Both the position numbers and the translations under genes were made by a program. DNA of 35,667 nucleotides from contig JACCVY010000121.1 in the NCBI GenBank assembly GCA_013697915.1, positions 1-35,667 on the forward strand, written 5' to 3'. Each line of letters opens with the position of its first letter. Position 1 is the first letter of the stretch. Source of the stretch: Blastocatellia bacterium (lineage in GTDB: Bacteria > Acidobacteriota > Blastocatellia > Pyrinomonadales > Pyrinomonadaceae). This document shows, piece by piece, positions 1 to 35,667 of the stretch. Under the pieces are notes generated by a model. The model did no database searches, was not told where the DNA came from, and saw nothing but the letters and a program-made list of their open reading frames with translations.

Positions 1-235
1 GGCGACAGCATAAAGCCTGGGGTGGAGCGAAGCGGAACCCCAGGATCGTTGATATATGATGCAAGAGCCCGCGAAGCGGGCGACAGCGACACATGATGAA
101 TAAATCGTAGCCTTTCCGCTATCGCACGCTTCGCGCGCTCAGTCTTCTCACCTGATCTTAACCTGGGTTTCGCTGCGCTTCATAGAAGGCTTTATGCTTT
201 CACCCGCTACGCGGGTTTTGGAAAAGCAAGCCCGA
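1..235. repeat. Dispersed intergenic repeat, copy A (truncated by window edge)
   Basis: Non-coding stretch closely matching 22195-22435 along its whole length. Shared blocks include TAAAGCCTGGGGTGGAGCGA, ATCGTAGCCTTT, CTATCGCACGCTTCGCGCGC and TTTGGAAAAGCAAG at the end. It is GC-rich and palindromic; GCCCGCGAAGCGGGC is an internal hairpin. No ORF belongs to it. The left end may continue beyond the window. Confidence 0.8.
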
Positions 236-281
236 TTAACTTGATCAGAACTTCCTTAAGTTTGTACTCCGACCTGCAACA

Positions 282-1526
282 TTATTCCCAACGCAAGGCT
301 TCGATTGGATCCAATCTGGCGGCTTTCCAGGCCGGCCACAAGCCGAAGATGATTCCTACTGCCGCCGAGATGCCTATGCCGACCACGATCGCCCACATTG
401 GCACGAATGCAGGTAGCGGCGAGTATCTGTTGGTTAGTAAACTCGCGACCTCGCCGAGCACGAGACCGATGACGCCACCAAATGCCGTGAGCACCACCGC
501 TTCAATCAAAAACTGCGAGAGTATGTTAAGCCGCGTCGCGCCTACTGCTTTTCTGATGCCAATTTCTTTGGTGCGCTCCGTAACCGAAACGAGCATGATG
601 TTCATCACGCCGATGCCGCCAATCATCAATGCCACAAACGAAATCGCCGTCAAGACCAAAGCCGTAGCGCCGGTGAGTTGATTGTAGATATCCAGCAGCG
701 CATCCTGCGACGAGATGCCAAACGTGCTTGGCGCACCTGTAGCATCACGCCGCCGTCTACGCAGGATGTCGGTCATCTCATCAATTGCGGACTTCACGAA
801 AGCCCGCGATTTTGGGCGCACAATAATTACGAAAACAACTTCCGGAAACGGCTGCTCGCCAGGGTAGTACTTATCAAAGGTCGTGATCGGAATGAAAACC
901 TGGTTATCGCGCGACTGGCCGAGAAAAGTTCCCAGCGGTTCCATCACGCCGACAACTTTGAAGGGCTTGCCGTTTATCTTCAACTCCTTGTCGATTGGAT
1001 CCTCGTAGGGAAACAACGACTTTGTCAGATCGATTCCAAGTACACAGATGTTGGTGCGTTCGCGTATGTCCGTATCAGTGATAAAGCGCCCGCGATCCAC
1101 ATAACTCGATTGCGTGAACTCGTAATAGGGCGTGGCGCCGATGACAATCGGCGTGTCGGATTGTTTGTCGGCGTAGCGAACTGTCTCCGCGATCTTGCGA
1201 TGAATCGGAGAAACACTAAGGACAGAAGGCGCCTCGTTGCGAATGGCCTCGGCGTCTTCGAGTGTCAGGTCCTTGCGGTGGAGTTCTTCCGAGGTTGGCT
1301 GGTGACCAAAGCTGGGATCAAATTTGGTGGCCCAGATCGCATTCGAACCCAGTGCTTCGATTTGTTGGGCAAAAGCTTTATTCAAACCCTGGATGATCGA
1401 CACCATGAAGATCACTGTGACCACGCCAACAGTGACGCCAAGGATGGTCAACAACGAGCGCAGCTTGTTCGCGCGCAGCGTGTCGAATGCCATCAGAGCG
1501 GATTCTTTAATGTCGTCTAAGCGCAT
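282..1526 (-). CDS. MacB-type ABC transporter permease (second of a pair)
   Basis: Inner-membrane permease of the MacB/FtsX family, about 414 residues, probably part of an efflux or lipoprotein-release type exporter. It has an N-terminal membrane helix after the conserved segment LRANKLRSLLTILGVTVGV, a large periplasmic MacB_PCD-type domain, and three C-terminal helices with the FtsX signature TERTKEIGIRKAVGATR. It ends in the family-typical PIEALRWE. I place the start at the ATG reading MRLDDIKES; an upstream in-frame extension is encoded by the heptamer array at 1531-1593 and is unlikely to be real. It is the last gene of the operon adaptor-ATPase-permease-permease. The partner permease is a clear paralogue, so a heterodimeric channel is likely. 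No good Shine-Dalgarno precedes the start. The substrate is unknown. Confidence 0.9.
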   Translation of the reverse strand: MRLDDIKESALMAFDTLRANKLRSLLTILGVTVGVVTVIFMVSIIQGLNKAFAQQIEALGSNAIWATKFDPSFGHQPTSEELHRKDLTLEDAEAIRNEAPSVLSVSPIHRKIAETVRYADKQSDTPIVIGATPYYEFTQSSYVDRGRFITDTDIRERTNICVLGIDLTKSLFPYEDPIDKELKINGKPFKVVGVMEPLGTFLGQSRDNQVFIPITTFDKYYPGEQPFPEVVFVIIVRPKSRAFVKSAIDEMTDILRRRRRDATGAPSTFGISSQDALLDIYNQLTGATALVLTAISFVALMIGGIGVMNIMLVSVTERTKEIGIRKAVGATRLNILSQFLIEAVVLTAFGGVIGLVLGEVASLLTNRYSPLPAFVPMWAIVVGIGISAAVGIIFGLWPAWKAARLDPIEALRWE

Positions 1527-1530
1527 GATT

Positions 1531-1675
1531 AGTAAACAGCAAACAGTAAACAGCAAACAGCAAGCAGCAGATAGTCAACAGCAACCAGCATTTGGTAATC
1601 GGCATAGCAGGAACTCAGAACGGTCCGCCCTAGATGAATGGCTGTTTGCTGTCTGCTGTTCACTCTTTGCTCGTT
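1531..1675. repeat. Inverted heptamer array (AGCAAAC / GCTGTTT)
   Basis: Left arm 1531-1593 is nine tandem 7-mers of the form AGYAAAC (AGTAAAC, AGCAAAC, AGTAAAC, AGCAAAC, AGCAAGC and decayed units). Right arm 1641-1675 is about five 7-mers of the complementary word (GCTGTTT, GCTGTCT, GCTGTTC, ACTCTTT, GCTCGTT). The right arm ends on the base before the stop codon of the upstream permease (1676). The arms can pair into a long hairpin in the operon mRNA. Confidence 0.85.
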
Positions 1676-3019
1676 TCATTCCGACCGCAACGCCTCAATC
1701 GGATGCAAACGCGCCGCGCGCCAGGCGGGCCATAGCCCGCTGATGACGCCCACCACCGAAGACATGCCAACGCCGAGAACGACCGAAGCAACGCTCACCA
1801 AAAGTGGAAAGCCAATCAAGAATGAAATCACATAAGCCAAGCCAAAGCCCGTCAGCACGCCGATCGCGCCGCCGACGGCAGCGACCGTGATGGCTTCGAT
1901 CAAAAACTGCGTCAGGATGTCTTTACGGCGCGCGCCGATTGCTTTGCGGATGCCGATCTCTTTCGTTCGTTCAGTTACCGAAACCAGCATGATATTCATC
2001 ACGACAATGCCGCCGACAAACAACGAAACCCCGGCAACCAGATAAGTCACGATGTAGATGTTCGACGTCGCCTTGCCATAAAGGTCGATGAACACGTCGG
2101 ACGTTTCCAGTGTGAAGCCCTCGTCGCTCTCATCGCCAAATGTTTTGCCGCGACGATTGCGCATTATCGTTCGCACCTGGTCTTCCGCTTCTTCCAGTTG
2201 CTGGGTCGAAGGTGTCTTGACGAAAACTACCAGCGAAGAATGCGCCCCAAAGTTTTTCTGATAAGTGGAATAGGGGATATAGATCAAATTGTCGCGCGAG
2301 GCTCCAAAGATTTTGCCTTGTGCCTGCAGCACGCCCAAAATTTGATACGGCCGGCCGCCAACAGAAACGTTCTGGCCCACTGCTCGATCCGGCGCGATGC
2401 CGCCAAAAAGATTCTGGACGATATCAGTTCCGACAACGCAGATCTCGCGCGCAGTGGCCCCTTCGTTGTCGGTCCAAAAGCGGCCGGCATCGATATTGAC
2501 CGCGTCGATGTCAAACATCGCACTTGGCGTAATGCCACGAACGTTTACGTTTTCCGACTTTTGATCCTTGTGTTTGACTGTTGCGGGGGTGTTGGCTGCG
2601 ACGCCGGCTCGCCAGCATGACGTGCATACGCGAAAGATTGCTTCAGCGTCGTCAAGCGTCACGTCCTTGCGCTTGTTGAACCTGATGAAATCCTCGCGCG
2701 AGGTGATAACGCGGGGACGTTTCGAGACAGTAAAAACCGTCGAGCCTTGAGAAGAAAAAGTGGTGGCGACAGTTTGGTCCAAGCCCTTGATGATAGTCAC
2801 CACCGCAATAACCGCTGCCACGCCGACAACGATGCCCATCAACGTCAGGGAAGTGCGCAACTTGTTTGCGCGTAGACTACCGAGCGCCACCAGAAACGCT
2901 TCCCATAACGCCGCGACACGGAGGACCTTGAAAACTTTTCTTATGCGCGCCGCAATTTGCGAGCTCGCTCCTGTTGGAGTAGCGCCTGTCTGTACGGGCA
3001 TTTCGCTGAGTGGTGACAT
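1676..3019 (-). CDS. MacB-type ABC transporter permease (first of a pair)
   Basis: Paralogue of the permease at 282-1526, about 447 residues. It shows the same architecture: first helix in LRANKLRTSLTLMGIVVGVA, a periplasmic domain, then three helices with TERTKEIGIRKAIGARR, ending PIEALRSE. The open frame continues upstream to 3256, but that part translates the palindrome at 3056-3248. I therefore choose the ATG at 3019 (MSPLSEMPVQ), which is preceded by a purine-rich AGGCAAAGG ribosome-binding sequence. A 50-residue cytoplasmic N-terminal tail remains before the first helix, longer than usual; a start further in cannot be excluded. It lies between the ATPase gene and the second permease, and the gap to the ATPase holds two hairpin elements. 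It likely pairs with the downstream permease. Substrate unknown. Confidence 0.88.
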   Translation of the reverse strand: MSPLSEMPVQTGATPTGASSQIAARIRKVFKVLRVAALWEAFLVALGSLRANKLRTSLTLMGIVVGVAAVIAVVTIIKGLDQTVATTFSSQGSTVFTVSKRPRVITSREDFIRFNKRKDVTLDDAEAIFRVCTSCWRAGVAANTPATVKHKDQKSENVNVRGITPSAMFDIDAVNIDAGRFWTDNEGATAREICVVGTDIVQNLFGGIAPDRAVGQNVSVGGRPYQILGVLQAQGKIFGASRDNLIYIPYSTYQKNFGAHSSLVVFVKTPSTQQLEEAEDQVRTIMRNRRGKTFGDESDEGFTLETSDVFIDLYGKATSNIYIVTYLVAGVSLFVGGIVVMNIMLVSVTERTKEIGIRKAIGARRKDILTQFLIEAITVAAVGGAIGVLTGFGLAYVISFLIGFPLLVSVASVVLGVGMSSVVGVISGLWPAWRAARLHPIEALRSE

Positions 3020-3055
3020 ACCTTTGCCTGAAATGTTATGGACCACGTTAGGTCC

Positions 3056-3248
3056 GGCTTTGCCGCCTGATGTACGACGGTGGCTATGCCCCGCCGACAG
3101 CAGCCCAATTATACTGGGGCTATGCCCCTGGTTCTGGCTTAGCCCTTCGGATTTATTGATCCAAGGCCGCATCAAGGGCATAGCCCAAAGTAAAAAGAGA
3201 ACCTCTACGGCGGGGCATAGCCACCGCCGTACATCAGGCGGCAAAGCC
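3056..3248. repeat. Long palindromic element with 41-bp arms
   Basis: Arms 3056-3096 and 3208-3248 are inverted copies with one mismatch in 41. Both start from GGCTTTGCCGCCTGATGTAC when read inward. Inner hairpins contain GGGGCTATGCCCC and GGGCATAGCCC. The outer ends match those of the element at 18768-18920, so these are two members of one family. There is no ORF of its own. It sits inside the efflux operon, upstream of the first permease. Confidence 0.85.
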
Positions 3249-3302
3249 GAAGCCAAACCAACGAAGGACTCTTCAGGGCAAAACTCAATGGCATAACAAA
3301 AT

Positions 3303-3323
3303 GGGCGGGTACAGGACCCGCCC
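3303..3323. repeat. Short perfect hairpin, 8-bp stem
   Basis: GGGCGGGT and ACCCGCCC flank a five-base loop ACAGG. On the minus strand, the direction of the operon, the stem is followed by ATTTTGTT. It could act as a weak terminator or an mRNA-stability element between the ATPase and permease genes. It may also be just another REP-like unit. Confidence 0.6.
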
Positions 3324-3356
3324 TACAAGTTTAGAATGTCCGCCTGCATGCGCCTC

Positions 3357-4115
3357 CTACCTGATTTTCTCGTCTTTTTCGATCAGACCGTCGCGAATAG
3401 AGATTACGCGGTGGGCCCGTCCGGCGATGTCGTGCTCGTGAGTTACCACGATGATCGTGTTTCCCTCGCCGTGCAGCCGCTCGAACAGATCCATTATCTC
3501 CATGCTGGTATGTGTGTCGAGCGCGCCGGTGGGCTCGTCCGCAAGCAGAATAGAAGGATGATTCACCAGGGCCCGAGCAATTGCCACGCGCTGGCGCTGA
3601 CCCCCGGAAAGCTCGTTTGGCCGGTGTGTAATTCGATCAGAAAGATCCACCGCGCGCAAAGCTTCCTTGGCCATTTCATGCCGCTGGCTGGAACCGATGC
3701 CGCCATAGATCAGCGGCAGCTCCACGTTGTGCAACGCAGTCGCCCGGGCCAACAGATTGAATGTCTGGAAAACAAAGCCCACTTCCTGATTGCGGATGCG
3801 CGCGAGTTCGTCGTCATCCATTTCAGAGACGTTCTTTGCGTTCAGCCAGTACTCGCCTTTGCTTGGTGTGTCGAGACAGCCGATCAAATTCATCAAGGTC
3901 GACTTGCCGGAACCTGATGGACCAATGATCGCGATGTACTCTCCTTTAGGGATATCAAAGGAAACGCCGTGAAGGGCGTGCACCTGCTCAGATCCCATCT
4001 CATACGTTTTCCAAATATCGCGCATGGAGATGAGCGCGTTCGCGTCGTGCGCGCTAACGGTTTGTTCAGGCAGCACGGTTGTGGCGGGCGGAGATGCCAG
4101 AGTAACGTCGCTCAT
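3357..4115 (-). CDS. ABC transporter ATPase of the MacB/LolD type
   Basis: Cytoplasmic ATPase of 252 residues energising the two neighbouring permeases. It shows Walker [11 protein letters not shown]-loop FVFQTFNLL, signature [16 protein letters not shown], Walker [13 protein letters not shown] and the H-loop in VVTHEHDIA. The [16 protein letters not shown] region and overall length are typical of the LolD/MacB ATPase group. The first 30 residues are an extra leader before [12 protein letters not shown]. The start codon overlaps the stop of the adaptor gene as TAATG, which indicates translational coupling. Family membership is certain; the exported substrate cannot be read from the sequence. 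Confidence 0.95.
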
Positions 4116-5632
4116 TAGCTGCCCTCATTTGCGTTGGCGTTTGCGCCCGCTTTGCGTTCCTGGCGTTTGACTGCCATGCCGTCTTTCAAAGTCTTCAAAA
4201 CACGGCTTGGTCCTCTTACGATTTCCATGCCCGCTTTTACACCGCTCGTGACCTCGATGTCGGCTTCGCCGGTAATTCCGGTAGTCACTTCAATGAAACG
4301 AACCTTGTTGCCTTCGAGCACGTACACACCCTTGACGCTTTTTGGTTTTTCACCGCTCGCCGGCGTCGGTACATTGCCTGCAACCGTAGGACCCGGCGAA
4401 GGAGCCGAGGGCGCTTTCTCGACGATTGACTCAAGTGGAACGGCGACCACATTGTTTTTAGTTTTGGTTGTGATGGTTGCGGTGCCGCTCATGCCGGGTC
4501 GCAGCGCGTTGCGCACTTCGTCCGGCATATCGCGCAACTCGACGGTTACCTTGAATTCTTTCGCTTCCTGCACATTCACGCGATTTGACAGTCCACCCTG
4601 CGTATCGGACTTGGAAACCGCCAACGGATTTTTCTGAGTTACGACGCCAGTGATTTCTTTGTCGCCGAGCGCATCAACTTTTACCTTCGCCTGTTGTCCG
4701 ACCTCCACGTTGGAGATTTCGGTTTCGTCAACGTTCACCTCTACGTTGATGGTTGACATATCCGCGATGGTCATCAGCGGCGTGGTTGATAGACCGGCAA
4801 CGGCATACTCGCCAACTCGCGTTGGAATGTCGGCCACCACCCCATTGAGCGGCGATAGCTGAGTTGCCTTTGATCGTTGACTCGATTGCCCGCGCAGCAG
4901 GGCTTGCTGCTGATTGGCCCGCATCTCGGAAGACCTGATGCCGGTCTTTGCTTCCTGGACTGAAAGCTTTTGCTGGTTAGCCCGTTCCTGTGCCTCTTTG
5001 ACGGCAATGCGTTGCGATTCCAAATTTGCTCTGGCTGTTTGCAGGGCAATCTTGGCCTGATCAAAACGATCGCGTGCGGCGTCGTAATCTCCGCGCGACG
5101 CAACACCTGCTTCGATGAGATCGCTGCTGCGTTTCAATTCGCGCTGCGCTGTGTTTAGATCAACCTGAGCGCGATCGACCGACGTCTGTAGAGCAACTAA
5201 CTGCTGGCGCGCAGAGGCAACCGATGATTCGGCAACGACCAACCCTTGCTGAGAGGTGGCGACAGCATTTCGCGCGCTCTGAATATCGTTTATGGCCTGT
5301 TGCGCTGCGGCAAATTGCGCTTCCTGGCTCGACTGCAGCTGCGTTGGATCGACTCGCACAAGAGGCTTGCCCTGGGTCACCTGATCGCCGGCATTCACAT
5401 AAATTTCTTCAATGCGGCCGGGAACTTCGCTCGTTAGCTTGATGTAGCGGATTGGTCTGACTTCGCCTGATGCGGTTACCGTCTGACGCAGTTCTGGTTT
5501 TACTTCCAGCTTGACTGTGGTTACTTCAGCTTCATCTTTACGAGTGGCAAATACGCTAATGATAATAATTAATGCGAGCAGGGCGACCGCCGAAACCGCG
5601 ATAATAATTTTTTTCTTTCTGGTCAAAGCCAT
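4115..5632 (-). CDS. Periplasmic adaptor (HlyD/MacA-family membrane fusion protein)
   Basis: First gene of the efflux operon, 505 residues. A single N-terminal membrane helix (about residues 8-29, rich in Ile, Ala and Val) follows MALTRKKK. Next come a biotinyl-lipoyl-like half ([26 protein letters not shown]), a long Gln/Ala-rich coiled-coil hairpin (about residues 85-250), the second lipoyl half ([20 protein letters not shown]) and beta-barrel domains. This is the arrangement of RND/MacA-type adaptors that link an inner-membrane pump to an outer-membrane channel. No TolC-like gene is visible here. The tail [11 protein letters not shown] is low complexity. The ATG is preceded by AAGGAAG, a good ribosome-binding site. 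The coiled coil is long enough to span the periplasm. Confidence 0.93.
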
Positions 5633-6000
5633 AATTCTTCCTTCGCTGGGGGTTAAAATTTCTTTGTTGCTAACGAACTAATATTCTTGGGCAAAAATGT
5701 GCTGATTCGAAAATCAGTTTGGTTCGAGTAACTCTTACGTCAAAAAACCCTAAACAGTTTCAAATATGCGGACTTTTGCGTCCTGCAAGGAGGTTGCCTC
5801 ATAAGTCGATCCCGGAGCCGTCAGGTTGAGCCTTTTCCTCAACCATCATTCCCGGAGTTCTGCGAGTGCTTAAGGCCGCAAGATTGGCGGAGGCCAATAG
5901 TTTCGGGATAGAATGACCCGCCGATCTTTAAGCAAGTCCTGGCCGTCTGGATTGAGAATCTATCGCGAATTGACTGCGAGTCGCAAACCTCCGAAAAACG
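5633..6000. promoter_or_regulatory. Divergent intergenic region with hairpins
   Basis: A gap of 368 bp between the minus-strand efflux operon and the plus-strand signalling cluster, so it should hold promoters for both. Visible structure: a hairpin GGTTGAG/CTCAACC with a 7-base loop at 5824-5844; the word CCCGGAG repeated at 5811 and 5851; and GGCGG (about 5888) able to pair with CCGCC (about 5919). It has no heptamer array, unlike many other gaps. I do not recognise a known riboswitch, and no -35/-10 pair stands out clearly. Confidence 0.35.
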
Positions 6001-6621
6001 ATGATTACGTGTGAAAGGTGCAAAACCGAGAACCTCGACGGTTCGCAGTATTGTGACGAATGCGGCGCAGCCTTGAGACCCAATTCAAACTCGCGCGCGC
6101 CAGGGAATGTGCCAGGGAATGTGCCAGGGAATGTGCCGGGGAATGCGCCGGGAAATGTTAGCCAGTTGAAGCCCGAAGGCGATGGTAAGAACGGCTCGCG
6201 CGCCCCTGTTCCAGCGCCGCATCCTGAAGCGGCCCGCAAAGCCGCGGCCGCTGTGAATATTTCGCCGTCACACGGATCAAGCGACAAGGCCCATGCCAAG
6301 CTGGTTATCGAGCGCGGAAAATCTGCCGGTAAACAATTTCTGTTGAGTGCTGCCGAGTCGCAGATTGGACGCTGGGACGCGGACGGAGGAGTGTTCCCGG
6401 ACGTCGATTTGGACACGGACGATCCCGAGGCAAAGGTATCGCGACGTCATGCCCGTGTCACATTTCGCGATGGGCAGTATTTTCTGGAAGACCTTGGCTC
6501 AACGAACGGCACCTTTGTGAACCGCGGCAAAAGATTGTCGCCCGGGACGCACCAGGCTCTTAGCGATGGTGATGAGATCATTGTGGGAAAAACCTTCCTG
6601 CGCTTCCGCCTTGTAAAATAA
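6001..6621 (+). CDS. Zinc-ribbon/FHA domain protein
   Basis: Soluble 206-residue protein. The N-terminal zinc ribbon has two CxxC pairs (CERC at 4-7, CDEC at 18-21). It is followed by a Pro/Gly/Asn repeat (residues 33-52: APGN, VPGN x3, APGN), a linker, and a C-terminal FHA domain (about 98-206). The FHA core motifs are present: IGR at 122-124, SRRHA at 147-151, and LEDLGSTNGTFVN at 162-174. FHA domains bind phosphothreonine, so the likely partner is the kinase encoded immediately downstream, whose C-terminal FHA domain is a close relative (VFPEIDLSRFDPETKVSRRH versus VFPDVDLDTDDPEAKVSRRH). No signal peptide or membrane helix. It is probably a phospho-dependent adaptor in the same circuit. 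Confidence 0.9.
   Translation: MITCERCKTENLDGSQYCDECGAALRPNSNSRAPGNVPGNVPGNVPGNAPGNVSQLKPEGDGKNGSRAPVPAPHPEAARKAAAAVNISPSHGSSDKAHAKLVIERGKSAGKQFLLSAAESQIGRWDADGGVFPDVDLDTDDPEAKVSRRHARVTFRDGQYFLEDLGSTNGTFVNRGKRLSPGTHQALSDGDEIIVGKTFLRFRLVK
6097..6156 (+). repeat. In-frame 12-bp minisatellite (5 units)
   Basis: Five consecutive 12-mers of the form GYGCCRGGGAAT inside the FHA gene, each encoding (A/V)PGN. Units two and three are identical and the last ones carry single changes. Length variation between strains is expected and would keep the frame, since 12 is divisible by 3. Confidence 0.9.
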
Positions 6622-6675
6622 TTCCGTTCTTAGTTCGTCAACGGAAATGCTTTTTCGAGAATAGGTTTTCAATAA

Positions 6676-8295
6676 ATGGCAGAGTGTCTCGAATGTGGAA
6701 CGCCGGTAATGCCGGGTGAAAGTTTCTGCCGCAACTGCGGCACGCAACAACCTGCGCCAACGCCGCTGGCCGCCGAGACACCGTCAAATGTTTCCACATC
6801 CGAGCCGGAGAAGTCTGCCGTCGAAAGCGCAGACAGCCTGCCAGTATCGTCAGCCTCGCTCGGCGGCAGTTCCACTGGCGACGTTCAGGACCTTGTAAAG
6901 CATACTGTTAAGAAGGGCACTACCGGCGGCCGGCAGCCCGCCGTAAAGCAACTGGACCCCGGCAGTGTTCTGAATAATCGCTACGAAATTGCGCGTCGTA
7001 TCGGTGGCGGAGGAATGGGCGCCGTTTATCTCGCCAAGGACCGCAATCTCGGCGACGCGCCGCGTGCTGTTAAAGAAATGGTCGAATCGCATCTCGATCC
7101 GGCGCAGCATGAAAAAGCCATTGGCGACTTTAAACGCGAATCGTTGTTGCTCACTTCCCTGGAACACCCGTCGATTCCAACCATCTACGATTATTTTTAC
7201 GATGAACCCCTGGGGCGGTTTTATCTGGTGATGAAGTTTATCGCCGGCGGAGATCTTGCTTCACGTTTGAGAAGTGCGCCGGGTGGAAAAGTCGACGAAA
7301 AAACTGTGGCCGATTGGGGTATGCAAACTGCGGACGTATTGCATTACCTGCACACGCGACCGAAACCGATCATCTATCGCGACTTGAAGCCGGCCAACCT
7401 GATGATTGACGGCAACACTGGCCGCGTGATGTTGATTGATTTTGGCATTGCGCGTTGGGTGAAGCAGGAAGAGAAGGGTGTGACCGCGGTGGGCACGATG
7501 GGTTATGCGCCACCGGAACTTTTCGGCGGGCGAGTTGAGCCTCGGTCCGACGTCTATAGTTTGGGTGCGACGATGTTCCACCTGGTAACTGGATCTGATC
7601 CACAGGACAATCCGCTGTTGATTTTTGACTTTCAAAAGAACCCGCGGCCACGCCAGATCGCGCCCTCGATTTCCAGCGAGATGGAACAAATCCTGATGCG
7701 GTCGGTTGAGTACAAACCTGAAGATCGTTTTGCATCCGCCGGTCAGATGCGCGATGCGCTGGCTACGCATCTGGAAAAATTGATGAGCGGGCAAGTGAGT
7801 TATGGCTCGGCGCCGCAGGTTGGCGGCGAAACGACACAGGTGCAGATGGTGTTTTGCGGTTTCTGCGGCGGCCGCATTGCCGCCGACGATGTTTTCTGTG
7901 CGCATTGCGGCGCGCGTCAGCCGATGGCCGGGGCCGGCTCGAGTGCGGCGCTGAATGCGGCACGGCAAACAGCGAAGCTGGTCGTTGCCGGCACCACCGA
8001 GCTTGATGCTTCGTTTGTGCTTAAGAAAGATAACAACCTGGTGGGCCGTACTGATCCACATTCAAATGTTTTTCCTGAGATTGATCTTTCCCGGTTCGAT
8101 CCGGAAACCAAAGTTTCCCGGCGACATGCGCGCATTTGGCGCGAAGGCGAAACGTTTCTAGTTGAAGACCTGGGCTCAGTTAACGGGACAGTCATTAACG
8201 ATTCGGTGAGACTGGCCCCTCGCCAACCGCGCGTGCTGGACAGTGGCGACAAGATTCGACTTGGAGAAACGACGCTGCACTTTCTTTTGGGTTAG
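6676..8295 (+). CDS. Serine/threonine protein kinase with two zinc ribbons and a C-terminal FHA domain
   Basis: Cytoplasmic 539-residue kinase. Order: zinc ribbon (CLEC 4-7, CRNC 18-21), Ser-rich linker, kinase domain (about 103-370), second zinc ribbon (CGFC 394-397, CAHC 408-411), FHA domain (about 432-539). Kinase motifs: glycine loop GGGGMG at 110-115, ATP lysine in AVKEM (K133), catalytic loop YRDLKPAN (234-241, with Tyr where HRD is usual), DFG at 255-257, and GYAPPE near 276-281. All residues needed for activity are present. The FHA carries LVGRTD, SRRHA and VEDLGSVNGT. There is no membrane helix, unlike PASTA kinases. It sits between an FHA protein and an RDD/phosphatase pair, so it is probably the kinase of a local phospho-switch. 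The stop codon is followed at once by a heptamer array. Confidence 0.94.
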   Translation: MAECLECGTPVMPGESFCRNCGTQQPAPTPLAAETPSNVSTSEPEKSAVESADSLPVSSASLGGSSTGDVQDLVKHTVKKGTTGGRQPAVKQLDPGSVLNNRYEIARRIGGGGMGAVYLAKDRNLGDAPRAVKEMVESHLDPAQHEKAIGDFKRESLLLTSLEHPSIPTIYDYFYDEPLGRFYLVMKFIAGGDLASRLRSAPGGKVDEKTVADWGMQTADVLHYLHTRPKPIIYRDLKPANLMIDGNTGRVMLIDFGIARWVKQEEKGVTAVGTMGYAPPELFGGRVEPRSDVYSLGATMFHLVTGSDPQDNPLLIFDFQKNPRPRQIAPSISSEMEQILMRSVEYKPEDRFASAGQMRDALATHLEKLMSGQVSYGSAPQVGGETTQVQMVFCGFCGGRIAADDVFCAHCGARQPMAGAGSSAALNAARQTAKLVVAGTTELDASFVLKKDNNLVGRTDPHSNVFPEIDLSRFDPETKVSRRHARIWREGETFLVEDLGSVNGTVINDSVRLAPRQPRVLDSGDKIRLGETTLHFLLG

Positions 8296-8450
8296 TCAGT
8301 GGTCAGTTGTCAGTGGTGATGATCTTTTCACGATAGCTACTCATCGGATAACTGTTCACAAAGGCGGCGACTTACAACTGACAACGAACAACGAACAACT
8401 GACAACGACCACTGACTACTGACAACTGACCATTAACAACTGACCAAAAC
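8296..8450. repeat. Inverted heptamer array (TCAGTTG / CAACTGA)
   Basis: Left arm at 8296-8316 (TCAGTGG, TCAGTTG, TCAGTGG) begins on the base after the kinase stop codon. Right arm at 8374-8450 is eleven 7-mers: ACAACTG, ACAACGA twice, ACAACTG, ACAACGA, then CCACTGA-type units. The right arm finishes two bases before the RDD start ATG (8452). The arms are reverse complements. No Shine-Dalgarno remains in front of the next gene. Confidence 0.87.
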
Positions 8451-8451
8451 G

Positions 8452-8964
8452 ATGAGCGCTGAAACAGTCGCCGTGCAAAGAAACGTCAAGCCCGGCCCAC
8501 CCGCACAAAAGCTGACCAGGATTCGCGGACCATTTTCGTTGCGCTGCGGAGCGATTTTGATCGACTACATAGTCCTGGTCGCAATTTTGGCTTTTAGCAC
8601 TCTCGTCAGTCGTTTACTTGGCGGCGGCGCGCGCTCCGCGGGAAGCTCTTCTTTAACCATTGGCGTTTTCCTGACGCTTCTGGTGGCTGCCCTGGATCTC
8701 GGCGTGCTCCCAGGACTCACCGGATTGACGATCGGCAAGTGGGCTACTGGCCTGCGCATCAGGCAAAGCAACGGGATGGAGTTAGGAATTGGGCGCGCTT
8801 TTTTGCGGCACTTCGTTGGCTATCCTTTGTCGGCGTTAACGCTCGGCCTGGGGTTTGTGATTGCGGCCTTCAACGCGCGCGGCCGCGGTTTACATGATCT
8901 GATCGCGGGCACAATTGTCGTGCGCGAAGGATCCGTTATAGTTGAGAATCGGCACCGCCGATGA
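8452..8964 (+). CDS. RDD family membrane protein
   Basis: Small integral membrane protein, 170 residues, with the RDD-domain pattern. The first helix after LRCGAILIDYIVLVAILAFS carries the conserved Arg and Asp positions (R-x-x-A-x-x-I-D). The second hydrophobic segment is SLTIGVFLTLLVAALDLGVL, followed by the family motif TIGKWATGLRI. The C-terminal part has GRAFLRHFVGYPLSALTLGLG and the GRGLHDLIAGTIVV segment. RDD proteins have varied or unknown transport roles. Position between a kinase and a PP2C phosphatase, all in one direction, suggests it is a membrane target or sensor of the circuit; this is inference from context only. Confidence 0.85.
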   Translation: MSAETVAVQRNVKPGPPAQKLTRIRGPFSLRCGAILIDYIVLVAILAFSTLVSRLLGGGARSAGSSSLTIGVFLTLLVAALDLGVLPGLTGLTIGKWATGLRIRQSNGMELGIGRAFLRHFVGYPLSALTLGLGFVIAAFNARGRGLHDLIAGTIVVREGSVIVENRHRR

Positions 8965-8975
8965 ATAGATAAGTT

Positions 8976-9031
8976 TCAAAGACCAAGGACCAAAGACCAA
9001 ACATTAAAGACCAAAACCCAAGTCCAAAGCC
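8976..9031. repeat. Heptamer array (CCAAAGA), single orientation
   Basis: Eight tandem 7-mers (TCAAAGA, CCAAGGA, CCAAAGA, CCAAACA, TTAAAGA, CCAAAAC, CCAAGTC, CAAAGCC) fill most of the 79-bp gap between the RDD gene and the phosphatase gene. Unlike most other gaps, no reverse-complement arm is present. Confidence 0.85.
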
Positions 9032-9043
9032 CGCTAATTACTA

Positions 9044-10786
9044 ATGCCTGAGTTAATAGTGAAATACCCCGACCGCGCTCCGGATCGTTTTCCGCTGGGG
9101 CGATTGCGAATCACCCTGGGCCGTTCCGCGCGCAACGATCTGTGCATTCCCGATCCATTTGCATCGCGCGTGCATGCTGAAGTGCGTCGCGAGGGCGAAG
9201 AGTATTTTCTTCAGGATTTGGGTTCGGCAAACGGCACGCTTTACAACGGCGGCACAGTTGAAGGCACCGTGCCTTTGACTCCGGGCGGGCGCATACAAAT
9301 CGGCGAGACGGAAATCGTTTTTGACGACGGCACTTACAACTCGGGCATGGGCGCCACCATGATCACCGACAACCACACGCCGTTACCCGAAGCTACGATT
9401 GCCTTGCCTTCCGGTGATCGCACGACCTCGGGACTGCTGGAGGCGATTGAAGGCGCGCGGACCAAGCCGGAAGAAATTGCAGCCGCGCGCGTCGAGCGTG
9501 AAGGCGACTTGCTGGCGCTGATCAGCAAAGTGGGAATCACTCTGCTGGCGGCCGCAACTCTCACCGAAACTCTGGAACAAATCGTCTCCCTCGTGTTTGA
9601 AGCGGTGCCTGCGGATCGTTGTCTGCTGATGATGCGCGACGAAGGGAGCGACGAGATGAAAGTAGCGGTCGCTCGTTTGCGCGATCGCATAGGCGAGGTT
9701 GGAGAAATTCGCGTCAGTCGCAACGTGATGGATGAAGTGATCATGCGTGGCAAGTCGGTGCTCACTTCAGATGCGCAGCATGATCCACGATTCGCGAGCG
9801 GCACCATGGTGTTGCAGGGCATCAGATCAGTGCTTGCAGTGCCCCTTGGTGTTTCAGAAAAAGTTTTCGGCATCATCTATGCCGATTCGCCGATCGCTGA
9901 AGGCCGGTTTACCGAAGACCATCTGAAGGTTTTGACGACGCTGGCATCGGTCGCCGCGATACGGGTTGAGAACGCGCGGCTGGGCGAAGCGCGCATACAG
10001 CAGGAACGGCTCGAACGCGAACTACAACTGGCCAGCGAGATTCAGCAGCGTTTTCAGCCGACCGCGCCGCCGATATTGTTTGGCTATGAGCTGCAAGGCA
10101 TCAGTTTTCCCTGCTATGAAATTGGCGGCGACTACTACGACTTTATTAAGCGTGAAGACGGACGATTGGTCATTGCGCTGGGCGATGTTTCCGGCAAGGG
10201 AACTGCGGCGGCTTTGTTGATGTCGTCGTTGCATGCGGCCATTCATGCGCAAACCGGCTCGCACGACACGCTGGTGGCCACGATCTCTGCAGTGAATCGT
10301 TATCTGGCTGACAACATTCCGCCGAATCGCTTTGTCACCCTTTTCTACGCCGAGCTTGATCCGGAATCGGGCGCTTTGTCCTTCCTCAACGCGGGCCACA
10401 ATCCACCTTTGATCGTTCATGCTGCGGGCACTGTCGAGCAGTTGGCTTCCGGCGGTCTACCATTGGGAATCAAGCGCGACGCCGATTATCGGGAAGGCCG
10501 GACGCAGATGCAGTTAGGCGACGTGCTGGTGATCTATTCGGATGGTGTGACGGAAGCGGCCAGCCCCACTGGAGAAGAGTTTGGACCAACACGTCTCTAT
10601 GAAGTGGTTTCCCGCAACGTCGATGCCTCGGCAGCCGGCATTCGCGATCGCATCGAATCGGCTTTAACTAAATTCTCACAAGGCACGCAAGCCGCCGACG
10701 ACATCACGCTCGTGATCGTCAAACGCCAGACTGAGGCCAGACGATCAGCCGCGAGCAGCGGATCGGTGGCGCCGGTTATCCGCTAA
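9044..10786 (+). CDS. FHA-GAF-PP2C (SpoIIE-type) serine phosphatase
   Basis: Cytoplasmic 580-residue regulatory phosphatase. Order: FHA domain (about 1-95; LGRSARNDLCI, SRVHAEVR, LQDLGSANGTLYN), linker, GAF domain (about 165-315; LEQIVSLVFEAVPADRCLLM to LASVAAIRVENARL), short coiled coil ERELQLASEIQQRFQP, and PP2C/SpoIIE phosphatase domain (about 345-565). Metal-binding aspartates lie in GGDYYDF and ALGDVSGKG, with further acidic motifs in IYSDGVTEA and ADDITLVIVKR. This class dephosphorylates serine on partner proteins such as anti-sigma-factor antagonists; no STAS or RsbW-like gene is visible here. The FHA domain would recruit it to phosphothreonine proteins made by the neighbouring kinase. 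The start has no clear ribosome-binding site. It ends 7 bp from the convergent asparaginase-family gene. Confidence 0.93.
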   Translation: MPELIVKYPDRAPDRFPLGRLRITLGRSARNDLCIPDPFASRVHAEVRREGEEYFLQDLGSANGTLYNGGTVEGTVPLTPGGRIQIGETEIVFDDGTYNSGMGATMITDNHTPLPEATIALPSGDRTTSGLLEAIEGARTKPEEIAAARVEREGDLLALISKVGITLLAAATLTETLEQIVSLVFEAVPADRCLLMMRDEGSDEMKVAVARLRDRIGEVGEIRVSRNVMDEVIMRGKSVLTSDAQHDPRFASGTMVLQGIRSVLAVPLGVSEKVFGIIYADSPIAEGRFTEDHLKVLTTLASVAAIRVENARLGEARIQQERLERELQLASEIQQRFQPTAPPILFGYELQGISFPCYEIGGDYYDFIKREDGRLVIALGDVSGKGTAAALLMSSLHAAIHAQTGSHDTLVATISAVNRYLADNIPPNRFVTLFYAELDPESGALSFLNAGHNPPLIVHAAGTVEQLASGGLPLGIKRDADYREGRTQMQLGDVLVIYSDGVTEAASPTGEEFGPTRLYEVVSRNVDASAAGIRDRIESALTKFSQGTQAADDITLVIVKRQTEARRSAASSGSVAPVIR

Positions 10787-10793
10787 TCACTAT

Positions 10794-11927
10794 TTACTCA
10801 GAATGCTTGCCTTGCATTAGGGAATCAAATGGCACGTTCTGCGGCCCGTTCTCATCGCAAATCGCAAACGTAGCTTTCTTTCCATTGTCGTTCAGGTCAT
10901 ACATTGCCACACCAGCGTATTCTCCTCGCGCATTAAGGATGTAGAAGCGCACGTAAAAGTTTGGATTGCCGTCGCGCTTCAGCAAACGCTTTTCGTAAGT
11001 GTTTGCTTTGATCCTTCTGAGCGCTTCCATCCCCGCATCTTTCGGATGACGGCCGCGCCGCATCTCTTCAACAATCAGAAATGAGCAGAGGCCGTAAAGG
11101 TTTGCTTCACCGCGACCGGTCGAGCCCACTGCGCCAACTTCTCCGTCAACATACAGTCCGGCGCCGAGAATTGGAGAGTCGCCAACGCGCCCCGGCATCT
11201 TCCAGGACAACCCGCTGGTGGTCGTAACGCCGCAAACTTCGCCTTTCGAATTAATGCCGTTGCAGTTGATGGTGCCGTGCAGGTTCTCCTCCCGGATGCG
11301 GCCCTCAGCCAGCATCTCCAACGTCGCGCGACGTCCCGCTTCTGCTCGTTTTTTCGGATCTAAATAATGCGCGGGATCGATCTTCCGTTTCCATTCCAAC
11401 CACTTGCGGCGCGAGTTCTCGGTATTCAGATCGTCTTCGATTTTGAAACCCATGTTGCGCGCAAACTCCTGCGCGCCCTTGCCGACCAGCAGATGGTGGT
11501 CCGTGTTCTCCATGACTGCTTTCGCAACCAGCGAAGGCGTGCGCACGCCTTCCAGCGCGGCGACACCGCCGGCGCGTTTCTTTGGACCATGCATGCAACA
11601 TGCATCGAGCTGAACCACGCCATCGGCATTGGGCAACCCACCATAACCGACACTGTCGTCCAGCGGATCGAGCTCGACGATGTTCACGCCGGCGATAACC
11701 GCATCAAGCACATCGGCACCTTGCGTGATCATGGTGAAAGCTTTCTGCACCGCCGTTACGTCACCACCGTTTTTGAAACTGTTGCCGTTGGATGAAGAGA
11801 TGACCAGCGGTTTAATTCCTGGCACCAGTATGTTTGGAAAGCCACCGACGCCAGGCTTAGCGGTTGCGAGCGAAAGTCCTGCGACTCCTGTAGTCCGCAT
11901 GAACTCGCGCCGTTTAATCTTCTTCAT
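10794..11927 (-). CDS. Tat-exported N4-glycosylasparaginase/isoaspartyl peptidase family hydrolase
   Basis: Ntn-hydrolase of the asparaginase-2 family, about 377 residues. I choose the ATG at 11927 (MKKIKRREFMRTTGVAGLSL), which opens a twin-arginine signal with RREFMR and is preceded by GAGAGAG; the longer frame to 11966 is unlikely. Known members cleave themselves before a Thr that becomes the N-terminal nucleophile. The expected site here is HGTINCNGIN, with Gly where the best-studied enzymes have Asp (HDTIG). The substrate-pocket segments GRVGDSPILGAGLYVD and GSTGRGEA are intact. Likely role: hydrolysis of Asn-linked glycans or beta-aspartyl amides outside the cytoplasm. It is convergent with the phosphatase gene. 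Confidence 0.88.
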   Translation of the reverse strand: MKKIKRREFMRTTGVAGLSLATAKPGVGGFPNILVPGIKPLVISSSNGNSFKNGGDVTAVQKAFTMITQGADVLDAVIAGVNIVELDPLDDSVGYGGLPNADGVVQLDACCMHGPKKRAGGVAALEGVRTPSLVAKAVMENTDHHLLVGKGAQEFARNMGFKIEDDLNTENSRRKWLEWKRKIDPAHYLDPKKRAEAGRRATLEMLAEGRIREENLHGTINCNGINSKGEVCGVTTTSGLSWKMPGRVGDSPILGAGLYVDGEVGAVGSTGRGEANLYGLCSFLIVEEMRRGRHPKDAGMEALRRIKANTYEKRLLKRDGNPNFYVRFYILNARGEYAGVAMYDLNDNGKKATFAICDENGPQNVPFDSLMQGKHSE

Positions 11928-11952
11928 AAGAGCTCTCTCGTGAGATTCAAGT

Positions 11953-12475
11953 AGTTCAGAGTACAAACTTTAGTTTGCGGTGTTTCGAAGCGTAGTCGAT
12001 CCTTGCTATTTATATATCCCAGTTTTTCCCGTAGTCCAGAACAGGATACCTCAACCATATTTGCTTTGCCTTCTCGTGCCCCATTCTTTTGAGGAACTCC
12101 CTTGCGCTTGACCACGGCCAGTCCTGCCAACGCTTTACATAACCGTGGTGCACCGGGTTGTTGTTTACATAATTAAGCGTAGCGAAAAAATGTCGCTCGG
12201 ATTTCATAGGTCTTTCGAAACAGTTGTACCAAACCTGGCGGCCCCGGCGGTTATCCTCTCCGTTCCATTTGAAGGTATGCCAGGGAAGATGGCGTGCCTT
12301 ACGCAACTCAAGCGCCGACCTCTCGCTCGCGGACATTTTTCGCCATTGGTACCACACTGACGATTTACTAGCTGGGCGGGAGAAGAGCAAGCTGATGCTT
12401 GTACCATGATCTTCTCGGTTCTTGCCAGAATTGTTGTATTCAGACTAAGACAAGCTAAAGCTTGGACTCTGAACT
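11953..12475 (-). mobile_element. Decayed REP-associated transposase (RAYT) element with 25-bp inverted ends
   Basis: Inverted ends at 11953-11977 and 12451-12475 match at 22 of 25 positions (shared AGTTCAGAGT, then CAAACTTTAGTTTG or CAAGCTTTAGCTTG, themselves palindromes). Between them lies a damaged transposase frame on the minus strand. The palindromic end resembles the solitary 23-bp inverted repeat at 27862-27947, which contains CAAACTGTTAGTTTGCGG. This fits a transposase and its REP sequences. Confidence 0.7.
12010..12390 (-). pseudogene. REP-associated tyrosine transposase remnant (Y1/HUH domain deleted)
   Basis: The frame reads WYQWRKMSASERSALELRKA, then HLPWH, then directly TFKWNGEDNRRGRQVWYNCF and a family-typical C-terminal half (ERPMKSERHFFATLNYVNNN, PVHHGYVKRWQDWPWSSA, YPVLDYGKNWDI). 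From memory of this subfamily, the N-terminal WRKM...PWH segment and the WNGED segment are normally separated by about 100 residues. That missing block carries the HUH metal motif and an LPNHYH-type sequence. The block appears to have been lost in frame. No ATG is in a sensible place; the longest frame needs a TTG. It should be catalytically dead. Assignment to the family is firm from the C-terminal half; the deletion interpretation is from recall, not alignment. Confidence 0.75.
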
Positions 12476-12500
12476 TCTAACGCTTTGGCATGATCTTTTT

Positions 12501-12953
12501 TTACTCCAAACTCTCCTTAATTCTTTCCGCCGTCTTGGGTCCGATACCATCGACCATATCGAGTCCGCCGCCGGCAACAAACTTCTTTAGCTCCTGAAGC
12601 GAAGACACTTTGAACTTTTGATGCAGCATCGCCGCAGTCTTTGGGCCAACTCCCGGAAGCTCCAGAAGATCCAGAACCGTCTCCGGGGTTTCCGTGGTTA
12701 TCCGTTCCCAGGCGTCGAAAGTTCCGCGCTCAAGCAGTTCGATAATCTTGCCGGCAATCGCTTTGCCGACTCCGGGAATTGATTGCAAGCCGGCGAGGCC
12801 TTCGTCTTTTGCTATTTGTTTCAACGGCGTGGGCCAGGTTTCGAGGGCCTCCGCAGCATTGCGATAGGAACGCAGGCGAAACGGATCATCGCCGCGAATC
12901 TCCATCAACGCCGCCAGACGATAAAACCTGCGCGCAATTGTTTCGTTGTTCAT
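12501..12953 (-). CDS. Stand-alone PolX N-terminal-like helix-hairpin-helix protein
   Basis: 150 residues that match only the N-terminal part of PolX family DNA polymerases. There is an 8-kDa-like helical domain (IARRFYRLAALMEIRGDDPF, RLRSYRNAAEALE) and three helix-hairpin-helix motifs (LQSIPGVGKAIAGKI, LLELPGVGPKTAAML, VDGIGPKTAERI). The nucleotidyltransferase and PHP domains that follow in full PolX (about 570 residues) are absent. The frame ends with a clean TAA shortly before the transposase element. It could be a genuine small DNA-binding protein or a PolX gene cut short by that insertion. It is downstream of argB in the same direction, 46 bp away, so it may be cotranscribed with the arginine genes. 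Confidence 0.8.
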   Translation of the reverse strand: MNNETIARRFYRLAALMEIRGDDPFRLRSYRNAAEALETWPTPLKQIAKDEGLAGLQSIPGVGKAIAGKIIELLERGTFDAWERITTETPETVLDLLELPGVGPKTAAMLHQKFKVSSLQELKKFVAGGGLDMVDGIGPKTAERIKESLE

Positions 12954-12999
12954 TTCGCCGATCTTCAGGCGTCTGCGTGGGTGGTGTCAACCAGAAAAC

Positions 13000-13908
13000 T
13001 TAGGCAACAATCATTGTGCCCGTACCGCTGTCGGTGAAGATTTCTGAGAGCAGGGCATTGCGGGTTGTGCCGCTCAAGATGTGCGCGCTATGGACGCCGC
13101 GCCGCAGCAAGGTGGTAATGCTTTGCAGTTTGGGAATCATGCCGCCGGTTGCGCTGCCGTCGGTAATCATGGCGTCAGCTTCAGCCGCAGTCAGACGAGA
13201 GAGTTTTGTTTCAGGCTGGCCAGGTTGCAGGTAAATACCATCAACATCGGAAAGCAGAATCAACTTCTCAGCTTTCAACTGTACGGCGATCTCCGCAGCG
13301 ATTGTGTCGGCGTTGATGTTGAAGACCGTGCCCTCGCTATCCGCACCGAGTGAAGAAATGACCGGCAAATAACCTTCATTCAACAGCACCGAGAGCAGCC
13401 GTGAATTGATCTCCACGACGTCACCGACGTGCCCAAAGTCCACTTGCGAACGCTCGCCCGTCTCGCGATTCAAAACCTCTTTCGGCGGACGCCGTTCAGC
13501 ATGGACGATGTTGCCATCAACGCCGGAAAGTCCCACCGCCTCGATGCTGCGATTACGCAGAGCTGCCAGGATGTCAGTATTGATTTTGCCCGCGAAAATC
13601 ATCTTGGCCATCTCGAGCGTGGCGTCGTCGGTAACGCGCCGGCCTTCAATGATCGTCTGTTCGATTCCCAGCTTCGAGGCGAGATCGGATAACTGTTTGC
13701 CGCCGCCATGCACCACGCAGATTCGTATGCCAACCTGATGCAGCAGCGCTAACTCTTCGGCAAGCGAACTCAAATTGTCAGGATCTTCCGTGGCTTTGCC
13801 TGAAAGTTTCACAACAAAGGTCTGCCCCTGGAAGCGTTGAATGTAGGGCAGCGCCTCGCGCAACAGATCCAGCCGCAATTGATCGCCGACTTGGTGGGTA
13901 TTAGTCAT
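13000..13908 (-). CDS. argB: Acetylglutamate (N-acylglutamate) kinase
   Basis: 302-residue amino-acid kinase catalysing ATP-dependent phosphorylation of N-acylglutamate, the second step of arginine synthesis. Motifs: phosphate-binding VVKLSGKA and VVHGGGKQLSDLASKLGI, substrate segment EGRRVTDDATLEMAKMIFAG, NINADTIAAEIA, and LLSDVDGIY; the family C-terminal GGMIPKL is present. A leading helix before the core (LRLDLLREALPYIQRFQG) resembles the extra N-terminal helix of arginine-inhibited hexameric forms, so feedback inhibition is possible. The insert between the ERRPPKEVL and VDFGHVGDVVEINSRLL segments is slightly longer than in the shortest homologues. Whether it prefers acetyl or succinyl glutamate is not readable; the carbamoyltransferase upstream makes the question relevant. 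It is last of the recognised arg genes in the minus-strand operon. Confidence 0.93.
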   Translation of the reverse strand: MTNTHQVGDQLRLDLLREALPYIQRFQGQTFVVKLSGKATEDPDNLSSLAEELALLHQVGIRICVVHGGGKQLSDLASKLGIEQTIIEGRRVTDDATLEMAKMIFAGKINTDILAALRNRSIEAVGLSGVDGNIVHAERRPPKEVLNRETGERSQVDFGHVGDVVEINSRLLSVLLNEGYLPVISSLGADSEGTVFNINADTIAAEIAVQLKAEKLILLSDVDGIYLQPGQPETKLSRLTAAEADAMITDGSATGGMIPKLQSITTLLRRGVHSAHILSGTTRNALLSEIFTDSGTGTMIVA

Positions 13909-13912
13909 ATCG

Positions 13913-14022
13913 TAAGTGCTAAGTGCTAAGTGCTAAGTGCCAAGTGCCAAGTGCTGAGTACTGAGTTCTGATGTTGACGAGGGTTGAGTTTTTTACTCAG
14001 TACTCAGGCACTCAGAACTCTT
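13913..14022. repeat. Inverted heptamer array (TAAGTGC/TGAGTAC / ACTCAGT)
   Basis: Left arm 13913-13975 is nine 7-mers: TAAGTGC x4, CAAGTGC x2, TGAGTAC, TGAGTTC, TGATGTT. Right arm 13995-14022 has ACTCAGT, ACTCAGG, CACTCAG, AACTCTT. The right arm overlaps the last codons and stop of the carbamoyltransferase gene (stop at 14004-14006), so residues VLSA at its C-terminus are repeat-encoded. The left arm begins five bases upstream of the argB ATG. Confidence 0.88.
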
Positions 14023-15008
14023 CTCATGATTGCCTTCTGCACATGCAAACGGTTTTCCGCTTCATCGATAACGACTGAAGCCGGCGAATCGATCACACCA
14101 TCGGTGACGATGACATTGCGTCGAACCGGCAAACAGTGCATGAAGATGCCCCGGTTCGTGCGCGCCATTTTCGGCTCATCGACAATCCACTGGTCGCGAT
14201 ACTGTGCGCGCGCCGCAATATCCTTTTCAGGCGTTCCGTAAAACTGTTTCGCTCCCCAACTCTTTGCGTAGACAACTTCGGCGCCGTCAAATGCCGCGTC
14301 GATGTTCTTCGTTACCTGGACGCCGCCGCCGCTCGCCGACGCCCGCTGCGTGATCGTTTCCATTAGCTCTTCGTCAAGCTCATAACCGGTCGGATAGGCT
14401 ATCACCAGATCGTGGCCCATCTGCGCGGCCGCGAGCGCAAAACTATTTGGCACCGCCATCGGCAACGGTTTGGGATGCCAGGCCCAGGTCAGCACGACGC
14501 GCTTGCTTTCGGTGCCGAGCTTTTCGCGAATCGTCATCATGTCGGCCAGCGCCTGACATGGGTGGTGCATAGCAGACTCAAGATTGATGATCGGCACCTC
14601 GGAATATCTTGCGAATGCGTTCAAGATTGGATCTGTTCGCTCTTCATCCCAGTTCTTTAGCGCAGCAAACGTGCGTACGCCTATCGCTTCACAATAGCGG
14701 CCGAGCACGCGGACAAACTCAACAATATGTTCCGTCTTGTCGCCATCCATCACCGCGCCTTCGCGATGCTCAAGGGTCCAGCTTGTGCCGCCCGGCTCAA
14801 GGATTACTGCATGACCACCCAATTCCTGAATTCCGATTTGCATCGAAGCCCGCGTGCGCAGGCTGGGATTGAAGAAGACAAGCGCAACCGGCTTGTTGGC
14901 AAGCGGCTTTGATTTGTCAGCACCACTCTTGAATCGCAGTGCAGCATCGATCAATTGGTTCAATTGGTCGCGGCTCAAATCGGAGGTTGTCAGAAAATTC
15001 TTAAGCAA
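14004..15008 (-). CDS. argF': N-acylornithine carbamoyltransferase (acetyl/succinylornithine type)
   Basis: Transfers the carbamoyl group to an N-acylated ornithine, giving N-acylcitrulline; 334 residues from the TTG at 15008 (MLKNFLTTSDLS). I choose that start because upstream codons translate a palindrome arm and no ATG is in frame; a TTG at 15062 is the alternative. Carbamoyl-phosphate site FFNPSLRTR (45-53), MDGDKTEHI (87-95), HPCQALAD (149-156), TWAWHPKPLPMAVPNS (174-189) and MHCLPVRRN (290-298) match the N-acetyl/N-succinylornithine family rather than ordinary ornithine carbamoyltransferase. At the position that separates acetyl (Glu92, Xanthomonas) from succinyl (Pro90, Bacteroides) enzymes this protein has Thr92. 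At the position of the carboxylated Lys302 of the Xanthomonas enzyme it has Ile. Exact substrate is therefore open. Confidence 0.9.
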   Translation of the reverse strand: MLKNFLTTSDLSRDQLNQLIDAALRFKSGADKSKPLANKPVALVFFNPSLRTRASMQIGIQELGGHAVILEPGGTSWTLEHREGAVMDGDKTEHIVEFVRVLGRYCEAIGVRTFAALKNWDEERTDPILNAFARYSEVPIINLESAMHHPCQALADMMTIREKLGTESKRVVLTWAWHPKPLPMAVPNSFALAAAQMGHDLVIAYPTGYELDEELMETITQRASASGGGVQVTKNIDAAFDGAEVVYAKSWGAKQFYGTPEKDIAARAQYRDQWIVDEPKMARTNRGIFMHCLPVRRNVIVTDGVIDSPASVVIDEAENRLHVQKAIMRRVLSA

Positions 15009-15023
15009 TTTTTTCCCAATCAA

Positions 15024-15159
15024 AGCGGGGGCAAACCGCCCTTCCCGACCTCGAGACTCCAAACTTGAAACATGAGCGGGAACTTTGAAAGCCTTTCAAT
15101 GTGATCAATGCAATCAAGTGCGAGCAGCTCAAGGTCGGGAAGGGCGGGTTGCCCCCGCT
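15024..15159. repeat. Palindromic element with 32-bp arms (family GCGGGGGCAA)
   Basis: Arms 15024-15055 and 15128-15159 are inverted copies with two mismatches in 32 (AGCGGGGGCAAACCGCCCTT and its complement). The arm sequence matches the arms of the element at 16391-16485, so two copies sit in successive gaps of the operon. It overlaps the possible TTG start region of the carbamoyltransferase gene. Confidence 0.85.
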
Positions 15160-15180
15160 CGCCTTGAGCTTCACTCATGA

Positions 15181-16368
15181 TTACGCAAGTACCTCAACCA
15201 ACTTTTCTACGAACAGGTCAACCTCAGGTCGTTTCAAACACAACGGCGGTAGAAGTCTTAGCACGTTTGCATCGCTGGAAGTGCCGGCAATGATCTTGCG
15301 CCCAAGTAGCGCTTCGTGAATTGCTTTCGCTGGAGTCGCAAACTCAATCCCCAGCAAAAACCCTTTGCCGCGAACGTTCACAACCTGCTCAACCTCTTTC
15401 AGCCGCTCTCGCAAATGAGCTTCAACCGTTCTCACATTCTCAAGCATACGATCTTCTTCAATTGCTTCGAGCGTCGCGTTCACCGCCGCCATCGCGATCA
15501 TGCCGCCACCGAAAGTTGTCCCAAGATCGTTTTCCTTGATCTGCGCTGCGACGTGTTCGTTAACTAAACAAGCGCCAACTGGAATACCGCTTCCGAGCGC
15601 TTTTGCCAGCGTGACAATGTCAGGAACAACTCCCGCGCCAGCCTCGCTGCCCGCAAAAAACCATTCGCCGGTTCGTCCCACCCCGGTCTGCACTTCGTCA
15701 TAGATCAAAACGATGCCGCGTTCATCGCACAGGTTCCGGAGGGAGCTGTAAAACTCCGGCCCGGCCATGCGCACGCCGGCCATCGACTGAATCGGCTCGA
15801 GCATGATGGCAGCAATGGTTTCATCCGCAAGCGCGCGCGCTGATTCAATATCGCCGAACTCCGCCTGCAAATGACCCGGCACATTCGGCTTGCCGATTTC
15901 ACGATACTTACCGAGGAAAGTGGCGCTGATTGAATCAGCGGTGCGCCCGTGAAAGCCACCTGAAAAAGTGATGATATTTTCGCGGCCCGTTTTCAGGCGT
16001 GCCATGCGCATCGCATTCTCGTTGGCTTCGGTGCCGGAATTACAAAAGAAAACTTTACTCAGCGTTTCCGGCGCAATTGAAATCAACTTAGCTGCCGCGC
16101 GCGCGCGTGCTTCGGAATAGACCAGATTCGAATAAAACAACAGCTTTTCTGTTTGCTTGCGAATCGCGGCAACCACGTGCGGGTGACAGTGACCGGTTGC
16201 CGCTACAGCGTGGCCACCGTACAAGTCCAGATACTTCTCGCCGTCAATCGTATAGAGCCAAACACCTTCGCCGCGCTCAGCGACGATCGGCATTTTCTTA
16301 TACGTCGCCAGTTGAAAGCGCTCTTCGCAGTCTCTGACCTTTTTAAGTTTTGCAGCCAGTGCTTCCAT
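15181..16368 (-). CDS. argD: Acetylornithine (N-acylornithine) aminotransferase
   Basis: Class III PLP aminotransferase, 395 residues, converting N-acylglutamate semialdehyde to N-acylornithine with glutamate as amino donor. Motifs: GHCHPHVVAAI, SGTEANENAMRMAR, FSGGFHGRT, VLIYDEVQTGVGRTG, and the Schiff-base lysine in DIVTLAKALGSGIPVGA. The C-terminal RGKGFLLGIEF and NVLRLLPPLCL segments complete the fold. Length is typical. It lies between argC and the carbamoyltransferase in the minus-strand operon; both flanking gaps contain members of one 32-bp-arm palindrome family. The family also includes succinylornithine aminotransferases, and the sequence does not by itself decide the acyl group. 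Confidence 0.94.
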   Translation of the reverse strand: MEALAAKLKKVRDCEERFQLATYKKMPIVAERGEGVWLYTIDGEKYLDLYGGHAVAATGHCHPHVVAAIRKQTEKLLFYSNLVYSEARARAAAKLISIAPETLSKVFFCNSGTEANENAMRMARLKTGRENIITFSGGFHGRTADSISATFLGKYREIGKPNVPGHLQAEFGDIESARALADETIAAIMLEPIQSMAGVRMAGPEFYSSLRNLCDERGIVLIYDEVQTGVGRTGEWFFAGSEAGAGVVPDIVTLAKALGSGIPVGACLVNEHVAAQIKENDLGTTFGGGMIAMAAVNATLEAIEEDRMLENVRTVEAHLRERLKEVEQVVNVRGKGFLLGIEFATPAKAIHEALLGRKIIAGTSSDANVLRLLPPLCLKRPEVDLFVEKLVEVLA

Positions 16369-16390
16369 ATAAACTTAAATGCTTTGCAGT

Positions 16391-16485
16391 CTCAGGGTTA
16401 GGAAGGGTCGCTTGCGCCCGCTGGTCTGCGAGGGTCGTCGACTGCCAACGCAGAGCGGGGGTAAACCCACCTTCCCAACCCCGAG
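16391..16485. repeat. Palindromic element with 32-bp arms, second copy
   Basis: Left arm 16391-16422 (CTCAGGGTTAGGAAGGGTCG...) and right arm 16454-16485 (AGCGGGGGTAAACCCACCTT...) are imperfect inverted copies. The right arm closely matches the arm of the 15024-15159 element. It lies between the argD start and the argC stop. Confidence 0.75.
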
Positions 16486-16562
16486 GTCACATAGTCTGTC
16501 CGATTTCTCCAGTCTTCAACTATTCCCAACCTAACTGGGCGGCGGCCATTCAGGCGGCTCAC

Positions 16563-17612
16563 TCATGGATTGGTGCCCACCAACATCAAGCCTGTTTTCT
16601 CATCCAGGCCAAACATTAAATTCATATTCTGCACCGCCTGGCCCGCGGCGCCTTTCACCAGATTGTCGATTGCTGAAAACACAACAACGCTTCGTCCGCG
16701 CGTTGCAAATCCGAGGTCGCAGAAATTTGTCGTCTTCACCCAGTTAATGTCCGGGGATCCTTCAACCAATCGTATGAAAAATGAATCGCGATAGAACTCG
16801 GCAAACATGGCGCGGAGTTGTTGTTCACTTAAGTCGCTATTCGTTTCGACGTAGATTGACGCGAAGATGCCGCGAGACACGGGCAATGAGTGGGTCATGA
16901 AAACAAGTTCGCTGGTCCAATCGCCAATCGTGCGCAGTTCCTGTTCGATCTCAGGCACATGTTGATGCGTAAAGGGCTTGTAGGCGTAGAACGAATTCAT
17001 CCGCTGAGGGTGGTGGGTGTTGGCAGCCGCCTTGGCGCCCGAGCCCGATGAACCAGTTTTGGCGTCCACGATAACGCGGCCGTTGATTACGCCCTTCGCG
17101 GCCAGGGGCGCGAGACCAAGCAGCGTTGCGGTCGCAAAGCAACCGGGGTTGGCAATCAGCCGAGCGCTTTTAATCGCTGCTCTATTTGTTTCCGTCAGTC
17201 CGTAAACAAACTCCGCTTGCGAAGACATGGCTATGTGTGGGCGAGCGTAATGCTTTTCAAATGCCTGTTGGTCGCGCAAACGAAAATCGCCGGACAAATC
17301 AATTGCTTTCACATGCGCCGGCAACGTAGGCACGACAGCCATCGCCTGACCGTGCGGCAGTGCGAGAAAAACACAATCGATAGCCGTTAGTGCCGATGGT
17401 TCTTCAGGTGGGGAACAGAAAATGAGATCAGTTAATCCCGCGAGGTTGCGATGAACTTCGCTAACACGTTTGCCTGCCTGTTCGTTCGCGGTGACGAACA
17501 CAAGCTCGACGTTGGGATGCAGCAGCAGGATGCGCAGCAGTTCCGAGCCGCCATAACCCGAGCCGCCATAGATGGCGACGCGGAGTTTCGAGTTTCGAGT
17601 TTCGAGTTTCAT
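16563..17612 (-). CDS. argC: N-acetyl-gamma-glutamyl-phosphate reductase
   Basis: 349-residue NADPH-dependent reductase that makes N-acylglutamate semialdehyde. Motifs: nucleotide-binding YGGSGYGGSELLRIL, FLALPHGQA, DLSGDFRLRD, catalytic cysteine in ANPGCFATATLLGLAPL, and histidine-containing VFMTHSLPVSRGI. The first nine codons (MKLETRNSKL) are translated from the heptamer array at 17583-17610, so the natural N-terminus of the family (RVAIYGGSGYGG) has been extended by repeat sequence. No alternative start closer to the fold was seen. The stop-to-start gap to the upstream P-loop gene is only 26 bp. Together with argB, argD and the carbamoyltransferase it forms the acylated branch of the pathway. 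Confidence 0.94.
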   Translation of the reverse strand: MKLETRNSKLRVAIYGGSGYGGSELLRILLLHPNVELVFVTANEQAGKRVSEVHRNLAGLTDLIFCSPPEEPSALTAIDCVFLALPHGQAMAVVPTLPAHVKAIDLSGDFRLRDQQAFEKHYARPHIAMSSQAEFVYGLTETNRAAIKSARLIANPGCFATATLLGLAPLAAKGVINGRVIVDAKTGSSGSGAKAAANTHHPQRMNSFYAYKPFTHQHVPEIEQELRTIGDWTSELVFMTHSLPVSRGIFASIYVETNSDLSEQQLRAMFAEFYRDSFFIRLVEGSPDINWVKTTNFCDLGFATRGRSVVVFSAIDNLVKGAAGQAVQNMNLMFGLDEKTGLMLVGTNP

Positions 17613-17695
17613 TTTTCAAATATAACGCTTGAATGTTTTCAGACTTCGGACGTAACCAGCGAACTCGGAACTCGGAACTCGAAACTCGAAACTTT
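17583..17695. repeat. Inverted heptamer array (GAGTTTC / GAAACTC) overlapping two coding ends
   Basis: Left arm 17583-17610 is four identical GAGTTTC units. Right arm 17661-17695 is GAACTCG x3, AAACTCG, AAACTTT. The left arm lies within the first codons of argC and the right arm within the last codons of the P-loop gene, leaving a spacer of about 50 bp. This is the clearest case of an array entering coding sequence at both sides. Confidence 0.9.
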
Positions 17696-18742
17696 TGGTC
17701 TGACCAGTTCAAACAATCTTGCGCCATCGCGTCGCGCGTTGGCGGCGGGCACGCCAAACTCTTTCTCAATGTAATCCTGGCCCATCTGGGCGTCCGTGAC
17801 GGAGCCGGCAATCACGTCAATTTCGATCCCGCGTCGCCGCATGAGCTCGATTCCGCCCCAGGCACCGACGTAATCGGAAGCACAGAAAATGATCGCAGCG
17901 GTAGCTTCGCGCAATTGCGCGTCATCGAAAATCGTTTCTACGGAATATCCGCCGAGCAGGCCGTCGCCGAGTTCGATCACAATCAGATCGGCATTACTCT
18001 CGTTAAGTCGAGCAATAATTGTTTTGGCGACGGCCGGAAGGTCCGCGGCCCCAACCGTTGAGGGCAGCCCGCAGTCAAGAAAACTTGCCGTAGCAATCGC
18101 GCCATGATCCGACATATTCAGGGTGTCGCGCAGACAGGCGATACCTGACAGTTTTGCCGCGGCTACGCGCAGACCCGCGCGCGTCGCTTGTTTAATGAGT
18201 TCCGTGGCGGCGTAGGTCTTCCCGCTGTTCATGCAGGTGCCGGCGATGATTATTATTGGCGCGGTTTCGGTGAGTTCTGTTTGCACTGTCAAGGCAGCGT
18301 CCGCAATATTCATCGTGCGGGCATTCTCGTCGCACGCGAAACCAAGTACTTCGACCTTGATCGCATCGCTCAAACCCGAATGATGGCCGGTGCAACTGCC
18401 GATCACGCCACCCATATTCAGCAAATGCAATTGATCGCCGACTGCCACAGTCGTGGGCACATCGCCCATGAAGCCTTTCAACGCGCGCCGCCGGCCCAGC
18501 ACACCGACGAGCACATCGCCTGGATTAATTTTGGCAAGGCGACCGCTTGGCAGTTCAAGCATGTTGTAGGTAGCGCTGTCAGTCAGGGCGCGCACTACGA
18601 CCACATCGCCGGGCAGCGGAGACTTTGACGATGGACAAATTGCGATCGTGCGGTTCAGGCCGAGCGGGGAAGTGGCTGAACCGATCTTATCGACCTCGAT
18701 AACGTTCATCTCCAAGTCATGGTTGGCTTTGTTCTCTTTCAT
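17639..18742 (-). CDS. Unrecognised P-loop protein within the arginine operon
   Basis: About 367 residues; I do not recognise the family securely. The N-terminal third is beta-rich without a Rossmann pattern (GDVVVVRALTDSATYNMLEL, GDVLVGVLGRRRALKGFMGD, VAVGDQLHLLNMGGVIGSCT). The C-terminal part is a P-loop domain with Walker-A-like IIAGTCMNSGKTYAATELI (near residue 167), a Walker-B/dethiobiotin-synthetase-like strand ADLIVIELGDGLLGGY and AAIIFCASDYVGAWGG. The P-loop half distantly resembles the C-terminal domain of DUF1611 proteins, some of which I recall as glutamate N-acetyltransferases; the N-terminal half does not. Start: ATG at 18742 with AGAGGGG upstream. The last 18 residues are encoded by a heptamer array and are probably not part of the fold. 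Position between argG and argC implies a role in, or coupled to, arginine synthesis. Confidence 0.75.
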   Translation of the reverse strand: MKENKANHDLEMNVIEVDKIGSATSPLGLNRTIAICPSSKSPLPGDVVVVRALTDSATYNMLELPSGRLAKINPGDVLVGVLGRRRALKGFMGDVPTTVAVGDQLHLLNMGGVIGSCTGHHSGLSDAIKVEVLGFACDENARTMNIADAALTVQTELTETAPIIIIAGTCMNSGKTYAATELIKQATRAGLRVAAAKLSGIACLRDTLNMSDHGAIATASFLDCGLPSTVGAADLPAVAKTIIARLNESNADLIVIELGDGLLGGYSVETIFDDAQLREATAAIIFCASDYVGAWGGIELMRRRGIEIDVIAGSVTDAQMGQDYIEKEFGVPAANARRDGARLFELVRPKVSSFEFRVPSSLVTSEV

Positions 18743-18767
18743 TTGCAAAACCCCTCTTCGTTCTTAC

Positions 18768-18920
18768 GGCTCTGCCGCCTGATGTGCGGAAGGCCTATGG
18801 CCTTCCGGCAACCATTAACAACTTTGGGGCTATGCCGCCGACTTCGCGAGGCCGAGCCTCGCGAAGTTTCAATCTTGCACTGGCTGGAAGGGCCTAGCCC
18901 GCACATCAGGTGGCAGAGCC
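18768..18920. repeat. Palindromic element with 21-bp ends and internal hairpins
   Basis: Ends 18768-18788 and 18900-18920 are inverted copies with one mismatch (GGCTCTGCCGCCTGATGTGC outward in). Inside are a hairpin GGAAGGCCTATGGCCTTCC (18788-18806) and a perfect 12-bp stem ACTTCGCGAGGC/GCCTCGCGAAGT (18841-18867). Ends match the element at 3056-3248. It lies between the argG stop and the P-loop gene start. Confidence 0.85.
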
Positions 18921-18948
18921 GCCTGGCCAGTGGCCTCCGTCAGTTAAG

Positions 18949-20148
18949 TCAACGCTTGTTCCCCAATCGCAGCCGCAGCGCATTGAGTTTGATAAAGCCC
19001 TCGGCGTCGCGCTGGTTGTAAACCGTGTCTGCTTCAAACGTCGCCACACTCTCGTCGTACAACGAATGCGGCGAGCGGCGGCCGACAACGATAACGTTGC
19101 CGCGAAAGAGTTTCAAACGAACATCGCCGCTCACATTCTGTTGCGTTTCGTCAATCAGCTTGCGCATCAGCGTAGACTCGGGAGCAAACCAAAAACCGTA
19201 GTAAATGCTTTCCGCAAACTTCACGCTCAACGAATCGCGCAGGTGCATTACCTCGCGATCGAGCGTGATTGATTCCAGGGCCCGGTGCGCTGCCTGCAAA
19301 ATCGTGACGCCGGGCGTTTCGTAAACGCCGCGGGATTTCATGCCCACAAAACGATTCTCAACCAGATCGACGCGGCCAATACCGTGTGCGCCGCCCAGTT
19401 TGTTTAGACTTTCGAGCAGTGCGACCGGCGCCAGTTTCTCGCCGTTGATTGCTACGGGCTCGCCCTTTTCGAATGACAATTCAATGTATTCGGCCTCTGA
19501 CGTAGCAGCTTCAGGAGAACGCGTCATTTGAAATATGTCCTCGGGCGGCTCAGCCCAGGGATCTTCAAGAATTCCACCCTCATAGGAAACGTGCATCAAG
19601 TTGCGATCAGTCGAATAAGGTTTCTGCTGTGTCGCTGTTACCGGAATGTGGTGCTCTTTTGCATAAGCGATCAGATCGCTGCGGCCCTTGAACTCCCACT
19701 CGCGCCAGGGAGCTACTACCTTGATGTCCGGTTGGAGCGCGTAGTAAGTAAGTTCGAAGCGCACCTGATCGTTTCCTTTGCCTGTGGCGCCGTGGGCTAC
19801 CGCATCAGCGCCTTCTTTCTGTGCGATTTCGATCTGGCGCTTTGCGATCACCGGACGGGCCAGCGAAGTGCCCAATAAATAAACACCCTCGTAGATCGCG
19901 TTCGCTTTGACTGCAGTCCAAACGTATTCACACACAAACTCGTCCCGCAGATCTTCGACATAAAGTTTTGACGCACCGCTGGCGAGCGCTTTTTCTTCGA
20001 GACTACTCAGTTCGTCGCCCTGGCCGACATCGGCGCAGTAGCAAACAACTTCGCAGTCATAGCGTTCCTTAATCCAGCGCAGCATGACCGACGTGTCGAG
20101 TCCGCCGGAATAGGCCAGAACTATTTTATTGATTTTTTTATCCGCCAT
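18949..20148 (-). CDS. argG: Argininosuccinate synthase
   Basis: 399-residue cytoplasmic enzyme joining citrulline and aspartate with ATP hydrolysis to AMP. Motifs: N-terminal ATP-pyrophosphatase loop [49 protein letters not shown], and [17 protein letters not shown]. Length is normal for the family. The gap upstream to argR is filled with a heptamer array, so it is probably cotranscribed from the argR promoter. It uses free citrulline. In the pathway drawn by the neighbouring N-acylornithine carbamoyltransferase, an acylcitrulline deacylase would have to act first, and none is seen in this window. Confidence 0.96.
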
Positions 20149-20160
20149 TGTTTGTTTCCG

Positions 20161-20217
20161 TCAGTTGTCAGTTGTCAGTCGCCCAGTTGCAACTAACAAC
20201 TAACAACGGACAACTGA
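20161..20217. repeat. Inverted heptamer array (TCAGTTG / CAACTAA)
   Basis: Left arm: TCAGTTG x2, TCAGTCG, CCCAGTT (20161-20188). Right arm: CAACTAA x2, CAACGGA, CAACTGA (20190-20217). It occupies nearly the whole 72-bp gap between the argG start and the argR stop. The word is the same as in the array at 8296-8450, about 12 kb away. Confidence 0.88.
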
Positions 20218-20220
20218 CCA

Positions 20221-20634
20221 CTATCCAAAAATCTCCCAAATCTTCTTCATCGCAGTCCGTTGCCCTTTCGCATCGGGCACGGCAATGAAGATGGTGTCTT
20301 CACCCGCCAACGTGCCTACGATTTCAGGTAATACGGCGCCATCGATTTCCACGGCCACGCCGGAAGCCAGGCCGGGCTCAGTTCGCGCGATCACCAGATT
20401 CTCGCCACACAAATCGAGACTAAGCAGCCCGCGCGCCGCGCTGCCATTCGTTTTCGGGATCGCATAGTGGCCGCGATGCTTTACAATGCCCAACTCTTCC
20501 AGGTCGCGCGACAGACTTGACTGCGTCGTGGCAAAACCGGCGCGCTCAAGCGAATCGCGCAACTCCGCCTGGTTGGAAAATGGTTTGGCGCGCACCAGAC
20601 TTAATAATTTCTTTTGCCGCAGGCTTTTTCGCAT
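20221..20634 (-). CDS. argR: Arginine repressor
   Basis: 137-residue transcription regulator of the ArgR/AhrC family. The N-terminal winged-helix domain has the helix-turn-helix segment TTQSSLSRDLEELGIVK (family SxSRDL motif). The C-terminal hexamerisation and arginine-binding domain includes ASGVAVEID and VGTLAGEDTIFIAVPD, where the aspartate that contacts arginine is expected. Length is slightly below the usual 150. It is the first gene of the minus-strand arginine operon and is divergent from argH, so it probably controls itself, the operon and argH from one operator region at 20648-20687. Arginine acts as corepressor in known members. Confidence 0.94.
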   Translation of the reverse strand: MRKSLRQKKLLSLVRAKPFSNQAELRDSLERAGFATTQSSLSRDLEELGIVKHRGHYAIPKTNGSAARGLLSLDLCGENLVIARTEPGLASGVAVEIDGAVLPEIVGTLAGEDTIFIAVPDAKGQRTAMKKIWEIFG

Positions 20635-20647
20635 TTTCTGCCACTTC

Positions 20648-20687
20648 TATGCAGTTCATTTGCATAATCAATGCATAGATGCATAAA
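20648..20687. promoter_or_regulatory. Candidate ArgR operator cluster in the argR-argH divergent promoter
   Basis: In the 94-bp gap there are overlapping palindromes: TATGCA-7 bp-TGCATA (about 20649-20667), TGCAT-5 bp-ATGCA, and ATGCAT-2 bp-ATGCAT. Spacing and half-site number resemble tandem ARG boxes (TGAAT...ATTCA type), with TGCAT in place of TGAAT. Both promoters must lie here. The match to the classical consensus is only partial, so the assignment rests mostly on position. Confidence 0.55.
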
Positions 20688-20728
20688 CTAGCAGTTGGGA
20701 TGGTTGGCGGTCAAGGACACACAACACG

Positions 20729-22105
20729 ATGACGTTGGACAAGAAACTCTGGGGCGGAAGATTCACGGGCACGGCGGATCCGTCGTTTGCAAAGTTCAAT
20801 TCGTCTTTCGCATTTGACCGGCGACTTTTCGACGCAGACATCCGCGCGAGCATTGCTCATTGCCATGCGTTGCGCGGCGCGGGTGTGTTGACTGAGGCAG
20901 AAGCGGAACAAATTGTTGTCGGCTTGCAATCAGCACTCGATGAAGCTACTAGCCGCGCAGATTATTTTGACGAAGCGGCCGAGGACATTCATTCATTCGT
21001 CGAAGCTCGGTTGGTGGCAATGATTGGCGAGGCCGGGCGAAAGTTGCACACCGGGCGCAGCCGCAACGATCAGGTCGCCACCGACCTGCGGCTTTGGTTG
21101 CGAGATGCGATTGATCAATTGTCCGCCCGCTTGAAACAAACCCAGGAGGCCTTCCTCGACCTCGCGGACACGGAAACCGAGACAGTGCTGCCCGGTTACA
21201 CCCACCTGCAACGCGCGCAGCCAATTCTTTTTGCGCATTGGTGTCTGGCCTACTTTGAGATGCTGGCGCGCGACAGAGAGCGACTGGCTGAAGTTCGTAA
21301 ACGAGTTAATGTTCTGCCCCTGGGCTCGGCGGCGATCGCCGGCACTTCGTTTCCGATTGATCGCGAAGCAGTGGCGCGCGAGCTGGGATTCGATAGCGTT
21401 TCGCGCAACTCGATTGACGCGGTCAGCGATCGTGATTTCTGCGTTGAATTCACCGGCGCCTGCTCTTTAATCATGGTCCACCTTTCGCGCCTCTCCGAAG
21501 AAATCATACTCTATGCGACTGCTGAGTTTGGTTTTTTTGAATTGAGCGATGCGGTTGCTACCGGCTCGAGTTTAATGCCGCAAAAGAAGAACCCGGATTC
21601 GATGGAACTGGTGCGGGGAAAGGCGGGCCGCGTTTTCGGTGACCTGACGGCTTTGCTGACCACGTTAAAAGGTTTGCCGCTGGCTTACAACAAGGACATG
21701 CAGGAAGACAAAGAGGCGGTGTTTGACGCGTTTGATACGACTGCGGGCAGTCTTGAGGTCAGCGCGATCGTTCTGCAAAACCTGTCGCTAAATCGGGAAC
21801 GAATGCTCACGGCAGCATCAAAAGGAATGATGAACGCGACGGAGCTTGCCGATTACCTGGTGCGAAAGGGTGTGCCGTTTCGGGAGGCGCATGAAACGGT
21901 AGGTAAGGCAGTGCTGAAGGCCATAGAAAACTGCGTCGAACTCGGTGAACTACCGTTGGATGATCTGCGCGCGCTGGGCAACATCGAAAACGATGTATTC
22001 GAGTGTCTTACGCTTGAACAAACGCTCGGCACAAAGTCACAAGTTGGCGGGACTGCTCCCGCGCGAGTCGCTGAGGCGTTGGCGAACGCTCGAAGATTAC
22101 TTTAG
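20729..22105 (+). CDS. argH: Argininosuccinate lyase
   Basis: 458-residue enzyme of the fumarase/aspartase superfamily releasing arginine and fumarate. Motifs: LWGGRFTG at the start, HTGRSRNDQVATDLRLWLRD, TVLPGYTHLQRAQPI with catalytic His, and the superfamily signature GSSLMPQKKNPD containing the mobile catalytic Ser loop. Length is typical. ATG at 20729 is preceded by AAGGA with 10-bp spacing. It is transcribed away from argR through the shared control region. It is the only plus-strand gene of the locus; downstream is a repeat copy, not another arg gene. Confidence 0.96.
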   Translation: MTLDKKLWGGRFTGTADPSFAKFNSSFAFDRRLFDADIRASIAHCHALRGAGVLTEAEAEQIVVGLQSALDEATSRADYFDEAAEDIHSFVEARLVAMIGEAGRKLHTGRSRNDQVATDLRLWLRDAIDQLSARLKQTQEAFLDLADTETETVLPGYTHLQRAQPILFAHWCLAYFEMLARDRERLAEVRKRVNVLPLGSAAIAGTSFPIDREAVARELGFDSVSRNSIDAVSDRDFCVEFTGACSLIMVHLSRLSEEIILYATAEFGFFELSDAVATGSSLMPQKKNPDSMELVRGKAGRVFGDLTALLTTLKGLPLAYNKDMQEDKEAVFDAFDTTAGSLEVSAIVLQNLSLNRERMLTAASKGMMNATELADYLVRKGVPFREAHETVGKAVLKAIENCVELGELPLDDLRALGNIENDVFECLTLEQTLGTKSQVGGTAPARVAEALANARRLL

Positions 22106-22194
22106 GAAAGATTTCGGCGCTGCGATTGAGCCGTTGAGGTAGTAAACTTAGGAAAGCTCTGATTGAGAAACCGTGAACAGTTTGTATTAAGCCC

Positions 22195-22435
22195 GCGAAG
22201 CGCGGCGTCAGCCTAAAGCCTGGGGGTGGAGCGAAGCGAAACCCCAGGATTGTTATATATTATGCACGAGCCCGCGCGGGCGACAGCCATGCATGATGAA
22301 TATATCGTAGCCTTTGCGCTATCGCACGCTTCGCGCGCTTAGTCTTCTTAGCTGACCTCAACCCTGGGGTTCCGCCTCGCTCCACCCCAGGCTTTATGCT
22401 GATGCCACGCTTCGCGGGCTTTGGAAAAGCAAGCT
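22195..22435. repeat. Dispersed intergenic repeat, copy B
   Basis: Close copy of 1-235. It has inverted ends CCTGGGGGTGGAGCGAAGCG-like (22219 onward) and CCTCGCTCCACCCCAGGC (about 22375-22392), plus central ATCGTAGCCTTTGCGCTATC and terminal TTTGGAAAAGCAAG. No ORF. It fills most of the 415-bp gap between argH and the liv genes, which are convergent here. Confidence 0.82.
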
Positions 22436-22520
22436 CGCGCGCAAAGCGCTGGGAACTTATTCCTGCCGGAAACTGATCTCCTGAAGGGTTAGTACGGTGG
22501 ACGCTGTGTCTTCTATCCGT

Positions 22521-23225
22521 TTACTCGCCGAGGTAGGCTTCCTTGATTCTGGGGTCGGCGGCGAGATCTTTTGAAGGCCCTTCCATGACAATCCGGCCCG
22601 TTTCCAAAACATAAGCGCGGTCGGAATGGCCCAGGGCGGCGTGAGCGTTTTGTTCGACCAGCAGAATCGTCGTTCCTTTGCCGCGAATCTCGTCGATCGC
22701 TTCGAAGATCGTATGGACCACCAGCGGCGCCAATCCTAAAGAAGGTTCATCCAACAATAACAACCGAGGGCGAGACATCAGCGCCCGGCCAATAGCGAGC
22801 ATCTGTTGTTCGCCGCCGGAAAGCGTGCCTGCCTTTTGTGATTCGCGTTCCTTCAGTCGGGGAAACATTTGAAACGCGTGGTCCATGTCCTCAGCAATCT
22901 CGCCCTTGTTCTTCCTGAGGTAGGCGCCCATACGTAGATTTTCGCGCACCGACAAATTCGCGAAAACACCGCGACCTTCGGGCGACATTGAGATACCGCG
23001 CGCCACCAGCTTGTGAGTTGGCTTTCCGCCAATTTCCTCGCCTTCGAAGGTTATTGAGCCGGCGCGTGGTTGCAGCAGCCCGGTAATGGTGCGCAACGTC
23101 GTGGTTTTGCCGGCGCCGTTCGCGCCAATCAAAGTCACAACTTCGCCTTGCTCGACGTGCATCGAGATTCCGGTCAGCGCTTCGATGGCGCCGTAGTTAA
23201 CTGAAACGTTATCTAACTTAAGCAT
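22521..23225 (-). CDS. livF: Branched-chain amino acid ABC transporter ATPase (LivF type)
   Basis: 234-residue ATPase, last gene of the importer operon. Walker A GANGAGKTT, Q-loop region ISMSPEGRGVFANLSVRENL (SPEGR is typical of LivF), signature LSGGEQQMLAIGRALM, Walker B LLLLDEPSLGLAP and H-loop LLVEQNAHAAL. It pairs with the LivG-type ATPase encoded upstream to drive the LivH/LivM channel. The true substrate may be branched-chain amino acids, other amino acids, amides or urea; this cannot be fixed from the ATPase. Confidence 0.94.
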   Translation of the reverse strand: MLKLDNVSVNYGAIEALTGISMHVEQGEVVTLIGANGAGKTTTLRTITGLLQPRAGSITFEGEEIGGKPTHKLVARGISMSPEGRGVFANLSVRENLRMGAYLRKNKGEIAEDMDHAFQMFPRLKERESQKAGTLSGGEQQMLAIGRALMSRPRLLLLDEPSLGLAPLVVHTIFEAIDEIRGKGTTILLVEQNAHAALGHSDRAYVLETGRIVMEGPSKDLAADPRIKEAYLGE

Positions 23226-23232
23226 AAGAAAC

Positions 23233-23302
23233 AGGTGTCGGGTATCAGGTGCCGGGTGCCGGATGTCTTAAACTGACACCCGACACCCGGCACCTGACAC
23301 CG
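23233..23302. repeat. Inverted heptamer array (AGGTGTC/GGGTGCC / GACACCC)
   Basis: Left arm 23233-23267: AGGTGTC, GGGTATC, AGGTGCC, GGGTGCC, GGATGTC. Right arm 23275-23302: GACACCC x2, GGCACCT, GACACCG. The short 7-bp spacer makes a strong hairpin between livG and livF. The right arm ends three bases before the livG stop. Confidence 0.88.
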
Positions 23303-23305
23303 GAT

Positions 23306-24187
23306 TTAATCCCCAAGATACGCTTCGATAACCTTCGGATCGTTCTTAATTTCTTCCGGCAAGCCCAGGGCGATCGACTTGCCGTAGTCCAAAACCTGAA
23401 TACGTTCGCAAACGCCCATCACCACTTTCATATTGTGTTCTACCAGCAGGATAGTAAGCGAAAAACGATCTCGGATTCGTTGAATCAAGCGCATGAGATC
23501 TTCCTGCTCGGAAGGGTTCATGCCGGCTGCCGGCTCATCGAGTAGTAACAACTGTGGTCGTGTCGCCAGCGCGCGCACTATCTCCAGCCGCCGTTGACTT
23601 CCATAGGGCAAACTCGTGCCGCCTTCGTCCCTGACGCGAGCGAGATCGAAAATCTCCAACAGTTCCAAGGCAAACTCGCGATGTTCTTTTTCGTCGCGCT
23701 CAAAGCGTGGCGAGCGAATGATGGCGTCGAATAAATTTTGCTTGGCGTGGCGATGACAGGCAGTCATCACATTTTCCAGCACCGACATGCTGGGGAAAAG
23801 CCGGATGTTTTGAAAAGTGCGTGACACCCCACGCCGCGAGATTTCATAAGAGCGCAGACCGTCAATGCGTTTGCCTTGAAAATAAATCTCGCCTGAAGTT
23901 GGTTTGTAAACGCCGGTGAGCAAGTTGAAGACAGTGGTCTTACCGGCGCCGTTTGGTCCAATCAAGCCGTAAATCTCGCCGCGGCGCACGCTCATATCGA
24001 GGGCGTTCACCGCCACCAGGCCGCCGAATTGGATCGTGCACTTGATAGTTTCCAGCGGTGCATCATGCTTTCGCGCATTAACGTCAAAGGCGCGGCCCTG
24101 GTGGCTGCCAACCACGCACGCGGCTTCGGTGGCGACCGATTCTTCCTTCGTGGCTTTCACGATGTCCTGTTCAGGCGCGCCGCTCAT
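23306..24187 (-). CDS. livG: Branched-chain amino acid ABC transporter ATPase (LivG type)
   Basis: 293-residue ATPase. Walker A GPNGAGKTT, RTFQNIRLFPSMSVLENVM (Q-loop region typical of LivG), signature-like LPYGSQRRLEIVRAL, Walker B LLLLDEPAAGMNP and H-loop LLVEHNMKVVM. An N-terminal extension of about 45 residues (MSGAPEQDIVKATKEESVAT onward) precedes the first strand and is not needed for the fold. Its start codon overlaps the livM stop as ATGA, so translation is coupled. It works as a heterodimer with the LivF-type ATPase. Confidence 0.93.
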   Translation of the reverse strand: MSGAPEQDIVKATKEESVATEAACVVGSHQGRAFDVNARKHDAPLETIKCTIQFGGLVAVNALDMSVRRGEIYGLIGPNGAGKTTVFNLLTGVYKPTSGEIYFQGKRIDGLRSYEISRRGVSRTFQNIRLFPSMSVLENVMTACHRHAKQNLFDAIIRSPRFERDEKEHREFALELLEIFDLARVRDEGGTSLPYGSQRRLEIVRALATRPQLLLLDEPAAGMNPSEQEDLMRLIQRIRDRFSLTILLVEHNMKVVMGVCERIQVLDYGKSIALGLPEEIKNDPKVIEAYLGD

Positions 24188-25362
24188 TGGTTCTTCACCT
24201 CTTTCGCGCGATCGATTGCCGACGGCGGTTCTTGTTCAGCGATTGATACCCCGCCGGTACCGACAGGCTTATCGCCTTCCGGCCGGCGTCGCGCGCGCTT
24301 TAACCACGAGAGACCAAATTCCCGCGTGCCGAGAATGCCCTGTGGCCGCGTAAGCATGATCAGAATTAAGAGTGCAGCGAAAATGACGAGTCGATAGTTC
24401 GCGAGTTGAAGAAGGAAAGTATGTACTGATGCCGGTATGTTGTCCGCCCCAAATATGGAACTCAAAAGAGATTCCAAACGAGGCCCCAGCGTTCTCAGCA
24501 GTTCAGGTAAGAAGGTAATAATGATCGCACCCAAGATTGCCCCTGTCAGCGAGCCCATGCCGCCTAGTACGATCATGATGATGATTTCAAATGAACGAAT
24601 AAACTGAAAATCGTTGGTGCTTAAGAACGACAAATAATGTCCGGCCAAAACCCCGGCCATGCCGGCAAGCGCCGAGCTGATAACGAAGGCAAGCACTTTG
24701 TAGCGCGTAGTGTTGATGCCCATGGCTTCGGCAGCCAGCTCATCTTCGCGTATTGAGACAAGTGCCCGGCCAGCGTCCGAATGCACGATGTTGTAAACGA
24801 TGACGATAGTGATAATCGCAAAGGCGTAGACCCACAAGAAGTTTGCGTAACCCGGAACGGTGAAGCCGGTAGCACCGCCAACGCTGTCGATGTTGAGAAT
24901 AACGATGCGAATGATCTCGGCAAATCCCAAGGTGACTATGGCCAAGTAATCACCGCGCAAACGCAAAGAGGGAATTCCCACGATCAGCCCAGCTAAAGCA
25001 GCGACGATCGCGCCGACCAGAATTGCCAGCAGGAAAATCAGCGCATGGGCCAGACTGCCGCCGACTATTCCACCCAGCGAGCGTTCCCAAGCCTGAGCGT
25101 AGTAGACCGTAAGGTAGGCTGAACTATAAGCGCCAACGGCCATAAAGCCCGCATGGCCAATAGAGAACTGTCCGGTAAAACCTGTGATGAGGTTTAAGGA
25201 AACCGCAAGAATGATATTGATCCCAGCGAGTACAATCAACCGCGCGTAGTAGGACGGAACGCCAAAGCCAAACAGCCCTTCCTTGCTCATGTATTGGTTG
25301 ATAACGACGAGCAGGAGAAAGATGACGAGGGCGGCGAGCAGACGTTTAACTAGAGTGGGCAT
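24184..25362 (-). CDS. livM: Branched-chain amino acid ABC transporter permease (LivM type)
   Basis: 392-residue inner-membrane permease with eight or more hydrophobic helices. Family segments include LITGFTGQFSIGHAGFMAVGAY, GIPSLRLRGDYLAIVTLGFAEIIR, EDELAAEAMGINTTRYK and GGMGSLTGAILGAI. The C-terminal cytoplasmic tail (RPQGILGTREFGLSWLKRAR onward) is longer than usual, rich in Arg then acidic residues. Forms the translocation channel with LivH. It is separated from livH by a heptamer-array gap and overlaps livG by four bases. Confidence 0.93.
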   Translation of the reverse strand: MPTLVKRLLAALVIFLLLVVINQYMSKEGLFGFGVPSYYARLIVLAGINIILAVSLNLITGFTGQFSIGHAGFMAVGAYSSAYLTVYYAQAWERSLGGIVGGSLAHALIFLLAILVGAIVAALAGLIVGIPSLRLRGDYLAIVTLGFAEIIRIVILNIDSVGGATGFTVPGYANFLWVYAFAIITIVIVYNIVHSDAGRALVSIREDELAAEAMGINTTRYKVLAFVISSALAGMAGVLAGHYLSFLSTNDFQFIRSFEIIIMIVLGGMGSLTGAILGAIIITFLPELLRTLGPRLESLLSSIFGADNIPASVHTFLLQLANYRLVIFAALLILIMLTRPQGILGTREFGLSWLKRARRRPEGDKPVGTGGVSIAEQEPPSAIDRAKEVKNQ

Positions 25363-25372
25363 CTATAAAATT

Positions 25373-25457
25373 TCCGATTGCGAACTGCCGATTGCCGGTT
25401 GAGAACAAGAATCAGTAAGCGTCAATTAGAAATCGGCAATCGCAAATCGGCAATGAC
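25373..25457. repeat. Inverted heptamer array (GCCGATT / CAATCGG)
   Basis: Left arm 25373-25407: TCCGATT, GCGAACT, GCCGATT, GCCGGTT, GAGAACA. Right arm 25423-25457: CAATTAG, AAATCGG, CAATCGC, AAATCGG, CAATGAC. It fills the whole gap between the livM start and the livH stop. Confidence 0.87.
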
Positions 25458-26374
25458 TAGACCTTCTCCCGGACCGTCGAGCCGAGCAGGCCCGTTGGCC
25501 GAAATAGCAGAACCAGAATCAGAATTGCGAATGCGACTGCGTCCCGAAACGTGGTGGGAACGCCGACGTTTTGCCCGTAACCAACCACAAAAGTCTCCGC
25601 GATGCCGATGAGCAGCCCACCCAGAACCGCCCCGGGAACGTTGCCAATACCGCCCAGCACCGCAGCCACGAAAGCTTTAAGTCCAGTTATGATCCCCATC
25701 AGCGGATCGATCTGCGGATTGTATTGAGCCGTAAGCACGCCACCCGCCGCCGCCAGCGCCGAACCGAGCGCAAAGGTGAATGAAATAATAAAGTCGGTGT
25801 TGATGCCCATTAACTTGGCGGAGTTAAGGTTGAAAGATACGGCGCGCATCGCCGTGCCGACTTTTGTTTTGAAGATCACCCACTGCAGCAAAATCATCAA
25901 CGCTACTGACACCGCAAAGATCAATATTTGCGATTTCGAAATCGCGGCATTGCCAAACAGCGTGTAACTTTGCTCGCGAAGCAATTGGGGGAAAGCGCGC
26001 GGCGCGGCGCCGAGTCGCGCCACAAACAAATTCTCGATCAACAAAGAAACGCCGATGGCGGTAATCAACGTAGTCATGCGCGCATATTTGCGGATCGGAC
26101 GATAAGCGAATCTTTCAATTGCCATTCCCACCAGGGCCGCGGCGATCATCGAACCGATCAGCACCACGCCAAGTCCAACTAGAGATGGCCCAGTCGCAAA
26201 GCCCAGTTGAAAAGCAAGAAAATAACCAACGAACGCACCCACCATGTAGATGTCGCCATGCGCAAAATTGATCAGGCGCAAAATGCCGTAGACCATGGTG
26301 TAGCCCAGAGCGATCAGCGCGTAAATCGCGCCGATCGTCAGGCCATTAATTAGTTGCTGAACGAAGGTGTCCAT
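25457..26374 (-). CDS. livH: Branched-chain amino acid ABC transporter permease (LivH type)
   Basis: 305-residue inner-membrane permease. It opens with the family-typical QQLINGLTIGAIYALIALGYTMVYGILRLINFAHGDIYMVGAF. Further conserved parts are KVGTAMRAVSFNLNSAKLMGI (cytoplasmic coupling loop), GGIGNVPGAVLGGLLIGIAE and the C-terminal RPTGLLG. Second half of the LivHM channel. It begins 6 bp after the stop of the binding-protein gene, so it is in the same transcript. Confidence 0.94.
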   Translation of the reverse strand: MDTFVQQLINGLTIGAIYALIALGYTMVYGILRLINFAHGDIYMVGAFVGYFLAFQLGFATGPSLVGLGVVLIGSMIAAALVGMAIERFAYRPIRKYARMTTLITAIGVSLLIENLFVARLGAAPRAFPQLLREQSYTLFGNAAISKSQILIFAVSVALMILLQWVIFKTKVGTAMRAVSFNLNSAKLMGINTDFIISFTFALGSALAAAGGVLTAQYNPQIDPLMGIITGLKAFVAAVLGGIGNVPGAVLGGLLIGIAETFVVGYGQNVGVPTTFRDAVAFAILILVLLFRPTGLLGSTVREKV

Positions 26375-26380
26375 TGAAAC

Positions 26381-27697
26381 TTATTGGGGAGACGCCGCGG
26401 GCTTTTTAGTTTCAACAGCGGGGGAGGCCGCTTTCGCAGGAGCGGGCGCAGTTCCCGGGTTCGCCGGAGACGAGCCCGGTGCAGTTGTCGATTCAGTACT
26501 TGATGTAGCGGGGGCTGCCGGGGAAGTTGCGGGCGCGCTCATGCCTTCGGGATAGATCGTTTCTACGTAGATGTATTTCTTATCCTGAAGTTTAAGCACG
26601 ACTGCCGGCTTGACGGCATTCCGTTCACTATCCAGCGAGATGGTCCCAGTCACACCAATAAAATTCTTGGTAGCAGCTATGGCGTCCTTAAGTTGTGGTC
26701 CTTCCGTGGTGCCGGCGCGTTTGATGGAATCGGCAAGCACCATCATTGCGTCGTAACCCAGGGCCGCGAGCGCATCAGGCACGTTTCCATTGCGGGCTTT
26801 GTAAGCAGCCACAAATTTTTGGATTGCCGGTGAGGGATCGTCAACCGAATAGTGATTGGAAATATAATCGCCATTCAACGCGTCGCCGCCCAGGTCCCAG
26901 AGCTGGGTTGAATCCCAACCATCGCCGCCCAACATCGGGGCTTTGATGTCCAATTGCTTTGCCTGTTTGGCGATCACGCCGACTTCTCCGTAATAGCCGG
27001 GCACATAAATCACGTCCGGATTTGTCGAGCGAATTGCTGTCAACTGGCCTTTGTAATCGCGATCACCCTGAGTGTACGACTGTTTGTTCACGATCTGTCC
27101 GCCGAGTTTGGTAAAGCTGGCTTCAAAAAATTCGGTGAGCCCGCGGCTGTAAGGCGAATTGAAGTCGAGCATGATGGCGGCCTTCTTCGCCTTTAATGTG
27201 TTCGCCGCAAACTTGGCCATGACGGCGCCCTGGAATGGATCGATAAAACAGACGCGCGAAATGTAGTCGCCGACCTGAGTGACTGCCGGATTCGTCGATG
27301 ATGGAGAAATCATCGGCACCTTTGCGGCTTGTGCTTTGGGCGCTGCCGCCAATGTGTTTCCGGAGGCCACTTCACCGAGCAGCGCAACGACGCGATCCTG
27401 ATCGATAAGTTTTGTTACGACTGTGGCTGCTTTTTCCGGGCGGCCTTCATCGTCTTCGGAAAGAATCGTGACTTGCCGGCCATTGATTCCTCCCGCTTTG
27501 TTAATCTCGTCAGCAGCCATCTCGACGCCATTCTTGGTTGACTGCCCAAAGTTTGAGGTGCGTCCCGTTAGGTCGCCGTAATAACCGATTACGATTGGGC
27601 CCGAGTTGCCGCCAGCTCCTGGTCCACCTTTGCGTTCACAAGCAAAGACAAAAAGTAGAGATGCAATCAATCCAAGCGATAGTAGAGTTCTTTTCAT
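26381..27697 (-). CDS. livK: Amino-acid ABC transporter substrate-binding lipoprotein (LivK type)
   Basis: About 438 residues from the ATG at 27697, chosen because GAGGA lies five bases upstream and it opens the signal MKRTLLSLGLIASLLFVFAC. The cysteine in FVFAC is the likely lipidation site, so the protein is probably anchored to a membrane. Periplasmic-binding-protein type 1 fold follows: VIGYYGDLTGRTSNFGQSTKNGVEMAADEINKAGGING, then NTLAAAPKAQAAKVPMISPSSTNPAVT and GYDAMMVLADSIKRA. The last 55 residues are a Pro/Ala/Ser/Thr-rich tail (SAPATSPAAPATSSTESTT onward) absent from classical LivK, probably disordered. First gene of the importer operon; ligand not deducible, though branched-chain or other amino acids are the usual ligands. 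Confidence 0.92.
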   Translation of the reverse strand: MKRTLLSLGLIASLLFVFACERKGGPGAGGNSGPIVIGYYGDLTGRTSNFGQSTKNGVEMAADEINKAGGINGRQVTILSEDDEGRPEKAATVVTKLIDQDRVVALLGEVASGNTLAAAPKAQAAKVPMISPSSTNPAVTQVGDYISRVCFIDPFQGAVMAKFAANTLKAKKAAIMLDFNSPYSRGLTEFFEASFTKLGGQIVNKQSYTQGDRDYKGQLTAIRSTNPDVIYVPGYYGEVGVIAKQAKQLDIKAPMLGGDGWDSTQLWDLGGDALNGDYISNHYSVDDPSPAIQKFVAAYKARNGNVPDALAALGYDAMMVLADSIKRAGTTEGPQLKDAIAATKNFIGVTGTISLDSERNAVKPAVVLKLQDKKYIYVETIYPEGMSAPATSPAAPATSSTESTTAPGSSPANPGTAPAPAKAASPAVETKKPAASPQ

Positions 27698-27861
27698 ATT
27701 TTCCTCACGCAAGCGAAAGTTTTATTGGCGACCGACATCGGGGGGGGTGGAACCATGGCTGCGAGCTTTCGCCGCCGCTAGAGCAAAGCTTTTAATGTCA
27801 GCTTAAATCGAGCCTGCATAATAGCTGCGAGTGCGTTACTGGCGCAACTTTGTGCGGTTTA

Positions 27862-27947
27862 GTAAAGCAAACTGTTAGTTTGCGGCGTCGCGTGTTGACC
27901 GTGGTGGCCTCAGCACTGCGCGATCGCAAACTAACAGTTTGCTTTAC
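27862..27947. repeat. Perfect 23-bp inverted repeat (REP-like)
   Basis: GTAAAGCAAACTGTTAGTTT plus GCG at 27862-27884 is exactly inverted at 27925-27947, with a 40-bp spacer. Each arm itself holds a small palindrome (CAAACTGTTAGTTTG). It resembles the ends of the transposase element at 11953-12475. Confidence 0.85.
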
Positions 27948-27979
27948 AGCATCGCCTCTGCACAAAAGAGTAGTTCTCA

Positions 27980-28191
27980 GTCCGCAGTAGGCGGACGAAT
28001 GATACAAGCCCAGCAGTTCACTGCTGGGGTAAGAGGCGAAAGGAACGTTAGTCCGTGAAGCGGACGGCTGAATGATAAGGACACACGATGCCAACTCTTT
28101 TCAACCGTCCGTTACACAGACTTAGACTCATGTTCGCAGGGCTCCCAGCGCTAAATCGCTGGGCTATTATCGGTCGTCCGCTAACGCGGAC
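27980..28191. repeat. Inverted pair of REP units with two stem-loops each
   Basis: Left unit: GTCCGCAGTAGGCGGAC followed by CCCAGCAGTTCACTGCTGGG. Right unit, inverted: CCCAGCGCTAAATCGCTGGG followed by GTCCGCTAACGCGGAC. A third GTCCGTGAAGCGGAC hairpin lies near 28053-28067. The 576-bp gap 27698-28273 between the divergent liv operon and decarboxylase gene consists largely of such units; promoters for both sides must also lie here. Confidence 0.8.
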
Positions 28192-28273
28192 TGGATGCAC
28201 CACCTTTTGTGCAAAGCTTTAAGGTACCCCCGAACCTGGAATTTAGTTTGTCTGTCATCTAGACTGCGCGCCG

Positions 28274-29761
28274 ATGAGTGAATCGCAAACAAAACTTTCG
28301 CCGCCGCTGGGCGACATGAACGCTGAGGAGTTTCGCCGGCATGGTCACGAGTTGATCGACTGGATTGCCGGCTACTTTGAACGCATCGAGGAGCTGCCGG
28401 TGCTCGCGCAGATCGAGCCGGGCGATCTCAAGGCGCAGTTGCCGGCGTCGCCGCCGCAAACCGGCGAGTCGATGGATCAGATTCTAAGAGACGTCGATAG
28501 ACTGATCGTTCCGGCCTTGACTCATTGGAGTCATCCTTCGTTTTTTGCTTACTTCGCCACGTCCACCTCGGCGCCTGGGATCTTCGGTGAACTGCTCAGC
28601 GCGGCCTTTGATAATAAGGCGATGCTGTGGCGGACTTCTCCTGCTTCGACTGAGCTCGAAGAAGTGACGCTCGATTGGCTGCGGCAGATGATGGGACTCG
28701 ACGGGGGCTTGAGCGGAATCATTTACGACACCGCGTCGGTTTCGAGCATGCATGCAATTGCGGCCGCACGCGAAGGCGTGGAGATGCGCATTCGCGAAGA
28801 GGGAATGAGCGGCCGCAGCGATTTGCCGCTGTTGCGAGTGTATGCTTCGGAACAAGCTAACTCTTCAATCGACAAAGGGATCATAACTCTGGGGCTGGGC
28901 CAGCGGGCGCTGCGAAAGATTCCAACCGACAGCGAGTTTCGAATGGACCCACAGGCCCTGGCCGCAGCCATCGAGGAAGATAAGCGCGCTGGATTTCTCC
29001 CGTTTTGCGTCGTGGCCACCGTTGGCACTACCTCAACTTCGAGCATCGATCCGGTTCCGGCGATTGTTCCCATCTGTGAACAGCATGCGATGTGGCTGCA
29101 CGTTGACGCCGCATACGCAGGCTCGGCGGCCGTTGTACCTGAACTTCGTCATGTGTTGGCTGGTTGCGAGCGCGCGGATTCGCTCGCCGTCAATCCGCAC
29201 AAGTGGTTGTTTACGCCGTTCGATTTGTCAGTTCTTTATTGCCGGCACCTGGATTTGTTACGACGCGCGTTCTCGTTGGTGCCGGAATATCTGCGCACAC
29301 CGGAACAGGATCAGGTGCGCAGCGGATCAGACTATGGCGTCCAGCTTGGCCGGCGCTTTCGCGCGCTGAAGTTGTGGATGATCATTCGCTACTTTGGTCA
29401 TGAGGGACTCGCGGCGCGCATACGCGAACATTGCCGGCTGGCGAAACTGTTTGCTTCCTGGATTAAAGAAAGCAACGACTGGGAATTGATGGCGCCGTCG
29501 CCTCTGGCTTTAGTTTGCTTTCGTGCCAGTCCGAATCTCCCTGACGTTGCACCGGCGGCGCGGGAAGGACGTCTGGACGTCTTGAATGAAGCAATCATGC
29601 ATGGCGTAAATGCGACCGGAAAAGCACTGCTCTCGCACACAAAGCTGAATGACAAAATTACTTTGCGACTTTCCATCGGCAACATTCGAACCAGCGAAAG
29701 GCATGTTCGTCAGGTTTGGGAATTATTGAACGAGCAGTTAAGGTTGCTGGCGCAGAAGTAA
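28274..29761 (+). CDS. Pyridoxal-dependent group II amino acid decarboxylase (aromatic-L-amino-acid decarboxylase-like)
   Basis: 495-residue PLP enzyme of the DDC family. Motifs: N-terminal FRRHGHELIDWIAGYFERIE and LTHWSHPSFFAYF (substrate-pocket region), WLRQMMGLDG, cofactor-contacting HVDAAYAGSA (aspartate to the pyridine nitrogen) and the Schiff-base lysine in SLAVNPHKWLFTPFDLSVLY. The C-terminal LRLSIGNIRTSERHVRQVW is typical. Bacterial members decarboxylate tryptophan, phenylalanine, tyrosine or DOPA, or in some cases act as aldehyde synthases; the substrate is not fixed by what I can see. It is divergent from the amino-acid importer and followed by a Dabb protein. Confidence 0.92.
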   Translation: MSESQTKLSPPLGDMNAEEFRRHGHELIDWIAGYFERIEELPVLAQIEPGDLKAQLPASPPQTGESMDQILRDVDRLIVPALTHWSHPSFFAYFATSTSAPGIFGELLSAAFDNKAMLWRTSPASTELEEVTLDWLRQMMGLDGGLSGIIYDTASVSSMHAIAAAREGVEMRIREEGMSGRSDLPLLRVYASEQANSSIDKGIITLGLGQRALRKIPTDSEFRMDPQALAAAIEEDKRAGFLPFCVVATVGTTSTSSIDPVPAIVPICEQHAMWLHVDAAYAGSAAVVPELRHVLAGCERADSLAVNPHKWLFTPFDLSVLYCRHLDLLRRAFSLVPEYLRTPEQDQVRSGSDYGVQLGRRFRALKLWMIIRYFGHEGLAARIREHCRLAKLFASWIKESNDWELMAPSPLALVCFRASPNLPDVAPAAREGRLDVLNEAIMHGVNATGKALLSHTKLNDKITLRLSIGNIRTSERHVRQVWELLNEQLRLLAQK

Positions 29762-29810
29762 TCCGGAATGAAGTCCTGGTGCGAAGGTTCGCGCTTGTGG
29801 GTAGAGGCTA

Positions 29811-30101
29811 ATGCTGACTCATATCGTAATTTGGAAGTATCGCGCCGACGTTGAGCCCGATATTCGCGCTGAGCACGTGGCCTTACTTCGTCACCTCGCT
29901 TCCGTCATTTCGGAAGTGCAAACTTTGGCCGTTGGTTTCGACACGCTTCTTTTGCCTCGTTCTTATGATACGGGTTTGGTTGCCACTTTTGCTGATCGCG
30001 CCGCTCTCGACGCTTACACAGTTCATCCCGAGCACATAAAGGTTGCCGAGTTTGGCAGCACCATCAGCGAAAAAGTCGCGTCGGTGGATTTTGAAAGTTA
30101 G
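29811..30101 (+). CDS. Dabb (stress-responsive A/B barrel) domain protein
   Basis: Small 96-residue protein with the dimeric alpha/beta-barrel pattern. It opens MLTHIVIWKY, has a central LAVGFDTLLLPRSYDTGLVATFADRAALDAYTVHPEHIKV segment (the 'F...ALdaYt.hP.H' motif is diagnostic), and ends KVASVDFES. Members are small dimers, sometimes heme- or ligand-binding or cyclases; no catalytic role is evident. It starts 49 bp after the decarboxylase and ends 9 bp before the PHP gene. Confidence 0.87.
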   Translation: MLTHIVIWKYRADVEPDIRAEHVALLRHLASVISEVQTLAVGFDTLLLPRSYDTGLVATFADRAALDAYTVHPEHIKVAEFGSTISEKVASVDFES

Positions 30102-30110
30102 TTCCTTCCT

Positions 30111-31322
30111 ATGAAGCGTTGGCAGAAACTTTCTCTGGTCCTGCTGGTTGTAATAACCTGCTCGCAGATTCCTTTCGCTTATCGCCGCTATCGACTTGGC
30201 CGCCTGCGCGACGTCATTCAACAGCTCAACTCGCAACGTCAATCAAAGCCCGACAACCAGTTTGTCGAGTACAAAGGCGTCCTTCATGTTCATTCTTTTT
30301 TGGGCGGGCACAGCTCAGGCAACTTCGAAGAAATCATTGCGGCTGCAAAACAGAATCAACTCGACTTCGTTGTGATGACCGAACACACTGCCGCCAACTT
30401 CAACACTGCGGCGATGACTTTGAAAGATGTTCATAGCGGTGTTCTCTTTATTAACGGCAATGAGGTGAGTGCTCCGACGAAAGAGCGATTGCTGATTTTT
30501 CCGGGGGACGAGGCGGCCAATCTTCCTGAAGGTTCTTCGCTGGCAGATGTGCTTTCACGAACGAAGGCGAGAGGTGCCCTGGCGCTTGTTGCTTATCCGG
30601 AAGAATTCAAGAGTTGGAACGCGCAGGGCTATGACGGGCTCGAGGTTTACAACGTCTATACAAACGCGCGCAAGCTGAATCCGCTTGTCATGTTGTTCGA
30701 CGGTCTGTGGTCCTACCGCAGTTATCCCGATCTGCTGTTTGCGACTTTTTATTCACGACCCGTCAATAGTTTAAATCTATGGGACGATGCGATTCGCCTG
30801 ACAAGCAGGCGGCTGGTGGCAACCGCCGGAAACGATGCGCATGCGAATGTGGGCCTGAGTCTGAACGACGTTGCCGGTAAGACCTGGGTTGGCTTTAAGG
30901 CCGATCCTTACGAGCGGAGCTTTCGCCTGGTGCGAATGCACCTCCTGCTGCCAACTGGTGAAGCATTGAACTCAAGCAGCCTGGTGCAAGCATTCTCGGC
31001 CGGTCATTGCTTCATCGGCTTCGATCTTTTCGGCGACTCCACCGGTTTCAGATTTATTGCCACAAACGGGAGCGATCAGAAGATTCAAGGCGATGAAATC
31101 GCATCCGGCGGCGGCGCGACCCTGTCGGTTCGGGTGCCGGTCAGTGCCCGGGTCGTCTTGTTAAAGGATGGAAAGGTATTCAGCGACGAGTTTGGGATCA
31201 AAGAGAAGGACTACGCGGTGACCGAAAAGGGAAATTATCGAGTCGAGGTTTACCTGCCGCAATTGCCAGGACCCGTCAGCAGCCAACCCTGGATAATCTC
31301 AAATCCGATTTATGTTAAGTAA
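30111..31322 (+). CDS. Membrane-anchored PHP-family metal-dependent phosphoesterase
   Basis: 403 residues. An N-terminal hydrophobic helix (KLSLVLLVVITCSQIPFAY) probably anchors or exports the protein. The PHP domain follows with GVLHVHSFLGGHSSG (HxH and a further His), DFVVMTEHT and the late ATAGNDAHAN motif, all metal-ligand motifs of the family. The C-terminal 100 residues (ATLSVRVPVSARVVLLKDGK, NYRVEVYLPQ) look like a beta-sandwich accessory domain. Substrate unknown; PHP proteins of this exported type are sometimes annotated as phosphotransferases or phosphoesterases. In line with the two upstream genes. Confidence 0.85.
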   Translation: MKRWQKLSLVLLVVITCSQIPFAYRRYRLGRLRDVIQQLNSQRQSKPDNQFVEYKGVLHVHSFLGGHSSGNFEEIIAAAKQNQLDFVVMTEHTAANFNTAAMTLKDVHSGVLFINGNEVSAPTKERLLIFPGDEAANLPEGSSLADVLSRTKARGALALVAYPEEFKSWNAQGYDGLEVYNVYTNARKLNPLVMLFDGLWSYRSYPDLLFATFYSRPVNSLNLWDDAIRLTSRRLVATAGNDAHANVGLSLNDVAGKTWVGFKADPYERSFRLVRMHLLLPTGEALNSSSLVQAFSAGHCFIGFDLFGDSTGFRFIATNGSDQKIQGDEIASGGGATLSVRVPVSARVVLLKDGKVFSDEFGIKEKDYAVTEKGNYRVEVYLPQLPGPVSSQPWIISNPIYVK

Positions 31323-31867
31323 GACAGACATTCTTCTTTTTTGTGAAGCAAGGTCAGGCCAGTTGAATGGAAAATCTGCTTTTCTCTTTCGAGTGACCTT
31401 TAAAGATAACCAGATTTTTGCTGTCAAAACGACATCGCCCCACGCGGGTTATTGTAGGCCCGGTGGGGCGAGAAAACCGGAAAGCTCCGGTCTTAATTAT
31501 CGTCGGAAGCGGCGCTTAAGTTCGCCGGGGGTACTGTAGAGGGTCATGTAATTTGACTCTGCTCTCGCCTGACTCCCGAGTGTTAGAGAGGTGCGAGTAC
31601 AGCCTTCCAATATTCTATTTTCAAGTAAGGCCAGTCTAGGCTTCCGTAGTATCGCTGTCAAGATTCAGCTTGACCGCAGTCGAAGCATACAAACGTAAGA
31701 CAGAGATTCTTCTCTGTCCATTTGTGAGTCTGAAATAGGTCGAGCCATCCCAAAAACGCTACGGCTCTTTGCGATTAGATTCTATTCGTGAACATAATCT
31801 GTTTCTGGAAGACATCTCCCCTGGAATTTCACATTCCAGAATTTTGACGAGCAGTTAATACTTAACG
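31323..31867. other. Gene-free 545-bp region with hairpins
   Basis: No convincing gene. Structures seen: a nested hairpin at 31436-31470 (CGCCCCAC/GTGGGGCG outer stem with CGGG/CCCG inside) followed closely by ACCGG/CCGGT at 31476-31491, and GACAGAGATTCTTCTCTGTC at 31699-31718. A related GACAGACATTCTTCTTT lies right after the PHP stop. The double hairpin could be part of a structured RNA; no known riboswitch was recognised. Confidence 0.5.
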
Positions 31868-32749
31868 ATGGAACTAACGATTTCTACGCCTTCTGATTTC
31901 AGTTTCAAGCGAACGGCGATCAGCCACGGTTGGTACGGATTACTGCCGTTTGAATTAGACCGAGAGAATTGGATACTGCGCCGCGTGTCGGATCTAAAGG
32001 ACGACAAGCCCGTCACCATCGCAATCACCGCGCGCAAACGGCAATTGTCTGTCAACACGTCGCGCCGTCTCAGTCAAAAGGCTTCCCGGCAGGTGATTGC
32101 GGACGTTCGCCATATGCTGCGCCTGGATGACGACATGGCAGGGTTTTATGGATTGATGGCGCGCGAGAACGATTTCGCGTGGGTTCCCACTCAGGGCGCC
32201 GGACGCCTGCTGCGCTCGCCGACGGTTTTCGAAGATCTGGTAAAAATGATCTGCACTACAAATTGTTCGTGGGCCTTGACCGAAAGAATGGTGACCGGCT
32301 TGGTGCAAAATCTAGGACGCGAATCAAATGATGGCCGCCGCACGTTTCCCACACCCGAAGCGATGGCCTTAATGCCTCTAAAATTTTTCACCAACGAAGT
32401 ACGGGCGGGTTACCGCGCGCCTTATTTTAAAGAGCTGGCCGATCGCGTCGCATCAGGGAGTCTGGATGTCGAGCAGTGGCTTCACAGCCCGCTGGCGACG
32501 ACCGAACTAATAAAGGAAATGCGGGGCGTGAAGGGAGTTGGACCATACGCGGCTGAAAACCTTCTAAAACTTCTGGGCCGCTATGACGGGCTGGCACTAG
32601 ATTCCTGGACGCGCGCCAAATTCTTCGTCGTGCGAAATAACGGACGTAAGGCGACGGACAAAAAGATCGCGCGCTACTACTCACGTTTCAACGAATGGCG
32701 GGGTCTGGTCCTGTGGTGCGACGTGACGCGCGACTGGCTCGAAGTTTAG
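31868..32749 (+). CDS. HhH-GPD DNA glycosylase (AlkA/OGG-like)
   Basis: 293-residue base-excision repair protein. The helix-hairpin-helix is MRGVKGVGPYAAENLLKLLG, followed by the GPD segment GRYDGLALDSWTRAKF, where Asp of LALDSW is the expected catalytic acid. Tyr occupies the place where bifunctional OGG-type enzymes have the Schiff-base Lys, so monofunctional base removal is likely. The N-terminal half (FSFKRTAISHGWYGLLPFEL) matches the DNA-3-methyladenine glycosylase/8-oxoguanine glycosylase group, with FEDLVKMICTTNCSWALTERMV in the core. Substrate could be alkylated or oxidised purines. Single transcription unit after the gene-free region. Confidence 0.9.
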   Translation: MELTISTPSDFSFKRTAISHGWYGLLPFELDRENWILRRVSDLKDDKPVTIAITARKRQLSVNTSRRLSQKASRQVIADVRHMLRLDDDMAGFYGLMARENDFAWVPTQGAGRLLRSPTVFEDLVKMICTTNCSWALTERMVTGLVQNLGRESNDGRRTFPTPEAMALMPLKFFTNEVRAGYRAPYFKELADRVASGSLDVEQWLHSPLATTELIKEMRGVKGVGPYAAENLLKLLGRYDGLALDSWTRAKFFVVRNNGRKATDKKIARYYSRFNEWRGLVLWCDVTRDWLEV

Positions 32750-32956
32750 TCTTTCCCAATACAGCGTGACATTTCTCAGCGTTCAAATAAGCAATCACTC
32801 CATTCGCGCCACCCACCAAACTCCAGACATTTTCATCCGCCCACTGCCTTCATGGCTCTGGGAAAACTTATTGACAACTTCCATGGCCATCGGCGAATCT
32901 AAGGCGCGAGGACGATCGCCGCAGAGCGAACTTGTGAACTAATCGGTATTTGCTTT

Positions 32957-34264
32957 ATGAAGAGAAGTTGTTTCGCCCTGTCAGTTTTGTTCATTACTGT
33001 CGCCACGCGAACTCCAGCGCAAACCCTGCGGCCATCGCAGAATCCTGACGACCGTCCCCGCCTAGCGGCGCCGGTTGCGACGCCCACGCCTACAACTATT
33101 CTGAAGCCACGCCCCAATGTGCCGGCGGAGCAGCAAACTGACTCGGGCCCGGCTCGCGGATCGCAACTGGGAAACAAGACTGAGGTCGTGCCGAAAGTCG
33201 CGGGACCAGCGGCAATCGCGCGACGACCGGAACCGTTGCCGGCGACGTCGTTGCTGCTGTCGCCGCCGATGATACGCACACGGATTTCCGAGGCGGAGCG
33301 ACTGTTGAAATCGCGTCCGCAGCTTACCGCTCTTACTTTGCCGCAGATTGATTTCGTAACGCTGGCTGCGTTGGATCATCTCAACGGCCGCCTGCATTTG
33401 CTCACACTTTCGAAAGACACCTTTCTGACCAAAGGCGCTGAAGTCACGATGACAAGTTCGCTCGGGGTTCCTTTGAGTGTTCGAATCGTGCGCGCCAACG
33501 GAGTTAACACAGCCGTCGCCATTTTTGATGCGCAGGGTCGTTCACTGGTGCCGCTGGTGGTCCAGTATCCAATCGAAAAAGGCGGCGTCTTTCGCGAGAT
33601 GGCTTATTACACTTCTGCGCACCCGGCGTTGCTTTCGCCAGATCTGTCGCGGGCCGGTCGCGCCTACATTCATCGCATGATGAATCTCGCGGTGCAGCGC
33701 TTGCGCGAAAAAGGAACCTTTATCTCGCCGCAAATCGTAGACGTGGCTGAGCGCCTTTGTCTGGTGGAGCATGTGGATCACGACCGCTTTAGACTTGAGA
33801 ACCGGCTGGCGCTGTTTGATGAAATTTATTCGCTTTACGCTTTGAACGAGCCGGACACTTATCGCTATTCGGTAAGTTTTGCCGGTGCCGGCGGCATGGT
33901 CCAGATGATTCCCTGGGCCTACAATCTGGTAAGGCAGCGCCATCCGGTCATGGGGTTGACACCCGACTTTGTTGTCGGCATGCGTAACCATGCCAACGCG
34001 CTCCAGGCGATGCTGCTTTATATGCAAGACACCTGGAATGACTTGGCCGCCAACGAAGATGTGCAATACGCGCTGAGCGCAAGACTGGCCACGCAAACGG
34101 AACTGCTGGCAGCGGGCTATAACTCGAATGCTGCGCGCTTGCCGCTTTACATTCGGCGTGGCGGCGCGGCGTGGCGCACGCTAATCCCGCGCGAGACCCA
34201 GATTTATTTGCAGATCTACAAAACGTTGGAAGCCATCGTTCCGCAGAAACGCATGCAACCTTGA
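32957..34264 (+). CDS. Exported protein with lytic-transglycosylase-like C-terminal domain
   Basis: 435 residues. N-terminal signal peptide (MKRSCFALSVLFITVATRTP, cleavage probably after PAQT region), then a Pro/Thr-rich disordered stretch (about 25-100) and a middle domain of unknown type (105-290). The C-terminal part carries goose-lysozyme/SLT-type signatures: Glu298 in LNEPDTYRY, spaced exactly as the catalytic Glu before GAGGMVQMIPWA (310-321), then AAGYNSNAARLPLYI (385-399) and ETQIYLQIYKTL (413-424), which parallels the AAYNAG and Y-x-x-x-V motifs. Probably a murein-acting enzyme of the periplasm or a protein that lost catalysis; the family as a whole is not one I recognise. Confidence 0.78.
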   Translation: MKRSCFALSVLFITVATRTPAQTLRPSQNPDDRPRLAAPVATPTPTTILKPRPNVPAEQQTDSGPARGSQLGNKTEVVPKVAGPAAIARRPEPLPATSLLLSPPMIRTRISEAERLLKSRPQLTALTLPQIDFVTLAALDHLNGRLHLLTLSKDTFLTKGAEVTMTSSLGVPLSVRIVRANGVNTAVAIFDAQGRSLVPLVVQYPIEKGGVFREMAYYTSAHPALLSPDLSRAGRAYIHRMMNLAVQRLREKGTFISPQIVDVAERLCLVEHVDHDRFRLENRLALFDEIYSLYALNEPDTYRYSVSFAGAGGMVQMIPWAYNLVRQRHPVMGLTPDFVVGMRNHANALQAMLLYMQDTWNDLAANEDVQYALSARLATQTELLAAGYNSNAARLPLYIRRGGAAWRTLIPRETQIYLQIYKTLEAIVPQKRMQP

Positions 34265-34441
34265 CAGCGCAGCCCGGCAGGCAAAACTGCGTGCTCAGCC
34301 TACTAGAGTTTCTGGCTTTCCCCTTTATTTCTATTGCTATCTTGCAATCCATCTTTAGTGAACGCTGTTCGCTACGACACTGCTTGTTTTATTAGTAATA
34401 TGTTTAACTTCAGGCCATAACATTCCGTTGCGAAGCTGACT

Positions 34442-35617
34442 ATGAAAAATCAAGCTGGTAATAGATCGCGTTTTCTCGAGCTGTGCGTAATGGTGCTTTT
34501 CGCCGCGTGTGTCGGACTGGTGGCGTTCGCGCCAGTGGGTCAAACATCGAATCAACAGCCTGCTGCTGTTGCGTCTCCTGCCGAAAAGACGGTCGAGCAA
34601 ACAAAAAAGAATATAAAAGTGCTAAGTGGTTTGCCTGACTCGCAGCTTATTCCGGTGATGAATTTTATGAGCGCGTCGCTCGGTGTTCGTTGTATCTACT
34701 GTCATGTAAACACGGAAGAAAAATGGGATTTCGTTAGCGACGAGAAACCGGAGAAGAATAAAGCGCGTGAAATGATCAAGATGGTGCTGGCTATTAACAA
34801 AGACACTTTTCGCGGCAACACGGAAGTGAGTTGTTACACCTGTCACCATGGCCGCACGTCGCCCTCAAACGTGCCGGCCCTTCCGATTCCGGAAGTTACG
34901 CCGCGTCCGGCCGCCGCTGAAACAAAACCGGGAGAAACAAAACCCGCGGTCCCCACCGCCGATCAGATTCTCGCAAAGTACACCGAAGCTCTTGGTGGCA
35001 GCGCCGCAATCGACAAATTGAAAACGCGGTCAATGAAAGGCGACTGGGTTACCAGCAGCGGACTGACGTGGGGTTACGAAGTCTATCAATCCGGGCCAGA
35101 CAAGATTCATGTGGTCTTGAATACGCCGAAGCAAGGTGTGTTTGAACGAGGCTTCAACGGCAGCGTCGGTTGGGAGAAAAGCATCCACGGCCTGCGTGCG
35201 CTCGAAGGACAAGAGCTTGCGGTTTTGCGGCGCTATCCGGATTTGTTCAAGGACATAAAACTTAAAGAGCAATTTTCGCGTTTGACGTTTGGCGGCAAGG
35301 ACAAGATAGGCGACCGCGAGGTTTATGTTTTGCGCGGTATGACGACAGACAACCGGCGTGAGCGCCTATACTTTGACACGCAAACGGGGCTGTTGGTCCG
35401 TCGCGTCACGAGTAGCCCAACGATGATTGGCCTGATTCCTGAGCAAATTGATTTCGAGGATTACAGGAACGTCGATGGTTTGATGGTGCCGTTTACGCTC
35501 AGGATATCCTCGGTCGATCCGAACATCAGCTCAACGCGGAAGTTTACTGAAATAAAACTAAACGTGCCGATTGACGAAACAAAATTCAATAAGCCGCCGG
35601 CGCCGTCAACACCTTAG
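34442..35617 (+). CDS. Two-heme c-type cytochrome (reaction-centre cytochrome subunit type) with C-terminal outer-membrane-lipoprotein-like domain
   Basis: 391 residues. An N-terminal helix (about 13-30) acts as signal or anchor. The cytochrome domain has two heme-binding motifs, CIYCH (84-88) and CYTCH (131-135). The segment PVMNFMSASLGVRC matches the cytochrome subunit fold of photosynthetic reaction centres (Met ligand before the CxxCH), here reduced to two hemes. After a Pro/Ala linker comes a beta-rich domain (about 175-385; DQILAKYTEALGGSAAIDKL, ERLYFDTQTGLLVRR, EQIDFEDYRNVDGLMVPFTL) of the LolA/LppX-like kind. There is no photosystem gene nearby; this family is expanded in acidobacteria and the redox partner is unknown. 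Confidence 0.88.
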   Translation: MKNQAGNRSRFLELCVMVLFAACVGLVAFAPVGQTSNQQPAAVASPAEKTVEQTKKNIKVLSGLPDSQLIPVMNFMSASLGVRCIYCHVNTEEKWDFVSDEKPEKNKAREMIKMVLAINKDTFRGNTEVSCYTCHHGRTSPSNVPALPIPEVTPRPAAAETKPGETKPAVPTADQILAKYTEALGGSAAIDKLKTRSMKGDWVTSSGLTWGYEVYQSGPDKIHVVLNTPKQGVFERGFNGSVGWEKSIHGLRALEGQELAVLRRYPDLFKDIKLKEQFSRLTFGGKDKIGDREVYVLRGMTTDNRRERLYFDTQTGLLVRRVTSSPTMIGLIPEQIDFEDYRNVDGLMVPFTLRISSVDPNISSTRKFTEIKLNVPIDETKFNKPPAPSTP

Positions 35618-35619
35618 TA

Positions 35620-35641
35620 GGACAGACATTCCTGCCTGTCC
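35620..35641. repeat. Short hairpin GGACAGACATTCCTGCCTGT unit
   Basis: Imperfect palindrome immediately after the cytochrome stop codon. Related units lie at 31322-31338 (after the PHP stop) and 31699-31718. It may serve as a transcript-end structure or be a short REP family. Confidence 0.65.
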
Positions 35642-35667
35642 TTCTGGCCGTCACTACGTTCAAGGAG

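Follow-up and report, generated by a model that had tools for sequence, protein, structure and literature searches.

The window analysed here is a 35,667-nucleotide stretch of contig C170 from a 4.5 Mb genome (completeness 97.4%) whose nearest named relatives are Pyrinomonadaceae. Its minus strand carries an arginine operon in the order argR-argG-P-argC-argD-argF′-argB, where P is our shorthand for the P-loop protein encoded at 17639-18742(-); argH is divergent. All neighbours were confirmed with Pfam and NCBIfam. For argR (20221-20634, -) both Pfam domains match, and the TIGR01529 match (E 5.7e-26) lies under the cut-off of that model. Argininosuccinate synthase, argG (18949-20148, -), scores above cut-off with TIGR00032 and NF001770; so do argC, the N-acyl-gamma-glutamyl-phosphate reductase (16563-17612, -; TIGR01850), argD, the N-acylornithine aminotransferase (15181-16368, -; NF002325), argB, the N-acylglutamate kinase (13000-13908, -; TIGR00761), and argH, argininosuccinate lyase (20729-22105, +; TIGR00838). 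The argF′ gene (14004-15062, -) encodes an N-acylornithine carbamoyltransferase of the AOTC/SOTC type, scoring 467.6 bits with NF003384 (cut-off 288) and carrying the N-succinyl-type residues T110, P201 and I318. P, for which we propose a role as N-acyl-L-glutamate synthase, lies between argG and argC. Its reading frame spans 17639-18748(-) from a TTG start; an ATG at 18742 is preceded by GAGGGG and gives a protein of 367 aa at 17639-18742. An earlier note on this DNA had read this gene as embedded in an arginine operon, and the reading frame, its coordinates, its length and its neighbours all hold. The gene is real: orthologues 66-92% identical occupy the same position in other Pyrinomonadaceae, and identity falls to about 32% across two phyla. 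We note that a short TTCGAGTTTCGAG-like repeat at 17580-17690 spans the boundary of P and argC, covering the end of the one gene and the start of the other, and seems to lengthen both frames at these ends. In one orthologue (L002:9992-10999) about 35 residues are absent after FLDCGL, either a true deletion or an assembly fault; at the same locus an inserted 392-aa ORF displaces argC.

The AlphaFold2 model of P, built with 32 orthologues (m0487663f2832), has a mean pLDDT of 93 and a pTM of 0.90 and comprises two domains. A beta-rich N-terminal domain (residues 1-155; 18278-18742, -) is predicted with pLDDT 93, both in the full model and when modelled alone (m723ea3317291). Modelled alone, it returned no fold match at E ≤ 0.001 from Foldseek against the PDB, which is not proof of a new fold. 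The C-terminal domain (residues 156-355; 17678-18277, -) was assigned by VIA-align of the model to the SIMIBI type of P-loop domain. The joining of a beta-rich to a P-loop domain, which the earlier note had described from the letters, is thus seen in the model. The Walker A motif GTCMNSGKT (residues 168-176; 18215-18241, -) retains GKT in every orthologue examined. A clade-specific motif, ELGDGLLGGY (residues 257-266; 17945-17974, -), takes the form E-x-G-D-G-x-x-G-x-Y within the clade and ExADGxxQxET in relatives outside arginine operons.

VIA-align superposes the P-loop domain on the DUF1611 proteins 2g0t (Z 16.7, rmsd 2.9, 173 residues aligned) and 2obn (Z 16.4, rmsd 2.9, 183 residues), on BioD and CTP synthase (Z about 16) and on DgcN (7xrj; Z 15.2, rmsd 3.1, 180 residues), an N-acetyltransferase by its PDB title. 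The Z scores of these proteins are nearly equal, so the fold of P tells its class and not its function. That class includes enzymes acting on amines and carboxylates, such as BioD, CTP synthase and DgcN. In sequence, PF07755 (DUF1611) matches only residues 161-197 of P (E 3e-5, 23.9 bits, gathering cut-off 25), and 16 of the 32 orthologues match it at E ≤ 0.01. The faint likeness to DUF1611 suggested earlier is therefore real, with the SIMIBI fold shared, but the kinship is distant: the match lies below the cut-off, and Pfam gave no match of P to the DUF1611 N-terminal domain, though absence of a match is no proof. P shares 12-17% identity with the DgcN and DUF1611 PDB chains, with no sequence match at the profile level. 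BioD and the synthetase domain of CTP synthase share the SIMIBI fold, and Lys197 of P aligns in the profile alignment with the lysine conserved after the second strand of BioD; they differ from P in having no such beta domain and in their substrates, and the sequences can be aligned over no more than roughly 45 residues at the start of the domain. NCBIfam gave no match to P, Pfam found neither a GNAT nor an ArgJ (PF01960) domain in it, and the PDB, searched with phmmer and with profiles, returned no family-level match, only the BioD/MobB P-loop strip. Profile searches and structure prediction, both proposed in the earlier note, place the P-loop half in the SIMIBI fold and give no secure family match.

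The earlier note had seen neither an argA- or argJ-like acyltransferase nor an argE-like deacylase in the operon. The former observation was borne out more widely than the operon. Pfam and NCBIfam show no acyltransferase fused to any arg gene of the operon, argB included, and no NAGS domain fused to argH; the source genome has no ArgJ (PF01960). It has 15 GNAT matches, two RimI being among those run against NCBIfam. None of the GNAT proteins so scanned reaches the cut-off of an NCBIfam NAGS model; the best, a RimI, scores 36.5 bits with the CG3035 NAGS model, whose cut-off is 280. The lack of a deacylase is true of the operon, but the genome does encode ArgE on contig C130 (TIGR01892, 419 bits, cut-off 297.7), so the deacylase missing from the operon sits outside it. 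Contig C118 of the source genome (L173:8010-8195, G000) also encodes a LysW-like zinc ribbon of 61 aa that has an acidic tail and lies in no lysine or arginine cluster; such ribbons are common in P-bearing and ArgJ-bearing Acidobacteriota alike.

The carbamoyltransferase carries information on the acyl group. N-acetylornithine transcarbamylases have Glu92, Asn185 and Lys302 (X. campestris numbering), where the N-succinylornithine enzymes have A/S/P/V/Q, P and V/I/E (PMC4581275). The source argF′ has T, P and I; the non-Glu, Pro and Ile residues are those of the N-succinyl type, although Thr is absent from the published list A/S/P/V/Q. In P-bearing loci with data across the phylum the residues are T/A/P/V, then P, then I/E, with a Lys at the third position in L058. 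Because these residues are of the N-succinyl type, the acyl group is most likely succinyl wherever argF′ is present, as judged from sequence. This reading does not extend to 13 P-bearing Acidobacteriota genomes, where argF′ was not found above cut-off. Second carbamoyltransferases scoring 246-264 bits with the AOTC model, below its cut-off, occur in three P-bearing genomes (G132:C67:4915-5868, G262:C155:6575-7525 and G172:C290:8006-8950). One acidobacterial genome lacking P (G064; L040:2140-8761) has a Xanthomonas-type set: an N-acetyl-type carbamoyltransferase with E, N and K at the three sites, an M20 deacylase and a NAGS/K fusion (PRK04531).

The gene context of P is strongly conserved. In 61 of the 64 loci inspected P has an arg gene on its own strand no more than 1.5 kb away, and in 58 argC is among these; one of the other three loci, L013, ends at a contig edge. 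The distance from P to argF′ is 2-6.5 kb in 52 of the 55 genomes that have both. The co-occurrence with argC and argF′ that the earlier note had suggested looking for was thus found. Minimal clusters (L050-L053, L062 and L063) consist of P-argC-argD-argB, that is P with the genes for steps 2-4, and have no argR. The fullest clusters, in Acidobacteriota (L056, L057, L060) and Planctomycetota (L138-L142), hold argG, P, argC, argD, argF′, argB, an M20 deacylase adjoining argB, and argH; some genes in these GC-rich clusters were placed by similarity within longer ORFs, so their exact starts are uncertain. These clusters cover all other steps and leave step 1 alone without another candidate. No GNAT was seen inside the P clusters inspected.

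P and ArgJ avoid one another. Among 297 Acidobacteriota genomes, 68 have P (strong matches), 111 have ArgJ, none has both and 118 have neither (Fisher test about 1e-16, shared ancestry ignored). At the level of GTDB families P is found in 17 and ArgJ in 27, with none shared (P value 3e-4). In Planctomycetota, 246 genomes sampled independently gave 83 with P, 95 with ArgJ, one with both and 69 with neither (Fisher about 1e-21, again ignoring shared ancestry); the single genome with both, G340, is 12.3 Mb in size. The earlier note had named P-loop homologues present irrespective of argJ as evidence that would count against it; across these 543 genomes the two coincide in 0 of 68 and 1 of 83 P-bearing genomes, and its proposal withstood the comparison. 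Taken alone, the exclusion of ArgJ places P with the linear pathway only and does not single out step 1.

In a tree of 71 sequences, all 61 from arginine operons of Acidobacteriota and Planctomycetota form one clade with support 100/97. Relatives outside arginine operons fall apart from this clade, yet hhalign shows homology along the full length (probability 100, 311 columns). These beta-domain-plus-P-loop paralogues (L044-L049, L061 and the plasmid copies L178 and L179) share GxxMxxGKT with P but can coexist with ArgJ. Several (L044, L046, L048, L061, L178, L179), on chromosomes and on Rhodobacterales plasmids, adjoin genes for ABC transporters and in some cases for peptidases. A distant relative of P with 31.6% identity (L177) comes from a plasmid of Priestia megaterium (NZ_CP085446.1, 84143-94149). 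It lies between split TPP-enzyme and ATP-grasp genes; the cluster also has a PEP-mutase-family gene and encodes an M20 peptidase, a LysE exporter and an ornithine carbamoyltransferase. The whole resembles a cluster for a phosphonate amino acid, where the P relative might attach an N-acyl protecting group and the M20 protein take it off again.

P is placed where the enzyme of the first step is expected and almost never occurs with ArgJ; it is thus probably a new N-acyl-glutamate synthase. We infer that P is a non-GNAT, non-ArgJ N-acyl-L-glutamate synthase, the first enzyme of the linear pathway and most likely succinylating, and put the probability of this at roughly three in four. In the proposed pathway P would acylate the amino group of L-glutamate, most likely with succinyl. 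ArgB, ArgC and ArgD would then give N-acyl-ornithine, which ArgF′ would convert to N-acyl-citrulline; an ArgE or M20 deacylase would strip off the acyl group before ArgG and ArgH complete arginine. The acyl donor could be succinyl-CoA, or succinate with ATP by way of an acyl-phosphate; both would fit the fold of P. An acyl-CoA donor is rated slightly above ATP, and the intact Walker A motif does not decide between them. In BioD and CTP synthase, the group that an amine attacks, a carbamate or an oxygen, is first activated with ATP. That P is an ATP-dependent succinate:L-glutamate ligase, with acyl-phosphate chemistry like that of these two enzymes, is a possibility we hold only tentatively. 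The earlier note had left synthase, ligase and regulator side by side. Position, ArgJ exclusion, the leftover first step and the argF′ signature strongly support a putative synthase. The regulator is disfavoured, and a ligase and an acyl-CoA transferase are not told apart.

Other roles have to be set against a synthase. P-loop proteins are often regulators, and P might regulate the arginine enzymes or help to assemble them, for instance as a nucleotide-dependent sensor of arginine or energy, with step 1 carried out by an unrecognised GNAT. P is present in 55 of 64 argF′-bearing Acidobacteriota and a NAGS/K fusion in one. Six Pyrinomonadaceae genomes without P (G141, G149, G173, G181, G227 and G204; loci L036-L039 and L043) keep argC-argD-argF′-argB and have argG, which is a point for the regulator and the chief objection to the synthase. 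All but G204, of another genus, belong to genus g3, and the argC tree does not resolve the genomes without P as a single clade. In the five with data the argF′ residues are T/P/I (four) or T/P/V (one). No ArgJ or other enzyme of step 1 was identified in these six, nor any step-1 enzyme in two further argF′-bearing genomes without P, G131 and G082 (the latter on a 4.3 kb contig). The six have 9-23 GNATs each among the matches listed; P-bearing and P-lacking sister genomes range from 9 to 26 per genome, likewise among the matches listed. With GNATs so plentiful, one of them could perform step 1 in the genomes lacking P, and an unrecognised GNAT could do likewise where P is present. Either a different acyltransferase serves the six, or the pathway does not strictly depend on P. 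Against a regulator, P is retained in the minimal clusters that have no argR and across 17 acidobacterial families, the inspected P clusters show no GNAT, and P is nearly absent from ArgJ genomes, where a protein that regulates the shared steps B, C and D would not have to vanish when ArgJ is gained. We consider such a role unlikely.

A deacylase, or another late step specific to the linear pathway such as freeing N-acyl-citrulline or N-acyl-ornithine of its acyl group, would exclude ArgJ just as a synthase would, and argE is indeed missing from the source operon. This role is nevertheless very improbable: the source genome has its above-cut-off ArgE elsewhere, many P clusters have their own M20 deacylase beside argB, step 1 would be left without an enzyme, and no SIMIBI P-loop domain is known to be an amidase. 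The M20 and ArgE genes and the minimal clusters together weaken both the deacylase and the regulator. Least probable of all is that P belongs to a route to arginine that runs on a LysW-like carrier protein. LysW-like ribbons do occur in many P-bearing genomes, but ArgJ genomes also carry them, and argB and argC of the source match free-intermediate families best. The ribbon of the source genome scores 43.9 bits against a cut-off of 53.2, has no lysine or arginine neighbours and lacks an EDWxE-type tail; this route was set aside.

Enzymes of the first step are known with other folds. ArgJ, ArgA (AAK-GNAT) and the NAGS/K fusion N-acetylate L-glutamate as the first step to arginine, the step proposed for P; their folds are unrelated to that of P, which contains none of their domains. 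In the arginine operon of Bacteroidetes the GNAT ArgA2/BT3761 has been proposed as an N-succinylglutamate synthase (PMC9026213, PMC7311316). It shares its proposed role with P, is likewise encoded in an arginine operon and accompanies an N-succinylornithine carbamoyltransferase; P instead joins a P-loop to an unmatched beta domain, and would thus be its non-orthologous replacement. DgcN is a D-glutamate N-acetyltransferase (EC 2.3.1.312; PMC11747546). Its chemistry, N-acylation of glutamate, resembles that proposed for P, but on the D isomer, L-glutamate being presumed for P, and it acts in D-glutamate catabolism whereas P belongs to an arginine operon.

P is real, conserved and widespread, and most likely represents a family of putative N-acyl-L-glutamate synthases of which we found no description in the part of the literature searched. 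If the proposed role is correct, this family, in about one quarter of the Acidobacteriota species sampled and one third of those from Planctomycetota, would take succinylated arginine synthesis beyond Bacteroidetes and add a fold class to the N-acylglutamate synthases. Proteins that at present are labelled hypothetical or DUF1611 would gain a role, and predictions of prototrophy would change for two phyla dominant in soil and aquatic habitats. Should P prove to be a ligase, arginine synthesis in large parts of both phyla would begin without acyl-CoA or ArgJ transacetylation, with a fold not previously connected with arginine.
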